Of a stretch of 64,000 nucleotides of DNA, positions 1 to 64,000 are shown one piece after another. This stretch comes from Mycolicibacterium phocaicum (GTDB lineage: Bacteria; Actinomycetota; Actinomycetes; Mycobacteriales; Mycobacteriaceae). The stretch lies in the NCBI RefSeq assembly GCF_010731115.1, contig NZ_AP022616.1, forward strand, positions 5,789,198 to 5,853,197, in the 5' to 3' direction. The number at the start of each line of letters is the position of its first letter. Position 1 is the first letter of the stretch. The notes under the pieces are model-generated. The model made no database searches and had not been told where the DNA came from. It saw only the letters and a program-made list of their open reading frames with translations. The translations under genes and the position numbers were made by a program.

Positions 1-875
1 ACCGCCGTAGCCGCCGCCCACATGGATCGGCACCGGCAGCTTGGATTCCACATCGAAGCGGACCGGGGTGCCGTCCAGCGCCGTCGCCTCGATGGTGGCA
101 CCGGTGGGAATGCGGGTACCGGAGACGTAGTGGATCTTCACGCGCGGCCAGCCGAGCTGCTCGACGCGTCCGTCCTTCCAGACGCGGCTGCAGTCGTTGA
201 GCGACCGGAAGCCGTCGGGAGCTTCCTGGATGATCATCACGAGCGAGAACTCCTCGAACGCGATCGGCACGTACAGCCACCACATGCCCTCGAAAGGTGG
301 ATCCGCCGGGCGCCCGGCCGGCTCGGCCTCACCGACGGGGCGGATGCCCCAGGACCGGTCACGCGAACCGATCCAGGTGTCCGGGCTGACCTTGATGTCT
401 TCACCGTCGATGGCGAGGGTGCCGCTCCACGAACCCAGCTGAGCGAAGCGCTGCGCATTCAGCGTGACGCGGTTGCCCTGCCGCATGAGGTGCGGCTGTT
501 CCTGCACCACGTCGAACAGGCCGTTCCACGTCAGGTCCGCGGCAATGCCCTCCGTCTCATCGAGCACGATGCGCACCTGGTGCAGCGGGTCGGTGACCTC
601 GATGCGATAGCCGACGACGTGCTGGTTCAACCGGTCCTGGTCGATCGCGTCGGACAGGTGGACAGCGGTCTGGGTGTCACCGCGGCGGACGAGGAAGTAG
701 GCGTCCTTCACCCCGAGGTTGGGGTAGTAGCCCATGCCGGTGATGACGAAGATGTCACCGGTGCGGTCGTGGGCGTTGAAGTAGCAGCGGTCGTAGAAGT
801 TCCGGTCGCTGGATCCCGGCCACGCGATGGGCTGCGGGACCTGGTGGATCGGATATTCGTCCATGGGGCCGAGCA

Positions 876-876
<1 letters not shown>
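1..876 (-). CDS. AttH/hydroxyneurosporene-synthase-like protein, C-terminus cut by window edge
   Basis: An open frame of 292 codons runs from an ATG at 876 to the window edge without a stop, so the C-terminus is missing. It begins MLGPMDEYPIHQ and is rich in aromatic residues. It contains the DRSWG motif followed by an FEGMWWLYVPI stretch, as in AttH / hydroxyneurosporene-synthase-like lipocalin-fold proteins. Its start overlaps the stop of the upstream phosphotransferase (TGATG), so the two are co-translated. In mycobacteria this family often sits next to phosphotransferase genes in lipid or steroid catabolic loci; a substrate cannot be inferred. Confidence 0.8.
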
Positions 877-2076
<1,200 letters not shown>

Positions 2077-2077
2077 T

Positions 2078-2680
2078 ATGAAATCAGACCTGCAACCGGT
2101 TGACAAGCCCTCTGGCGCTGGACGACCTCGTGACCCACGGATCGACGCGGCAGTGCTGACCGCTGCCGCCGAACTGTTGCCTGAGGTCGGCTACGCCAAT
2201 CTGACGATGGCGGCCATTGCCGAACGTGCGGGAACGACGAAGACGGCGCTGTACCGCCGGTGGTCGAGCAAGGCCGAGTTGGTGCACGAAGCGGCGTTCC
2301 CGACGACGCCGTCCGCACTGGACACTCCAGAAGGGGACATCGTCGGCGACATCCGCGCCATGATCGCCGCGGCGCGCGACGTGTTCACCAGCCCCGCGGT
2401 GCGGGCCGCGCTTCCGGGGCTCATGGCCGACATGAGCGCCGACGAGGAACTCAACGCCCGGGTCGTCGCGCGCTTCCACGGGCTGTTCGACGTGGTGCGG
2501 GTGCGGCTCGAGCACGGCATCGAGCGCGGCGAGGTCCAGGCTGACGTCGAACCCGAGCGGCTCATCGAAATCATCGGTGGCGCCACGATGTTGCGGATGC
2601 TGCTGCATCCCGAGAGCGAACTCGACGAGCTGTGGGTCGACGAGACGGCGGCCATCGTGACGCATGGTGTGATCAGCTGA
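2078..2680 (+). CDS. TetR/AcrR family transcriptional regulator
   Basis: The protein has about 200 residues. Its N-terminal helix-turn-helix runs from AAVLTAAAELLPEVGYANLTM to AGTTKTALYRRWSSKAELV (about residues 25-70), followed by an alpha-helical ligand domain. An ATG at 2066 is also possible, but it lies inside the inverted repeat at 2058-2076, so I prefer the ATG at 2078; neither has a strong ribosome-binding site and the transcript may be leaderless. Its likely target is the divergent phosphotransferase/AttH pair. Confidence 0.85.
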   Translation: MKSDLQPVDKPSGAGRPRDPRIDAAVLTAAAELLPEVGYANLTMAAIAERAGTTKTALYRRWSSKAELVHEAAFPTTPSALDTPEGDIVGDIRAMIAAARDVFTSPAVRAALPGLMADMSADEELNARVVARFHGLFDVVRVRLEHGIERGEVQADVEPERLIEIIGGATMLRMLLHPESELDELWVDETAAIVTHGVIS

Positions 2681-2917
2681 GGTTGACGGTTTCGCTCGGA
2701 AGCTCTTGAACGCCAACGCCTTTGAATCACCATGCCAGTTGCCATGGACGTGATTTCGGTGTTGCCGCGCGCTGTTCTGAACACCGTCATCAGCGGCCCC
2801 CGGGCTGTTGGTAACGAATAGCGGTGGACGTCCACCGGGGCGGCGAGCACGAACACTCCTGCAATTGGGTTGCTTGGTTAGCGGTCTCGCGACGGTGCGT
2901 CGCCTACGATTGCTGGT

Positions 2918-3802
2918 GTGCCGGCTATGGATCGTCGCAGGATCATGATGATGATGGGCCTGGGCGCGGTTACCACAGTGCTGGGTGCCGCGAAGGCTGA
3001 CGCCGACCCGCTGCCCGTTTTCCCAGGTCCGGTTACTGGTCCGGGGGCCGCGCCCGCTGCGCCCGCCGGCTCGTCGGCAGGCCCGGCGATGCTGTTCCGG
3101 GAGGAATTCAACGGCCCCGCGGGGGCACCGCCGGATCCGGCGTGGTGGTTCATCGTGCCTGAGCGCGAGGTCATCCGGAATCCCGTCGAATGGGACCAGC
3201 CCTACAACATGGGCCGTTACGTGACCGATCAGGAGCACGTGTTCCAGGACGGCAAGGGCAACCTCGTCATTCGGGCCACCCGTGGTCCGGGCGCGAACAT
3301 TCAGGAGCGTTATGCAAGCGCCAAGGTGGTCGGAAACTGGCGCGGCGGGGTCGGCACCACCTGGGAGGCGCGGATCAAGCTGAACTGCCTGACCGACGGC
3401 GCCTGGCCGGCCTTCTGGCTGCTCAACGACGATCCGGCCCGCGGCGGTGAGGTCGACCTGGTCGAGTGGTATGGCAACAGAGACTGGCCATCGGGGACAA
3501 CGGTGCACGCCCGGCTGGACGGCACGTCGTTCGCCACCGATCCGCACCCGATCGACAGCGGGTGGCATACCTGGCGGATGACCTGGCAGCCGACCGGCAT
3601 GTACTTCTGGAAGGACTACGCGCCGGGGCAAGAGCCGTTTTTCACGGTGCCGGCCAATTCGTTGGACGACTGGCCCTTCAACGATCCGGGCTACACCTTG
3701 GCCCCGGTGTTCAACCTTGCTATCGGTGGCTCTGGCGGGCGCGAGCCCGCCGGCGGCAATTACCCCGCCGAGATGCTGATCGACTGGATTCGCGTCTTCT
3801 GA
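2918..3802 (+). CDS. Secreted glycoside hydrolase family 16 protein
   Basis: This is an endo-beta-glucanase-type enzyme of 294 residues. A GTG start is followed by MDRRRIMMMMGLGAV and a short hydrophobic stretch ending near ADADP, a signal peptide with an arginine cluster that may use the Tat route. A Pro/Ala linker leads to a GH16 jelly-roll domain. The catalytic motif EVDLVEWYG lies at about residues 178-186, with the two glutamates as nucleophile and acid/base. From memory it resembles M. tuberculosis Rv0315. It appears monocistronic. The natural substrate is unknown. Confidence 0.9.
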   Translation: MPAMDRRRIMMMMGLGAVTTVLGAAKADADPLPVFPGPVTGPGAAPAAPAGSSAGPAMLFREEFNGPAGAPPDPAWWFIVPEREVIRNPVEWDQPYNMGRYVTDQEHVFQDGKGNLVIRATRGPGANIQERYASAKVVGNWRGGVGTTWEARIKLNCLTDGAWPAFWLLNDDPARGGEVDLVEWYGNRDWPSGTTVHARLDGTSFATDPHPIDSGWHTWRMTWQPTGMYFWKDYAPGQEPFFTVPANSLDDWPFNDPGYTLAPVFNLAIGGSGGREPAGGNYPAEMLIDWIRVF

Positions 3803-3923
3803 TCAACGCGCCGACGGTGGTCGGTGTTGCCAGGTCTCTTTCTTTGGGCCGGCCCATGATCGCTGGCTCTTGCGGTACTGAGCGTGACGTGCGCGGGGAA
3901 GCCTTGGGTGCCATCGGTTTCGA
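3803..3923. other. Intergenic stretch, nothing recognised
   Basis: No gene with family support or codon signature is visible between the GH16 stop and the small minus-strand gene. Open frames on both strands look like GC-driven shadows. Confidence 0.4.
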
Positions 3924-4076
3924 TCACCACCGCGCCAGAACCTGCGTCCACCTGTCCGGCATCGGCTGCGGATCGGCGATCACCACACCCGCAGCGCATA
4001 CGCACGCCACGACGGATGCAGCGAACACTGTCGACGCCGTCATCAGGCGGCGCGCGGACACTCCAAATGCGGCCAT
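3924..4076 (-). CDS. Possible small exported protein
   Basis: A 50-residue frame starts at the ATG at 4076 (MAAFGVSARRLMTAS) behind an AGGGGGA ribosome-binding site 7-8 bases upstream. Residues 8-33 look like a signal peptide ending near VIADP, leaving only about 17 mature residues (PMPDRWTQVLARW). It is either a genuine short secreted peptide or the 5' remnant of a longer exported protein. No family is recognised. It is divergent from the Crp-like gene. Confidence 0.35.
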   Translation of the reverse strand: MAAFGVSARRLMTASTVFAASVVACVCAAGVVIADPQPMPDRWTQVLARW

Positions 4077-4276
4077 GTATAGATCCCCCTGTGAAGACCA
4101 GTCCCAAGCCCCCCGGCTCGCTTGGTCTTTCACTCAATATCGCGAACAATCGCATAAGCCGACTGGCGCGTCAACCCGTACGCTCGCCGGCCAATGTGGG
4201 CAAACCAGATAGGTAATCTAGGAAAGTGCGCGGCACGGCGGCGACGGCAAAATGGGGGATAACGTGAGCGTGCATA

Positions 4277-4984
4277 GTGTCTAGGGATGGCAGCGGCCAG
4301 GATGGGCCTGGGATAAATGCGGCGTTGGCGCGCGCCAGCATCTTCCACGGCGTCGGGCCGGATGTTCTGGCCGCGGCGGTCGACCAACTTGACTGGGTGT
4401 CATTTCCGCAGAGGCACAACGTGTTTCGTGAGGGGGATGCCGGTGATCGGCTGTACATCATCACTTCCGGCAGAGTCAAAGTCGCATGCGCGAGCAGTCA
4501 GTCCGACAGCCTGATCGCCGTTCTTGGGCCCTCCGATGTTTTCGGTGAACTCGCCCTCCTCGACCCGGGCCCCCGCACATCGACCGTCACCACAATCACG
4601 GCCGTGCGCGCCGCGACGATGACCCGCACAGCACTGCGCTCCTGGATGAGCCAGGAACCCGAGGCGGTTGAACAGATGCTTCGTCTGCTGGCACGTCGTC
4701 TGCGCCGAACCACCAACAAGCTGTGCGATCAGACGTTCAACGACGTCCCCGGGCGCCTGGCCACACTGCTCCTCGACCTGGCCAACCGATTCGGAGAATC
4801 CGACCACGGGACACTGCGTGTCGACCATCAGCTTAACCAGATCGAACTTGCCCAACTCGCGGGCTCAACCCGTGAGTCGGCCAACAAGGCCCTTGCGACG
4901 TTTGTCGATCGGGGCTGGATTCGTATGCAAGGCAAGGCGATCTGCATTGTCGATCCAGCGGCTCTGGCCAAGCGCGCGAGATGA
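4277..4984 (+). CDS. Crp/Fnr-family transcriptional regulator (Crp paralogue)
   Basis: The protein has 235 residues. The N-terminal cyclic-nucleotide-binding domain (about 15-125) carries REGDAGDRLYIITSGRVKV and FGELALLDPGPRTSTV, the phosphate-binding cassette. A dimerisation helix (MLRLLARRLRRTTNKL) and a C-terminal winged helix follow, with QIELAQLAGSTRESANKAL as recognition element. It is very similar to mycobacterial Crp (Rv3676) from memory but differs in the first residues and in the turn, so I call it a paralogue. The GTG start at 4277 is the earliest plausible. A perfect TGTGA-N6-TCACA site at 17549 is one possible target. Confidence 0.88.
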   Translation: MSRDGSGQDGPGINAALARASIFHGVGPDVLAAAVDQLDWVSFPQRHNVFREGDAGDRLYIITSGRVKVACASSQSDSLIAVLGPSDVFGELALLDPGPRTSTVTTITAVRAATMTRTALRSWMSQEPEAVEQMLRLLARRLRRTTNKLCDQTFNDVPGRLATLLLDLANRFGESDHGTLRVDHQLNQIELAQLAGSTRESANKALATFVDRGWIRMQGKAICIVDPAALAKRAR

Positions 4985-5052
4985 TGTCGGGATGCGCGGG
5001 CGTGACCGGCTCGAGGCGGGTGCCTTGGTTATCGCCGAGCGGGTTCTGCCAT

Positions 5053-6474
5053 CTAGTTGGCCGACAGCGCCCGCGACGGTCGCCAGGCCACAAATCCGAC
5101 GACGAGCCCGAGGAACGGGATCGCGGCCAGAACCGTGCTGAGCGTCGCGCTGCCACCGGTGACCAGGGTGAAGTTCGACAGCACCAGCCACAGGCTGCCC
5201 AGCAGACCGAGCACCGCCAACGCCGGAGCGATGCGCGTCGTCCACAAATGGTCTGTCCTCAGCTCTCGGTTACGCAGGAAGAACACCAGCACTGCCACCG
5301 AAGTGGTCAGCATCAGTAGGACCATGCCGACCGTTGCGACGCCGGCCATCGAGCCGAACACCCCGACCAGCGGATCGATGCCGAGGATCGCCAGTAGGGC
5401 GACAATGATTGCGGCGGTGGCGGTTTGCACCAGCGAAGAGAACGACGGTGATTCGTGGTCGTCGTGCACGGTGGCCAGTCGTGCGGGCAGCAGGCCCTTG
5501 CCGGCCAACACGAACTGATAGCGCGCGATCACGTTGTGGAAGGACAGCACGCAGGCGAAAAGGCTGCTCAGCAGGAGCACGTTGACGATGTCGCGGCCCA
5601 CGATGCCCAACATGTCGCCAGTGGTGTCCAGCAGCATATTGCCTTCGCCAGCAAGGGTTTTCTGCGCCACGGTGGCGACCTGATCCGGCCCGACGGCCAC
5701 CACGAACGCCCACACCGTGATGGCGTAGAAGGCGCCGATGATGATCACCGCGGCGTAGGTGGCCCGCGGGATGGTCTGCTCGGGATCGCGGGCTTCATCG
5801 CGGAACACGGCGGTGGCCTCGAATCCGATGAACCCGGTGAGGGCGAACAGAATGGCGATGCCGAGGGTGCCCTGAGTGAAGGTGGCGGGTGCGAAGGACG
5901 TGAAAGTGACACCGGCCGGGCCGGGTTTGGCGACCATCACCGTGTCCAACACGACCACGATGCCGATCTCAAGGGCCAACGCCACGCCGAGGACCTTGGC
6001 GCTCAGCTCGATGTGCCGGTAGCCGAGCACGGCGACGATCACCAGCACGACGAATGAGTAGACGGGCCAAGCGATTACCGGCCCGTGATAGTGGGCGACG
6101 GTGTCAGAGATCGCCCATCCGATGTAGCCGTAGATGCCGACCTGGATGGCGGTATAGGCGATCAGCGCGACGACCGCGATGCCCTTGCCCATGCGCTCGC
6201 CCAGGCCGACGGTCACGTAGGAGAAGAACGCCCCGGCCTCGGGGACGTGTGGCGTCATGGTCACGAAGCCGACGCTGAAGACCAGTAGCACCAGGGCGGC
6301 GATCGCGAATCCCACGGGGGCGCCGGCGCCGTTGCCCAGGCCCATTGCCAACGGCATATTGCCGCCGATCACGGTCAGCGGGGCGGCAGCCGCGACCACC
6401 ATGAAGACGATGCCGACGGGGCCCAGGCGCCCGGAAAGCCGCCGTTTCTCCGTCTCGGCCGGTGCAGTGGTCAT
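5053..6474 (-). CDS. APC-superfamily amino-acid permease
   Basis: This 473-residue membrane protein has about 12 hydrophobic segments. It begins MTTAPAETEKRRLSGRLGPV; the first transmembrane helix (VGIVFMVVAAAAPLTVIGG) and the GFEATAVFRDEARDPEQTIP loop in the middle are typical of amino acid-polyamine-organocation transporters. The ATG at 6474 overlaps the stop of the DmpA-like peptidase (ATGA), which implies coupling: peptide cleavage products or beta-amino acids could be the cargo. A longer open frame upstream is only read-through into the peptidase gene. Confidence 0.88.
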   Translation of the reverse strand: MTTAPAETEKRRLSGRLGPVGIVFMVVAAAAPLTVIGGNMPLAMGLGNGAGAPVGFAIAALVLLVFSVGFVTMTPHVPEAGAFFSYVTVGLGERMGKGIAVVALIAYTAIQVGIYGYIGWAISDTVAHYHGPVIAWPVYSFVVLVIVAVLGYRHIELSAKVLGVALALEIGIVVVLDTVMVAKPGPAGVTFTSFAPATFTQGTLGIAILFALTGFIGFEATAVFRDEARDPEQTIPRATYAAVIIIGAFYAITVWAFVVAVGPDQVATVAQKTLAGEGNMLLDTTGDMLGIVGRDIVNVLLLSSLFACVLSFHNVIARYQFVLAGKGLLPARLATVHDDHESPSFSSLVQTATAAIIVALLAILGIDPLVGVFGSMAGVATVGMVLLMLTTSVAVLVFFLRNRELRTDHLWTTRIAPALAVLGLLGSLWLVLSNFTLVTGGSATLSTVLAAIPFLGLVVGFVAWRPSRALSAN

Positions 6475-7577
6475 GAAATCTCCTCGAGTGCAGAGGTATT
6501 GGGGTCCAAGGCGTGGCGCAGCAGATCGTGGTCGATGGCGTGGGCGGTGAAACCGTTGTGTCCGGTCATCGTGGTGGCGGCGACCATCGCGTTGACGATC
6601 GCCTCCTCGGTGGCCTCGATGGTGAGGTCGAACAGCCGGGTCATCAGCTGCGGTGCGACCATCCGCAGGGCCACCTCTGGGTGTGCAGTGGAGGCGTCCT
6701 CGTCCCACGCGTACGGCGGGATTCCACGGTTGCCTGTCGAGAACGCGAGCATCAGGTCACCGCTGTACTGCTCGCCGGTGCCGCCGAGGCGACCCACCGC
6801 CAGCGCCGAGCGTTGCGCCAATCGGGTGCACTGATGGGGGAGTAGCGGGGCGTCGGTGGCGATGATGACGATGATCGAGCCCGATCCCGGGGCGTACTGC
6901 TTGGGCAGGTCGGGCAGCGGCACTTGGCTGGCTCCGATGAGTTCGCCGACCGGCACGCCGTTGATCCGGAGGCGTTCCCGCCGGCCGTGGTTGGCCTGGA
7001 CGAGGACCCCGACGGTGTACTGCCCGGCGGCTGTCTCGGTGCTGCGCGACGCCGTACCGATGCCACCTTTGAAGCCGTGGCAGATCATCCCGGTGCCGCC
7101 GCCCACGTTGCCCTCAGTGGGCGGTGCGGTGGACGCCGCCTCGAGCGCTTGGCGGGCGTGCTCGGGACGGACGTGAAAGCCGTTGATGTCGTTGAGGAGG
7201 CCATCGTAGGTTTCGCCGACGACCGGCAGTGACCAGTAGAGGCCTGCGCCACGGGCGCGGACCTGGGCGGCCACCAGTTCGTCGCGCACGACGCCGACGC
7301 TGTGGGTGTTGGTCAGCCCGATCGCGCTCGTGAGCTCGCCGGATTCGCGGATCCACTCCAGGCCGGTGAGTTCACCGCTGCCGTTGAGGCGGTGCGAACC
7401 GGCGAACAGCGGCTCGGTCCAGATGTCGTCATGCGGAACGACGACGGTGACGCCGGTGTTGACGCCGCCGTGCTTCAGGGTTGTGTGCCCGACCCGCACG
7501 CCTTTGACGTCGGTGATGGCGTTGGCCGGGCCGGTGGGATGTTCCCCGATGACCACGCCGAGATCTCTGGCACGCAT
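6471..7577 (-). CDS. P1 (DmpA/BapA-type) aminopeptidase
   Basis: The 368-residue protein belongs to the N-terminal-nucleophile peptidase family S58 (DmpA, BapA). It starts MRARDLGVVIGEHPTGPANA and contains NVGGGTGMICHGFKGGIGTA. The self-cleavage site PGSGSIIVIIATDAP has the nucleophile serine near residue 235, after glycine. These enzymes release N-terminal D- or beta-amino acids or act on amides. It forms a two-gene operon with the permease and is divergent from a TetR gene with an inverted repeat between them. Confidence 0.9.
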   Translation of the reverse strand: MRARDLGVVIGEHPTGPANAITDVKGVRVGHTTLKHGGVNTGVTVVVPHDDIWTEPLFAGSHRLNGSGELTGLEWIRESGELTSAIGLTNTHSVGVVRDELVAAQVRARGAGLYWSLPVVGETYDGLLNDINGFHVRPEHARQALEAASTAPPTEGNVGGGTGMICHGFKGGIGTASRSTETAAGQYTVGVLVQANHGRRERLRINGVPVGELIGASQVPLPDLPKQYAPGSGSIIVIIATDAPLLPHQCTRLAQRSALAVGRLGGTGEQYSGDLMLAFSTGNRGIPPYAWDEDASTAHPEVALRMVAPQLMTRLFDLTIEATEEAIVNAMVAATTMTGHNGFTAHAIDHDLLRHALDPNTSALEEIS

Positions 7578-7593
7578 TGCTTCTCCCGAGTTT

Positions 7594-7610
7594 TTTTCCT
7601 AATTGGAAAA
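7594..7610. promoter_or_regulatory. Inverted repeat TTTTCC-N5-GGAAAA, probable TetR operator
   Basis: The arms TTTTCC and GGAAAA flank TAATT. The AT-rich repeat stands out in its GC-rich surroundings and lies between the divergent peptidase (start 7577) and TetR gene (start 7664). Its position directly upstream of the peptidase start fits repression. Confidence 0.55.
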
Positions 7611-7663
7611 GAACTATGCGCCCGCGTTCCACGTCTCGCAATAGAACGGGCAAGATTGGTGCC

Positions 7664-8275
7664 ATGGCCCGGCCCAACAAGCAGGAGGAGCGGCGTCGCG
7701 AGATCATGGACGCCGCGATCGCACTGATCGAGCGACACGACCTGGCCACCCTCAAACTGGCCGATGTCGCCGAGGAGCTGGGGCTCACCACCAACGCGGT
7801 GCGGTACTACTTCAAAGACATGACGCAGTTGCTCTCCGAGCTGGCGCTGCGCTCCGACGTGCGGTTCTACGACGCGCGGCTTGAGTTGCAGCGGTCATCG
7901 GCCGACGTCCGCGAGCAGCTGGTGATGACGATGGCTGCCGGCCTGCCCACTGGGCCCGAGGACGCCGAGTGGCGTGCGATCTGGCGGGCCGTGCTGTCGG
8001 CCGGCTTCGAGCTTGACCGGCGCAGCGACGTGCAGGGCATTTATCACCGGCAGGTCGGCCTTTACGCCGATCTACTGTCGGGCGGCCAGGAGAGCGGGGT
8101 GTTCCGGTTGCTGCACCCGGCGCGTGATATCGCCATGACCTTGATGTCGATGGAGGACTACTTCGGCTACCGGATCGCCGCACGCGATCCGGATCTGAGC
8201 CGGACGACGGCGCTGCGGCTGATGCGCCAGTATGCGGAGCTTGTGGTCGGAGTGCCGCTTCCCGAAATCGACTGA
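7664..8275 (+). CDS. TetR family transcriptional regulator
   Basis: About 203 residues from the ATG at 7664 (MARPNKQEERRREIMDAA). The helix-turn-helix is LADVAEELGLTTNAVRYYFKD (about 30-50), and the C-terminal domain resembles the BetI/TetR_C group. The frame is open further upstream, but the family N-terminus and the intergenic operator favour this start. It probably controls the divergent peptidase-permease operon. Confidence 0.88.
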   Translation: MARPNKQEERRREIMDAAIALIERHDLATLKLADVAEELGLTTNAVRYYFKDMTQLLSELALRSDVRFYDARLELQRSSADVREQLVMTMAAGLPTGPEDAEWRAIWRAVLSAGFELDRRSDVQGIYHRQVGLYADLLSGGQESGVFRLLHPARDIAMTLMSMEDYFGYRIAARDPDLSRTTALRLMRQYAELVVGVPLPEID

Positions 8276-8387
8276 GCTGCAGGCCGATTACTGGTCGGCG
8301 AACTGCTCATTCGGCTGGATCCTTTGTTGCCACCACGGGTTCAGAACATCGCCATCCGGGCCCAAATGCCCGGCTGTTGCTGAGACG

Positions 8388-8924
8388 TCATGCCCTGTTC
8401 CTTTCAGGGTGGCGTCGGAGTTCGCGTCGACTGCAAATGTTGCCGCCGTTCGTGATTGGGCTCTTTTGGTCGGTGTCGTGGTACCGGGAGTCCACCGCTG
8501 TCGAGTCGGGACTCGTGGTGCGTGGTGCCGAGTCGAGGAGCTGGTCGCGCACGGCGGGCGCCACCGCTATGAGCGCGGTGGTGAGTTCGCGGACGCTCTG
8601 GTCGTGAACGAGGCTCAGCCAGTCGAGGTCTGCGTCGACGGCGCGGGCGTAGCCGCTGTCGGTGTCGAAGTACTCGACTCGAACACCGAAGAATTCGGCC
8701 AACATCTCCACAGTCCGAGCGGACGGCCCGCTGCGAACCCCGCTGCGTAGTTGCGACAGGTAGGGCGCGGACAGCCGGTATCCGCGGCCGGCCAGCGCCT
8801 CCGTCACCTCGACATTGCGATAGGGGCCGCGCCCGGGCGGGTAGACAACTGCGAATAATCGATTCAACCGTTCGGTGAACGCGTCGACATCGACCGACAT
8901 TCCGCGGTGCTTCCTGGCAGCCAT
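8388..8924 (-). CDS. EspR-like helix-turn-helix regulator
   Basis: The 178-residue protein resembles EspR (Rv3849), the nucleoid-associated regulator of ESX-1 substrate genes. RLNRLFAVVYPPGRGP is followed by SAPYLSQLRSGVRSGPS, the recognition helix, and a second helical domain containing VEYFDTDSGYARAVDADL. An unrelated hydrophilic tail of about 45 residues follows that EspR lacks. The ATG at 8924 has a GGGAGA ribosome-binding site; a second ATG at 8900 is possible. It is divergent from the A-B-B'-A' cassette. It is not espR itself: the N-terminal spacing and the tail differ. Confidence 0.85.
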   Translation of the reverse strand: MAARKHRGMSVDVDAFTERLNRLFAVVYPPGRGPYRNVEVTEALAGRGYRLSAPYLSQLRSGVRSGPSARTVEMLAEFFGVRVEYFDTDSGYARAVDADLDWLSLVHDQSVRELTTALIAVAPAVRDQLLDSAPRTTSPDSTAVDSRYHDTDQKSPITNGGNICSRRELRRHPERNRA

Positions 8925-9295
8925 GAACTCTCCCGGATTTGATTGTGGTGCAGGGACTTACGATCCATCGCCCGCTCGGCGGGAGGGGCTGGTTGGGTGG
9001 CGTGCAAGCGCCTGGTGATGACCGCCCGGGGGTGCGGCATCGGGGTTGACTGCTGGTTCGGTGGAGCCGCAGACGGTACTCCACGGACTGCGGCGCCGCC
9101 GCAACGCGGCCCGAGCCGAGCACGTCGTCGGATCCGCTACGGCACCATACGCGGCACCAGAACGCCATGACGCTGGCACACCTGTTGTCGCGGAAGGTGT
9201 TTCATCGATGATCTGCGGTCCGAGTCAACGCCGGGATCGCGATCTGTCTACGAAGTGTGGCTGCCACATGTGGTGGTTGGAAGAAGGGTTTGGTT
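8925..9295. other. 371-bp divergent intergenic region between EspR-like gene and cassette
   Basis: No gene is recognised. The region is the presumed control region for both directions, and the EspR-like protein is the obvious candidate to bind it. Short open frames here lack family support. Confidence 0.4.
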
Positions 9296-9859
9296 GTGCG
9301 AACCGCAACTAACTGGCTACTGTGCGAAACCGCGCTCGCATCCGATGGCGGCGTCGTCGTCATCGAAGATGCTGGAACGGCAAATGTTTCAGACACATAC
9401 GTGCACGCCGAAATCGCGCCCGCCCCAGAGGCCGTACACAGGGCGTTGTGGGTGCACACCATGAATGTCCACGAATGCGACGTCGTCGGCCGACGCGTAT
9501 ACGTACGCGTACTCTCCGGTTCGGACGCCGGCGGCCTCGGTGTCCTCGCCTTCGATGGGCACCTGAACATTGCCAGCGGAATCGTGGCGACCGGCGAACT
9601 CCGAAACCCAGACCGCCAGCTACTTGTTGGGCCGCCGGGAGTGATACGCGTCAGCGTGTTCGTCGCCCACGACATCGACGCTGTCTATTTCGATGACTCC
9701 GGCGTCAGCTACCCCGCATCAGGGCCCAGTGAGATCACCCTGTTGCTGCACGGTGTGTCCTGGCACACCCGCGCCGTCAACAGCACGCGGTGGAGCCGCA
9801 TCTCGTGGCGGCGTGGCCGCAGAGGTGTCCCGCCAGGCCTGCCGCCCGTTGTGACCTAG
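9296..9859 (+). CDS. Unknown protein A1 (family A of the A-B-B'-A' cassette)
   Basis: About 187 residues from the GTG at 9296, which follows GGAAGAAGG by about 8 bases; an in-frame GTG at 9257 is the longer alternative. I do not recognise the family. The protein has no signal peptide or membrane segment. Notable stretches are ECDVVGR, FDGHLNIASGIVATGELRNP, RQLLVGPPGVIRVSVF and SGPSEITLLLHG, with a hydrophobic beta-strand pattern suggesting an all-beta fold. It aligns without gaps for about 108 residues to the protein at 11400-11951, roughly two thirds identical by eye. It ends in a basic tail absent from its paralogue. Confidence 0.7.
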   Translation: MRTATNWLLCETALASDGGVVVIEDAGTANVSDTYVHAEIAPAPEAVHRALWVHTMNVHECDVVGRRVYVRVLSGSDAGGLGVLAFDGHLNIASGIVATGELRNPDRQLLVGPPGVIRVSVFVAHDIDAVYFDDSGVSYPASGPSEITLLLHGVSWHTRAVNSTRWSRISWRRGRRGVPPGLPPVVT

Positions 9860-10032
9860 ATCACCGTTCGGTTTTGCTGCTGATTCCCGACTACACCTTG
9901 CACAGGCTCGTCATCGGCGACGGGTGTGCGGAGGTCGGTCTGCTGGACGGGGGATGTGGTCATGGGTGATTTCTCACCGACGAAGGTGAAGCAAGCGCCG
10001 CGGGCGTCGGCGCCTTCCGGGAGCTGACGTCG

Positions 10033-10611
10033 ATGACTGAACTATCACGCAACCGCCCTTTTGGGCCGGACACCCATCAGGATTGGGCCCCGTACTCCGA
10101 CCTGGTGCAAGCGGCGGAGGCGTACCTGCGCGATCCGGCGATCGCGCTGGAAGCGTTGTACCGGGTGATGGATCCCTCCGCGATCAAGGCGTTCGTCATG
10201 GAACGCACGCTCGAAGAGAAGGATTCGCGTGAATCGTTGTACCAAGAGGTTGCGGTGACCGACGGCCGGACATTGCTGCTGTGGATGGGCGACGATGAAC
10301 TCACCGACGACGACGATCCCGAGCCTGGCGAACCCTTGCTGACATCGACGCTGCGCTCGATTCCGTTGTCCGCGTTGACTGACCGCAATCTCAAGGTCGG
10401 GTACCGCATCGATCACCGTGGCGGACGGTCGCTGCACAGTGTGGAACTGCGGCTGGTGACCACGACGACCGACTACGCCCTCGCCAAGACCCCGTCGAGG
10501 ACCGAGTCTTTCAGCGAGGAGCTGCTGTTCACGAAGTCTGTGACCGACGGCGGACGAGCGCAGATGGAACGGCTGATTCAGTTCGGAAGGGTGCTAGCCG
10601 CACATGGCTGA
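10033..10611 (+). CDS. Unknown protein B1 (family B of the cassette)
   Basis: The protein has 192 residues, starting at the ATG at 10033 behind a GGGAG site. The family is not recognised. It is acidic and soluble, with SLYQEVAVTDGRTLLLWMGDDELTDDDD in the centre and a C-terminal MERLIQFGRVL. It is paralogous to the next gene: both share QEVAVTDGR, a hydrophobic LLW/ILW strand, an S-L/R-L-T/S-D motif and MERL-(I/L)-(Q/E)-F near the end. Its last codons overlap the next start by 8 bases, so the two are co-translated and may form a heteromer (inference). Confidence 0.72.
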   Translation: MTELSRNRPFGPDTHQDWAPYSDLVQAAEAYLRDPAIALEALYRVMDPSAIKAFVMERTLEEKDSRESLYQEVAVTDGRTLLLWMGDDELTDDDDPEPGEPLLTSTLRSIPLSALTDRNLKVGYRIDHRGGRSLHSVELRLVTTTTDYALAKTPSRTESFSEELLFTKSVTDGGRAQMERLIQFGRVLAAHG

Positions 10612-11119
10612 TTGGGCATCGCACAGACATCTTCAGCAGGCGGTAATGCTCGGCGTCCGTAATCCCGAAGCGGCGCTGAACAACTTGCGCGCCTTCATCA
10701 ACTTCGACACTGCCTACTCATTCGTGCTCACGCAGCGCCCCGCATGGCAAGAAGTCGCGGTCACCGACGGTCGACGATTGATCCTGTGGCACGGCTCTGA
10801 CACTGAATGCGCCGGCCACGATGATCGGTTGCCGCACCCGATGTTCCAGTCCTCGGTGCGGACGGTGCTGTTGTCGCGGCTCAGTGATCAGGCCGTGCAC
10901 ACCGACTACGACGTCATGCCTGACGGCTCTCACGAGCTGGTGTCGGTACGCCTGCGGCTGTACACGCCGATAGTCAACAGCACGACCCGAACCACTCCCG
11001 AGGACAGTCAGCACTACGTCGAGTGCTACCTCTTCGACAAGAACGCAGACGACGGTCAGGAAGAAATGGAACGACTTCTCGAATTTGCGGCCGCACTGTC
11101 GATTTCGACCAGTGCGTGA
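10604..11119 (+). CDS. Unknown protein B2 (family B of the cassette)
   Basis: The protein has 171 residues. The ATG at 10604 lies inside the 3' end of B1 (ATGGCTGA). Shared blocks with B1 are AWQEVAVTDGRRLILWHGSD, TVLLSRLSDQ and EEMERLLEF; the N-terminus is shorter and the acidic DDDD stretch is missing. No domain is recognised. Similar length, order and direct coupling with B1 indicate duplication followed by divergence. Confidence 0.72.
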   Translation: MADWASHRHLQQAVMLGVRNPEAALNNLRAFINFDTAYSFVLTQRPAWQEVAVTDGRRLILWHGSDTECAGHDDRLPHPMFQSSVRTVLLSRLSDQAVHTDYDVMPDGSHELVSVRLRLYTPIVNSTTRTTPEDSQHYVECYLFDKNADDGQEEMERLLEFAAALSISTSA

Positions 11120-11399
11120 CGGGCCGCCAGGCGTGACAGGGCCTGACGCCGCCGATATCACCCGAAGAGCCTAGGAGGTCAATGTGTTTCGGGACGTGCC
11201 GAGGATTCTGCAGTGTCTCGCATCGATACCGATGGTGTTGTGGACCGTGATCACCACAGCCGCTCGCAAACCGGGAGAAGCGGCCGACCGGAGAAGTCCG
11301 CACGATTCTGGGCAGTACTTCGCGGACGATCCATGGGTGGATTGAGCAGCATCGGTCACCGCTCGGCATGAGGCGCGGTCGTGCGGGGGTCGAGAGAGA

Positions 11400-11951
11400 G
11401 TGAATGCGGCTGTGAAAAGAGGAGACGTGGCGGCACGAACGGCGGCGAACAAGCTGCTGTGCGACATCATGATCGCACCCGACCGCGGCGTCGTAGTCGT
11501 TGAAGATGCTGGGGTACAGGGGATTACGGGCACCTATATACAGGCCGATATCGACCCCGAACCCGCGCCGGTGCAGCAGGCACTGTGGGTACGAACCATG
11601 AGTGCCGGCGAGTGCGACGTCGTCGGCCGGTTGATCCGGGTCCGCGTGTTCTCTGGCTGGGACACCGGAGGGCTTGGTGTCCGCGCATTTGATGGCCGGC
11701 TCAATATCGCCAGCGGGCTGTTGGCCATCGGTGACCGCCGTAATCCCGAGCGTCAACTGCTGGTAGGTCCATCTGGTGTGATCGGTGTCAGCGTGTTCGT
11801 GGGCCACGACGTCGACACCACCTGTTTCGACGAATCCGGTATCGGTTACCCACCATCGGGTCCCAGCGAGGTCACCGTGCTGCTGCACGGAGATTCGTGG
11901 CACACATACACGTTGCGCAACACGGTCGATCGGTGGCGGATCCGGTGCTAG
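11400..11951 (+). CDS. Unknown protein A2 (family A of the cassette)
   Basis: Up to 183 residues. GTG codons at 11400, 11412 and 11427 are possible starts; an AGAGGAG stretch at 11418-11424 makes the exact one uncertain. It is paralogous to A1: ECDVVGR, FDGRLNIASGLLAIGDRRNP, RQLLVGPSGVIGVSVFVGHD and SGPSEVTVLLHG match block for block. It has no signal peptide or membrane segment. It closes the symmetrical A-B-B'-A' arrangement. Function is unknown. Confidence 0.7.
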   Translation: MNAAVKRGDVAARTAANKLLCDIMIAPDRGVVVVEDAGVQGITGTYIQADIDPEPAPVQQALWVRTMSAGECDVVGRLIRVRVFSGWDTGGLGVRAFDGRLNIASGLLAIGDRRNPERQLLVGPSGVIGVSVFVGHDVDTTCFDESGIGYPPSGPSEVTVLLHGDSWHTYTLRNTVDRWRIRC

Positions 11952-12031
11952 CAGTTCTGTGGCAGCTGAGACCGACGTGACGTAGGGCTGCGGTTGGGCT
12001 GAGCGAGATCGACCCCAGAGCTCAGGGCAGT

Positions 12032-12535
12032 GTGCTATTGAAAGTCATGCTGCCGAAAATCTCTCTCGCCCCGGCCTTGGCGTTGTTGGTGGCCGTGCCG
12101 CAAGCGCACGCCGATCGCCCGGAACCGGTGCCGCTGTACGGCAGCTACGACACGTTTCTCGATCATTCGCGTCAGACGTTCAATGGGCGCCCGGATACAT
12201 CGGACCCGTCGACCCAGGCGGCCCTGTTCCGGACCGTGTGCGACGCCGGCGGTTGTGTTGCGCACTGGCTGAGAGTGACTGAGCTCAAAGAGAATCCGAA
12301 TGCGCCGGCGCTGTTCGACTATCGGTGGACGGGTGACCGCTGGGAATCATCGGGAGACTACCCGTTCCATTGCGGCCCGAATGGCGTTGCGGTGACGGCA
12401 TTCCGGTCCGATTTCCTGAAGCCCAATGGTGACGGCAGTTTCACCGGGGAGCGGACGTTCACCGTGGCAGCGCCGGGCTGCCCCGGTGACGGGGCCGGAA
12501 CCTACTGGTTGCTATTCACCCTGACGCCGACCTAG
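12032..12535 (+). CDS. Small secreted protein
   Basis: The protein has 167 residues from the GTG at 12032, or 162 from the ATG at 12047 (MLPKISLAPALALL), which gives a cleaner signal peptide ending at QAHADRP. The mature part begins PVPLYGSYDTFLDHSRQTF and has four cysteines (VCDAGGCVAHW, FHCGPNG, APGCPGD), suggesting two disulphides. It resembles the exported mycobacterial proteins with a YGSYDTF-type opening. Function is unknown. Its 3' end overlaps the convergent membrane-protein gene by 20 bases. Confidence 0.75.
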   Translation: MLLKVMLPKISLAPALALLVAVPQAHADRPEPVPLYGSYDTFLDHSRQTFNGRPDTSDPSTQAALFRTVCDAGGCVAHWLRVTELKENPNAPALFDYRWTGDRWESSGDYPFHCGPNGVAVTAFRSDFLKPNGDGSFTGERTFTVAAPGCPGDGAGTYWLLFTLTPT

Positions 12536-12953
12536 TCGGCTGGATTGGCCGTTCGGGCTCGGACGTGTTGCTGCGCTGCCGTCGACCGGCGATCAATGCG
12601 GCGACGCCGGCAATGGTGAGGATCGACAGTGCCGTGATGTCGAAGGCAGGCCGGCCGCCAAGATCCCGGTCGATCACGTGTGACACGACGTGGAGCGCTT
12701 CGAACGCGATGAAGCCGCCGAGCGCTACCTCTACGGGCGACCGCCGAGCCGCGGCCAGCAACATCGCCACTCCGACGCCGATCTGCAGGACGCCCGCGTC
12801 ATGCAGGAAGTGGCGGTTGTAGGGCTCGAACGGTGCGAGAACCTCGAAGAACGACATCGGTGCGACGAACGCCCAGATACCCAGGGCCAGCGTGATCAAG
12901 CCGAGGATCGCGCAGGTGACCAATACGATCCGCAACGGTGTCTGCGTCGTCAT
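12516..12953 (-). CDS. Four-helix integral membrane protein
   Basis: The 145-residue protein has four hydrophobic segments (about 9-31, 50-68, 76-94 and 106-122), with EPYNRHFLHDAGVLQIGVG between helices 1 and 2. This is the layout of small actinobacterial DoxX/DUF4345-like membrane proteins. The C-terminus is polar (RRQRSNTSEPERP). Function is unknown. It lies downstream of the MocR gene on the same strand. Confidence 0.75.
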   Translation of the reverse strand: MTTQTPLRIVLVTCAILGLITLALGIWAFVAPMSFFEVLAPFEPYNRHFLHDAGVLQIGVGVAMLLAAARRSPVEVALGGFIAFEALHVVSHVIDRDLGGRPAFDITALSILTIAGVAALIAGRRQRSNTSEPERPIQPTRSASG

Positions 12954-12969
12954 TCCTCGAGACTAAGCG

Positions 12970-12999
12970 CGCAATGGCCCAGTGTCAGGCGCCATTGCG
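12970..12999. repeat. Inverted repeat between MocR gene and membrane-protein gene
   Basis: Perfect 9-base arms CGCAATGGC (12970-12978) and GCCATTGCG (12991-12999) flank a 12-base loop. The hairpin lies between the MocR stop and the membrane-protein start and could be a terminator for the former or an operator for the latter. There is no T-tract. Confidence 0.45.
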
Positions 13000-13006
13000 T
13001 GACCAG

Positions 13007-13021
13007 AATCGGGTACCACTT
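13007..13021 (+). repeat. 15-bp repeat flanking the MocR gene, copy 1
   Basis: AATCGGGTACCACTT occurs here on the plus strand at the 3' end of the MocR gene, and as its exact reverse complement at 14396-14410 near the 5' end. The two copies therefore bracket the gene as a perfect 15-base inverted repeat about 1.4 kb apart. Confidence 0.6.
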
Positions 13022-14420
13022 ACGTCGGGCGGCCGGCCGCGGCGGCGATGGCCCGTACCCCGGTGTCGATCTGTGATTCCGTGAGGTTGGCGTAACCGAG
13101 AATCAATCCCGCTGGAGCGCAGGCAGGTTCGGTGTAGCACCACGAGAGCGGATCGATGCGCACCCGCTGGTTGGCGGCCTTGCGCACGATGTCGTCGACA
13201 TCGCAGTCTGTGGGCAGACGCACCGTGAGATGGACACCGGCGGCGGCACCGAGCACCGAGGCTTCTGGCAGGTGTTCGCGCAGCGCCCGCAGCAGGCAGT
13301 TGCGCCGGGCCAGATAGCGGCGACGCATGAGCCGCAGATGCCGGTCGTAGTCGCCGGACCGGAGCAGGGTCGCGAAGGCGAGTTGATCCATGACGGAACT
13401 ACCAGTATCGGCAAGACTTTTCGCCGATACGACGGGGCCGACAAGGTCCGGGGGCAGGACCATCCAACCGAGCCGCAAGCCGGGGGCCAGCGTTTTGCTC
13501 ACCGAGCCGAGGTAGACGACGCGGTCGGGAGCCAGGGCATGCAGCGCGCCGACGGGTGCGCGGTCGTAGCGGTATTCGGCGTCGTAGTCATCCTCGATGA
13601 CGAGATTGCCCGCCCGCGCCCATTCGAGCAGCGCGGTGCGGCGGGCGGGGGACAGCACGACGCCGGTCGGGGATTGATGGGCCGGGGTTGCCAGCACCGT
13701 CGATGCCGCGGTGTTCGCGAGTGCCGTGACGTCGAGTCCGTCGTCGTCGACCGGGATGGGGACGGGATCAACGCCGTGGTGGCGGAAAACAATGCGGTGC
13801 AAACAGAATCCGGGATCCTCCATCGCGATGGTGCGATGTCGTAGCACCTGAGCCAGTAGCGCGACGGCCTGCGTCGCTCCGGAACACAACACGACGCGCT
13901 GCGGATCGGCCAGCACGCCACGGGTGCGCCGCAGGTAGTCCGACACCGCGGCGCGGGCGTCCGGTAGGCCCTTGGGGGAGGCGTATCCGAGCGACGGGGA
14001 TTCGATGGAGGACAGCCCCTGACGCAGCGCGCGCAGCCAGCCGTGCCGGGGGAAGCTCGACAGGTCGGGCACGCCGGGTGCGAAGTCGATGTCGAATGTT
14101 CGGCGGTCTGGACTCGACGGATGCGACACCCTGGTGGTCGTGTCGACAGCGGCAACCGTTGTGCCAGAGCCTTGTTGGCTCTGCAGGAAGCCCTCGGCGA
14201 CGAGCTGGCTGTACGCGTCAACGACGAGGCGTCGCGACACCTGGAGGTCTGCGGCGAGCACGCGACTGGAGGGCAGTCGGGTTTTCGGTGTGAGCCGACC
14301 GGTCCGGATCGCGTCCCGTAGGCCGTCGGTCAGCTGGCGATGCAGCGCGTCGGCACCACTGGTTCGGTCCAGCTCGATGAGCAGCTCCGGACCTGAAGTG
14401 GTACCCGATTCAACTGAAAT
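13020..14420 (-). CDS. MocR/PdxR-type GntR regulator with aminotransferase domain
   Basis: A winged-helix N-terminus (ELLIELDRTSGADALHRQL, RLPSSRVLAADLQVSRRLV) is fused to a fold-type I aminotransferase domain. The PLP region reads CSGATQAV, IEDDYDAEYRYD and GSVSKTLAPGLRLGW, with lysine in SVSKT as the Schiff-base residue. Such proteins use PLP as effector, as PdxR does. The frame runs upstream of the GTG at 14261, which would cut through the DNA-binding domain, but contains no ATG, GTG or TTG. I place the start at ATT 14420, which follows TTAGGA by six bases. It is divergent from the AhpD-like gene. Confidence 0.8.
   Translation of the reverse strand: MSVESGTTSGPELLIELDRTSGADALHRQLTDGLRDAIRTGRLTPKTRLPSSRVLAADLQVSRRLVVDAYSQLVAEGFLQSQQGSGTTVAAVDTTTRVSHPSSPDRRTFDIDFAPGVPDLSSFPRHGWLRALRQGLSSIESPSLGYASPKGLPDARAAVSDYLRRTRGVLADPQRVVLCSGATQAVALLAQVLRHRTIAMEDPGFCLHRIVFRHHGVDPVPIPVDDDGLDVTALANTAASTVLATPAHQSPTGVVLSPARRTALLEWARAGNLVIEDDYDAEYRYDRAPVGALHALAPDRVVYLGSVSKTLAPGLRLGWMVLPPDLVGPVVSAKSLADTGSSVMDQLAFATLLRSGDYDRHLRLMRRRYLARRNCLLRALREHLPEASVLGAAAGVHLTVRLPTDCDVDDIVRKAANQRVRIDPLSWCYTEPACAPAGLILGYANLTESQIDTGVRAIAAAAGRPT
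14396..14410 (-). repeat. 15-bp repeat flanking the MocR gene, copy 2
   Basis: AAGTGGTACCCGATT, the reverse complement of the copy at 13007-13021. It lies inside the 5' part of the MocR frame and close to the divergent promoter region, so it may double as a regulator-binding site. Confidence 0.6.
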
Positions 14421-14510
14421 ATTGGTTCCTAACTTGCGTCCAATGGCGACCTAACATGAGGCTATACCGCAGCCGCCGTGCGCTGGTGACGGAATCGAGG
14501 AGAACGCGTC

Positions 14511-15080
14511 GTGAGAATTCTGAAGCGCATCTGGGTACACCTTGCGGTCCTGGCGAAGTCCCGCCAAAACCGTTGGGACCTCCCGGGTTGGCTGATCCGA
14601 CGTCCGCTCATCGCGGCAGCGAATGGGCTCTACGAAATGGCGCTGTTGTTCAGTGGTCGGGCGCCCACCGAACTGAAGCTGCTCGCGGGGATCAAGGCGG
14701 CGATGTTGACGCACTGCGAATTCTGCATCGACATTTCGGACACCCTCGGCCGGAGTGAGGGGTTCTCGGAGGAGAAACTGATCGCCTTGGTGAACTACCG
14801 CGACAGCGATGTGTTCACTCACCTTGAGAAGCTCTGCATTCAATTCGCCGAAGAGATGTCTCGCACGCCTGCGATCCTCTCCGAAGGCTTGCGTGAGGAG
14901 CTGCTCACGCACCTCAGCAAGGCGCAGCTGATGGAGATCGCTGCGGAAGTCGCTTGGGAGAACCAGCGTGGTCGCCTAAACCAGGGGCTGGGTATTCGGC
15001 CGATGGACACGGCGGACGGAACGCTGTGCCTGATCCCGCAGCCCGAGCTCCGAAGGGGCACAGACGATTCCGTCGCGTGA
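14511..15080 (+). CDS. Carboxymuconolactone decarboxylase / AhpD-like protein
   Basis: The 189-residue protein has the AhpD-like CxxC redox motif in MLTHCEFCIDISDTLGR (about residues 67-83), which is the alkylhydroperoxidase core. The GTG start follows GGAG. Members act as peroxidase partners or lactone decarboxylases; the CxxC and downstream helix favour a redox role. It is divergent from the MocR regulator, its likely controller. Confidence 0.82.
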   Translation: MRILKRIWVHLAVLAKSRQNRWDLPGWLIRRPLIAAANGLYEMALLFSGRAPTELKLLAGIKAAMLTHCEFCIDISDTLGRSEGFSEEKLIALVNYRDSDVFTHLEKLCIQFAEEMSRTPAILSEGLREELLTHLSKAQLMEIAAEVAWENQRGRLNQGLGIRPMDTADGTLCLIPQPELRRGTDDSVA

Positions 15081-15182
15081 CGGCTTGGCCGTCGCGGCCT
15101 CACGTTGGCGGGGCGCGCAGGGCCTTCATACTCGAACTCGCGGAGCGTCTGCGCCGAGTGAACGTTCACGAGGCATTTTCGG

Positions 15183-15785
15183 TTACGCTCTGGCCCAGGT
15201 GATTTCGCGTCGCGACAGCCGAGCCCGGCGCGGGGAAGGTTCCGCCTCTTCGCTCGGCGAGCGCCCCGCCGGGCCCAGAGCCGTCATCGATGTCACCTCC
15301 CACTCGGCCGGGACATCGAACTCGCGCGCGACAGCGTCACGATCGAAGGCCCGGAACTGGTGTGCACCGAGACCCATGAGGAGTCCCTGAATCGTCATGT
15401 GCGCCACGGCCTGTCCGAGGTCGTATCGCGCGAATTCAGAGAACTCCCAGTCGGTGTCTTCGACGAGGATGTGAGCCAGATTCACGACCAGCAGTGCGGC
15501 ATCGAGAGCCCAGCGCGCCGAGCTGGGGGCGAGGTGTTTCGCGATCCGCGAGTGGACCGGGTCGTCCCGGCGACCCACGATGAACATCCACGGTTGCGAG
15601 TTCCCTGCCGATGGCGTCAACCGGGCGGCCTCGAGTAGCACGTCGACCTGTGCTTCACTCAGGAACGCGGTTCGATCGAACGAAACCGGGCTGAACCGCT
15701 CCACCAGGAGGGGATGAACTCCGTCAGCCGCGGCATTGTCACACTCGGTCACACCAGCATCATGAGCGGAAACGCCTTGTTTCAC
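15183..15785 (-). CDS. Nitroreductase family FMN protein
   Basis: The 200-residue protein has the nitroreductase pattern: [30 protein letters not shown] (FMN phosphate and ribityl contacts), then [23 protein letters not shown] and a C-terminal [12 protein letters not shown]. The GTG at 15785 overlaps the stop of the second qcrB gene (GTGA), so I take it as the start; translation is coupled to the cytochrome b gene. The partnership suggests a quinone- or FMN-dependent reductase working beside a membrane quinol oxidase (inference). Confidence 0.82.
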
Positions 15786-17476
15786 AACCAATGTGGCCTG
15801 CTGCAGACTAGTGATGCCCGTTGGAGCCGTTGGGCGAGATCTCGTTCCTGGTACTCCTTGAGGGCGGTGAGTGCCTTGTGCTCGGCGGCGTGTTCGGCGT
15901 CGGCGAGGGCGGCTTGTTCGACGGCGGAGTCGGCGAACAGGAAGCTGCCGGTGCCGGGGGAGCCGGCGGAGCCGAGCTTGTTCATGCGTTTGGGCAGTGC
16001 GGCGCCCTGGTATTCCAGCGGGATGGGGTGGCCGTGGTCGTCGACCGGGCCCAGGGGCTGGTGCAGCTCGACATAGGCGCCGTGGGGCAGGCGCTTGATG
16101 ATGCCGGTCTCGATGCCGTGTTCGAGGCCGGCGCGGTCGCTGCGCTGCAGGCCTACACACCAGCGGTAGGTGAGGTAGTAGACGATGGCGGGCAGGACGA
16201 CCATGCCGATGCGGCCGATCCAGGTGGTGGCGTTGAGGGAGATGTCGAACTTGAGCGCGATGATGTCGTTCATCGCGGCCAGGGTGAGCACCATGTAGAA
16301 CGCGATGGCCATGGCACCGATGGCGGTGCGGACCGGCACGTCACGCGGACGCTGCAGCAGGTTGTGGTGGGCATGATCGCCCGTAACCCTGGCTTCGATG
16401 AAGGGATAAGCGACGAGCAACGTGAAGACCAGACCCATGATCAATGCCACCGCGACCACAGCGGGGATGGTGTGGCCGAAGGGGTAGAACTCCCAGGCCG
16501 GCCAGATGCGGGCGAGGCCTTCGGTCCACATCATGTAGAAGTCGGGCTGGCTGCCGGCGGACACCTGCGAGGGCTTGTAGGGGCCGAGTTCCCAGATGGG
16601 GTTGATCTGCAGCAGACCACCCATGATGCCGAGGACTCCGGTGACCATGGCGAAGAACGCGCCGGATTTGACGGCGAAGACCGGCATGACGCGGACACCG
16701 ACGACGTTCTTCTCCGTGCGGCCGGCACCCGGGAACTGGGTGTGCTTGCCGAACCACAACAAGATCAGGTGCGTGGCGACCAGCCCCAAAATAATTGCGG
16801 GAATGATCAATACGTGGAGCGCGTACATACGCGGGATGATGGTCTGCCCGGGAAAGTCGCCGCCGAACAGGGCCCAGTGCATCCAGGTGCCGATGACCGG
16901 GATGCCCAGGGTGATCGAGGACAGCGCGGCGCGCAGACCGATACCGGACAGCAGATCGTCGGGCAGCGAGTAGCCGAAGTAACCCTCGAACATGGCCAGG
17001 ATCAGCAGCAACGCACCCGTCACCCAGCTGGCTTCGCGTGGGCGCCGGAAGGCTCCGGTGAAGAACACCCGTGCCATGTGCACCATGATCGATGCGGCGA
17101 ACATCAGCGCGGCCCAGTGGTGAATCTGGCGGACGAACAGGCCACCGCGGACCTCGAACGAGATCTCCAGGGCGGATTCGTAAGCGCGCGACATCTGCAC
17201 GCCGCGCAGCGGCTGGTAGACGCCGTTGTAGATGACCTCAGTCATCGACGGGTCGAAGAACAACGTCAGGTACACGCCAGTGAGCAGCAGGACCACAAAG
17301 CTGTACATGGCGATCTCGCCGAGCAGGAAGGACCAGTGCGTCGGGAAGACCTTGTTCAGCTGCCGGCGCACCGCCCCCGACGGGTGGTACCGCGAGTCGA
17401 TCGCATTCCCCTGGACGGCAGGGGGATTCGACGCCCGCGACTGTCGTTGCGTTCGCATGACCGAGCCGGCCTTCAT
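15782..17476 (-). CDS. qcrB: Second cytochrome b subunit of the bc1 (bcc) complex, solitary QcrB
   Basis: A 564-residue actinobacterial QcrB: cytoplasmic N-terminus, eight or nine membrane helices, and a long hydrophilic C-terminal tail. Haem-ligand histidines are in [22 protein letters not shown] and [19 protein letters not shown]. The quinol-site segment [15 protein letters not shown] keeps the serine and threonine that correspond to Q203 (telacebec) contact residues S304/T313 in M. tuberculosis, from memory. No qcrC or qcrA is adjacent, unlike the canonical qcrCAB operon. AGGAGG lies seven bases before the ATG. A perfect CRP box sits 73-88 bp upstream. Confidence 0.92.
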
Positions 17477-17548
17477 GTCCTGCCTCCTTTGCGATGAACG
17501 CCTTACCTCTTAGATGCATCTGGAGCTCGTTTTGTGACAGGTCCACAC

Positions 17549-17564
17549 TGTGACCTGTATCACA
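17549..17564 (-). promoter_or_regulatory. Perfect CRP site upstream of second qcrB
   Basis: TGTGACCTGTATCACA matches the mycobacterial CRP consensus TGTGA-N6-TCACA exactly. It lies in a larger imperfect inverted repeat (TTTTGTGACAGGT at 17530-17542 against ACCTGTATCACAAAA at 17553-17567). The only gene immediately downstream is the second qcrB. Confidence 0.8.
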
Positions 17565-17576
17565 AAATGGGAGGCG

Positions 17577-18071
17577 CTATTTTTCGGCGAGCTGCTTGAA
17601 GTTGAGCAGCTGCCGCCGTGCCATCACGAGATCGCCCACGCTGAGTAGGGGAGCGGCGAGTCGCCAGGATTGCGGCGCAGTAACTTTCAGCACCAGCCGG
17701 GTTCTGTGTTCGTCGACCGGGGTGAGCCGATAGGACATGTGAGCGCTCATGATCTGCGCCGTCAACTCCACCTGATGCTCCACCGAAAGCACCTTGCCCA
17801 GTGGCCGGCCGGCGCTGGCGGTGAACGGACCACCCGGCCGTGGATCGTTCAGGTTGTGCAGCTCGTGCGGTGATTCCCGGCCCAGGTTGTCGATCCAGTC
17901 ATACGAGTACGGCGCCAGGCGTACCTGAACAACCCACGGCCACAACCGTTCTGGTGTGGTGTTCACGGTCACTCCGCGCCACGCCTCGAGTGATGGGTTG
18001 GCGACGTAGTTGTCACAGCCATAGTGCGCCTGAGTCTCGGCGTCGGTGACGCCCCAACGGTCACCGATCAC
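17577..18071 (-). CDS. SRPBCC family protein
   Basis: The 164-residue protein has the START/Bet v1-like pattern: an N-terminal VNTTPERLWPWVVQV strand-turn, YDWIDNLGRESPHELHNL in the centre, LTPVDEHRTRLVLKV, and a long C-terminal helix. These proteins bind hydrophobic ligands. The ATG overlaps the stop of the DUF2867 gene (ATGA), so they form an operon; the stop lies just upstream of the qcrB control region. Ligand unknown. Confidence 0.8.
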   Translation of the reverse strand: MIGDRWGVTDAETQAHYGCDNYVANPSLEAWRGVTVNTTPERLWPWVVQVRLAPYSYDWIDNLGRESPHELHNLNDPRPGGPFTASAGRPLGKVLSVEHQVELTAQIMSAHMSYRLTPVDEHRTRLVLKVTAPQSWRLAAPLLSVGDLVMARRQLLNFKQLAEK

Positions 18072-18550
18072 CGGATGACCGCCTTGTTCATCAGGTACGG
18101 GGCGGCCGTGCGATGGATGGGGCCGATGGCCCGCCAGATCGCCGCCGCAGCCCGCCGGTGTTTGTAGTGCAGCGCGGTGATGAGTTGGCCTGTCGAGGCA
18201 TTCGCTCGCCGGAGGATCAAGGTTCCTTCCATCAGCGGCGAATCAGCCTCCAGGCGAACGGCATCGGATGTCGATTCCGCGATGCGCCACCCGAGGACAT
18301 GCTGCGGTGAGTTCGCCGGCGCGAGCTGGAACAGCAGGAATGCCTTGTGTGCGAATCGGATTCCCTCGCGGATGGGTGGTGCCGACTGCTCGAGCGCTTC
18401 CCGCGCCAGCATCTCAGGTGTGCGAGTGTCGGATTCGGCGACGGTGACTTCGAAGACGTCGAGGTAGTCGGCCTGCTGGAGGCGCGGAGGCAGTGCGACG
18501 CCCGCCAGGCTCACCTGGCGGGCATGCCCAACTGCCAACTCCGTCGCCAT
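18068..18550 (-). CDS. DUF2867 family protein
   Basis: About 160 residues from the ATG at 18550 (MATELAVGHARQVSL). The frame stays open further upstream, but that part is low-complexity and outside the family. Typical blocks are DYLDVFEV, APPIREGIRFAHKAFLLFQL, LGWRIAESTSDAVRLEADS and ITALHYKHRRAAAAIWRAIGPIHRTAAPYLM. The function of the family is unknown. It is the first gene of a pair with the SRPBCC protein, suggesting a shared small-molecule role. Confidence 0.78.
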   Translation of the reverse strand: MATELAVGHARQVSLAGVALPPRLQQADYLDVFEVTVAESDTRTPEMLAREALEQSAPPIREGIRFAHKAFLLFQLAPANSPQHVLGWRIAESTSDAVRLEADSPLMEGTLILRRANASTGQLITALHYKHRRAAAAIWRAIGPIHRTAAPYLMNKAVIR

Positions 18551-18592
18551 GTCTACGAGGCTAGGTACTGATTGGCCGCTTGTCAGGGGCCA

Positions 18593-18607
18593 GTTTCGTG
18601 GCGAAAC
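18593..18607. promoter_or_regulatory. Inverted repeat GTTTCG-TGG-CGAAAC, candidate operator
   Basis: Perfect 6-base arms around TGG, 43 bases upstream of the DUF2867 start. GGGTACCACT follows at 18609, a decamer also found in the repeats flanking the MocR gene. Confidence 0.45.
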
Positions 18608-18726
18608 CGGGTACCACTCGGTGGATGCGGTCGCGGCTGTGCTGGGGTGCCGGTGGAGCGCTCCGCCACGACCGCGCATCCGGTGCGTCCGTCGTGCTGG
18701 GTGCCACTTCGCGCCTGCTCTCACGT

Positions 18727-18805
18727 CGCGTCCGGCGCCATGTCGCGTGTGCCGCGACTTCGCGTCCCGCGCCGTCTCGCGTCTACCGCCTTCGCGTCCG
18801 GCGCC
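18727..18805 (+). repeat. Degenerate direct repeats, period about 33 bp
   Basis: CGCGTCCGGCGCC starts at 18727 and 18793, with CGCGTCCCGCGCC between them at 18761, giving spacings of 34 and 32 bases. Intervening TGTCGCGTGTGCC and GTCTCGCGTCTACC are also related. It is about 2.4 copies of a GC-rich unit upstream of the HNH gene. Confidence 0.5.
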
Positions 18806-18938
18806 TTGTGGGGGAGTCGGCGACGGCGCTAGTCCCGGTCTGGGACTGCAGTGTCATTTTCAATACGCCTGTCATGTCTCGGCACCGCCGTGAAAGCCTC
18901 GAATGCACCCGAAAATCCGTGCATCCACCCCTTGCTAT

Positions 18939-18954
18939 TCGAACATTTGTTCGA
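18939..18954 (+). promoter_or_regulatory. SOS box (LexA site)
   Basis: TCGAAC-ATTT-GTTCGA is a perfect match to the mycobacterial LexA consensus TCGAAC-N4-GTTCGA. It ends 12 bases before the ATG of the HNH gene, so LexA would block its promoter until DNA damage. Confidence 0.9.
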
Positions 18955-18965
18955 TACGGTGTGTT

Positions 18966-20204
18966 ATGGGAATCGCACCGGATCTCAACCCACTCCTCGA
19001 CCAGTTGCGCGGCGTGGCCATCCCCGAGAACATGTCGGGCGAGGACGCTGTCAACCTCGTGCGGGTGCTGCTGCTGATCCGGGGCGTGGTCGACCATCTC
19101 GCCGCGACAATGACCGGGGTGCTGGACCGCTGTGGTGTGGCGGCATCGCAGGGCCGGTCGCCGCGCGAACTCCTGATGTCGCTGGGGTGTGCACCCTCGG
19201 TGGCCGAGCGGCTGATCCGGGTCGGTGCCGCGCTACCGCTGTTGCCCGCGCTCGCCGCCCATGCCGGCGATGGGGCGATCTCCGGCGAGCATGTCGACGC
19301 GATCGTCAAGGGCATCAACCACATTCACGCCCGCGCACCCGGACCGGTCGACGAGGAAGCCCGGTTCGCGCAGGTGAGCGACCTACTGGGGCAGTTCTTC
19401 TCGGGGGCGACGCCGGCTGAGATCGGTAATCGGGCGCGGCGGCTGGGCAACCGGCACGCCGCCGCCGAAGGCGGGCTGCCCGCCGCCGAAGACCGGTCGA
19501 TCAACACCGTCGACCACCGCGTCACCTCCGATGGCCGGGTGCAGGTCCGCGCGGACCTCGACGCCGAGGTCGGCGCCAAATACCTCGCCGCGATGGAGGA
19601 ATTGTCGGCGCCGCGACCCGAACCCGACGGCAGCCCCGATCTGCGTTCCGCCGGGCGGCGGCGGGCCGATGCGCTGGAAGCGGTGCTGGACATCGCCGCC
19701 CGCGGCGGCGACATCGCCTCAGCACCGCGCACCCAGCTGCTGGTGACGGTGCCCGCCGACACCCCGGACCTGGCCACGTTGGAGTTCATCGGGTCGATCA
19801 GCACCATGACCCTGGACCGGCTCACCTGCGACACCACCGTCACCACGATCATCGTCGACGGCGAACAGGTGCCCCTGGACATGGGCCGGGAGAAACGGCT
19901 GTTCCCGGCCCATCTGCGCAAAGCCCTGTATCTGCGGGATCAGTGCTGCATCAAATGCGGCGCCCCACCCGGACGCACCCACGCCCACCACATCGTGCAC
20001 TGGACCCACCACGGCGAAACATCACTGAGCAACGGGTGCCTGCTCTGCCCGGCCTGCCACGCCAACGTCCACCACGACGGCTGGGACGTCGTCATGGGAA
20101 TGGACAAACACCCCTGGCTCATCCCACCCGCCACCGTCGACCCGCAGCGAAAACCCATCCCCGCCTACAACCGCCGCACCATGCGACTCGACAACGCCGC
20201 ATAA
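18966..20204 (+). CDS. DUF222 / HNH endonuclease (13E12 repeat family)
   Basis: About 412 residues from the ATG at 18966. The N-terminal DUF222 domain spans about 30-330. The C-terminal HNH nuclease has CIKCGAPPGRTHAHHIVHW, then NGCLLCPACHANVHHDGW, with zinc-binding cysteine pairs and the HH and H metal residues. This is the REP13E12 family, present in many copies in mycobacteria and known to be damage-inducible; an SOS box lies directly upstream. A role as a mobile or prophage-linked nuclease is inferred. It converges on nuoN. Confidence 0.92.
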   Translation: MGIAPDLNPLLDQLRGVAIPENMSGEDAVNLVRVLLLIRGVVDHLAATMTGVLDRCGVAASQGRSPRELLMSLGCAPSVAERLIRVGAALPLLPALAAHAGDGAISGEHVDAIVKGINHIHARAPGPVDEEARFAQVSDLLGQFFSGATPAEIGNRARRLGNRHAAAEGGLPAAEDRSINTVDHRVTSDGRVQVRADLDAEVGAKYLAAMEELSAPRPEPDGSPDLRSAGRRRADALEAVLDIAARGGDIASAPRTQLLVTVPADTPDLATLEFIGSISTMTLDRLTCDTTVTTIIVDGEQVPLDMGREKRLFPAHLRKALYLRDQCCIKCGAPPGRTHAHHIVHWTHHGETSLSNGCLLCPACHANVHHDGWDVVMGMDKHPWLIPPATVDPQRKPIPAYNRRTMRLDNAA

Positions 20205-20242
20205 CACTAAAAGTGTTGCGCACCTTGATAACTGAACAGTGT

Positions 20243-20272
20243 ACCGGGCTGGGTGTCGGCCCGAAGCCCGGT
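20243..20272. terminator. Hairpin between convergent HNH and nuoN genes
   Basis: Eight-base arms ACCGGGCT (20243-20250) and AGCCCGGT (20265-20272) flank a 14-base loop. A smaller AACACT-AAA-AGTGTT hairpin at 20203-20217 overlaps the HNH stop. Position between converging genes supports bidirectional termination; no T-tract. Confidence 0.5.
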
Positions 20273-20298
20273 CGAGTAGACCGGCGGTGGCCAGCTGC

Positions 20299-21840
20299 TC
20301 ACCGCAGGAACTGACCGGCGTGGTTGGCCAGGTCCAGCACCGGTTGCGGGACGGCACCCAGCGCGAGGGTCACGAAGGCGGTCAGCCCGATCATCGCGGT
20401 ACTCAGGGCGCCCGACTGCACTTCTGGGCCGTCCTCGACCGGATCGGTGAAGAACATCAGGACGATCACCCGGACGTAGAAGTACGCGGCGACGGCACTG
20501 ACGATCACGCCGATGACGACCAGAGAAGCGGCGCCACCTTCGGCCGCGGCCTTGAAGACGGCGAACTTGCTGACGAATCCACTCGTGAGCGGAATGCCGG
20601 CGAAAGCCAGCAGGAACAGCGCGAACACCACACCGAAGAACGGATGCCGGCGTCCGAGTCCGGCCCACCGGCGTAGGTCACCTTCCTCGTCACCGTCGGC
20701 GCGGCGCACCACGCTGACGACCGCGAATGCACCGAGCGTGCTGAACCCGTAGGCGAACAGGTAGAACAACGACGCCGACAGCCCGTTGTCGTTGAGCGCG
20801 ATCACGCCGGTGAGGATGAAACCGGTGTGCGCCACCGACGAGTACGCCAGCATGCGCTTGACGTCGTCCTGAGCGATGGCGATCACCGTACCGACCGCCA
20901 TGGACAGCACCGCGATGACCGACAGCACCGGCCGCCAGTCATTGGCCAACGCCGGCAGCGCCACGTAGCAGACGCGCAGCAACGCGCCGAAGGCGGCGAT
21001 CTTGGTGGCCGACGCCATGAAGGCCGTCACCGGCGTGGGCGCACCTTGATAGACGTCGGGTACCCACGAATGGAACGGCACCGCACCGACTTTGAACAGC
21101 AGCCCCACGCACAGCAGGGCGATGCCGATGAGTCCCAGGGACGCCGGCCCGCGACCGGCAGCGACACCCGACAGGCTCAGGCTGCCCGAGTAGCCGTACA
21201 GCATCGCGACACCGAAGAGGAAGAACGCCGACGAGAACGCCCCCAGCAGAAAGTACTTCAGCGACGCTTCCTGCGACAGCAGCCGATTCCGCCGGGCCAG
21301 GCCGCACATGAGGTACAGCGGCAGGGACAGCACCTCGAGCGCCACGAACATCGTCAGCAGATCGTCGGACGCACCGAACAGCATCATGCCGCCGAGCGCG
21401 AACATCGCCAGCGGGAACACCTCGGTCTGGGCGACACCGGTTTTGAGGGCGATCTGCTCGGCGGCGCTGTCGGGCACCGTCGCGGCCTGGGGGGTGAACG
21501 CGGCCAGCCCACTGCCGTCCGAAACGCGTTGTGCCATCAGCATGGTGGCCAACATGCTGACTCCGAGCAGAGTGCCCTGCAGGAACAGCGCCGGACGGTC
21601 GATGGCGATGGCCCCGAGGACAGCGGGTCGGCCGATCGCCGAACCCAGGTGCAGCGCTTGGGAAACCACGGCCACCAGCGCCACCGCCTGGCCGCCGATA
21701 CTCAACGCGACCTGTGCGCGGTACCGCGCCGAGCGCGGTGCGAAGGCCTCCACGAGCACACCTGCCAACGCGATGCCGAACACGATCAGCATCGGCGACA
21801 GCAGACCGTACTCGACGGACGGCGCGGGGATGGGCGTCAC
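20299..21840 (-). CDS. nuoN: NADH-quinone oxidoreductase subunit N
   Basis: A 513-residue proton-pumping antiporter-like subunit of complex I with about 14 membrane helices. The GTG at 21840 overlaps the nuoM stop (GTGA); the start reads [18 protein letters not shown]. Characteristic parts are the discontinuous-helix regions around FKVGAVPFHSWVPDVYQGAPTP and LAYSSVAHTGFILTG, including the conserved lysine and histidine. It is the last gene of the nuo operon. The frame is open further upstream within nuoM, which is read-through. Confidence 0.95.
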   Translation of the reverse strand: MTPIPAPSVEYGLLSPMLIVFGIALAGVLVEAFAPRSARYRAQVALSIGGQAVALVAVVSQALHLGSAIGRPAVLGAIAIDRPALFLQGTLLGVSMLATMLMAQRVSDGSGLAAFTPQAATVPDSAAEQIALKTGVAQTEVFPLAMFALGGMMLFGASDDLLTMFVALEVLSLPLYLMCGLARRNRLLSQEASLKYFLLGAFSSAFFLFGVAMLYGYSGSLSLSGVAAGRGPASLGLIGIALLCVGLLFKVGAVPFHSWVPDVYQGAPTPVTAFMASATKIAAFGALLRVCYVALPALANDWRPVLSVIAVLSMAVGTVIAIAQDDVKRMLAYSSVAHTGFILTGVIALNDNGLSASLFYLFAYGFSTLGAFAVVSVVRRADGDEEGDLRRWAGLGRRHPFFGVVFALFLLAFAGIPLTSGFVSKFAVFKAAAEGGAASLVVIGVIVSAVAAYFYVRVIVLMFFTDPVEDGPEVQSGALSTAMIGLTAFVTLALGAVPQPVLDLANHAGQFLR

Positions 21841-23372
21841 CGGGTCACCGCCTGCGCCGTGCTCGACGAGGTGTGCCCGACAGCCGGATTGATGATGTCC
21901 AGCGCGGGCTTGGGGTAGACGCCGAGCACGAGCAGCAGGGCGACGAGCGGCACCACCACGGCCAGTTCGCGCGGCACCAGGTCGCGCAGCTTGTCGTTGC
22001 CCTCGGTGATGGGGCCCGTCATCATCCGTTGGTACATCCACAGGATGTAGAGCGCGGAGAGCACCAGCGCCGTGGCCGCTACGGCGGTGACGGCCGGGTA
22101 GTGGATGAATGTGCCGACCAGGACCAGGAATTCACTGATGAACGGTGCCAGGCCGGGCAGCGACAGCGTCGCCAGTCCGGCGACCAGGAATGTGCCGGCG
22201 AGGACCGGTGCGACGCCCTGCACACCGCCGTAGTCGGCGATGGCCCGTGATCCCCGGCGGGACACCAGGAACCCGGCGATCAGGAACAGCGCGGCGGTCG
22301 AGATGCCGTGGTTGACCATGTACAGCGCGGCGCCGGACTGCGCCTGCTCGGTCATCGCGAAGATGCCCAGAATGATGAAGCCGAAGTGTGAGATCGAGGT
22401 GTACGAGATCAGGCGCATGACGTCCGTCTGGCCGATGGCCACGATGGCCCCGTAGACGATGCCGATGACGGCCAGCGCAATGATCAACGGCCGGAACGTC
22501 GCTGCGGATGATGGGAAGAGCTCCAGGCAGTATCGGAGCATGCCGAACGTGCCCACCTTGTCGACGACAGCCATCATCAGGACGGCGGTGGCCGGCGTGG
22601 CGTGCACGGCCGCGTCGGGTAGCCAACGGTGCAGCGGCCACAGGGGCGCCTTGACCGCGAACGCGAACATGAAACCGCCGAACAGGGCGTTGGCTATCCC
22701 GGGGCTGATGTCGAGGTTGCCATAGCGCACGGTGTCCGCGACGGCACGGAAATCGAAGGAGCCGTGGGTGAATGCGGAACTGTTGGCGGTCGCCACGTAG
22801 AGCCCGATGACCGCGGCCAACATGATCAGGCCGCCGAACAGGTTGTACAGCAGGAATTTCACCGCTGCCTTGGACGCGGCCGGCCGTTCGGCACCGAAGC
22901 CGCCGATGAGGAAGTACATCGGGATCAGCATCGCTTCGAAGAACACGTAGAACAGCAGGATGTCGAGTGACACCAGGGAGATCAGCACCATCGACTCGAC
23001 GGCGAGAATCAACGCGAAGTAGGCGTGCGTCGATTTGGCTTGCGCTCCTGCGTCATTCCAGCCCGCGATGATCAGCAGCGGTACCAGGACCGCCGTCAGC
23101 GCGACCAGCACGAGAGCCACACCGTCCACCCCGAGAATGTATCCGGTGCCGAACGAGGGGATCCAGGGGTGGTTCTCGACGAACTGGTAGCGCGCCCCGG
23201 ACGGGTCGAACCGCAGCGCCAGTACCAGCGCGATGACGAGCACCACCAACGACACCGCAAGGGCGGCCGAGCGGGCGAAAGCCCTTGCGGTGGCGGGCAA
23301 CATGATCACTGCCGCACCGCCGGCCATCGGGACGGCCCACAACGCCGTCAGCCACCACATTCCGGTCACCAC
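21837..23372 (-). CDS. nuoM: NADH-quinone oxidoreductase subunit M
   Basis: A 511-residue antiporter-like membrane subunit. The conserved [17 protein letters not shown] carries the helix-5 glutamate, and [24 protein letters not shown] the helix-7 lysine and channel loop, followed by [15 protein letters not shown]. Two consecutive GTG codons (23372 and 23369) can start it; the second gives the GTGA overlap with the nuoL stop that is standard in this operon. Confidence 0.95.
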
Positions 23373-25255
23373 ACCCTCACCGTGAGAATGGCGGCCGCAA
23401 TCAATGCCGCTCCGGCCAACATGGACAGTGCATATGACCGGGCGAACCCGTTCTGCCAGCGTCGAAGATCTTGCGACCCGCTGCGGACCAGCGCGGCGAG
23501 CTCGCGAGTGACACCGTCGACGGCGACGTCATCGAAGTCGACCAGGTCTTTGGTGACCCGCCGGCCCGGCACCATCAGTGCCCGCTCGTTGAACGCGTCG
23601 CCGTACAGATCGTTGCGCGCGGCGACCGTCAGCCCCGAGACCTTGACCGGTGCGGTGACCGGAATGGGTTGCAGCGCATACATCCGGTACGCGATCGCGA
23701 CGCCGACGCCGACCACAGCGAGCGTGACGACCGTGAGCAACCAAGCCGGAAGGGCATGCTCGGGCTCGTGGTGGCCGACGATCGGCTCGAGCCAATGCTC
23801 CAACGTGCCGCCGACGGCCAGCAGCGCGCCGGCACCGATCGAGCCCGCGGCCAGCACCACCATCGGCCAGCCCATGACCGACGGCGACTCGTGGGGATGC
23901 GTCTCGGCACGCCAACGCTTTTCGCCGAAGAACGTCATCAGCATGACGCGTGTCATGTAGAACGCGGTGATGCCCGCGCCCAGCAGAGCCGCGCCACCGA
24001 ACAACAGCCCTTTGGCGCCACCGGCCGCGAACGCGGTTTCGATGATGGGGTCTTTCGAGAAGAACCCGGACAGCGGCGGGATACCGATGATCGCGAGGTA
24101 ACCCATGCCGAACGTGGCGAACGTGACGGGCATCGCGGTGCGCAGTCCGCCGTAGCGGCGCATGTCGGTTTCATCGTCCATGGCGTGCATCACCGAACCG
24201 GCACCGAGGAACAGGCCGGCCTTGAAGAAGCCGTGCGCCAGCAGATGCAGGATCGCGAGCGCATAGCCGGCGGGACCCAGGCCCGCGGCCAGCATCATGT
24301 AGCCGATCTGGCTCATGGTCGACGCCGCGAGGGCCTTCTTGATGTCATCCTTGGCGCAGCCGATCACGGCGCCGAACAGCAGCGTGACCGCCCCGACGAT
24401 CGCGACCGCCAGCCGGGCGTCCGCGGATTGGTTGAAGATCGGGGCCGACCGCACCACGAGGTACACACCCGCGGTGACCATGGTGGCCGCGTGGATGAGT
24501 GCCGACACCGGCGTCGGGCCCTCCATCGCGTCCCCCAGCCAGGACTGCAGCGGTACCTGAGCGGACTTGCCGCACGCCGCCAGCAGCAACAGCAGCCCGA
24601 TGAGCGTCGTGGTCGCCGCGGCGAGATGCGGTGCCTGGGCGAAAACCCCGGTGTACGAGAGGGTTCCGGTGTGGGCGAACATTGCCGCCAGGGCCAGTGC
24701 CAGCCCGATGTCACCGACGCGGTTGACGACGAACGCCTTCTTCGCGGCCGTCGCCGCCGATGGCTTGTGCGACCAGAACCCGATCAGCAGGTACGACGCC
24801 AGGCCGACGCCTTCCCATCCGACGTACAGGCCGAGATAGTTGTCGGCCAGCACCAGCAGCAGCATGGCAGCGACGAACAGGTTGAGGTAGGCGAAAAACC
24901 GGCGACGGGCGGGGTCGTGCGCCATGTAGCCGACCGAATAGATGTGGATCAGCGCGCCGACGCCGGTGATGAGCAGGACGAAGCACATCGACAGCTGGTC
25001 CAGGCGTAACCCGAAATCGACCTGGAGCTGCGCGACGGGAACCCAGGAGAACAGCGTCTCGTGCACCAACCGGGAGTCGTTGTCGCGACCGGACATCGCG
25101 ACGAACTGGGTGGCGCCGACGAGGAAGGCGCCGACCATGGTGGCGCAGCCCAGCAGATGCCCCCACGCGTCGGTGGCCTTGCCGCCGAGCAGCAGGATCG
25201 CCGCGCCGGCCAGCGGCAGCGCGATCAGCAACCACACCGATGTCGTCATGGTCAC
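23366..25255 (-). CDS. nuoL: NADH-quinone oxidoreductase subunit L
   Basis: A 629-residue antiporter-like subunit, the largest membrane subunit of complex I, with the long lateral helix at the C-terminus. Visible signatures are [36 protein letters not shown] and [12 protein letters not shown]. The GTG at 25255 overlaps the nuoK stop (GTGA); an ATG two codons later is an alternative. Confidence 0.95.
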
Positions 25256-25551
25256 TGCTTCAACAGGTTCGCGGCGTCGACGGACGCCGATCGCCGGGTC
25301 CGGAATATGGTCATGATGATCGCCAGCCCCACCACCACCTCACACGCAGCCACCACCATCGTGAAGAACGCCACCACCTGACCGTCGAGTTCGCCATGCA
25401 TCCGGGAGAACGTGACGAACGCGAGATTGGCGGCGTTGAGCATCAATTCGACGCACATGAACATGACGATGGCGTTGCGGCGCACCAGCACACCGGCGGC
25501 GCCGATTGTGAACAGCAGCGCCGACAGATACAGGTAGTTGGTGGGATTCAT
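25252..25551 (-). CDS. nuoK: NADH-quinone oxidoreductase subunit K
   Basis: A 99-residue, three-helix membrane subunit. The conserved glutamates are in [17 protein letters not shown] and [13 protein letters not shown], part of the proton path. The ATG at 25551 overlaps the nuoJ stop (ATGA). Confidence 0.95.
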
Positions 25552-26285
25552 GAGTCGCTCCCATCATTCGTCGAACTCTCGGCTCGGCCGAGGGTGGCCG
25601 ACACACTGCGCCGGGGCAGGATGGCGCTGACGGACATGTCGGCGTCCGAGCCGTCGGGCAGCTTCGCGGGGACGTCGACGGCGTTGTGCCTCGCGTATAC
25701 CCCAGGGTTGGGCCGCGGTGTCGGATGCCCGCCGGCGGCGAAGCGCTCGATTGCCAGCTCGCGCTGGGTCTTTCGGCGCTCGAACCGTTCGCGGTGGGTC
25801 AGCACCATGGCGCCCAGCGCCGCGGTGATGAGCAGCGCGCTGGTGGTCTCGAAGGCCCACAGGTAGCGGGTGAAGATCAGCACCGCCAGGCCCTGCACGT
25901 TGCCGGCGCGGTTGGCATGCTCCAAACCGACGAAGTTGGCACCGAGGCTCCCGATGCCGGCGATCACTGCGATGCCGAAACCGATGCCGGCCACGACAGC
26001 GGCAATACGTTGTCCCCGAATGGTTTCGATCAGCGAGTCTGCCGAATCGACACCGATGAGCATGAGGACGAACAGGAACAGCATCATTACCGCGCCGGTG
26101 TAGACCACTACCTGTACGACGCCGAGGAACACCGCGTCCTGGGCGATGTAGAGCACCGCCAGGCTGATCATGGTGCTGGCCAGGAACATCGCCGAGTACA
26201 CCGCTTTGGGTGCGGCCACCATGGCGATGGCGCCGAGCACCGACACGGTACCGAGCACCCAGAACGTCACGGCCTCTCCGGTCAC
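25548..26285 (-). CDS. nuoJ: NADH-quinone oxidoreductase subunit J
   Basis: A 245-residue membrane subunit with five helices in the first 170 residues ([39 protein letters not shown]). A hydrophilic C-terminal extension of about 80 residues is longer than in enterobacterial NuoJ and normal for mycobacteria. The GTG at 26285 overlaps the nuoI stop (GTGA). The frame remains open upstream inside nuoI, which is not coding. Confidence 0.93.
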
Positions 26286-26851
26286 TTGGCCGCCTCGCGC
26301 CGCGCAAGGCCGTCCGCGGCGGGCCGCGCAAGGCCCGAAGCCGTGATGTTGCCCCGGTAGTAGTCCTCGTCGGTGCTGCCCTCGGCCATCGCGTGGGGCG
26401 GCGCGGTCATGTCGGGCTTCAGCGGCGCCAGGAGCTTGTCCTTGCCGTAGATCAGGTCGGACCGGTTGTCGTCGGCCATCTCGTAGTCGTTGGTCATGGT
26501 GAGCGCGCGGGTCGGGCAGGCCTCGATGCAGAGCCCGCAGCCGATACACCGTAGATAGTTGATCTGGTACACCCGGCCGTACCGCTCGCCGGGGGAAAAC
26601 CGTTGTTCCGCGGTGTTGTCCGCGCCCTCGACGAAGATCGCGTCGGCGGGGCAGGCCCACGCGCACAGTTCGCAGCCGATGCACTTCTCGAGGCCGTCGT
26701 CGTAGCGGTTGAGCTGATGCCGGCCGTGATAGCGCGGAGCGACCGGACCGGGCTCCTCGGGATACTGCTCGGTGACGGGTTTCTTGAACATGGTCCCGAA
26801 GGTGACGCCGAAGCCGGCGATGGCATCGATGAATTTGGGCCTACCGGGCAT
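26282..26851 (-). CDS. nuoI: NADH-quinone oxidoreductase subunit I (2 x 4Fe-4S)
   Basis: A 189-residue ferredoxin-like subunit carrying clusters N6a and N6b. The two motifs are [12 protein letters not shown] (about 57-68) and [12 protein letters not shown] (about 101-112). The ATG at 26851 follows an AAGGAGG ribosome-binding site and overlaps the end of nuoH by 11 bases. The C-terminus is extended by a hydrophilic region ending LARREAAK. Confidence 0.95.
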
Positions 26852-28070
26852 GGTGTACCTCCTTGGCCGGGATGGGCGGCACCGGGAACGCTCCGGGCTG
26901 CGGTTCGACGGCAGGGGTGCGTGTGCGAGCCGACCTGCGCCGCACGGTATTCCACAGCGCGCCGGCGATGGCGACCACGGCGACGGCGCCGGCGATGGCC
27001 AGCACGACGGGCCAGCTGTCGTGACCCTGCAGGCGCAGCGTGCGCACGATGCTGACGAGCATGATCCACGCCAGCGAGATCGGGATGAGCACCTTCCAGC
27101 CCAGCGCCATGAACTGGTCGTATCGCAGACGGGGCAGCGTGGCACGGAGCCACATGAACAGGAACAGGAACGCCCACACCTTGCCGACGAACCACAGCAG
27201 TGGCCACCAGCCGGTGTTGGCTCCGGGAATGAGGCTCAGCGGCCAGGGCGCCTGCCAACCACCGAGAAACAGCGTGGTGGCGAGGGCGGAGACCGTCGTC
27301 ATGTTGACGTACTCCGCGAGCATGAACATCGCGAACTTCAGCGACGAGTACTCGGTGTGGAAACCGCCGACCAGCTCGCCCTCGGCTTCGGGCAGATCGA
27401 AGGGCGCCCGGTTGGTTTCGCCGACCATCGAGATCACGTAGATCAGGAATGACGGCAGCAGCAGGAAGACGTACCAGCGGCCCTGTTGTGACGCGACGAT
27501 CTGCGACGTCGACATGGTGCCCGCGTACAGGAACACCGCGGCGAACGACAGGGCCATCGCGATCTCGTACGAGATGACCTGAGCGCTCGACCGCAGCCCG
27601 CCCAGCAGGGGATAGGTCGAGCCGGAAGCCCAGCCCGCCAACACGATTCCGTAGACCCCGATCGACGTGACCGCCAGGACGTACAACACCGCGACCGGCA
27701 GGTCGGTCAACTGCAGCGGCGTCTCGTGCCCGAACACATGGACCAGCGGTCCCATCGGGATCACCGCGAACGCCATGATCGCCGGGATCACCGAGATGAT
27801 CGGCGCCAGCAGGTAGATCGGCTTGTCCACCCCGGCCGGGACCAGCCCCTCCTTCAACGCGAGCTTGATGCCGTCGGCCAGGCTCTGCAGTAACCCGAAC
27901 GGCCCCACCCGGTTCGGCCCGATACGCATCTGCATCCAGCTCAACACCCGGCGCTCGAGCAGGATGGCCACGAGCACCGTCAGCACCAGGAACACGAAGA
28001 TGCCAAGGGCTTTGGCGAGGACCAGCCACCACGGGTCGAGGCCGAAAGAGGAGAGGTCGGGATAGTTCAC
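26841..28070 (-). CDS. nuoH: NADH-quinone oxidoreductase subunit H
   Basis: A 409-residue membrane subunit with eight helices at the quinone-entry side. [38 protein letters not shown] and the TM helices match the family closely. The GTG at 28070 (MNYPDLSS) overlaps the nuoG stop (GTGA). The C-terminal tail after WNTVRRR is longer than in E. coli. Confidence 0.95.
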
Positions 28071-30439
28071 GTTGCCGCTCCGCTGATCGAGACGACCGCG
28101 CCGGGGGCGACGCCGAGCGTGGCATGGACCGTCGATCCCGGCGAGTTCAGCGGCAGCCACACCACGCCGGTCGGCATGTCGGTGAGTTCGAGCGGCAGCG
28201 TGATACTGCCGTGATCGGTGCTGACCGTGAGGATTTCGGACGCGCCGACGCTCGCTGCGGTGTCGGGGGAGAGTCGGGCCACCGCCGGGCGGGCCGTGGC
28301 GGCCAGATGCGGTTCGCCGTCCTGCAGGCGGCCGGCGTCCAACAGCATCCGCCAGCCGGCGAGGATCGCCTGCCCGGGGCCTGGCACCGGGTTCGGGGTC
28401 GCGGTGAACTCCGGTGCGGCGGGCCGTGGCCCCGTCCAGCACCCGAGTCGGGTCATCTCGTTGCGCACAGCGGCGACATCGCGCAGGCCGAGATCGATGC
28501 AATGTTCGTCGGCGAGCGCCGCCAACACGCCCATGTCCGCTCGCGTGGCGGGCGGCAGCGCCGCGCCGAATGGGCGTTGGCGCCCTTCCCAGTTCACGAA
28601 ACTGCCGGCCTTCTCGACGACGGGTGCCACCGGGAACACCACGTGCGCGAGATCGGTGACGGCGCTGCGCCGGACCTCCATGCTCACCACGAACTTCGCG
28701 GCACCGAGTGACTGCTGGGCCAGTTCCGGGTCGGGTAGGTCGGCCAGTTCGACGCCGGCGACCAGCACAGCCTCGAGCTCACCGTCGGCTGCGGCGGCGA
28801 GGATCGCGGTGGTGTCGCGGCCCGGTGCGTCGGGCAGTTCGTCGACGTGCCAGGCGACGGCCACCTCTGTCCGTGACGGCAGATCGGCCACCAGACGACC
28901 GCCGGGCAACAGATTGGGGGCCGCGCCCGCTTCCAGTGCACCGCGCTCGCCGGCCCGCCGCGGTACCCAGCCGACGGCGGCGCCCGTACGCTCGGCCAGC
29001 CGGGCCACCGCGGAGAAGCCGCCGGGCACGCCCGCCAGCCGCTCACCGGTGAGGATGACCGAACCGGGCGGCAGCACCTCGACGGCGTCGAGGGCCCGGG
29101 GTTCGCGGCCCGGTGCGGCAGAGATCAGGGTGCCGCCCATCTTCTCCAGGCCGCGGCTCGCGAACGGCGCCACCGCAACGACTTTCAGGCCGTGCTTGCG
29201 GAAGGCCTTGCGCAGCCGCAGGTAGACGATCGGCGATTCGTCCTCCGGCTCGAACGCGACGAGCAGCACGACGGGCGCCGCTTCCAGGTCGGCGTAGGTC
29301 ACCCGCATCGGCTGACCCGCGACGGCGGCAGCCAGGAACTGGGCCTCCTCGTCGCTGTGGACCCGGCTGCGGAAGTCGATATCGTTGGTGCCCAGCACGA
29401 TCCGCGCGTATTTCGCGTAGGCGTAGGCGTCTTCGCTGGTGAGTCGTCCGCCGATGAGCACGCCGGTCCGGGGACCGGCTGCCGACAGGCCGCGTGCCGC
29501 GACGGCGACGGCCTCGGGCCAGGATGCCGCGCGCTGGGTGCCGTCGGCCTCGCGGATCAAGGGTGTGGTGATCCGGTCACCCTGCGTGGCGTAGGTGAAG
29601 GCCCAGCGGCCCTTGTCGCAGTTCCACTCTTCGTTGACCTCGGGATCGTCACCGGCCAAGCGGCGCAACACCGTTCCGCGTCGATGATCGGTGCGCTGTG
29701 CACAGCCCGAGGCGCAGTGTTCGCAGACGCTGGGGGAGGAGACCAGGTCGAAAGGCCGGGCCCGGAACCGGTACGCGGTCCCGGTGAGCGCGCCGACGGG
29801 GCAGATCTGCACAGTGTTGCCGGAGAAGTACGAGTCGAACGGTGCCTCGTTGCCGATCCCGACCTGCTGCAGTGCGCCACGTTCCAGCAATTCGATGAAC
29901 GGGTCGCCGGCGACCTGATTCGAGAACCGGGTGCAGCGCGCGCACAACACGCAGCGTTCCCGGTCGAGCAGGACCTGCGCCGACAGATTGATGGGTTTGG
30001 GGTAGGTGCGCTTGACGTCCTCGAAACGAGAATCGCTGCGGCCGTTGGACATCGCCTGGTTCTGCAGCGGGCATTCGCCGCCCTTGTCGCAGACGGGGCA
30101 GTCCAGCGGATGATTGATCAGCAGCAGCTCCATCACGCCGTGCTGTGCCTTGTCGGCGGCCGCCGATGTCACCTGGGTACGCACGGCCATGTCCGGGGTG
30201 ACAGTGGTGGTACACGACGCCAACGGTTTCCGCTGGCCCTCCACCTCGACGAGGCACTGCCGGCAGGCGCCCACCGGGTCCAGCAGCGGGTGGTCGCAGA
30301 ACCGGGGAATCTGGACACCGATGAGCTCGGCCGCACGAATCACCAACGTGCCCTTGGGCACACTGATCTGCTGGTCGTCGATGGTCAGCGTCACCATCTC
30401 GACCGCGGCCGCGTCCTTCGCCGGCTCAGTCACCGTCAT
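28067..30439 (-). CDS. nuoG: NADH-quinone oxidoreductase subunit G
   Basis: The 790-residue, iron-sulphur-rich peripheral subunit. The N-terminal 2Fe-2S domain has [12 protein letters not shown] with CDHP upstream; [17 protein letters not shown] carries the His/Cys ligands of N5; [10 protein letters not shown] and the later CPVG form the next cluster; [12 protein letters not shown] is the molybdopterin-family 4Fe-4S site (N7). The molybdopterin-like domain that follows is inactive in the family. A 97-bp gap to nuoF holds a long hairpin, the only non-overlapping junction downstream of nuoB. Confidence 0.95.
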
Positions 30440-30452
30440 ACCCGTGCCCCCG

Positions 30453-30525
30453 TTTTCTCCGCGAGCAGACGTAAAACTGTCGTTTTTGGCCGGAAATCGA
30501 CAGTTTTACGTCTTTTCGCGGAGAA
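30453..30525. repeat. Compound inverted repeat between nuoF and nuoG
   Basis: Outer arms TTCTCCGCGA (30455-30464) and TCGCGGAGAA (30516-30525) enclose perfect 16-base inner arms AGACGTAAAACTGTCG (30467-30482) and CGACAGTTTTACGTCT (30498-30513) around a 15-base loop. A partial copy of the left end (CCGTTTTCTCCGCGA) occurs near 59690. The hairpin lies inside the nuo operon and would be transcribed. Confidence 0.85.
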
Positions 30526-30536
30526 GGTCGTAAGCC

Positions 30537-31834
<1,298 letters not shown>

Positions 31835-31838
<4 letters not shown>

Positions 31839-32557
31839 TGCGGCGCCTCCATCCCACGCTCCTGCGCAACGCGCAACCCGGCCAACGTGGCCGCACCCGG
31901 TTCGGAGTCGTTGCTGCCTGGGCGTTCATCGGGGAAGCCGGCGAGGATGCGTGCGGTGTCCTTGAAGGTGCACAGGGGCGCGCCGCGGGTCGGCGTAACA
32001 GGCTCGCCGGCCCGTAGCGAGTCGACGAGATCACGCGCGGAACCGGGGGTTTGGTTGTCGAAGAATTCCCAGTTCACCATGATCACCGGCGCGTAGTCGC
32101 AGGCGGCGTTGCACTCGATGTGTTCGAGCGTGACGCGGCCGTCGGCGGTGGTCTCGCCGGCGCCGAGACCCAGATGGTTCTCGAGTGATTCGAGGATGGC
32201 GTCGCCGCCCATGATGGCGCACAGCGTGTTGGTGCAGACGCCGACCAGGTATTCGCCGGTGGGCGTGCGGCGGTACATGGAGTAGAACGTCGCCACCGCG
32301 GTGACCTCGGCGGTACTGAGGTCCAATTGCGCTGCACAGAAGGAGATTCCGGCAGGCGTGAGGTATCCGTCCTCGGATTGGACGAGGTGCAGCAGGGGCA
32401 GTAGCGCGGAGCGGGCACTGGGGTAGCGGGCGATGATCGTCGCGGCGTCGGATGCCAGGCGCTCGCGCACGTCGGCCGAATAGGATTGCGGCCCTTGGCC
32501 GATGGGCGGACCGGGCTCGTCCGGCCGGGGCCCGAGACGCAGTTCGATAGCGGTCAC
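31835..32557 (-). CDS. nuoE: NADH-quinone oxidoreductase subunit E (2Fe-2S)
   Basis: A 240-residue thioredoxin-like ferredoxin subunit. Cluster N1a ligands are CTNTLC and, about 40 residues later, CNAAC. The GTG at 32557 ([12 protein letters not shown]) overlaps the nuoD stop (GTGA). The C-terminal extension after PLCTF is typical of actinobacteria. Confidence 0.95.
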
Positions 32558-33882
32558 CTGTCCACGCCTCCCATCACCGGATCGATCGACGCCACCGCCG
32601 CGATGGCATCGGCGACCATGGACCCCTCGCACATCACCGACACCGCCTGCAGATTCGTGAACGACGGGTCGCGGTAATGCACCCGGTAGGGCCGGGTGCC
32701 ACCGTCGGAGACCATGTGCACACCCAGCTCGCCGCGCGGCGATTCGACGGCGACGTACACCTGCCCGGCGGGCACCCGGATACCTTCGGTCACCAGCTTG
32801 AAGTGGTGGATCAGCGCTTCCATCGAGGAGCCCATGATCTTGGCGATGTGTTCCTTCGAATTGCCCAGACCATCCGGGCCGACTTTCAGGTCTGCCGGCC
32901 AGGCCAGTTTCTTGTCGGTGATCATCACCGGTCCGGGCCCCGTCCGACCGAGCCTGTCCACGCACTGCTCGACGATCTTGATGGACTCCCGCATCTCGCG
33001 GACGCGAATCATGTAGCGGCCGTACGCATCACACTGGTCATCGGTGATGACGTCGAAGTCGTAGGACTCGTATCCGCAGTACGGCTGCGACTTTCGCAGG
33101 TCATGCGGCAGCCCCGTCGAACGCAGCACCGGGCCGGTGATACCCAGCGCCATACAGCCGGTCAGGTCCAGGTAGCCGACGCCCTGCGTACGCGCCTTCC
33201 AGATGTAGTTCTCGTTGAGCAGATTCTCCATGTCGCGCAACCGCTTGGGCAGCAGCTTCAACAGTTCCCGTAGTTGCGGCAGCGCCTCGTCGGGCAGGTC
33301 GGCGGCCAGCCCGCCGGGTCGGATGTAGGCATGATTCATCCGGAGCCCGGTGATGGTCTCGAATATCGACAGCACCAGTTCGCGTTCCCGGAACCCGAAG
33401 AACATCGCCGACATGGAGCCCAGCTCCATACCGCCGGTGGCCAGCGCGACCAGGTGCGACGAGATCCGGTTGAGTTCCATGAGCATGACCCGGATGACGC
33501 TGGCCCGCTCGGGGATGTCGTCGGTGACGCCGAGCAGTTTCTCCACGCCCAGGCAGTACGCCGTCTCGTTGAAGAACGGGGACAGGTAGTCCATGCGGGT
33601 CACGAAGGTGACGCCCTGCGTCCAGGTCCGGTACTCGAGATTCTTCTCGATTCCGGTGTGCAGGTAGCCGATTCCGCACCGCGCCTCGGTGATGGTCTCG
33701 CCGTCGATCTCCAGGATCAGGCGCAGCACACCATGAGTGGACGGATGCTGCGGGCCCATGTTGACCACGATGCGCTCGCCGGCGACAGCACTCTCACGCG
33801 CCGCGGCCACGACGTCGGCCCAGTCTTGACCGCCGACGGTGACCACGCGTTCGCGGCCATCGGGTTCGTTGTCCTGAGTCAT
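32554..33882 (-). CDS. nuoD: NADH-quinone oxidoreductase subunit D
   Basis: The 442-residue 49-kDa-type subunit that forms the quinone site with Nuo[16 protein letters not shown] (about 40-55) contains the quinone-contact histidines; [16 protein letters not shown] and [17 protein letters not shown] follow. The ATG overlaps the nuoC stop (TGATG). Confidence 0.96.
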
Positions 33883-34556
33883 CAGTTGTAGGCCCGCCGT
33901 TCGTCCGGGGGCGGGATTTTCGCACCGTGGTACTCGACCGGTATTCCGCCGAGCGGGTAGTCCTTGCGCTGCGGATGGCCCACCCAGTCGTCGGGCATCT
34001 CGATCCGGGTCAGGGCGGGGTGGCCGTCGAAGATGATGCCGAAGAAATCGTAGGTCTCGCGTTCATGCCAGTCGGTGGTCGGATATACCGAATACAGCGA
34101 TGGCACATGAGGATCGGCGTCCGGGGCGCACGCCTCGACGCGAATCCGGCGGTTGTGGGTGATGGACATCAGCGGGTAGACAGTGTGCAATTCGCGACCC
34201 GCGTCGTCGGGGTAGTGCACACCGGACACTCCCAGGCACAGCTCGAACAGCAGCTCGTCGCGCAGCGCCCGGGCCACCGCGACCAGGCGATCGCGGCGTA
34301 CCTCGAGAGTCAGTTCGTCGCGGAACACCACGACGCGCTCGATCGCGGCGCCGAACTCGTCGGCGCCGAGGGCCGCCGCCAAGGTGTCGACGACGTCGTC
34401 GAAGTAGCCGCCGTAGGGCCGGGGTGAGCTGCCGGGCAGGGCGACCTCCCGGACCAACCGACCGTAGCCCGAGGTATCGCCGCTGCCGCGGACACCGAAC
34501 ATGCCGCGCCGCGTCCCGATCACCTCGGGTCCCGTCTGGTCGGGCGCGTCCGTCAT
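33882..34556 (-). CDS. nuoC: NADH-quinone oxidoreductase subunit C
   Basis: A 224-residue 30-kDa-type peripheral subunit. Family signature [25 protein letters not shown] (shown here across two contacts) and [20 protein letters not shown] are intact. The ATG at 34556 overlaps the nuoB stop (ATGA). Confidence 0.95.
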
Positions 34557-35110
34557 GACCGCAGCAGTCCCTTCAGCTCGATGGTGGGACGGGCCTGCAG
34601 GGCAGCTTCCTCGGCCGCGGCGATCGCCTCGGCCCGGTTCACGCCCAGCGGCATCTCCTGAATCTTGGCGTGCAACTTGAGGATTGCGTTCAGCAGCATC
34701 TCCGGCCGGGGTGGGCAGCCGGGCAGATAGATGTCGACGGGCACGATGTGATCGACGCCCTGCACCACCGCGTAGTTGTTGAACATCCCGCCCGAGGAGG
34801 CACACACGCCCATGGCAAGCACCCATTTGGGTTCGGCCATCTGGTCGTACACCTGCCGCAGCACCGGCGCCATCTTCTGGCTCACGCGGCCGGCGACGAT
34901 CATCAGGTCGGCCTGGCGTGGCGTCGCGGAGAACCGCTCCATGCCGAAGCGCGCGATATCGAAGCGCGGGCCCGCGGTGGCCATCATCTCGATGGCGCAG
35001 CACGCCAACCCGAAGGTGGCGGGCCACAACGACCCCTTGCGCACGTAGCCTGCGACCTTCTCGACAGTGGACAGCAGGATGCCGCCGGGGAGGCGTTCTT
35101 CGAGTCCCAT
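34553..35110 (-). CDS. nuoB: NADH-quinone oxidoreductase subunit B (cluster N2)
   Basis: A 185-residue subunit carrying the terminal 4Fe-4S cluster N2: tandem cysteines in [11 protein letters not shown], then [11 protein letters not shown] and [10 protein letters not shown]. The start is the ATG at 35110, 11 bases after the nuoA stop. Confidence 0.96.
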
Positions 35111-35121
35111 GGATCCTGACC

Positions 35122-35496
35122 TCAGTCCCAGCTCAGTCCGCCGCGGCGCCAGATGTATGCGTAGGCGACGAACACCGTCAGCATGAACAGCAGCATCTCC
35201 ACTACCGCGAATACCCCCAGCGATTCGAAGGAAACGGCCCAGGGGTACAGGAAGACGATCTCGATGTCGAAGACGATGAACAGCATCGCGGTCAGGTAGT
35301 ACTTGACCGGGAACCGCTGGCCGGTCGTCTCGTGCCCCGGCGAGCCCGGCGCCATCGGCTCGATGCCACATTCGTAGGCCTCCAGCTTGGCCCGGTTGTA
35401 CCGGCGGGGGCCGATGACCAGCGCAATTCCGACCGAACCCACCGCGAACGCCGCGGCGATCGCGCCGAGTACCAGGATGGGGATGTAGACGTTCAT
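35122..35496 (-). CDS. nuoA: NADH-quinone oxidoreductase subunit A
   Basis: A 124-residue, three-helix subunit and first gene of the fourteen-gene nuo operon. The ATG at 35496 gives [17 protein letters not shown]; the longer open frame upstream is not supported. The conserved loop [11 protein letters not shown] and the second helix [17 protein letters not shown] with its acidic residues are present. Confidence 0.95.
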
Positions 35497-35689
35497 GCGT
35501 TCGTCATGCCCTGTGAGGCTCCCTCGTCGAGCTGTCGATGTGAGCTGGCCCACAGCTTAGCTCGGTTAACGGAACGGCCGCCGCATTTTGGCTAGGATCA
35601 TGATCAGTTCCTGACGTTCCCGCGTCACATCGGCGTTGACGCGAAGAGTGAACGGCCACAGGCCATTTCGTGCTGGTTAACGCACGGTT

Positions 35690-36082
35690 TCACCGCTGTG
35701 GAGACAGCACCGCCACCACTGCCTCGCCGAGGCGGATCGGGTCGATCGGGTGGGGCACCGCCGCCTCCGCGCGCGACCAGGACGCCAGCCAGGCGTCGTC
35801 CGGGCGGCCGGTGAGCACCACGATCGGCGGGCAGTTCGCGACCTCGTCCTTGAGTTGTTTGGCCAGCCCCATCCCGCCGGCCGGAGTGGCCTCGCCGTCG
35901 AGGATGGCCAGGTCGATCCCGCCCGCGTCGACGGAACTCACCACGACGGGTGCCGTCGCCACATCGAGATAGGTCAGGTCGGGCAGGTCCGGGTGAATGC
36001 GCCGCCCCAGCGCCGTGCGCACCTGGTCGCGGGTGTTGGGGTTGTCGCTGTACACCAGGATCTTGAGCGCGGAGTCGGCCAC
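35690..36082 (-). CDS. Stand-alone receiver-domain protein next to nuo
   Basis: A 130-residue CheY-like domain without an output domain (VADSALKILVYSDNPNTRDQV). The position of the phospho-acceptor fits the aspartate in IDLAILDGEATPAGG; IVVLTGRPDDAW and PHPIDPIRLGEAV supply the Thr and the switch region, though the usual Lys appears replaced by His or Pro (PHPID). A homologous orphan (Rv3143) lies beside nuoA in M. tuberculosis, so the link to complex I is conserved. GTG start. Confidence 0.8.
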   Translation of the reverse strand: MADSALKILVYSDNPNTRDQVRTALGRRIHPDLPDLTYLDVATAPVVVSSVDAGGIDLAILDGEATPAGGMGLAKQLKDEVANCPPIVVLTGRPDDAWLASWSRAEAAVPHPIDPIRLGEAVVAVLSPQR

Positions 36083-36128
36083 CTGCCCAGGCTACGACAG
36101 TACGGTGACCAGGTAGGTCGGGTTCTGC

Positions 36129-36446
36129 CTACTCGTCGGCATAACCCGGATGAGCCACGTCGAGCCGATGTCGCACCAGCGCCCGCAGGACGGGCTCGAG
36201 TTCCGGACCGCGGCCGTCGAAATCCCCGTCGCGGATCGCGCGAGCCAGAGCCTGCTCGTCCTCGAATCCCAACAGCGCGGGTCCCGCGCCCTGTTGCGAC
36301 AGTTCCCGCTCGACGATCCGGAGCGCGTTCGCGGCGACGCGGGCATGGAAGTTGACGGCCCCTTCGGTGGCGCCGCGAACCTCCGTCTCCAGGAACTCGG
36401 CGACAGCAGCGACCAGTTCGGCCGCGGTGGGGCGGTAGTGGCTCAT
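36129..36446 (-). CDS. DUF6285 protein, LvaB-like partner of the kinase
   Basis: A small 105-residue helical protein (MSHYRPTAAELVAAVAEFL, then VNFHARVAANALRIVEREL). Such proteins accompany APH-type kinases and acyl-CoA dehydrogenases. In Pseudomonas levulinate catabolism the equivalent LvaB is needed by the kinase LvaA. The ATG overlaps the kinase stop (ATGA). It is the last gene of the operon. The assignment rests on size, motif and context. Confidence 0.75.
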   Translation of the reverse strand: MSHYRPTAAELVAAVAEFLETEVRGATEGAVNFHARVAANALRIVERELSQQGAGPALLGFEDEQALARAIRDGDFDGRGPELEPVLRALVRHRLDVAHPGYADE

Positions 36447-37402
36447 CGGGCCTCCAGCAAGTTGAGCAGGTCCCATTCGGTCTCGCACACGCGCCGGCCG
36501 ATGGTGGCCAACTCCACTGACCTGACGTGCCCGGACAGGTGCCGCTGCGCCTGATAACGGCAGATGATGCCCCAGCGCAAGGTGGCGGACACCAGCCACC
36601 AGTGAAAGGTTTTGCGGTCCAGAGTGATTCCGCTGAAGTGCTCGTAGGCTGTCAGGAAGTTCTCGATACCGCCCAGGCCACCGGCGTCCAGCGTGCGCGG
36701 CGCACCGAAGCGCCAGGCCCGAATGCAGAACCAGGCCAGGTCCTCGGCACGCGAGCCCAGATGGGTGAGTTCCCAATCCAGCACCGCCGCCAGCCGGCTG
36801 CCGTCGACGATCAGGTTGCCCATGCGGAAGTCGCCGTGAACCAGCACAGCATCGCCGGTGTCCGACGGCTGATTACGCGCCAACCAGCGGAAGGCCCACT
36901 CGAAGGTGGCTGTGGTGTCGCCGATCTCGTCGAGCTCGCGACGCCACGAACTCAGTTGGTCTTCGCTCGACAGCCCGATGCCGGTGGGGTCGGCGCGGTG
37001 GATCGCCGCCAGCGCTTCGGCACATTGCCCGAGAAGAGTGGCCCGGCCGTCGTCGTCGAGTGCTCGCTGGATCTTGCGGACGATGGTCTCGCCGGGCACG
37101 AAGTCGCACACCAGGAACGGATTACCCAGGGCGCCAACTGAATTGCTGGCCGCCAGTATGCGCGGCACCGGTGCGCCCGCTGCCGCGGCCCGGGACAATG
37201 CGGCGGCCTCCAGTTCCATGCCGGCATGGATCTCATCCGGTGGCCCGACGCGCAGGATCAACGCGCGGGCCCCGGTGGCGGTGACCGCATCGAACGCCCA
37301 CGTCGCGCGGCTGGCCCCGCCGGTCAGCTCGTGCAGGTTCTGGACGTCGACCTTCCCGAGGCCCGGCGCCAGCACTCGGGCGACTGCCGCGGCGTCGATC
37401 AC
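36443..37402 (-). CDS. APH-type kinase, LvaA-like (predicted 4-hydroxyacyl-CoA kinase)
   Basis: A 319-residue phosphotransferase. LTGGASRATWAF is the nucleotide loop, AVLVHGDFRMGNLIVDG the catalytic loop (aspartate of HGD), and VLDWELTHLGSRAEDLAWF the metal loop. The GTG at 37402 overlaps the acyl-CoA dehydrogenase stop (GTGA). The same kinase/dehydrogenase pair occurs as LvaA-LvaC in bacteria and fused as ACAD10/11 in animals, which convert 4-hydroxyacyl-CoAs through a phosphorylated intermediate. The substrate here is inferred. Confidence 0.82.
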   Translation of the reverse strand: MIDAAAVARVLAPGLGKVDVQNLHELTGGASRATWAFDAVTATGARALILRVGPPDEIHAGMELEAAALSRAAAAGAPVPRILAASNSVGALGNPFLVCDFVPGETIVRKIQRALDDDGRATLLGQCAEALAAIHRADPTGIGLSSEDQLSSWRRELDEIGDTTATFEWAFRWLARNQPSDTGDAVLVHGDFRMGNLIVDGSRLAAVLDWELTHLGSRAEDLAWFCIRAWRFGAPRTLDAGGLGGIENFLTAYEHFSGITLDRKTFHWWLVSATLRWGIICRYQAQRHLSGHVRSVELATIGRRVCETEWDLLNLLEAR

Positions 37403-38637
37403 TTGCGCCCGAACTTCAGCATCCGCTGCGCCACCCGGCGAATCTGAATCTCTTCCGCACCTTCGGTGATCCGGTAGCGGCGGTGGTGTCGATAGATGTG
37501 CTCGAACGGCTCGTGCCGGCTGTAGCCGACGCCGCCATGGATCTGCATGGCCCGGTCGGCAGCCTCGCACACCAGTCGGTTGGCTCGGTAGTTGGCCATC
37601 GACACCTTGTCGGAGACCTCCATGTGGTGGTCACGATCCAGATGCCAGGCCGCGAAATACACCAGCAGCCGGACCATCTGGGCCTCGGTCTGCAATTCGG
37701 CGAGCGGCCACTGCACGGCCTGGTTCACCGCCAGCGGCTTGCCGAACACCACGCGCTCGCCGGCGTACTGCGCGGCGCGGTCGATGCAGTACTGCGCGGC
37801 GCCCAGACTGCTGGCGGCCTGGCGAATGCGGTTCTCGTGCAGGAACGTCTGGCCGACCTCCAAGCCGTGGTCCACCTCGCCCAGCACCGCATCTTCCGGC
37901 ACGCGAACATCTTTCAGTTCGACCTCACCGTGGTCGCTCGGCATGTTGAACGTCCACCAGTAGTACGGCACGGTGAAGCCCGGGGTGTCGGTGGGGACCA
38001 GGAACGCGGTGATCCCGACTGCCTGACCGGGCTCGCCCGAGGTCCGCGCGAAGATCAGGTCGTGCGTGGCCCGGTGGACTCCGGTGTTCCAGCGCTTGCG
38101 GCCGTTGATGATCCAGCCGTCGCCGTCCCGGACGGCAGTGGTCTCGAGCCAGGTGGCGTCGCTGCCGTGGTCGGGTTCGGTGAGCCCGAACGCCATGGAT
38201 CGCTCGCCGGTGATCATGGCCTCGACCCATTCGGCTTGCTGCGCCGCGGTGCCGAATCGGCTCATCATGATGACCTGCGGGAAGTTGCCGACTATCGACG
38301 ATTCGTCCTGCAGGTCGTTGTGGAGCCCAAGCCCCTTGTGCGCCAGGTGTTCCCGGATGACAGCCATGTCCAGATTGGTGCCGTCGCGGCCGCCGAACTC
38401 GCGGGGCAGGCCGTACCGCAGCCAGCCGGCGGCGTCTGCCCGCCGGCGCATCTCGTCGAGCAGGTCCTCCCATTCCCGGGCCGGCACACCGCCGTTCTCC
38501 AGATCGGTGCGGGCGAATTCCCGTCGTCGGTCGAAGTACTGCAGGTTCTCCCGTTCCAGCGGCTTGATCTCTGCCTCGATGAAGGCATCCATCTCAGCCA
38601 GTAGGCCCGGAAGGTGTTCCGGTAGCGCGAAATCCAC
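37399..38637 (-). CDS. Acyl-CoA dehydrogenase, LvaC/ACAD11-like
   Basis: A 412-residue flavoprotein. Features are MAFGLTEPDHGSDATWLETTA (FAD contact, shown over its core), NGRKRWNTGVH, RIRQAASSLGAAQYCIDRA, and the C-terminal MQIHGGVGYSRHEPFEHIYRHHRRYRI, where the long basic stretch after HGGVGY is typical of the ACAD10/11 group. GTG start at 38637. It precedes the LvaA- and LvaB-like genes and overlaps the former. Predicted to act on a 4-phosphoacyl-CoA rather than in simple beta-oxidation. Confidence 0.85.
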   Translation of the reverse strand: MDFALPEHLPGLLAEMDAFIEAEIKPLERENLQYFDRRREFARTDLENGGVPAREWEDLLDEMRRRADAAGWLRYGLPREFGGRDGTNLDMAVIREHLAHKGLGLHNDLQDESSIVGNFPQVIMMSRFGTAAQQAEWVEAMITGERSMAFGLTEPDHGSDATWLETTAVRDGDGWIINGRKRWNTGVHRATHDLIFARTSGEPGQAVGITAFLVPTDTPGFTVPYYWWTFNMPSDHGEVELKDVRVPEDAVLGEVDHGLEVGQTFLHENRIRQAASSLGAAQYCIDRAAQYAGERVVFGKPLAVNQAVQWPLAELQTEAQMVRLLVYFAAWHLDRDHHMEVSDKVSMANYRANRLVCEAADRAMQIHGGVGYSRHEPFEHIYRHHRRYRITEGAEEIQIRRVAQRMLKFGRK

Positions 38638-38655
38638 GGTGATCTCTTCTTTCGG

Positions 38656-39267
38656 TCAGAAGCCGTACAGGGTTTTCTTCCAGATGGTCGACAGCGTGGT
38701 GATGGCATCCTCGTCGCTGATCCGGAGTTCGGATCCGGGGCTGCCGACCACCACCACGGTGAAGTTCTCGAACAGCAGCGCGATGGCGGCGGCGATGTGT
38801 TCGGGGTTGAGGCCCTCGGCGTAACCCTGTGCGGCAGCGTGGCGTACCGAGTCGGCGACCATGTCCATGCCGAAACGACGGAACTCGTGCTGCACCTTGG
38901 CGAATCGCGGTTGGGTGGCGCCCAGTTGGGCGACCGCGATCATGATGCCGATGTTCTGCTTGAAGAGGTTCCAGTACCCCGTCACGACCGTGGTGAAGTA
39001 GTCGGTGTCCTCGGGCGATTCCGGCAGCGGCACACTCATGCCCGAGGGGGTGACGATGTCGTGCAGGAACGACTCGGCCAGTGCGGCCAGTAGGTCTTCC
39101 TTGTCGTTGAAGTAGCGGTAGAACACCGCCGACGACTTGCCCGCGGCCGACGTGATGTCGGCCAGCGTGGTGCCGTGAAAGCCGCGCTCGGCGAACAGCT
39201 TCCGCGCCGCCAGCTCGATGGCCTCGCGGGTCTGGCGGCCCTTGGCGGTCAGGGTGTCGGTCGGCAT
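38656..39267 (-). CDS. TetR family regulator inside the catabolic operon
   Basis: A 203-residue regulator with the helix-turn-helix TTLADITSAAGKSSAVFYRYFNDKEDLL (about 33-60). It is co-directional with its neighbours, 2 bases after the lyase gene and 18 before the dehydrogenase, so it is probably part of the transcript it controls. No operator is evident in the short gaps. Confidence 0.87.
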   Translation of the reverse strand: MPTDTLTAKGRQTREAIELAARKLFAERGFHGTTLADITSAAGKSSAVFYRYFNDKEDLLAALAESFLHDIVTPSGMSVPLPESPEDTDYFTTVVTGYWNLFKQNIGIMIAVAQLGATQPRFAKVQHEFRRFGMDMVADSVRHAAAQGYAEGLNPEHIAAAIALLFENFTVVVVGSPGSELRISDEDAITTLSTIWKKTLYGF

Positions 39268-39269
39268 GC

Positions 39270-40175
39270 TCAGTCCAGGAGCCGGTCGCCGGCGCGCAGG
39301 AGCGCGCTGGGCAGTTCATGGCCGACCACCCGCTGTGCCACCATGGCCGCGTCGATGGCCAGGTTCAGGTCGATACCGGTGTCGATGTCGCTGTCCCGCA
39401 ACAGATAAACCAGATCCTCGGTCGCGATGTTGCCGGTCGCGCCGGGTGCGAACGGGCAGCCGCCCAGCCCACCCACCGACGCGTCGAGTCGGGTGACACC
39501 GGCCTGCACGGCGGCGTAGGCACTGGCGAGGCCGGAGCCCCGGGTGTTATGGAAATGGGCGCCGAGCGGCAGGTCCCCGATGACCGGGCGGACCCGGTTG
39601 ATCAGGTCGGCGACGCGCCGCGGCGTGGTGGTACCGATGGTGTCGGCGATGGCGACCCGGTCCGCACCGAATTCGCTTGCTGCCACTGCGATCTCAACGA
39701 CTCTGCTCGGGTCGGTCGGTCCATCGAAGGGACAGTCCCATGCGGTGGCGATGATGACCTCGGCGCTGGCTCCGCTGTCGTGGGCCAGTCCCACGATGTC
39801 TGCGATCAGGGCCGTGGACTCGGCCGTCGACCGACCGACGTTGGCCTGGCTGTGGCTGTCGGCGGCGGACACCACGTACTCCAGGGACAGTATGCCGGCG
39901 GCCAGCGCGCGGCCCGCGCCACCCGGCCCGGCCACCAGTGCCGAGAATTCGACATCCGGAAATGCGGACAGCGCGGCTGCCACTTCGGGGGCGTCGGCCA
40001 GCGCCGGCACCTTGGACGGCGACACGAACGCCGTTGCCTCGACTTCCTTCACCCCGGTGGCGACGATGGCTTCGAGCAGTTCGAGCTTGGCCGACAACGG
40101 GATCGGGTCTTCGAGTTGCAGGCCGTCACGCAGGCAGACCTCGCGGACGGTGACGAACGCCGGTAGGTCTGTCAC
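39270..40175 (-). CDS. HMG-CoA-lyase family enzyme
   Basis: A 301-residue TIM-barrel lyase. VREVCLRDGLQ at the start holds the catalytic Arg-Asp, GAHFHNTRGSGLA the metal histidines, and GGLGGCPFAPGATGN the catalytic-cysteine loop. The family cleaves 3-hydroxy-3-methylglutaryl-CoA or longer 3-hydroxy-3-methylacyl-CoAs to acetyl-CoA and a keto acid. The ATG overlaps the CoA-transferase stop (ATGA), suggesting the transferase supplies its thioester. Confidence 0.9.
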   Translation of the reverse strand: MTDLPAFVTVREVCLRDGLQLEDPIPLSAKLELLEAIVATGVKEVEATAFVSPSKVPALADAPEVAAALSAFPDVEFSALVAGPGGAGRALAAGILSLEYVVSAADSHSQANVGRSTAESTALIADIVGLAHDSGASAEVIIATAWDCPFDGPTDPSRVVEIAVAASEFGADRVAIADTIGTTTPRRVADLINRVRPVIGDLPLGAHFHNTRGSGLASAYAAVQAGVTRLDASVGGLGGCPFAPGATGNIATEDLVYLLRDSDIDTGIDLNLAIDAAMVAQRVVGHELPSALLRAGDRLLD

Positions 40176-41374
40176 AGCACACCCTCCGCACGCAGCGCGG
40201 CCAACTGCTCGCCTTCGAGACCGAGCAGCCGGCCGAACACCTCCTCGTTGTCCTGACCTGGCCGCGCCGAACCGCCGTTGCGGATGGTTCCGGGCGTGTC
40301 CGACAGCACCGGGACGACGCCGGGGCCCTTGACATTGCGTTGCACGCGTTCGTCCCAGTGGTCGGCGATCATGTTGCGCGCCTGCAACTGTGGGTCTTGC
40401 ACCACTTCGGCGACAGTGTTGATGGGTCCGCTGATCACACCGGCCTCCGACAGCGTGGCGATGATGTCGTGGGGCTCACGCTGCGCTGCCCAGTCGCCGA
40501 TGATCTTGTCGAGTTCGTCCTGGTTGCGGCCCCGCGCCAGATGGTCGACGAACCGCTCGTCGGTCGCCAGCTCCGGGCTGCCCATCGCCTGGCACAGCCG
40601 GCGGAACACCGTGTCCTGGTTGGCCGCGATCACCACCCAGCTGCCGTTGGCGCTCTGATAGATGTTCGACGGCGCGATGCCTTCGAGCCGGGTGCCCGAC
40701 GGTCCACGCACCACGCCGCCGATGTCGTAGTCCGGAATGGTGGATTCCTGGATGGCCAAACAACTTTCGGTGAGTGCCGTATCCACGACCTGCCCCTCGC
40801 CCGTGACGCTGCGCCGGTACAGCGCGGCGAGCGCGCCTTGCGCGGCGAACATGCCGGCGAGGCTGTCGCCCAGCGACAACGCGAGCCGCGGGGGAGGACC
40901 GCCGGGGAAACCGTTCATGTGGCGCAGCCCGCTCGCCGCCTCGGCGACCGACGCGTATCCGGCCTTGCCGGCGTCCGGGCCCGTCTGTCCGTAGCCCGAC
41001 ACCCGCACCAGGATGATGCCCCGATTGTGCGCGCGCAGAACGTCGTAACCCAGGTTCCATTTCTCGAGGGTGCCCGGCCGGAAGTTCTCGACGATGACAT
41101 CGGACATCTCGACGAGTTCGAGGAACAGTTCCCGGCCGCGTTCGGTGCGCAGGTCCAGCGTCACGGCTTTCTTGTTGCGCGCGTGGACCGTCCAGAAGAA
41201 GCGGTGTCCGTCGAGTTCCGCCTGGCCCCACGTCCGTAAGGGATCGGGCGAGGACGGCAACTCGATCTTGAGGACCTCGGCGCCCATGTCGCCGAGCAGC
41301 CGGCCGGCGAACGGGCCGGAGATCAGCGTGCCGAGTTCGAGCACCCTGATGCCGTCCAGAGCCCCCGTCGTCAC
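40172..41374 (-). CDS. CaiB/BaiF (class III) CoA transferase
   Basis: A 400-residue enzyme from the GTG at 41374, which overlaps the hydrolase stop (GTGA). LDGIRVLELGTLISGPFAGRLLGDMGAEVLKIE is the family opening (core GTLISGPFAGRLLGDMG). The catalytic aspartate lies near GEGQVVDTAL. These enzymes move CoA between carboxylic acids. In this operon it would activate a product of ring cleavage. Confidence 0.9.
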   Translation of the reverse strand: MTTGALDGIRVLELGTLISGPFAGRLLGDMGAEVLKIELPSSPDPLRTWGQAELDGHRFFWTVHARNKKAVTLDLRTERGRELFLELVEMSDVIVENFRPGTLEKWNLGYDVLRAHNRGIILVRVSGYGQTGPDAGKAGYASVAEAASGLRHMNGFPGGPPPRLALSLGDSLAGMFAAQGALAALYRRSVTGEGQVVDTALTESCLAIQESTIPDYDIGGVVRGPSGTRLEGIAPSNIYQSANGSWVVIAANQDTVFRRLCQAMGSPELATDERFVDHLARGRNQDELDKIIGDWAAQREPHDIIATLSEAGVISGPINTVAEVVQDPQLQARNMIADHWDERVQRNVKGPGVVPVLSDTPGTIRNGGSARPGQDNEEVFGRLLGLEGEQLAALRAEGVL

Positions 41375-42558
41375 AGCGAGAACCCCTGTCGATGCAGCCA
41401 ACCGGTGCAGATGCCGACGGCCTGTCGCAGCGTGCCGCGCTGATCCGGCCCCGAGTAGTAGTGGTTGGCGCCGGGAATCTCGTGCATCTCTTTGTCCGGA
41501 TGCCCGATGGCCTCGAACAGCCGCCGGGTGTGGCTGGGCGTGCAGGCGTCATCGGCGAGGTTACCGATCACCAGTGTCGGCACCGCGATGTCGGGACCCG
41601 CCTTCACGGCGTCACCGTTGGCATCGTCGTAACTCCATTGCGACAGCCAGCTGCGCAGCGTACAGAATCGGGCCAGGCCGACGGGGCTCATGTTCACCAC
41701 TTCAGGATCCCCCAGATAGCACTGCCCCGGGGTGCGTTCGTTGGGATCGACCGTCGGGTCGAGCCAACGCGGGTCGGCCATGGTGCCGTGCACGACGAAC
41801 GCGAACTCGTCATCGGGGCGGCCGGCGGCCTTCAGTTCCGCGAGTTTTTCCTTGACCCACTTGGTGATTCGCCGGTTCCGGGCGACCTGTGCCTCGTGGT
41901 ACCGCGCCAGGAACTCGGGGGTGTACGGCGGTCGGTTCGGGTTGTCCGGGTTGTAGAGATCGAGTTCCGGGTCGCGCTTCGACGGGTCGTTCTCATCGAG
42001 GATGGAGGCATCCATCCACTCGGTCATGGTGCCGTGGCGACTGATGTGGGCGGCCAGCAGCATCAGGCCGTCCGCCGGGATCAGGCCCAGCTTGGTCAGG
42101 TCGGGCCCGTCCCCCGAGGGGCTGGCGGTCACCGTCGGGTGTTGCGCCTGCTGCTGGTAGAACACCGACAGCGAGCCGCCGCCACTCCAGCCGGCGAGGA
42201 CCACCTTCGAGTAGCCCAGCCGGTTCTTGGCGTCTTTGATGCACTCGCCGAGGTCCTCGACCACCTTCTCCATCAGCAGCGCGGAGTCGGTGCCGCGGAA
42301 CCGGCTGTTGCAGTAGATGACGTGGTGGCCGGCGCGGGCCAGCGCGTTGATCATCGGCAGGTAGGCACCGCCCCCGATGGGGTGCATGAACACCAGGACC
42401 GTGTCCGACGGCTTGTCTTTGGGCTTGAGCAGATAGCTCTCCAACACGACGAGTTCGGCGACGCCGCCGTACACATCTCGGACCGCCGAGTTGTTCTGGT
42501 ACGCAACCAGATACGGGATGCGGTCGTAGTCGTGCTTCACAGGCGCTTCAACAGTCAT
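41371..42558 (-). CDS. Alpha/beta-hydrolase
   Basis: A 395-residue alpha/beta-hydrolase-fold protein. The nucleophile elbow is VVLAGWSGGGSLSVF (GWSGG, about residue 122), the oxyanion region VFMHPIGGGAY, and the catalytic histidine IPGANHYYSG near the C-terminus. A large insertion (about 145-275) forms a cap. The ATG overlaps the dioxygenase stop (TGATG). Placed after a ring-cleaving enzyme it could hydrolyse a cleavage product; substrate unknown. Confidence 0.85.
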   Translation of the reverse strand: MTVEAPVKHDYDRIPYLVAYQNNSAVRDVYGGVAELVVLESYLLKPKDKPSDTVLVFMHPIGGGAYLPMINALARAGHHVIYCNSRFRGTDSALLMEKVVEDLGECIKDAKNRLGYSKVVLAGWSGGGSLSVFYQQQAQHPTVTASPSGDGPDLTKLGLIPADGLMLLAAHISRHGTMTEWMDASILDENDPSKRDPELDLYNPDNPNRPPYTPEFLARYHEAQVARNRRITKWVKEKLAELKAAGRPDDEFAFVVHGTMADPRWLDPTVDPNERTPGQCYLGDPEVVNMSPVGLARFCTLRSWLSQWSYDDANGDAVKAGPDIAVPTLVIGNLADDACTPSHTRRLFEAIGHPDKEMHEIPGANHYYSGPDQRGTLRQAVGICTGWLHRQGFSL

Positions 42559-43649
42559 CAGTGTTGCCCCAGATCGTTGGCGAGGATTTCGGCGGATGGT
42601 GTGAGACGTCGGCGCGTGTCGATGGCGATCACCGACCAGTCGACGCGGTCGTATTGGTCGAACTTGCGGCGGGCACGCTCACGTGCGGCTTCCGGTGCAC
42701 CGTGGTGAACCCCTTGCGGCGCATGGGAGACCAGTCCGGGTGGCATCGGGATGCCGTAGAGCGAGCCGGAGTGGAAGAACGCGATCTCGTCGTAGTCGAC
42801 GTTGCGGTGATACCAGGGGGTGCGCTCGGTACCCGGCACGCTCTCGGCCGGCTTGGGCAGGAAGTTCATGACGTAGACGCCGGTCGCCTGCATGAACAGG
42901 TGCACCGTCGGCGGCAGGTGCACGCTCTCGGAGGTGATGACGGTGTAGTCCTCGATGTTGAAGGTGAACGGGAAGTTGTCGCCCCGCCAGCCCTCCACAT
43001 CGAGCGGATTGTGTTGGTAGAAGAGCGAAGTCGGTCCGCCGTCGTGGTAGAGCCGGACCTCGTATTCGTCCCGCCCGTCGTCGTCGATCGGTTCCGGTTC
43101 GGGGATGGTGACCTGCGCCGGGTCGAACGGGAAGTGCCGTCCCAGCGTGCCTGCCGGCGGCACCCGGAAGTCGTCGGTGGCCTGGATCATGAGCCAGGTG
43201 GACTCGTCATCGGGCACCTGCCGGAACGTGCACGCCTTGGGGATGTAGACCCAGTCGCCCTCGCGGTAGCGCAGCGGGCCGAACTCCGTCTCCAGCAGCC
43301 CAGAACCCTTGTGTACGAACAGGAGTAGATCACCGTCGACGTAGCGGACGAAGAACGGCATCTCCGTGCTCCGCCGGCTCAGCAGCACCTGGCAGTCCGC
43401 GTTGGAGAACATCAGCAGGGGAGCGCCCTGGGGATCGGCCGCGTCGGACGGTTTCAGTTCGGACGACAGCACGTCGGTGGGCCGCAGCGGCCCGACGGTG
43501 CGGTAAGCGGTCGGATCGTTGCGCCGGTACATGTTGGCGGTACGGCCGACGAATCCGCCGCGCCCGAGTTCATCGTCCTTGAGTCCGTCGAGGTCGGCGT
43601 GTACCCGCTTCGGGGTCCTGCCTTTTCGCAGGTGGACGAATGATTCCAT
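42558..43649 (-). CDS. Homogentisate 1,2-dioxygenase-like cupin enzyme
   Basis: A 363-residue protein of the homogentisate dioxygenase family. Characteristic parts are an N-terminal cupin (REGDWVYIPKACTFRQV), WYHRNVDYDEIAFFHSG with the metal His and Glu, and VSHAPQGVHHGAPEAA with the last His. It is shorter than human or Pseudomonas HmgA (about 430-445). No fumarylacetoacetase or maleylacetoacetate isomerase is nearby, so the natural substrate may not be homogentisate. First gene of the operon; an inverted repeat lies just upstream. Confidence 0.82.
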   Translation of the reverse strand: MESFVHLRKGRTPKRVHADLDGLKDDELGRGGFVGRTANMYRRNDPTAYRTVGPLRPTDVLSSELKPSDAADPQGAPLLMFSNADCQVLLSRRSTEMPFFVRYVDGDLLLFVHKGSGLLETEFGPLRYREGDWVYIPKACTFRQVPDDESTWLMIQATDDFRVPPAGTLGRHFPFDPAQVTIPEPEPIDDDGRDEYEVRLYHDGGPTSLFYQHNPLDVEGWRGDNFPFTFNIEDYTVITSESVHLPPTVHLFMQATGVYVMNFLPKPAESVPGTERTPWYHRNVDYDEIAFFHSGSLYGIPMPPGLVSHAPQGVHHGAPEAARERARRKFDQYDRVDWSVIAIDTRRRLTPSAEILANDLGQH

Positions 43650-43682
43650 GCTGGACTCCTCGAGGATCGGGCAGCAAAACTG

Positions 43683-43698
43683 AAAGTGACATTACTTT
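43683..43698. promoter_or_regulatory. Inverted repeat AAAGT-N6-ACTTT upstream of the dioxygenase operon
   Basis: AAAGT/ACTTT arms lie 34 bases upstream of the dioxygenase start. The right part (CATTACTTTTGGT) resembles the palindrome before the flavin monooxygenase (CATACCTTTTGGT at 44909), so the same TetR may bind both. Confidence 0.5.
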
Positions 43699-43736
43699 TG
43701 GTTTTCCGTGGAGGCAAGGGTGAATCGGTCTGCTGC

Positions 43737-44894
43737 TCAGATCATCGACGTGCGCGGGATCTTCATGCCGAGTGCGAGTGCGCCGGCCAGCTCCCGGCTG
43801 GTGTCGTAGTCGAACACGACGTGCCCGGCCAGCACGTCGACGTCGCGCTTGAAGCGTTGCATCGGGCTGGACAGGAAATGGATGCTGGCTCCGCCGGCGC
43901 CCATGAGCTCGCCGATCACCGCGCGTGATTCGGTGACGATGTGTGCGGCCGCCAGCCGCGCCTGGGCCCGCACGGGTTTCTCGACGGAATCACCGGCGAC
44001 GACGATCGCCTCGATCTCCCCGACAGTGTCGGCAAGCAGGGCGCGCAGTGACCGCAACCGGACCTGCGCTCCGGCCAAGTGCGCCTGGGCAATCGGCTTG
44101 TCTTTCTGCATGACGCCCTCGTACGGCAGTACCCGCTCGGCCAACCGCTGCGCGTAGCTCTCGGTCACCCGCTCGGCGCTGCCCAGGGCGGGCATCGCCG
44201 CGAGCAGGGCCAGTGCCGGCACCATGGGCCAGCGGTAGGTGGCACTGTCGTGCAGTCCCGCGCCGGGCGCGGTGCCGGCATAGATGTCGGTCACCTTGAC
44301 CAGCCTGTGCTCGGGCACGAAGACATCCGCGGCGACGACGTCGTTGGAGCCGGTGGCGCGCATCCCGTCGGTGTGCCAGACGTCCTCGACGCTGACGGCG
44401 CTGATCGGCAGGAGCGCGAGGGCGGGGTAGATGCCGTCATCCGGCCCACACAGCGCGGCGACGATGATCCAGTTGCCGTGCATGACCCCGGTGGCCCAGG
44501 ACCAGCGCCCGGTCAACCGGATGCCGCCGTCGGCCGGCAGGCCTCTGCCAGTCGGGGCCAGTGGTGCCGGTGCCAGGAAGGGCCGGCTGTCGAACGCCTC
44601 CTGCTGGGCCTGCTCGCCGAACAGCGCCAGCATCCAGTTGTGCAGCGTCAGGAACCCGATGGTCCAGGCGCTCGAGGTGCAGCCGTGGGCGAGGCGGCGC
44701 ACCGGATCGAGGATCTCGGGGAACGGTGCTTCCTGTCCGCCGAAGCGTGCGGGCACCAGAAGCTCGGTGAAACCGGACGCGATCAGATCGCTCACGGTGT
44801 CGTCGGGGAGGCGTCGGAGTTTTTCGGCCTCGGCGGCGCGTTCGCCGAGTGCGGTGACGAACCCATCGGTGATGCCGGCCTGCGTGTTCAACAT
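43737..44894 (-). CDS. Acyl-CoA-dehydrogenase-fold flavin monooxygenase
   Basis: A 385-residue protein of the group D, two-component monooxygenase type (HsaA/HpaB-like): GFTELLVPARFGGQEAPFPEIL, GCTSSAWTIGFLTLHNWMLA, then RWSWATGVMHGNWII instead of dehydrogenase catalytic motifs, and DVWHTDGMRATGSNDVV. Such enzymes hydroxylate aromatics with reduced flavin supplied by a reductase, none of which is in the window. It precedes the dioxygenase operon on the same strand and lies after its own TetR gene, suggesting hydroxylation before ring cleavage. Confidence 0.82.
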   Translation of the reverse strand: MLNTQAGITDGFVTALGERAAEAEKLRRLPDDTVSDLIASGFTELLVPARFGGQEAPFPEILDPVRRLAHGCTSSAWTIGFLTLHNWMLALFGEQAQQEAFDSRPFLAPAPLAPTGRGLPADGGIRLTGRWSWATGVMHGNWIIVAALCGPDDGIYPALALLPISAVSVEDVWHTDGMRATGSNDVVAADVFVPEHRLVKVTDIYAGTAPGAGLHDSATYRWPMVPALALLAAMPALGSAERVTESYAQRLAERVLPYEGVMQKDKPIAQAHLAGAQVRLRSLRALLADTVGEIEAIVVAGDSVEKPVRAQARLAAAHIVTESRAVIGELMGAGGASIHFLSSPMQRFKRDVDVLAGHVVFDYDTSRELAGALALGMKIPRTSMI

Positions 44895-44907
44895 GCGCCG
44901 GACCGTA

Positions 44908-44925
44908 CCATACCTTTTGGTATGG
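44908..44925. promoter_or_regulatory. Perfect palindrome CCATACC-TTTT-GGTATGG, probable TetR operator
   Basis: Seven-base perfect arms around TTTT, 14 bases upstream of the monooxygenase start and just after the end of the TetR gene. It would place the repressor on the monooxygenase promoter. Confidence 0.65.
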
Positions 44926-44928
44926 AGG

Positions 44929-45519
44929 TCAGGTCGCGAGCATCAGGTCGAGGAATCGTTCGCTGCGAGCAGCCAGCCGCGGATGCGGGGAGTCACCGGA
45001 CAGGTGCAGGAATCCGATGCCGACGGCGAAGGTGGCGTCGGCCCGCAACTCGGCCTCGTCGGCGTCGAATCCGTAATCCTCGAACGCGCGCCGGACCGCG
45101 GCGAGAATGCGCCGGTCCGCGGCACGCACGCTCTCGGCGACGGCCTCATCCGAGCGCGCCCACTCCCGCATCGCCCGTTCCAGCGTCCAATGCCTGGGGC
45201 TGACCAGCGAATTCATCATGCGGACCAGTCGGTCGCGCGGGGCCAGGGCGCCGATCTCCTCGATCTGGCTGCGGTCGGCGTCACGCAGCTCGCCCCAGCC
45301 CTGGATGAGAGCTGTCCGATAGGCGGCGATATTGGTGAAATGCCAGTAGAAGCTGCCTTTGGTGACCTTCAGTCGAGCGCACAACCGGTCGATTTTGAGG
45401 GCCTTCAGGCCCTCTTCGGCCAGGATCGCGTACCCGGCCGCGCGCCAGTCGTCGATCCCCAACCGGCCGCCGGCTCGGGCGTCCGGCAGCTCGTCGACAT
45501 GGTCCCGATCGCTCGTCAC
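44929..45519 (-). CDS. TetR family regulator of the monooxygenase
   Basis: A 196-residue regulator: helix-turn-helix LKIDRLCARLKVTKGSFYWHFTNIAAY (about 42-68), with a TetR_C helical domain after it. GTG start at 45519 (MTSDRDHVDEL). It lies directly upstream of the monooxygenase, with the palindrome at 44908-44925 between them. It likely regulates both that gene and the dioxygenase operon. Confidence 0.87.
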   Translation of the reverse strand: MTSDRDHVDELPDARAGGRLGIDDWRAAGYAILAEEGLKALKIDRLCARLKVTKGSFYWHFTNIAAYRTALIQGWGELRDADRSQIEEIGALAPRDRLVRMMNSLVSPRHWTLERAMREWARSDEAVAESVRAADRRILAAVRRAFEDYGFDADEAELRADATFAVGIGFLHLSGDSPHPRLAARSERFLDLMLAT

Positions 45520-45808
45520 AAACGGCAGCCTACGGCCGCATGAACGCCGCGCGGCTTTGCGTCAGGGTGGTAGCTGAACGGTACGAAGTCCGCAACAACC
45601 TGGTCTCAAGCCGGAATCGGGGGTTCCTCGGCGTGTCCAGCGCGTGTTTTACTGCCCACATACAACTGAATCATTCGGTGCGTTCAGTTCCCGTACCAGG
45701 CTGAGCCGCCGCACACGGCTGCGAGTAATCGCGGCTGTGCCACCAACGCCGTTCGAGCGCGTGGAGTGGGCACGATACCCGGTACCTGATACTGAAATGG
45801 GATTGTGA
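45520..45808. other. 289-bp upstream region of the antigen 85 gene
   Basis: No gene is seen. A GATAC-N9-GATAC direct repeat with the central KpnI-type GGTACC occurs about 30 bases before the antigen 85 start; its role is unknown. Confidence 0.35.
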
Positions 45809-46798
<990 letters not shown>

Positions 46799-46801
46799 CC
46801 T

Positions 46802-46850
46802 CGACAGCAAACAGGCCCCGGGAGCAATCCCGGGGCCTGTTTGCTTGTCG
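46802..46850 (+). terminator. Strong hairpin terminator after antigen 85 gene
   Basis: An 18-base perfect stem, AGCAAACAGGCCCCGGGA (46806-46823) with TCCCGGGGCCTGTTTGCT (46828-46845), has a GCAA tetraloop. CGAC/GTCG outside extends it with one bulge. It starts four bases after the stop region. Confidence 0.88.
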
Positions 46851-46867
46851 CGGTGCATGATTGGACC

Positions 46868-48052
46868 ATGACGGTCCACGCCGGCCCCTTCGATGAGCAC
46901 CTGCCGGACCCGAAAGACATGCTCACCTGGAGTCCGGCCGAACGGGTGATCGGATTCCGTAACAGCTACCGCGCCTACCCCGGCAGTGTCTTCCGGTCGA
47001 ATACCGCACGGCCGCTGCCGGTTTCGGCCGCACCACTCACCGATGTGGCGTACGAGTTCGGCGGCGTGACCCGCCACCTTGCCGACTACCTGGCGCGGCA
47101 GAGCGCCACGGGACTGCTCGTGCTCAAGGACGGCCAGATCGCGTACCAGTACCTGGGCCGCGGCAATACCGCCGCGACGCTGTGGACATCGCGTTCGGTG
47201 GCCAAGTCCGTCGTCTCGACGCTCGTCGGCGTAGCGGTCAAGGACGGCGCGATCGCGGCAGTGGATGACCCGTTGACCCGATACGACCCGACGCTGGCCG
47301 GTACCGCGTGGGACGGCGTGAGCATCAGGCAACTGATGTAACACACCTCCGGGGTCCAGTGGAATGAGGACTACACCGACCCCGATTCTGAATTCTCCCA
47401 GCTGACCCGATACGAGGCCGGCGTCGACGTCTACCCCGCGGTGTCGAATCTGGTCCGAAACCTCAAGCGCAGAAACGGTATTGAGCCCGGGCAACTCTGG
47501 TCCTACAACAGCGGCGGCGCCTGGCTGCTGGGGGACCTGCTCGAGAAGGCGGTCGGCATGCCGCTGAGCCGGTATCTGGAACAGAAGATCTGGATCCCGT
47601 GCGGGATGGCGGCCGACGGGGTCTGGCACTCCTACGAGGGGCACGACACCGGGGCGCACGGCTTCAACGCGACACTGGCGGACTGGGGCCGGTTCGGCCT
47701 GTTCGTCCTGGGCGACGGGGTGTTGCCCAGCGGAGACAAGATTCTGCCCGACGGATGGGTGCGGGACTCATCGGAGTGGTGTGCGGCGTCGGTGTCGCCG
47801 GACCATCCCAACGGCGTCTACGGCTATCAGTGGTGGCACAACGAACTGCCACAGGGCAGCGAAAAGCCCAGCGCAGCCGACGGTGAGTGTCTTTGGGCGC
47901 TGGGCATTTTCGGTCAGATGATCGCGATCAACCGGCGGGAGAACCTCGTGATGGTGCAGTGGTCCACCTGGCCGGTGGCCGAACCGTCGTTCAGTGCGCA
48001 ACCGGGGGAGGCCGCAGTGATGTTCGCGGCACTCGCGACAGCGCTCCGGTAG
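46868..48052 (+). pseudogene. Serine hydrolase (beta-lactamase-like), interrupted by a nonsense codon
   Basis: One reading frame of about 394 codons encodes a class C beta-lactamase-fold hydrolase but contains TAA at 47339-47341. The part before it ends SIRQLM and the part after continues HTSGVQWNEDY; the family has RQLM-Q-HTSG, so CAA changed to TAA. The active-site SxxK is in TSRSVAKS and the YxN motif in WSYNSGGAWL, one on each side of the stop. A restart at 47441 would lack SxxK, so the gene is inactive unless the stop is read through or is an error. Confidence 0.88.
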
Positions 48053-48083
48053 CCCGGCCGAGGGCGGGCCACCGGAGCAGCGG

Positions 48084-49295
48084 TCACTTGAGCTGTGCCG
48101 ACGACAGGCCCAGCAGGCGTCGCGCCACGACGAGCTGCTGAATCTGCTGCGTGCCCTCGAAGATGTCGAGAATCTTCGAGTCGCGGGCCCACTTCTCCAG
48201 CAGGGTGGTCTCCGAATAGCCGGTGGTTCCGGCCAATTCGACGGCCTTGAGCGTGACGTCGGTTCCCATGCGCCCGGCCTTGGCCTTGCTCATGGACGCT
48301 TCCTTCGAGTTCGGGATCTTGTTGTCGGCCTGCCAGGCGGCGCGCAGCGACAGCAGGTACGCGGCCTCCCAGTCGGACTCCATGCGGAGGAACTCGGCGG
48401 CCGGTGCGCTCTGGGCGTGGGCCGGCTTGTCGTACGAGATCTCGATGCCCGCGTCGGTCAGGATCGCCCGCAGCTCCTCCAGGGCGGCACGGCCCACGCC
48501 GATCGCCATGGCGGCCACCATCGGGCGGGTGTTGTCGAAGGTCTCCATGACCCCGCCAAAACCCTTGTCCACCTTGACCTCCGGATCGCCCAAGAGGTAA
48601 TCCTTCGGGACCCGGCAGTTGTCGAAGCGGATGACCGCGGTGTCGGAGGCCTTGATGCCCAGCTTGTGCTCCAGGCGTTCGACGATGACGCCGGGGTGCT
48701 CGCGCGGCACGACGAACGACTTGATGGCGGCACGGCCCAGCGACTTGTCGACCGTCGCCCACACCACGATGTGGGTGGCGCGCGAGCCGGCGGTGACGAA
48801 GATCTTCTCCCCGTTGATGACGTACTCGTCACCGTCGAGCACAGCGGTGGTGGTGACCGCCGCGGAGTCGGAACCGAAGCTGGGCTCGGTGATGGCCATG
48901 GCGGCCCACACCTTGCCCCACTTGGACAGCTGGTCCTTGGTGGCGACCGCGGAGATGGCGGCGTTGCCCAGGCCCTGGTAGGGCACGGTCAGCAGCAGGG
49001 CGACGTCACCCCAGCTGACCTCGAGCGCGTTCAGCAGCGCAGACATGTTGGCGCCGTTGACGTTTGCGTGCTTGCTCTTGGATTCGTTGGCCGAGAAGCC
49101 GGCGCCGGCCACCGAGACGGTGTTCGACTCCTGCACGCCCTCGAACAGGCTGGCCAGGGTGTCGAGCTCGGACGGGTAGGCGTGCTCGGCGAGGTCGTAC
49201 TTACGGGAGATCGGGCGGAGCATCTCGGCGGCGCCCTGATGTCCCTTTTCCGCGACTGCCTTCAGTTTGCGGGGCAGTTCCAGATTGATTGCCAT
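48084..49295 (-). CDS. fadE23: Acyl-CoA dehydrogenase FadE23
   Basis: A 403-residue flavoprotein (MAINLELPRKLKAVAEKG). FAD-binding AMAITEPSFGSDSAAVTTTA, ITNGEKIFVT-like YVINGEKIFVTAG, and the C-terminal LDIFEGTQQIQQLVVAR with the catalytic-region motif. Length and partnership match M. tuberculosis FadE23 (Rv3140) beside FadE24. The two acyl-CoA dehydrogenases are expected to form a heteromeric complex (alpha2beta2 type, as in ChsE-type enzymes). 45 bases downstream of fadE24. Confidence 0.85.
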   Translation of the reverse strand: MAINLELPRKLKAVAEKGHQGAAEMLRPISRKYDLAEHAYPSELDTLASLFEGVQESNTVSVAGAGFSANESKSKHANVNGANMSALLNALEVSWGDVALLLTVPYQGLGNAAISAVATKDQLSKWGKVWAAMAITEPSFGSDSAAVTTTAVLDGDEYVINGEKIFVTAGSRATHIVVWATVDKSLGRAAIKSFVVPREHPGVIVERLEHKLGIKASDTAVIRFDNCRVPKDYLLGDPEVKVDKGFGGVMETFDNTRPMVAAMAIGVGRAALEELRAILTDAGIEISYDKPAHAQSAPAAEFLRMESDWEAAYLLSLRAAWQADNKIPNSKEASMSKAKAGRMGTDVTLKAVELAGTTGYSETTLLEKWARDSKILDIFEGTQQIQQLVVARRLLGLSSAQLK

Positions 49296-49340
49296 GATTG
49301 GTCTTTCGGGTGAGTGGGAAGAGTTCGGCGATTCAGGCGA

Positions 49341-50747
49341 CTACAGGACGACAACACCCTCGGCGACGCCGAGTGCCCGCAGATCGCGGTACCAGCGCTC
49401 AACCGGGTGTTCCTTGGTGTAGCCATGGCCACCGAGCAGCTGCACGCCATCGAGGCCGATCTGCATACCCTTGTCGGCGGCGAACCGCTTGGCCAGGGCG
49501 CCTTCACGAAGGAAGGTCATGCCCTGCTCGGCGCGCGAGGCACCGCGCCAGACGATCAGGCGCAGGCCGTCCAGTTCGATGGCGATGTTGGCGCACATGA
49601 ACGCCACCGCCTGGCGGTTGGCGATCGGCTCGCCGAATGCCTGGCGCTCCTTGACGTAGGGCACCACGTAGTCGAGCACCGCGTGCGAGGTGCCGACTGC
49701 CAGTGCGGCCCAACCCAATCGGGACAGCGCGATGGCTTCGGAGTAGTCGTTGTCGGTCGCTTCGTCCTCGCCCAGGCGGTTGGCCAGCGGCACCGCGACG
49801 TTGTCCAGCTCGATCTTGCCCAGGGCCGCGGCGCGGATGCCCATGCTCGGGTCGGCCGTGATCGACAGCCCCTCCGAGTTGGACTCGACGATGAACAGCG
49901 CAGGCTTGCCGTCGAGCTGCGCGCCGATGATGAACAGCTCGGCGTCGGCGGCGGCCGGAACCAGGGACTTGACGCCGTTGAGGCGGTAACCGCTGGGGGT
50001 GCGGACCGCGGTGGTCCGCAGCGCGGTCGGGTCGAACAGCGCATGCGGTTCGGCGATCGCGACGCAGGCCTGCGGCACGTTCTCGCCGGCGAACGACGGC
50101 AGGTAGGTGGCCTGCTGACCAGCGCTGCCCCAACGGGTCAGGGCCGATGTCACGCCGCCGGGGGCCAGGATCGGCAGGGCCAGACCCATGTCGCCGTAGG
50201 CGAGGGCCTCGGCGACCAGTGCCGTGGTGACGGTGCTCTGGGAAGCGGCGATGCCGTCGAACTCCTCGGGCACATTGAAGGCGGTGATGCCGAGTTCGGC
50301 CGACTTGGCGATCAGATCGGCCGGGTAGGCCGCAGCCGCGTCGGCGTCATGAGCGGCCGGCCGCAGGATCTCCGCGGAGAACTCGCGGACGGTGTCCACG
50401 ATCATCTGCTGGTCTTCGTCCGGATTCAGGTCGAAGTAATCCGAGCCGCCCGGCTTCAGGCGCGTCGGGGCGCCGTTCACTCCGGGAATGCGCTTGAACG
50501 TCCGGCCCGCCGCGCCGGCAGTGGAGAACGCCGTCTTGATGCCGTACTTCAGACCGCGGTTCATGGGATCCCGCAGGTTGTACTTGTCCAGGAACTCCTG
50601 CCCGACAAAAGGTGTGATCAGCGCCAGACCGATGTCGGTCGCTGTCCGCTTGTGTCGCTGGAGTCCGATGGCGCTCTCCGGGCCCTTGCGCACCGGGCGC
50701 TGGGCGGAGCCGGCAGATGTGCCGTTCTGAGGAAGGGTGTTGGTCAT
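49341..50747 (-). CDS. fadE24: Acyl-CoA dehydrogenase FadE24
   Basis: A 468-residue protein, the same length as M. tuberculosis FadE24 (Rv3139). A long N-terminal extension (about 100 residues) precedes the dehydrogenase core: LNPDEDQQMIVDTVREFSAEIL, CVAIAEPHALFDPTALRTTA, and VQLLGGHGYTKEHPVERWYRDLRA at the C-terminus. It lacks the catalytic glutamate in the usual place, as expected of the non-catalytic partner. The ATG at 50747 has GAGG upstream. A near-perfect 24-base palindrome lies 44 bases upstream. Confidence 0.87.
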   Translation of the reverse strand: MTNTLPQNGTSAGSAQRPVRKGPESAIGLQRHKRTATDIGLALITPFVGQEFLDKYNLRDPMNRGLKYGIKTAFSTAGAAGRTFKRIPGVNGAPTRLKPGGSDYFDLNPDEDQQMIVDTVREFSAEILRPAAHDADAAAAYPADLIAKSAELGITAFNVPEEFDGIAASQSTVTTALVAEALAYGDMGLALPILAPGGVTSALTRWGSAGQQATYLPSFAGENVPQACVAIAEPHALFDPTALRTTAVRTPSGYRLNGVKSLVPAAADAELFIIGAQLDGKPALFIVESNSEGLSITADPSMGIRAAALGKIELDNVAVPLANRLGEDEATDNDYSEAIALSRLGWAALAVGTSHAVLDYVVPYVKERQAFGEPIANRQAVAFMCANIAIELDGLRLIVWRGASRAEQGMTFLREGALAKRFAADKGMQIGLDGVQLLGGHGYTKEHPVERWYRDLRALGVAEGVVVL

Positions 50748-50786
50748 TTCGACAGCCTCGCGTCGTTGGGGCAGTGCGTTATGACC

Positions 50787-50810
50787 GTATCTTACTCCGG
50801 AGTAAGGTAC
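50787..50810. promoter_or_regulatory. Palindromic operator upstream of fadE24-fadE23
   Basis: The core CTTACTCCGGAGTAAG (50791-50806) is a perfect 16-base palindrome, extended by GTA/TAC on the outside with one mismatch. It lies 44 bases upstream of fadE24. It looks like a TetR-type operator of a fatty-acid regulator not encoded in the window. Confidence 0.7.
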
Positions 50811-50848
50811 GACGCTCGTGTTATCAAATTCACATTGGCGGGCCAGGT

Positions 50849-50897
50849 GATTTGTGCACGAAAACCCGCGCTGACCGCGGAAAATCGTGCACAAATC
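50849..50897. repeat. Inverted repeat after hisN, likely terminator
   Basis: Perfect 13-base arms GATTTGTGCACGA (50849-50861) and TCGTGCACAAATC (50885-50897) flank a 23-base loop. It lies directly after the hisN stop on the minus strand and upstream of the fadE24 operator. Confidence 0.7.
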
Positions 50898-50902
50898 CCG
50901 GG

Positions 50903-51679
50903 TCAGGCGAGGGCGGCGAGCACCTTTTCGTGCAGCGATCCATTGGTCGCCACCGCGCTGCCGCCGTGCGGACCGGGCGCGCCGGCCAGGTTCGTGAACG
51001 CCCCGCCGGCCTCCCGGACGACGACGTCCAACGCGGCCAGATCCCAGAGTTTGACCTCCGGTTCGACGGCGATGTCGACCGCACCTTCGGCGAGGAGGCA
51101 GTACGACCAGAAGTCGCCGTACGCCCGTACCCGCCACACCGCGTCGGTCAGGGCGACGAAGGCGTCGCGCCGGTCCTCCCAGCCGGTGGTCAGATCGGAG
51201 TAGGACAGGCTCGCCGCGTCCAGTGCGTCGACACCCGATACCGAGATGGGCCGCGTCCGCCCGCCGAACGAACTGAACGCACCTGCGCCGGTGCCGGCCC
51301 ACCAACGGCGGCCGAGAGCCGGCGCGCTGACGACGCCGACGACCGGCACCCCGTCCTCGAGGAGGGCGATCAACGTCGCCCACACCGGCACGCCGCGGAC
51401 GAAGTTCTTGGTGCCGTCGATCGGGTCGATGACCCACTGCCGGCCCGCGAAAACCGCTGTGCCCCCGTATTCTTCGCCCAACAGGGCGTCGTCCGGCCGG
51501 GCCGCGGCCAACGTCTCGCGCAGCACCCGCTCCACGGACTGGTCGGCATCGGTCACCGGCGTCAGGTCCGGCTTGGTCTCGATGCGCAAGTCCAGCGCGC
51601 CGAAGCGATCGAGCGTCACGGCATCGGCCTGATCGGCCAGTTTCAGGGCAAGGTTGATGTCGTCTGCGACGCTGCTCAT
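50903..51679 (-). CDS. hisN: Histidinol-phosphatase / inositol-monophosphatase family
   Basis: A 258-residue metal-dependent phosphatase. [20 protein letters not shown] and [17 protein letters not shown] are the metal and phosphate motifs; [16 protein letters not shown] is the C-terminal motif. It closely resembles M. tuberculosis HisN (Rv3137) from memory. The ATG at 51679 is preferred over an in-frame TTG at 51685. It is divergent from a small membrane-protein gene. Confidence 0.88.
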
Positions 51680-51716
51680 GCGCAATCCGCCTTCGCTACT
51701 TGCTGGGGAGTCATGG

Positions 51717-52055
51717 GTGCAGTCCTACCATGAGTATGTGTGGGAATTCGTCGTGCTCATTGTCTTGCTCGGAGCGCTCGTACTGCTGGCCGCCCCATGG
51801 CTTCGGCGGACGCGGAGCGGGGAGAGCGGGACGCTGCTGATCACCGGCGTCAGTCCGCGCCCCGATGCCACGGGGGAGCAGTTCGTCACCGTCGCCGGCG
51901 TCATCAACGGTCCCAGCGTGAATGAGCACGAGGTCTACGGCCGGATCGCGATCGACGTGGCCGAGTGGCCCGCGGTGGGCCAGCTGGTGCCCGTCGTCTA
52001 CTCGCCCAAGAATCCCGACAACTGGAACTTCGCGCCGCACGCGCCTCAGCCGTAG
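51717..52055 (+). CDS. Small membrane-anchored protein
   Basis: A 112-residue protein from the GTG at 51717, six bases after GGGGAG. One N-terminal transmembrane helix ([18 protein letters not shown]) is followed by a soluble beta-rich domain ([50 protein letters not shown]). No family name is certain. Divergent from hisN with about 37 bases between starts. Confidence 0.7.
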
Positions 52056-52253
52056 TCGTCCGGCTGGTCACGGTCCCACTCTCGCCGCTATTCGGTTTGC
52101 TCAGCATCGTCGTAATTTTCCCGCAAATCGGTTATTTCGAGCATTGTCCTGTGCTAATAGATGGATGGTGCGATCACGCAGCTATCGCATCGAGCTTGCT
52201 AGCCGCGCTCGCGGGCAGTGCTCGGATTCGACCGTGAAGGGGACAACACACAC

Positions 52254-52610
52254 ATGCCCAAGTCTCAGATGTCGTCGACCGCTAGGGCCACCAGGATGAT
52301 CGGAGCCGGCCTGGCAGCAGGCGGATTGCTGCTGCTGGCACCGGCCGGCGTGGCATCAGCGGATGGCGGGCCGCTCGACGGGCTGGGCAGCGCGGTGGGC
52401 GGTGAGCTCGGTTTCACGCAGCACTTCGCCACCCACAACATCGGCGGACTCGCGGGCATCGCCGCGATCAACGCCGGCGGCCTTCAGGCCGGCGTGGGTT
52501 CGCTGAGCTCCGGCGTCCTGTCGGGGTCGACGGCCACGTCGTCGCTTCTCAATTCAGGGGGCAATCTGACGACGTTCGCGGTGCAGGGCATCCTGCGTCC
52601 CGGTCACTAG
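52254..52610 (+). CDS. Small secreted Gly/Ala-rich protein
   Basis: A 118-residue protein with a signal peptide (MIGAGLAAGGLLLLAPAGVASA, residues about 14-35; shorter core LAAGGLLLLAPAGVASA). The mature part is Gly/Ser-rich without cysteine (LGSAVGGELGFTQHFATHN, GSLSSGVLSGSTATSSLLN). AAGGGG lies about 12 bases before the ATG at 52254. Function unknown; typical of cell-wall-associated mycobacterial small proteins. Confidence 0.72.
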   Translation: MPKSQMSSTARATRMIGAGLAAGGLLLLAPAGVASADGGPLDGLGSAVGGELGFTQHFATHNIGGLAGIAAINAGGLQAGVGSLSSGVLSGSTATSSLLNSGGNLTTFAVQGILRPGH

Positions 52611-52650
52611 GCGGCCGAGTGAGCACCCGCTGCGGGGAGCGCGCGGCCGG

Positions 52651-54000
52651 TCAGCCGTGCGCGACCCGCAGCATCTCCGTCACATCGGTCAGCTTCACGC
52701 GCGGCCGGTTCTGGCCCTCGCCGGCTGACCGCTCATGCGCGTCGATCAGGCGCCAGTGGTCATTGGTGACCAACGCGGGCTGCCGGGACCGGAACCAGGC
52801 CTGCAGGTCCTCGGTGTGGGTGGGCGCGAAGTCGGCCAGCTCGGCACCGCAGATGTCCTCGATCAGGGTGTTGACGGTGTCCTGCGAGTCCTTCTTGTTG
52901 CTGCCGATCACGCCCGACGGCCCGCGCTTGATCCAGCCGACGACGTACTCGTTGCGACTGCCCTCGACCCGGCCCTCGGTGTGCGGGATGGTCGCGGCGC
53001 GCTCGTCGAACGGCAGGCCCGCGGTCGGGACGCCGCGGTAGCCCACCGCGCGCACCACCAGCTGGGCCGGCAGTTCTTCGCGGTGGCCGCTGTCCTTGGC
53101 GACGATCCGGCCGCCGTCGTCGACCAGATCGTTGTGGCCCAACACGATTGACTCGACGCGCTGGGCACCCTTGATCTCGATGGGCGAGGTCTGGAACTTG
53201 AACACGATGCGGCGTTCGCGCCCGAGGGCGCCGCGTTCGGCGTAGCCGCGCAGAATCTTGATGTTCTGCCGCACGGTCTTGCCCGCCGCTTCCAGGTCCG
53301 CGTCGGTGATGCTGTCGACATCGGCCGGGTCGACGATCACGTCGACGTCGGCCATGGCCGCCAGGTCGCCGAGCTCGCGCAGTTCCAGCGTCGTGAACGG
53401 CGCCTGCAGTGGGCCGCGCCGGCCGATGATCACGACCTCGCGGACGCCGCGGGCGCCGAGGGCCGTCAGCGCGTGGTCGGCGATGTCGGTGGCCGCCAGC
53501 TCGCCCGGATCGCTGACGAGAATGCGGGCCACGTCCAGCGCCACGTTGCCGTTGCCGACGACCACGGCCCGGTCCTGCGTGACGTCGGGATTCATGGCAG
53601 CGAAATGCGGGTGCGCGTTATACCAGCCGACGAAGTCGACGGCAGCCACGCTGCCTGCCAGTTCTTCACCGGGGATGCCGAGCGGGCGGTCGGACTGGGC
53701 GCCGATGGCGTAGATGACGGCGTCGTACCGCTCCGCGAGCTCGGCGGCCTGCACGTGCTCACCCACGGTGATGTTGCCGAAGAACCGGAACCGGGGATCG
53801 TCGGCCACCTTGTCGAACTGCGCCGTCACGGTCTTGATCTTCGGATGGTCGGGAGCCACGCCGGAGCGCACCAGCCCCCAGGGCGTGGGCAGCATCTCGA
53901 GCATGTCGATGCGCACCTCGACCGGGTCATCGGTGGCAGCCTTGGCATCGGCGAATTTCAGCAGTGAGCGAAAAGACGGGCCGGATCCGACAACCGCCAC
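52651..54000 (-). CDS. fprA: NADPH-ferredoxin reductase FprA, N-terminus disturbed
   Basis: A 449-residue FAD/NADPH enzyme like adrenodoxin reductase. MLEMLPTPWGLVRSGVAPDH, VVVGNGNVALDVARIL, GRRGPLQAPFTTLELREL and VVGWIKRGPSGVIGSNKKD are intact. The first Rossmann loop is not: it reads VVGSGPSFRSLLKFAD where the family has GPS-(about 6 residues)-SLL. The family start (MRPYHVA) is at 54023 in another frame, shifted by a tandem 8-base duplication (GCCACATG) at 53996-54011. The GTG at 54000 is the only in-frame start. FAD binding may be impaired. Confidence 0.88.
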   Translation of the reverse strand: MAVVGSGPSFRSLLKFADAKAATDDPVEVRIDMLEMLPTPWGLVRSGVAPDHPKIKTVTAQFDKVADDPRFRFFGNITVGEHVQAAELAERYDAVIYAIGAQSDRPLGIPGEELAGSVAAVDFVGWYNAHPHFAAMNPDVTQDRAVVVGNGNVALDVARILVSDPGELAATDIADHALTALGARGVREVVIIGRRGPLQAPFTTLELRELGDLAAMADVDVIVDPADVDSITDADLEAAGKTVRQNIKILRGYAERGALGRERRIVFKFQTSPIEIKGAQRVESIVLGHNDLVDDGGRIVAKDSGHREELPAQLVVRAVGYRGVPTAGLPFDERAATIPHTEGRVEGSRNEYVVGWIKRGPSGVIGSNKKDSQDTVNTLIEDICGAELADFAPTHTEDLQAWFRSRQPALVTNDHWRLIDAHERSAGEGQNRPRVKLTDVTEMLRVAHG

Positions 54001-54011
54001 ATGGCCACATG
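53996..54011 (+). repeat. 8-bp tandem duplication in fprA 5' end
   Basis: GCCACATG occurs twice in a row. Removing one copy would join the family N-terminus (MRPYHVA) in frame with VVGSGPS, so it is the frameshift-causing lesion. Confidence 0.8.
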
Positions 54012-54172
54012 GTAAGGGCGCATATGTATGGTTTGCCTTCTTGTTCTGCTCAGTGCGCGCAAGGGGCTGTCGCGACGCGGCCGAGCGGGTTACACGGCGA
54101 TGCTAAACCGGTCTAAGCGATCAGGGCTTGCAATGTGAAAGTCCGTCTCACTGGTCGGTACCCTCATCCTTT

Positions 54173-55288
54173 GTGGACCTCGACCGTCAAGCCGACATTG
54201 CCGCCCTCGACAGCACCCTGACGACTGTGGAGCGGGTGCTCGACGTCGAAGGTCTGCGCGCGCGAATCGCCAAACTCGAAGACGAGGCATCTGATCCCAA
54301 GTTGTGGGACGACCAGGCCAACGCGCAGAAGGTGACGAGCAGCCTGTCGCACGCACAGGGCGAGCTGCGCCGCGTCGAGGAGCTGCGCGGACGGGTCGAG
54401 GACCTGCCCGTGCTCTACGAGCTGGCCGAGGAGGAAGAGGGCGCGGCCAAGACCGACGCGATCGCCGACGCCGACGCCGAACTGGCCAAGTTGCGTGAGG
54501 ACATCGAAGCGCTCGAGGTTCGAACGCTGCTGTCGGGGGAATACGACGAGCGGGAAGCTGTCGTCACCATCCGCTCCGGCGCCGGTGGCGTCGACGCTGC
54601 CGACTGGGCCGAGATGTTGATGCGCATGTACATCCGCTGGGCCGAGAAGCACGGGTATCCGGTCGAGGTCTTCGACACGTCGTATGCAGAGGAGGCCGGC
54701 ATCAAGAGCGCGACCTTCGCCGTGCACACGCCATTCGCCTACGGCACGCTGTCGGTCGAGCAGGGCACCCACCGGCTCGTGCGGATCAGCCCCTTCGACA
54801 ACCAGAGTCGCCGTCAAACGTCATTCGCCGACGTCGAGGTGCTGCCGGTCGTCGAGACCGCCGACTCCATCGACATCCCCGAAGGTGACATCCGAGTCGA
54901 CGTCTACCGCTCCAGCGGCCCGGGCGGTCAGTCCGTGAACACCACCGACTCGGCGGTCCGGCTCACGCACATCCCGACCGGCATCGTCGTGACCTGTCAG
55001 AACGAAAAATCGCAGCTGCAGAACAAAGTTTCCGCGATGCGAGTGCTCAGCGCCAAGCTGCTGGAACGCAAGCGCCAGGAAGAGCGCGCCGAAATGGACG
55101 CCCTCAAGGGCGACGGCGGCAGCTCCTGGGGCAACCAGATGCGCTCGTACGTGCTGCACCCCTACCAGATGGTGAAGGACCTGCGCACCGAGTTCGAGGT
55201 CGGCAACCCGGCCTCGGTGCTCGACGGCGATATCGACGGCTTCCTGGAAGCCGGAATCCGCTGGCGCAACCGAAAAGAAGATGACTAA
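54173..55288 (+). CDS. prfB: Peptide chain release factor 2
   Basis: A 371-residue class I release factor ([16 protein letters not shown]). SPF in RISPFDNQ recognises UGA/UAA stops; [15 protein letters not shown] is the catalytic GGQ. There is no in-frame UGA early in the gene, so the programmed frameshift of E. coli prfB is absent. The GTG at 54173 matches the family N-terminus. Divergent from fprA. The stop overlaps the next gene. Confidence 0.95.
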
Positions 55289-56275
55289 TTTTTCTCTGAT
55301 TGCCGCGAGCCAACCGGAGTCGCTCGGTTGGTGGGCCCAGCAGTGGCACGACTTCTGGCGGGGCTCGATCGGCGAATGGATCATCACCCGCGGGCTGCGG
55401 ATCGTCATGCTCGTCATCGCGGCGATGCTCATCGCGCGATTCGTCGGCTGGCTGACGCACCGGGTCACCGCCCGCATCGATGAACGTTTTCAGGAGAGCG
55501 ACGCGCTCGTCCGGTCGGAGACCACCAGCACCGGCAGGCTGTCGCCTCGGTGATCTCGTACGTGGCCATCGGCCTGGTGTCGGTGGTCGTGCTCGTCGAC
55601 GTCATCGAAATCCTCGGCATCCCCATCGGTTCGCTGGTCGCACCCGCCGCCGTGCTGGGCGCCGCGCTGGGCTTCGGTGCCCAGCGCATCGTGCAGGACC
55701 TACTCGCCGGGTTCTTCATCATCACCGAGAAGCAGTACGGCTTCGGTGACCTCGTCGCACTGACCGTCAGCGGTATCACGGTGCCGGCCGAGGGCACCGT
55801 CGAAGACGTCACGCTGCGCGTCACCAAGCTGCGCTCCAGTGATGGCGAGGTGTACACGATCCCGAACGGGCAGATCGCCAAGACCGTCAACCTGTCCAAG
55901 GACTGGGCGCGCGCGGTGGTCGACATCCCGGTGCCCACGACGGCCGACCTCGGCAAGGTCAACGATGTGCTCGGCCGGGTGTGCGAACGCGCGATGGAAG
56001 ACCGCCAGTTGCGCACGCTGCTGCTCGACAAACCGCAGTTGATGGGTGTGGAGAGCATCGAACTGGACACCGTGAACTTGAGAATGGTGGCGCGCACACT
56101 GCCCGGCAAGCAGTTCGAGGTCGGCCGGCGACTGCGGGTGATGGTCGTGTCGGCCTTCGGCCGGGCCGGTATCGAGAGTCCTGCCGACCACGAGCCTGAA
56201 GTGGAGGCCATGGTGCATCCGGCCACCGCTGCCGGCGCCGCGGACGAGACCCAGGGGCCGGGGGGCGAGCGATGA
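55281..56275 (+). pseudogene. MscS-family mechanosensitive channel, single-base frameshift
   Basis: The gene starts with ATG at 55281, overlapping prfB. It encodes a periplasmic/TM part (IVMLVIAAMLIARFVGWL) up to SETTS and then meets a stop at 55551-55553. In the next frame HRQAVASVISYVAIGLVSV continues without gap, so one base is missing near 55526, in the ETT-(K)-HRQ position. The second part has the MscS pore LGAALGFGAQRIVQDLLAGFF and beta domain. It corresponds to the Rv3104c position. The stop overlaps the next gene by ATGA. Confidence 0.85.
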
Positions 56276-56826
56276 TGAGTGCGCTGTCCCGCATCGCCGT
56301 CAAACGCGCTGACCGCGCCTGGCCCGCATACATCCTGGGGCGGTTCCGGACGTCGACGGTCGGCCTGATCGTGGCCTTCTTCGCCGCGTACTGGCTGCAC
56401 CAGACCTATGCACCGCCACCGCCTCCGCCGACGCCGCCGCCCGCGGTGGTGCCTCCGGGCTTTGTACCCAATCCCGAGTACACCTGGGTGCCGCGCACCG
56501 ATGTGAACACCCGCCCGCGGACAACGCCCCGGTCGACGCCGACGGAGACTCCGACCGAGACGACCGAACCGACGACGACCACGACGACAACGACGACGTC
56601 GAGCACGACCAGTTCCACCACGTCGGCGCCGCCCACCACGACGGTCATCACCCCGGCGCCGGGACTGCCGCCGGTCACGCTGCCGTTGCTGCCCGGCATG
56701 GCTCCGGCACCGACGCCGGCTCCCGCACCGTCGCCGCCACCGGGGCCGCTCCCGGCCGCGGCGCCGCCCGACGGCCCGGTCACGACCACCATCATTTCGC
56801 CCGGTGCGGCACCGGCGGCGAGCTAG
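56272..56826 (+). CDS. Pro/Thr-rich membrane-anchored protein
   Basis: A 184-residue protein with an N-terminal cytoplasmic region, one transmembrane helix (TSTVGLIVAFFAAYWL, about 28-43), then a long low-complexity exterior: APPPPPPTPPPAVVPPG, a Thr run (EPTTTTTTTTTSSTT) and Pro/Ala repeats. It matches the position of Rv3103c in M. tuberculosis, between the channel and ftsE. Probably a cell-wall-spanning stalk; function unknown. The start overlaps the preceding stop (ATGA). Confidence 0.85.
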   Translation: MMSALSRIAVKRADRAWPAYILGRFRTSTVGLIVAFFAAYWLHQTYAPPPPPPTPPPAVVPPGFVPNPEYTWVPRTDVNTRPRTTPRSTPTETPTETTEPTTTTTTTTTSSTTSSTTSAPPTTTVITPAPGLPPVTLPLLPGMAPAPTPAPAPSPPPGPLPAAAPPDGPVTTTIISPGAAPAAS

Positions 56827-56880
56827 CAGCAACAGCCTCAGGCGTCACACGTCGGCGTCCGACTACACTGGCGTGCCGTG

Positions 56881-57435
56881 ATGATCACCCTCGACCACGT
56901 GAGCAAGAACTACAAGTCTTCGGCACGCCCAGCCCTGGACAACGTGTCGCTCAAGATTGACAAGGGTGAGTTCGTCTTTCTCATCGGTCCGTCCGGTTCC
57001 GGGAAGTCGACGTTCATGCGTCTGCCTGCGGTGCGAGGTGCCGACGTGGCGTTCGCGCTCGAGGTGATCGGCAAGCGTCCGGACACCTGCAACCGCATCG
57101 TGCCCGATGTGCTGGAGATGGTCGGCTTGTCCGGCAAGGCCAACCGGCTGCCCGGCGAGTTGTCCGGTGGCGAACAGCAGCGCGTGGCGATCGCCCGGGC
57201 CTTCGTCAACCGGCCGCTGGTGCTGCTGGCGGACGAGCCCACCGGCAACTTGGACCCCGAGACGAGCAACGACATCATGGACCTGCTGGAGCGGATCAAC
57301 CGCACCGGTACGACGGTCGTGATGGCCACCCACGACCATCACATCGTCGACTCGATGCGTCAGCGCGTCATCGAACTCGAACTCGGCCGCCTCATCCGTG
57401 ATGAGCAGAGCGGCGTCTACGGAATGGATCGCTAA
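56881..57435 (+). CDS. ftsE: Cell-division ABC ATPase FtsE, with internal deletion
   Basis: FtsE with a Walker A motif GPSGSGKST, signature [15 protein letters not shown], Walker [13 protein letters not shown] and H-loop [10 protein letters not shown]. It is only about 184 residues; normal mycobacterial FtsE has 229. STFMRL is followed by [14 protein letters not shown], so about 44 residues containing the Q-loop (CVFQDFRLL-type) are missing and replaced by a short stretch. The frame is kept. Without the Q-loop, coupling to FtsX should fail. The ATG at 56881 is chosen by family alignment; GTG 56878 is adjacent. Confidence 0.88.
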
Positions 57436-58332
57436 GTGCGCTTCGGCTTTCTCGTCAATGAAGTCCTGACTGGATTTCGTCGCAACGTCACCATGACGGT
57501 CGCCATGATCCTGACGACCGCCATCTCCATCGGCCTGTTCGGCGGTGGTCTGCTGATCGTGCGCCTGGCCGATCAGTCCAAGCAGATCTATCTGGACCGC
57601 GTGGAGAGCCAGGTCTTCCTGACCGACGACGTCTCGTCCAATGACCCCAACTGCGACGCCGACCCGTGCAAGTCGCTGCGCAAGCTGATCGACGACCGCA
57701 AGGACGTCAAGTCGGTGCGGTACATGAACCGGGACCAGGCGTACGACGACGCCGTGCGGCGCATCCCGGCGTTCAAGGATTATGCGAGCAAGAAGGCGTT
57801 CCCGGCGTCGTTCGTCGTCAAGCTCGACAATCCCGAGCAGCACAAGGGATTCGAGGACGCGCTGCGCGGACGTCCCGGCGTGCGCCAGGTGACCGACCAG
57901 AAAGAACTGGTCGACAGGCTGTTCGGCATCCTCGGCGGTATCAGCAACGCGGCATTCGCGGTGGCGCTGGTGCAGGCCGTCGCCGCGGTTCTGTTGATCG
58001 CCAACATGGTTCAGGTCGCCGCCTACACCCGGCGTACCGAGATCGGCATCATGCGACTGGTCGGCGCCACACGCTGGTACACCCAGCTGCCGTTCCTCGT
58101 CGAGGCGATGCTGGCCGCGACCATCGGTGTGGTCGGCGCCGTCATCGGCCTGATCGTGGTGCGGGCCATGTTCCTCGAAGACGTGCTCAACCAGTTCTAT
58201 CAAGCCGGCCTGATCGCCAAGGTCGACTACGCCGACGTCCTCTTCTATTGCGCGCCAATCATGTTGGCTCTGGGCCTGACCATGTCGGGCGTCACGGCCT
58301 ACGCGACGCTGCGCGCGTACATACGGCGGTAG
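57436..58332 (+). CDS. ftsX: Cell-division ABC permease FtsX
   Basis: The 298-residue partner of FtsE. Four transmembrane helices, an extracellular loop with the cysteine pair [12 protein letters not shown], and [19 protein letters not shown] before the last helices. It activates peptidoglycan hydrolases such as RipC in mycobacteria. The GTG at 57436 directly follows the ftsE stop. Full length and intact, unlike ftsE. Confidence 0.94.
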
Positions 58333-58334
58333 CG

Positions 58335-58838
58335 ATGGCCAAGAACGCAAACAAGAAGGACGCCGACAAATCCGGCAACAACGCCGTCGTCGCGACCAAC
58401 CGCAAAGCGCGGCACAACTATTCGATCATCGACACCTACGAGGCGGGTATCGCGCTGGTCGGTACCGAGGTGAAGAGCCTGCGCGAGGGGCTGGCATCCC
58501 TGGCCGACGCGTTCGCCACCGTCGACGACGGTGAGGTGTGGCTGCGCAACCTGCACATCGCCGAGTACCACCACGGCACCTGGACCAACCACGCACCGCG
58601 ACGCAACCGCAAGCTGTTGTTGCACCGCAAGCAGATCGACACGTTGGTAGGCAAGCTGCGGGACGGCAACTTCACCCTGGTGCCGCTGAAGCTGTACTTC
58701 TCCGACGGTCGGGTCAAGGTCGAATTGGCGCTCGCCCGCGGCAAAGAAGCCCACGACAAGCGCCAGGACATCGCCAAGCGCGACGCGCAGCGCGAGATCA
58801 CCCGTGAGATGGGCCGACGTTTCAAGGGCAAGATCTGA
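58335..58838 (+). CDS. smpB: SsrA-binding protein SmpB
   Basis: The 167-residue tmRNA partner in trans-translation. [30 protein letters not shown] and the C-terminal basic tail [20 protein letters not shown] are typical. It begins 2 bases after ftsX. The ssrA gene lies 3 kb downstream. Confidence 0.95.
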
Positions 58839-59680
58839 CCGGGGTTCTGCTGGCGCTGCTGTCAGCGCTGGGCTATGGCATCAGCGACTTCGTCGGCGGC
58901 ATCGCGGCTCGGCGCGTCGCCGCACTGCGGGTGGTGCTGGTGTCGTACCCGATCGCCGGCGTGCTGCTGACGGTGATGGCGTGCGTTGTCGGCGGCCAGG
59001 TTTCGTCGACCGCGGTCACGTGGGGCATCTTGTGCGGCGTGCTGCAGGCGTTCGGTATCTGGTGGTTCTATGCGGCCCTGGGCTCCGGACCGATATCGGT
59101 CGTCTCACCGCTGACCGCCATCCTGGTGTCGGCGGGGCCGATCGGCGTCGGCGTCGCGATGGGGGAGCGGCCCAGCGGGCTGGCGATCGCCGGGATCGCG
59201 CTGGCGTTGGTCGCGGTCGCGCTCGTGAGCGCACAGGCCACCGATGAGGACGAGACGCCGCACCGGTTCACCGCCAAGGTCGCCTGGCTGACCGTCGGAT
59301 CAGGATTGACCTTCGGGCTCAGCTTCGCCGTCATCCACCAGGTGCCGCACGAGGCGAAGCTGTGGCCGTTGGTGTTCGCCCGCTTCGCGGCTACCGCGGT
59401 GGTGATGATCGCCGCGGTAGCGACCCGCAATTTCGCTCTGCCGCGCGGACTTCCGCTGAAGCTGGCCCTGGTCGCGGCGGCGCTCGACGTCATCGCGAAT
59501 GTGGGCATGCTGCTGGCGCTGCAGGCCTCGATGCTGTCGTTGGCGAGTGTGCTGATCTCGCTGTATCCTGCGGCGACCGTCGCCCTGGCCATGGTGGTGC
59601 TCAAAGAGCGCGTGCGGGCGTGGCAGGCCGTCGGCATGGCGCTGGCCCTCGGGTCGGTCGCGATGATCGCCGCCGGGTAG
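58835..59680 (+). CDS. EamA/DMT-superfamily transporter, CTG start proposed
   Basis: About 281 residues with 10 transmembrane helices in two EamA repeats (first repeat: [21 protein letters not shown]; second: [22 protein letters not shown]). The first ATG/GTG/TTG in frame is GTG 58931, which would cut off helix 1. A CTG at 58835 overlaps the smpB stop as CTGA, copying the ATGA/GTGA pattern, so I propose CTG initiation by coupling. Substrate unknown. Confidence 0.75.
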
Positions 59681-59836
59681 TTGCCTCCGTTTTCTCCGCG
59701 AACAACAGCTGGATGGCTTCATCGCCGCGGTCGCCGAGTCGGTGATTCTGCGTTGAGGGCGTGAAGACCCGGTGGCGGTAACCGTGAGTGCAGGCTCAAC
59801 ATTGAGCCAAATCGACTGCGCATTTTGGCCGTTAGG

Positions 59837-59915
59837 TACTCGAAGAAAGCCTGCCGCAGCGCACAGTCAACGAACACCCGTGTTGACTGTGCGCTGCAGC
59901 AGAAAAGATCGAGTA
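59837..59915. repeat. Compound inverted repeat downstream of the transporter
   Basis: Inner 16-base perfect arms GCAGCGCACAGTCAAC (59856-59871) and GTTGACTGTGCGCTGC (59882-59897), extended by CTGC/GCAG with one mismatch. Outer arms TACTCGA (59837-59843) and TCGAGTA (59909-59915). The design (outer plus inner arms, 10-15 base loop) is like the element in the nuo operon. A CCGTTTTCTCCGCGA fragment near 59690 matches that element. Confidence 0.8.
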
Positions 59916-59965
59916 GCGAGCAGCGTAGACGCACCGGTCAACAGCCGCGTCTGCTCGCGAGGAAA

Positions 59966-60373
59966 CTACAGCTGATTGATGCGGATCAGGTTGCCTGACG
60001 GATCGCGAAATGCGCAGTCGCGCACGCCGTAATCCTGGTCGGTGGGCTCCTGCAGGACGTCGGCGCCGGCGGCTTCGAGGCGCGCGAACAGTGCGTCCAG
60101 GTCGTCGGTCGCCAGGGTGACGGCGCCGTAGGAACCCTTGGCGATGAGCTCCAGGATGGTGCGGCGCTCGTCGTCGGTGATGCCCGGATCGGCGGCCGGC
60201 GGGTGCAGCACGATCGAGGTGCCCGGCTGCCCGGGCGGGCCGACCGTAAGCCACCGCATGTCTTGGTAGCCAACGTCTTTGCGTACCTCGAACCCGAGGT
60301 CGTCGCGGTAGAACTTGAGCGCGGCCTCGGCGTCGGTGTGGGGCAGGAATGCGTAGTGAATGGAGATTTCCAT
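59966..60373 (-). CDS. VOC (glyoxalase-like) protein
   Basis: A 135-residue VOC-fold protein: ISIHYAFLPHTDAEAALKFYRDDLGFEV and CAFRDPSGNLIRINQL are the two beta-alpha-beta units. The metal-binding pattern is partial. The start is the ATG at 60373; the open frame upstream is not supported. It lies 20 bases after an AraC gene in the same direction, a common pairing for small resistance or detoxification operons. Confidence 0.82.
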   Translation of the reverse strand: MEISIHYAFLPHTDAEAALKFYRDDLGFEVRKDVGYQDMRWLTVGPPGQPGTSIVLHPPAADPGITDDERRTILELIAKGSYGAVTLATDDLDALFARLEAAGADVLQEPTDQDYGVRDCAFRDPSGNLIRINQL

Positions 60374-60393
60374 GCCCGTCACGGTAGTGGCGG

Positions 60394-60828
60394 TCAGTGC
60401 GGCGGTGCTTCTTGATTCCTGACCGGTCTGGTGACCTGCCGAGCCAGACAGGCCGGAATGCCGTCGGCCGCCTGTGAATGGTCGCGGCGATACACGCTGG
60501 GCGCCACGCCGACCAACTCGGTGAACCGCGTGCTGAACGTGCCCAGTGATGAAAAGCCAACGGCGAAGCAGACATCCGTCACGCTGAGGTCGCCGCGACG
60601 CAGCAGCGTCATGGCCCGTTCGATGCGGCGCGTCATCAGGTACGAGTAGGGCGATTCGCCGTAGATGCGCCGGAATTCCCGGCTGAGGTGGCCGGCGGAC
60701 ATGTGCGCGCCGCGCGCCAGTTCCTCGACGTTCAGCGGCTTGGCGTACTCGCGGTCGATGCGGTCGCGCACTTTGCGGATCACCGTGATGTCCCGCAGGC
60801 GCTGTGCCTCGGCGCGGTCGTCCCCCAT
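60394..60828 (-). CDS. AraC family regulator
   Basis: A 144-residue protein that is essentially a bare AraC DNA-binding domain: two helix-turn-helices with LNVEELARGAHMSAGHLSREF and VTDVCFAVGFSSLGTFSTRFTEL VGVAPS (contact stretches). ATG at 60828 (MGDDRAEAQRLRD). It probably controls the VOC gene downstream. Confidence 0.85.
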   Translation of the reverse strand: MGDDRAEAQRLRDITVIRKVRDRIDREYAKPLNVEELARGAHMSAGHLSREFRRIYGESPYSYLMTRRIERAMTLLRRGDLSVTDVCFAVGFSSLGTFSTRFTELVGVAPSVYRRDHSQAADGIPACLARQVTRPVRNQEAPPH

Positions 60829-60908
60829 GGGCCCATCGTCGCATGACGAAATTGGGACGCATCGCGGATTTCCCAGTGCGCAGGGTTCTGTCGTCGTACG
60901 GTCAGCCG

Positions 60909-61763
60909 GTGAGCAGCTCAACGCGACCCGTGACCGTCCTCGAGAAGTCCGACGTCTTGCCCGCCCTCTTCGGGGTGTGGGACGACCTGGACACGCTGTT
61001 GTCCACCATTTCCGAAGCGGAACTGCTGACCACGCAGACCGAGCTGCCCGGCTGGCATGTCCGCGATGTGGTCGCGCACATCATCGGCACCGAGCTGATG
61101 CTCAAGGGTGAACCGGTGCCGGAAGCCGACATGGACGTCTCCGAACTCGACCACGTGCACAACCCCATCGGCGTGATGAACGAATGCTGGAACCGGTCGA
61201 TGGCCGGGCTCTCGAGCGCCGAACTGTTGGAGAAGTTCCGTGCTGTCACCGACGACCGGCGGGCGACCTTGACCGCGATGTCGGACGAGGAGTGGAACAC
61301 CCCGACGATGACGCCGGCCGGGCAGGACAGCCTCGGTCGCTTCATGCGGATCCGGACGTTCGACTCGTGGATGCACGAGCAGGACATTCGCGAATCGGTG
61401 GCGCGCGTGGCGTCGGACGCCGCATTGCAGAAGCCGGAAGCGCGGCTGGCGCTCGACGAGATCGAGACGATGATGGGCTTCGTCGTCGCCAAGCGCGGGG
61501 GAGCCCCCGACGGATCGCGCGTCGAGATCCAACTGACCGGTCCCATGGCGCGCACCATCCGCGTCGCCGTCGACGGCCGCGCGGCCGTGGTGCCCGACTT
61601 CGGTGGCGCCGAACCGACGACGGTGATCCGGATGGACGGCTGGCAGTTCACGCGGCTGTGCGGCGGACGCCCACTGGGCGCGGTTCGTTCCGTGGCCATC
61701 GAATACGAGGGCGACGCCGAGGTCGGGCAGCGCATCGTCGAGAACCTCGGTTACGTCATCTGA
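60909..61763 (+). CDS. Maleylpyruvate-isomerase-type (MDMPI) mycothiol-dependent protein
   Basis: A 284-residue protein of the mycothiol-dependent DinB-like family. LPGWHVRDVVAHIIGTELML carries the metal histidines (WHVRDVVAHI), RTFDSWMHEQDIRESVA the third site and a C-terminal SCP2-like beta domain follows. The GTG at 60909 gives MSSSTRPVTVLEKSD. Mycothiol-dependent metal enzymes are typical of actinobacteria. Divergent from AraC. Confidence 0.82.
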   Translation: MSSSTRPVTVLEKSDVLPALFGVWDDLDTLLSTISEAELLTTQTELPGWHVRDVVAHIIGTELMLKGEPVPEADMDVSELDHVHNPIGVMNECWNRSMAGLSSAELLEKFRAVTDDRRATLTAMSDEEWNTPTMTPAGQDSLGRFMRIRTFDSWMHEQDIRESVARVASDAALQKPEARLALDEIETMMGFVVAKRGGAPDGSRVEIQLTGPMARTIRVAVDGRAAVVPDFGGAEPTTVIRMDGWQFTRLCGGRPLGAVRSVAIEYEGDAEVGQRIVENLGYVI

Positions 61764-61855
61764 CCTGCTGGTTTCGGTGGCCTCGGATATTCAGTGGAGC
61801 TTGTCGGAGCTACCGGTATGATGGAGTGTCCTGCCGAAAGTCGGCGGGGGTGCGA

Positions 61856-62224
61856 GGGGCTGAACGGTTTCGACTTCGCGCATCGAATCAAGGGAAGCGT
61901 GCCGGTGCAGGCAAGAGACCACCGTAAGCGTCGTTGTAACCAATTAAGCGCCGATTCTCATCAGCGCGACTACGCCCTCGCTGCCTAAGTAGCGACCGCG
62001 TGTCTGTCAGACCGGGAGCGCCCTCGGCCCGGACCCTGGCATCGACTAGAGGGACCCACCCACGGGGCCGGTCGCGGGACCCGTGGGGACATCAAACAGC
62101 GACTGGGATCGTCATCTCGGCTTGTTCGCGTGACCGGGAGATCCAAGTAGAGGCATAGCGAACTGCGCACGGAGAAGTCTTGAGGGAATGCCGTAGGACC
62201 CGGGTTCAATTCCCGGCAGCTCCA
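61856..62224 (+). ncRNA. ssrA: tmRNA (SsrA)
   Basis: The 5' end GGGGCTGAACGGTTTCGAC and 3' end TTCAATTCCCGGCAGCTCC form the tRNA-like acceptor and T arm (GGGGCUG with CAGCUCC). The tag reading frame at 61950-61988 encodes ADSHQRDYALAA then TAA, the mycobacterial tag type. Pseudoknot stems are recognisable as in M. tuberculosis. The genomic 3' end reads CUCCACAA rather than CUCCACCA, so CCA must be added after transcription. Confidence 0.97.
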
Positions 62225-62230
62225 CAAGGG

Positions 62231-62265
62231 AAGGCCCGGCTCGAATGAGTCGGGCCTTTTCGTTT
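62231..62265 (+). terminator. Intrinsic terminator after ssrA
   Basis: A stem AAGGCCCGGCTC (62231-62242) with GAGTCGGGCCTT (62247-62258), one G-T wobble, loop GAAT and TTTTCGTTT tail. Confidence 0.88.
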
Positions 62266-62302
62266 GGTTGCGTCATCGGGTCTGTCCCACCCGCCCCTCG
62301 AC

Positions 62303-62728
62303 TCAGACGTTTCTGATGTCTGCCTTGAGCAGGTGGGGTTCGGTGTCGGTGTCATCGATGCCGAAGCTGATGATGCGACGCGGCGTGATGCGGATGATCG
62401 CGGAATCGAGGACGTCTCCCGCGGGGGCAACTCGCCCCGACGCTGTCACGGCCTGCTGGGCGGTGCCGCGTATCTCCAGGCACCGCACGCGCCATGGATT
62501 GCGCGAGGCGATGTCATCGACGACGAAAGCCACCTTGTCGTGGTGGGCGAGGTTGCGGTACTTCTGGCTCTTGGCCATGTGGTAGCCCGAGATGTCGATG
62601 GTGCCCAGTTCCTCGTTGTAGGTGAAGCCCACTGGGCTGACCTGCGGTGTGCCGTCGGGCTGGATAGTGGCGAGTCGCCCGAGGTCTGCCGCCTTCAGGT
62701 ATTCGATTTCGTGTGGTTTGAAGGTCAT
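62303..62728 (-). CDS. PPOX-class (flavin/F420-dependent) oxidoreductase
   Basis: A 141-residue split-barrel protein: LGRLATIQPDGTPQVSPVGF opens the family, KYRNLAHHDKVAFVVDD and RCLEIRGTAQQ follow. Mycobacteria use F420 or FMN in these. The ATG at 62728 lies seven bases after a MerR-type promoter. It converges on the ssrA terminator. Confidence 0.87.
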   Translation of the reverse strand: MTFKPHEIEYLKAADLGRLATIQPDGTPQVSPVGFTYNEELGTIDISGYHMAKSQKYRNLAHHDKVAFVVDDIASRNPWRVRCLEIRGTAQQAVTASGRVAPAGDVLDSAIIRITPRRIISFGIDDTDTEPHLLKADIRNV

Positions 62729-62742
62729 ACATTCGACGCTAG

Positions 62743-62764
62743 GACCTCAACATAGGTTGAGGTC
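62743..62764 (-). promoter_or_regulatory. SoxR/MerR-type promoter of the PPOX gene
   Basis: GACCTCAAC-ATAG-GTTGAGGTC is a perfect 22-base palindrome with a 9-base arm. On the minus strand TTGACC (-35) is separated by 19 bases from TAGCGT (-10), the long spacer diagnostic of MerR-family control, with the palindrome in the spacer. The regulator is not in the window. Confidence 0.75.
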
Positions 62765-62844
62765 AACCCCGGCGCCACCACACGTTCCGTAGTTTCGATA
62801 CCACCATGTGGTGAGCGACATTCCGCATTTTCCGTGACAGAAAC

Positions 62845-62858
62845 TGAAACACGTTCTA
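62845..62858 (+). promoter_or_regulatory. KstR-type operator
   Basis: TGAAACACGTTCTA matches the KstR consensus TnnAACnnGTTnnA at every fixed position. It ends about 11 bases before the SnoaL-like start, so cholesterol-catabolism control is plausible. Confidence 0.7.
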
Positions 62859-62868
62859 GTCTCGCGTG

Positions 62869-63338
62869 ATGGGTAACCTGGAGGCGATCGCCGACATTCA
62901 ACGGCTCAAGTACCGCTACTTCCGCTCCTTGGACCTCAAGGAGTGGGACACCTTCGGGGACTGCCTCGCTGCAGATGTCGTGACCCGCTACGGCACACAC
63001 GCGATGGGTGAGCCGGTGCATTACGAGGGACGAGACGCCGTCGTCGACTTCATGCGGACGAACCTCGACAACGGCATCATCACGACCCATATCGCCAGCC
63101 ACCCGAGATCGACCTCGACTCCGACACCACGGCGCACGGTTCGTGGGTTTTCGAGGACACCGTGATCGTGCCGGGCCACGCGATGATCCGCGGTTCGGGC
63201 TACTACTCGGACACCTATCGCAAGGACGAGGACGGTGTGTGGCGCATCGCCAGCACCGGGTACCAGCGCATCTACGAGGCGCTCACGTCGTTGGAGGATA
63301 TGCCGAGTTTCAAGTTGCTTGCGAACCGCTGGGCGTAG
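62869..63338 (+). pseudogene. SnoaL-like (NTF2-fold) protein, frameshifted
   Basis: The first frame gives MGNLEAIADIQRLKYRYFRSLDL, then THAMGEPVHYEGRDAVVDFMRT, up to SHP near 63105. From there frame two continues EIDLDSDTTAHGSWVFEDTV and ends SFKLLANRWA with TAG at 63336-63338. A missing G (CACCCGGAG to CACCCGAG) restores one frame of about 157 codons. SnoaL-like proteins act as isomerases or hydratases; with the KstR box it may be a steroid-pathway isomerase. Sequencing error is possible. Confidence 0.82.
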
Positions 63339-63356
63339 TGCCGGCGCGCCCTGCGC

Positions 63357-63855
63357 CTAGTTCGTCAACACGTTCAACACGAAGTTGGCGTCGGTCTGAT
63401 TCGGCACCTCGGGCGGCACCTGCACGGTGCCGTCACCGCGGGCCTTGCTGTATTTGCCGCTGCCGCCGACGATCGACATCGGCACGGTTTCACCCTTGCT
63501 GAACACGGCGGCACGGTCGGCAAGAGTCTGGACTGAAATCTGCCCACCGTCGAGGATGAAGGTCTCGGTGCACGAGACGTCACCCGAGGTGGCGTTGCCG
63601 CTGAGGGTGGTGCACTGTCCGGCGGTCCGCCCGAGCTTCGTGCCGCCCTGGCGATCGAAGACGTCGCCGGAGAAGATGAACTGGTCGCCGGGTCCCGGGA
63701 GTCCCGAGGTCCACGCTGGTCTGCCCGGTGTCGTGCTCATAGAAGTGCAGCGTGGTGACGGCCGACTGATCCTTGCCTTTGTCGCCCGGTGAACAGGACA
63801 TCGTCAGCAGCAGGGCGGGGGTCAGCACGGCCGCCGTGGTACGCAACGTGTTCAT
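63357..63855 (-). pseudogene. Exported allene-oxide-cyclase-like protein, frameshifted
   Basis: The ATG at 63855 begins a signal peptide (TAAVLTPALLLTMSCSPGD; the cysteine may be lipidated) and HFYEHDTGQTSVDLG. Near 63690-63705 the frame breaks; the other frame continues GDQFIFSGDVFDRQGGTKLG and ends DANFVLNVLTN. Together these make a barrel of the allene oxide cyclase/dirigent type. The net shift is one base. Function in bacteria unknown. Confidence 0.78.
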
Positions 63856-64000
63856 GGATCTTCCTCTCGGCGGGGTGAACAGCTACTAATGGCCGCAAAC
63901 CATCGGTTGAGCGGTAAGACCTCCTTATCCATACGATCAGCTGCGAGTTCCCTTGTGGGGAACCGTCGCTGTCGAGCATCCACTCGCGGGCCGCAATTCA
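63856..64000. other. Window end, nothing recognised
   Basis: No supported gene or hairpin; it probably holds the promoter of the exported protein. Confidence 0.4.

Follow-up and report, generated by a model that had tools for sequence, protein, structure and literature searches.

Among the closest described counterparts of the locus analyzed here are polyimmunity loci, toxin-free groupings of immunity genes whose membership varies (PMC3482391). The same paper lists homologues of ComJ among known immunity families, in their case against nuclease toxins of the ComI type. Bacteroidales are described as retaining orphan immunity genes without a cognate toxin, in that case within a Gram-negative type VI system (PMC10470768). 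In mycobacteria, the PEST cassette is a phage-carried polymorphic toxin with an immunity gene, its tips exchanged on a common scaffold. The open-licence literature yielded one relevant publication on ComJ with immunity and toxin.

The stretch of DNA analyzed here (64,000 nucleotides, hereafter the window) is the final 64 kb of the single 5.85 Mb contig of Mycolicibacterium phocaicum, an environmental mycobacterium. It contains a regulator gene, R, facing four genes of two families, A1, B1, B2, and A2. We propose that this cassette represents an orphan polyimmunity locus, lacking a toxin, in which A blocks NucA/NucB-type toxin tips, B provides accessory immunity, and R is the regulator, a reading to which we assign a probability of about three in four; from gene anatomy and comparison we infer that A inhibits a nuclease, that B protects, and that R regulates. 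As in the polyimmunity loci of PMC3482391, immunity-type genes stand side by side without a toxin, the content of the site differs among relatives, and Imm51, ankyrin, and LRR genes are among those present. The cassette differs from such loci in that Pfam names neither family A nor family B and in its adjoining EspR-like regulator and conserved core, B1-B2-A2. As in Bacteroidales, immunity genes would be retained without a cognate toxin. The cassette probably lets the cell survive toxins of relatives or phages, and two unannotated families gain a testable function, A being amenable to a simple nuclease-inhibition assay.

The cassette is bordered on the left by a TetR-family gene (7577-8275, + strand; Pfam TetR_N) and on the right by a gene of the MBOE_33420 family (12032-12535, +; NCBIfam NF052450, E 9.9e-74), which delimit a variable site. 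Between them we recovered the five open reading frames placed there by the first-pass annotation. R (8388-8924, −) is an EspR-like HTH regulator, paralogous to EspR and divergent to A1 across a 371-bp intergenic region presumed to be regulatory (8925-9295). A1 (9296-9859, +), whose start is backed by homologues, and A2 (11400-11951, +) are predicted from modeling to be ComJ-fold immunity-like proteins; the conserved start of A2 is probably 11427, a GTG at that position, not 11400, being the start common to most homologues in the alignment. B1 (10033-10611, +) encodes a putative PH-like protein and is the upstream partner in a conserved pair with B2 (10604-11119, +), the downstream partner. Compared with one or two relatives, all five genes give dN/dS values between 0.11 and 0.23 (132 codons compared for R and 162 for A1), which indicates that these are real genes.

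The cassette had been described as a mirrored A-B-B'-A' arrangement, and its gene order is indeed palindromic; however, it is not an inverted repeat, since A1, B1, B2, and A2 all lie on the + strand. The duplications reported for both families hold: A1 and A2 are identical at 104 of 167 positions (62%, E 1e-74), and the B copies are, as claimed, more diverged (61 of 174, 35%, E 6e-29). B1 shares 97% identity with a Mycolicibacterium mucogenicum protein. The B2 ATG (10604) precedes the B1 stop (10609-10611), an 8-nt overlap that makes the suggested translational coupling plausible, while gaps of 173 nt and 280 nt separate A1 from B1 and B2 from A2. Promoter and terminator scans gave one site against 0.9 expected and none against 2.1 expected, respectively, neither above chance. 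Like the first reading, which recognized no domain in A or B, we obtained no significant family for either in Pfam, NCBIfam, or PHROGs, and neither a signal peptide nor a membrane segment was apparent in them by eye.

A structure model of A shows the ComJ beta fold, matching ComJ itself (4mqd); one of five models was good (pLDDT 71), and the remaining four scored 44-48. A differs from ComJ and Imm-ComJ in sequence, as none of 24 A members matched the Pfam ComJ model at E<=10, a level at which HMMER filters drop most weak matches. Gene neighborhood provides independent evidence that agrees with the fold. The gene immediately preceding distant A genes encodes a protein of ~670-840 residues. Of five such proteins scanned, four contain DNase_NucA_NucB, with E values from 2e-10 to 6e-4 and the weakest match falling short of the curated cut-off, and one of the four has a pretoxin HINT domain in addition; the fifth, from G077, has no Pfam match, and its C-terminus aligns with the others. 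In this toxin-linked branch the A gene comes after a DNase tip of the NucA/NucB type, just as Imm-ComJ comes after nuclease toxins of the ComI type (PMC3482391); the window copies, by contrast, have no adjoining toxin. A1 and A2 would accordingly resemble ComJ in its action on NucA: cytoplasmic proteins that bind and block incoming NucA/NucB-type DNase tips. Such tips would derive from polymorphic toxins of other mycobacteria or be phage-carried, and two diverged A copies may cover different toxin variants.

A 399-residue N-terminal stretch of the toxin scaffold matches 16 of 248 genomes. We considered 18 near-complete scaffolds, counting L142 and L148 as one gene and excluding the fragments L143, L147, L149, and L150. 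By a profile built from six tips, eight of the 18 bear a NucA-like tip, and a same-strand A gene follows in all eight; six of these come from genomes that fed the profiles, and the independent cases are G141 and the second G246 locus. For nine of the other ten, the sequence was read for 2 to 8 kb beyond the toxin frame, with no A gene found; the tenth (L144) adjoins an A gene that is accompanied, on the other strand, by a NucA-tip remnant of its own. In G012, whose toxin has another tip, an A gene lies ~7 kb downstream and a NucA-tip remnant intervenes. Where the tip is of another kind, the gene immediately behind it (seven scanned) encodes an LRR protein in five cases (L161 and L164 under curated cut-offs) and an ankyrin protein in two (L167 and the window genome's own scaffold); DUF4259 comes next in L162 and L165, as does DUF4241 in L167. 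The L161 tip is GIY-YIG by Pfam; HNH-like tips and others of that sort were recognized by eye. The fragment L147 has a weak tip, then A.

The same toxin is found in the integrase-bearing phage Mycofy1 (NucA/NucB, E 1.8e-6), with an A gene 5 nt later, ~1.8 kb from the integrase. Like the PEST cassette, this is a mycobacterial, phage-carried polymorphic toxin with an immunity gene and tips exchanged on a common scaffold. Unlike the described ESX-secreted PEST toxins, this tip-swapping scaffold of mycobacteria and a phage has no detectable WXG100 domain (no Pfam match in seven scaffold proteins scanned); an N-terminal hydrophobic stretch, seen by eye, is a further difference. No publication on A, B, or the scaffold was found in the open-licence literature. 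A phage or plasmid origin of the cassette itself was considered and rejected. In phage and plasmid collections B1 has no match, A2 matches one plasmid (from M. aubagnense) and one phage, and toxin-linked A matches that same phage and no plasmid; a scan of viral contigs with A2 confirmed no relative.

The window genome holds one scaffold toxin, which has another tip and an ankyrin neighbor and is apparently interrupted by a transposase gene. PF14040, present in seven of 248 genomes (one below cut-off), six of them among the 16 A-bearing genomes, has no match in the window genome, and no resident target was found there. Given the other tip of the resident toxin and this missing match, the A pair would act against the toxins of others; a resident NucA-like target may still exist, since the PF14040 model also misses the divergent tips of G077, G141, and G246. 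In a tree of 35 A rows (matches of <95 profile positions left out), the window branch is separate from the toxin-linked branch. None of its members examined stands beside a NucA-like tip, and the neighbors of those at L048, L053, L054, and L108 include neither a NucA tip nor an A, B, or R gene. Together with the linkage of R to A in separate branches, this pattern would suit a domesticated A, formerly an immunity protein, that restrains a resident nuclease or other partner under R, as ComJ does NucA in Bacillus competence. We regard domestication as improbable: besides the lack of a PF14040 match, the site carries Imm51, LRR, ankyrin, and DUF4265 genes in G206 and G223, and the duplication of A and its patchy distribution fit immunity better than housekeeping. 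A was detected in 16 of 248 genomes by a survey that missed it in G098, G141, and G239, and in three of 348 in an order-level survey whose first pass scored few candidates.

The stretch adjoining B1-B2-A2 varies among the relatives compared (the window, G157, G206, G223, lyk4-40, and M. llatzerense). Where the window has R and A1 before B1-B2-A2, lyk4-40 (L104) passes directly from the TetR gene to B1-B2-A2, G157 has a CRP-like gene and then B1-B2-A2 only, and in M. llatzerense an R gene (86% over 132 residues) and two ORFs without Pfam matches precede B1-B2-A2. Immunity-type genes occupy the same position in two relatives: in G206 (L046), opposite-strand Imm51 and LRR genes precede B1-B2-A2, and in G223 the series runs from Imm51 (also on the opposite strand) through a PLDc_N-DUF6891 protein, a second A gene, and DUF4265 to a DUF695-like protein (match under cut-off) and an ankyrin protein, with B1-B2-A2 after them. 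The Imm51 matches have E values of 7e-21 and 1e-19, and Imm51 is a named immunity family. The left-border TetR gene is present in G206 and lyk4-40 and absent in G157 and G223; the right-border cluster stands beside A2 in L045-L049, the loci checked. The window brings together two A genes and the B pair with no NucA-like tip, and for both families we infer an immunity function. The earlier suggestion of a toxin/immunity-like module survives on its immunity side only, as the cassette includes no toxin of the relatives' kind.

A1 is 80% identical to the second A gene that G223 carries at the equivalent position and pairs with it in the tree (support 99/96), within a B-linked group (96/87) and inside a group of A2-type genes. 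Separate R-A loci in other genomes had prompted the idea that the order arose by joining ready modules, [R-A1] and [B1-B2-A2]; we rejected it because A1 groups with the G223 gene and not with other R-linked A genes. The tree also bears on the first-pass proposal of two hetero-complexes, A1-B1 and A2-B2, or a surface assembly, for which the A-B-B'-A' order and close packing speak. A1 falls among A2-type genes and is not an old partner of B1, and G157, G206, lyk4-40, and M. llatzerense have B1-B2-A2 without A1. Each family commonly occurs without the other: the B pair lacks an adjoining A in nine of 15 tandem-pair loci, and single B genes stand beside nusB. We consider such complexes very improbable, and the idea of one module falls with them, A and B being widely apart in the genome survey. 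Still less credible is a toxin-antitoxin operon with B as toxin and A as antitoxin, to which small paired genes and a divergent HTH regulator might point; a single B without pair or fusion occurs in 42 of 248 genomes, with no A found in 38 of the 42 by the survey that missed three A-bearing genomes, and the model of B looks PH-like.

Under the orphan-immunity reading, B1 and B2 would be co-inherited, probably translationally coupled, PH-like accessory components against the same toxin class, perhaps protecting at the membrane. Co-inheritance is observed, as B2 copies from the 15 tandem-pair loci form one group (support 100/98). The likeness of B to bacterial PH-like proteins (3dcx) is weak and seen by Foldseek alone, and B differs from them in having no match to the Pfam PH model. 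A JetA identity for B2 (PADLOC, E 0.0031, 14.3 bits, 62 residues) was dropped, the match being absent for B1. B was found in four of 246 genomes in a class-level survey.

A third B paralogue elsewhere in the window genome adjoins nusB, and a single B adjoins NusB/EF-P in all ten mycobacterial loci examined. With the pair ~1 kb from nusB in five of 13 tandem-pair genomes, its frequent occurrence without A, and two long B proteins whose N-terminal part has no Pfam match and no DUF4259, these observations speak for a narrower account, in which B1-B2 arose by duplication of a PH-like housekeeping protein linked to nusB and came to lie next to A2, and A1 and A2 alone are immunity genes. We treat this account, under which our reading of A stands, as a serious minority possibility. 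Against it, one B lineage is fused to DUF4259/DUF4262, an immunity-type protein, in one case behind toxin and A; DUF4262-DUF4259-B plus DUF4241 (L066, L067) takes the place of the B pair (L071) at one genomic site; and the toxin scaffold co-occurs with pair or fusion genomes and not with single-B genomes, in a test that ignores relatedness. By a co-occurrence test with the same limit, A and a single B share eight genomes against 3.0 expected. Titles in the open-licence literature link none of DUF4259, DUF4241, and DUF4262 to immunity. A more specific version of our proposal, in which EspR-paralogue-linked, toxin-free islands combine a two-subunit, PH-fold B1-B2 derived from a nusB-linked gene with a new ComJ-fold family as a regulated defense against mycobacterial or phage tip-swapping toxins without a WXG100 signal, seems to us unlikely.

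R had been called EspR-type, and it does belong to that family: its alignment with solved EspR (3qf3, 4ndw) spans the HTH and C-terminal region (residues 7-132; phmmer to 4ndw, E 1.7e-28), with a Pfam HTH_3 match just under cut-off. It is a paralogue, however, and not an orthologue, as the genome has a separate, near-canonical EspR gene (G000:C1, ~4.055 Mb, E 2.6e-66) that matches solved EspR with 224.6 bits against 103 for R. R-like proteins occur in all 16 A-bearing genomes searched, a count that includes EspR itself. Among 14 R-type loci examined, a divergent A gene is present at six and a divergent A remnant at two (8/14), one adjoins B1-B2-A2 without A1, and five have neither; the sample is biased, A-bearing loci having been fetched first and similar-score matches in G056, G149, and G157 left out. 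R-linked A genes fall in three places in the A tree, so the linkage is old or recurrent. These loci suggest that EspR-like proteins, mainly known from virulence regulation, also adjoin interbacterial immunity genes. R would tune expression of the cassette, probably controlling A1 and perhaps the rest. No 9- or 10-mer is common to at least five of seven R-A intergenic regions as a shared operator. By eye, a TGACACRTCAGTC-like stretch, not clear in the window, is visible in the other six. In the window, the ~140 bp of the intergenic region nearest R are conserved in M. llatzerense (83%).

The polymorphic-toxin scaffold of mycobacteria carries exchangeable C-terminal tips, and the type of gene found downstream matches the tip (loci L128-L150 and L161-L169; coordinates given with an L number are local to that locus). 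The WXG100 domain, the N-terminal domain of PEST-cassette toxins, was absent from all seven scaffold proteins scanned. The window genome has its own scaffold copy with a different tip (L093 6048-10013, corresponding to about 5.322-5.326 Mb of contig C1), which adjoins an ankyrin-repeat gene and is apparently broken near its 3' end by a transposase gene. Mycofy1 (PQ356897), an integrase-bearing mycobacteriophage, encodes a NucA-tip polymorphic toxin together with an A-type putative immunity gene (L120 5977-8429), both annotated as hypothetical.

Outside the window, A genes form a further small array, a tandem pair, in genome G056 (L064 9221-10587), with no NucA-like tip nearby, and one A-family gene is borne on the M. 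aubagnense plasmid NZ_CP122996.1 (L119 8046-8534), flanked by IS3 transposases. A single-copy B paralogue lies immediately behind nusB in the window genome (C1:1057503-1058039, minus strand; L094). In M. llatzerense, two ORFs occupy the position between R and B1 held by A1 in the window (L107 4688-6327); neither has a Pfam match, and hydrophobic stretches are visible by eye.

ARAGORN called a tRNA-His at window positions 6523-6617, antisense within a long opposite-strand ORF, which is likely a false positive. A tmRNA gene lies at window positions 61856-62225, with the tag ADSHQRDYALAA.
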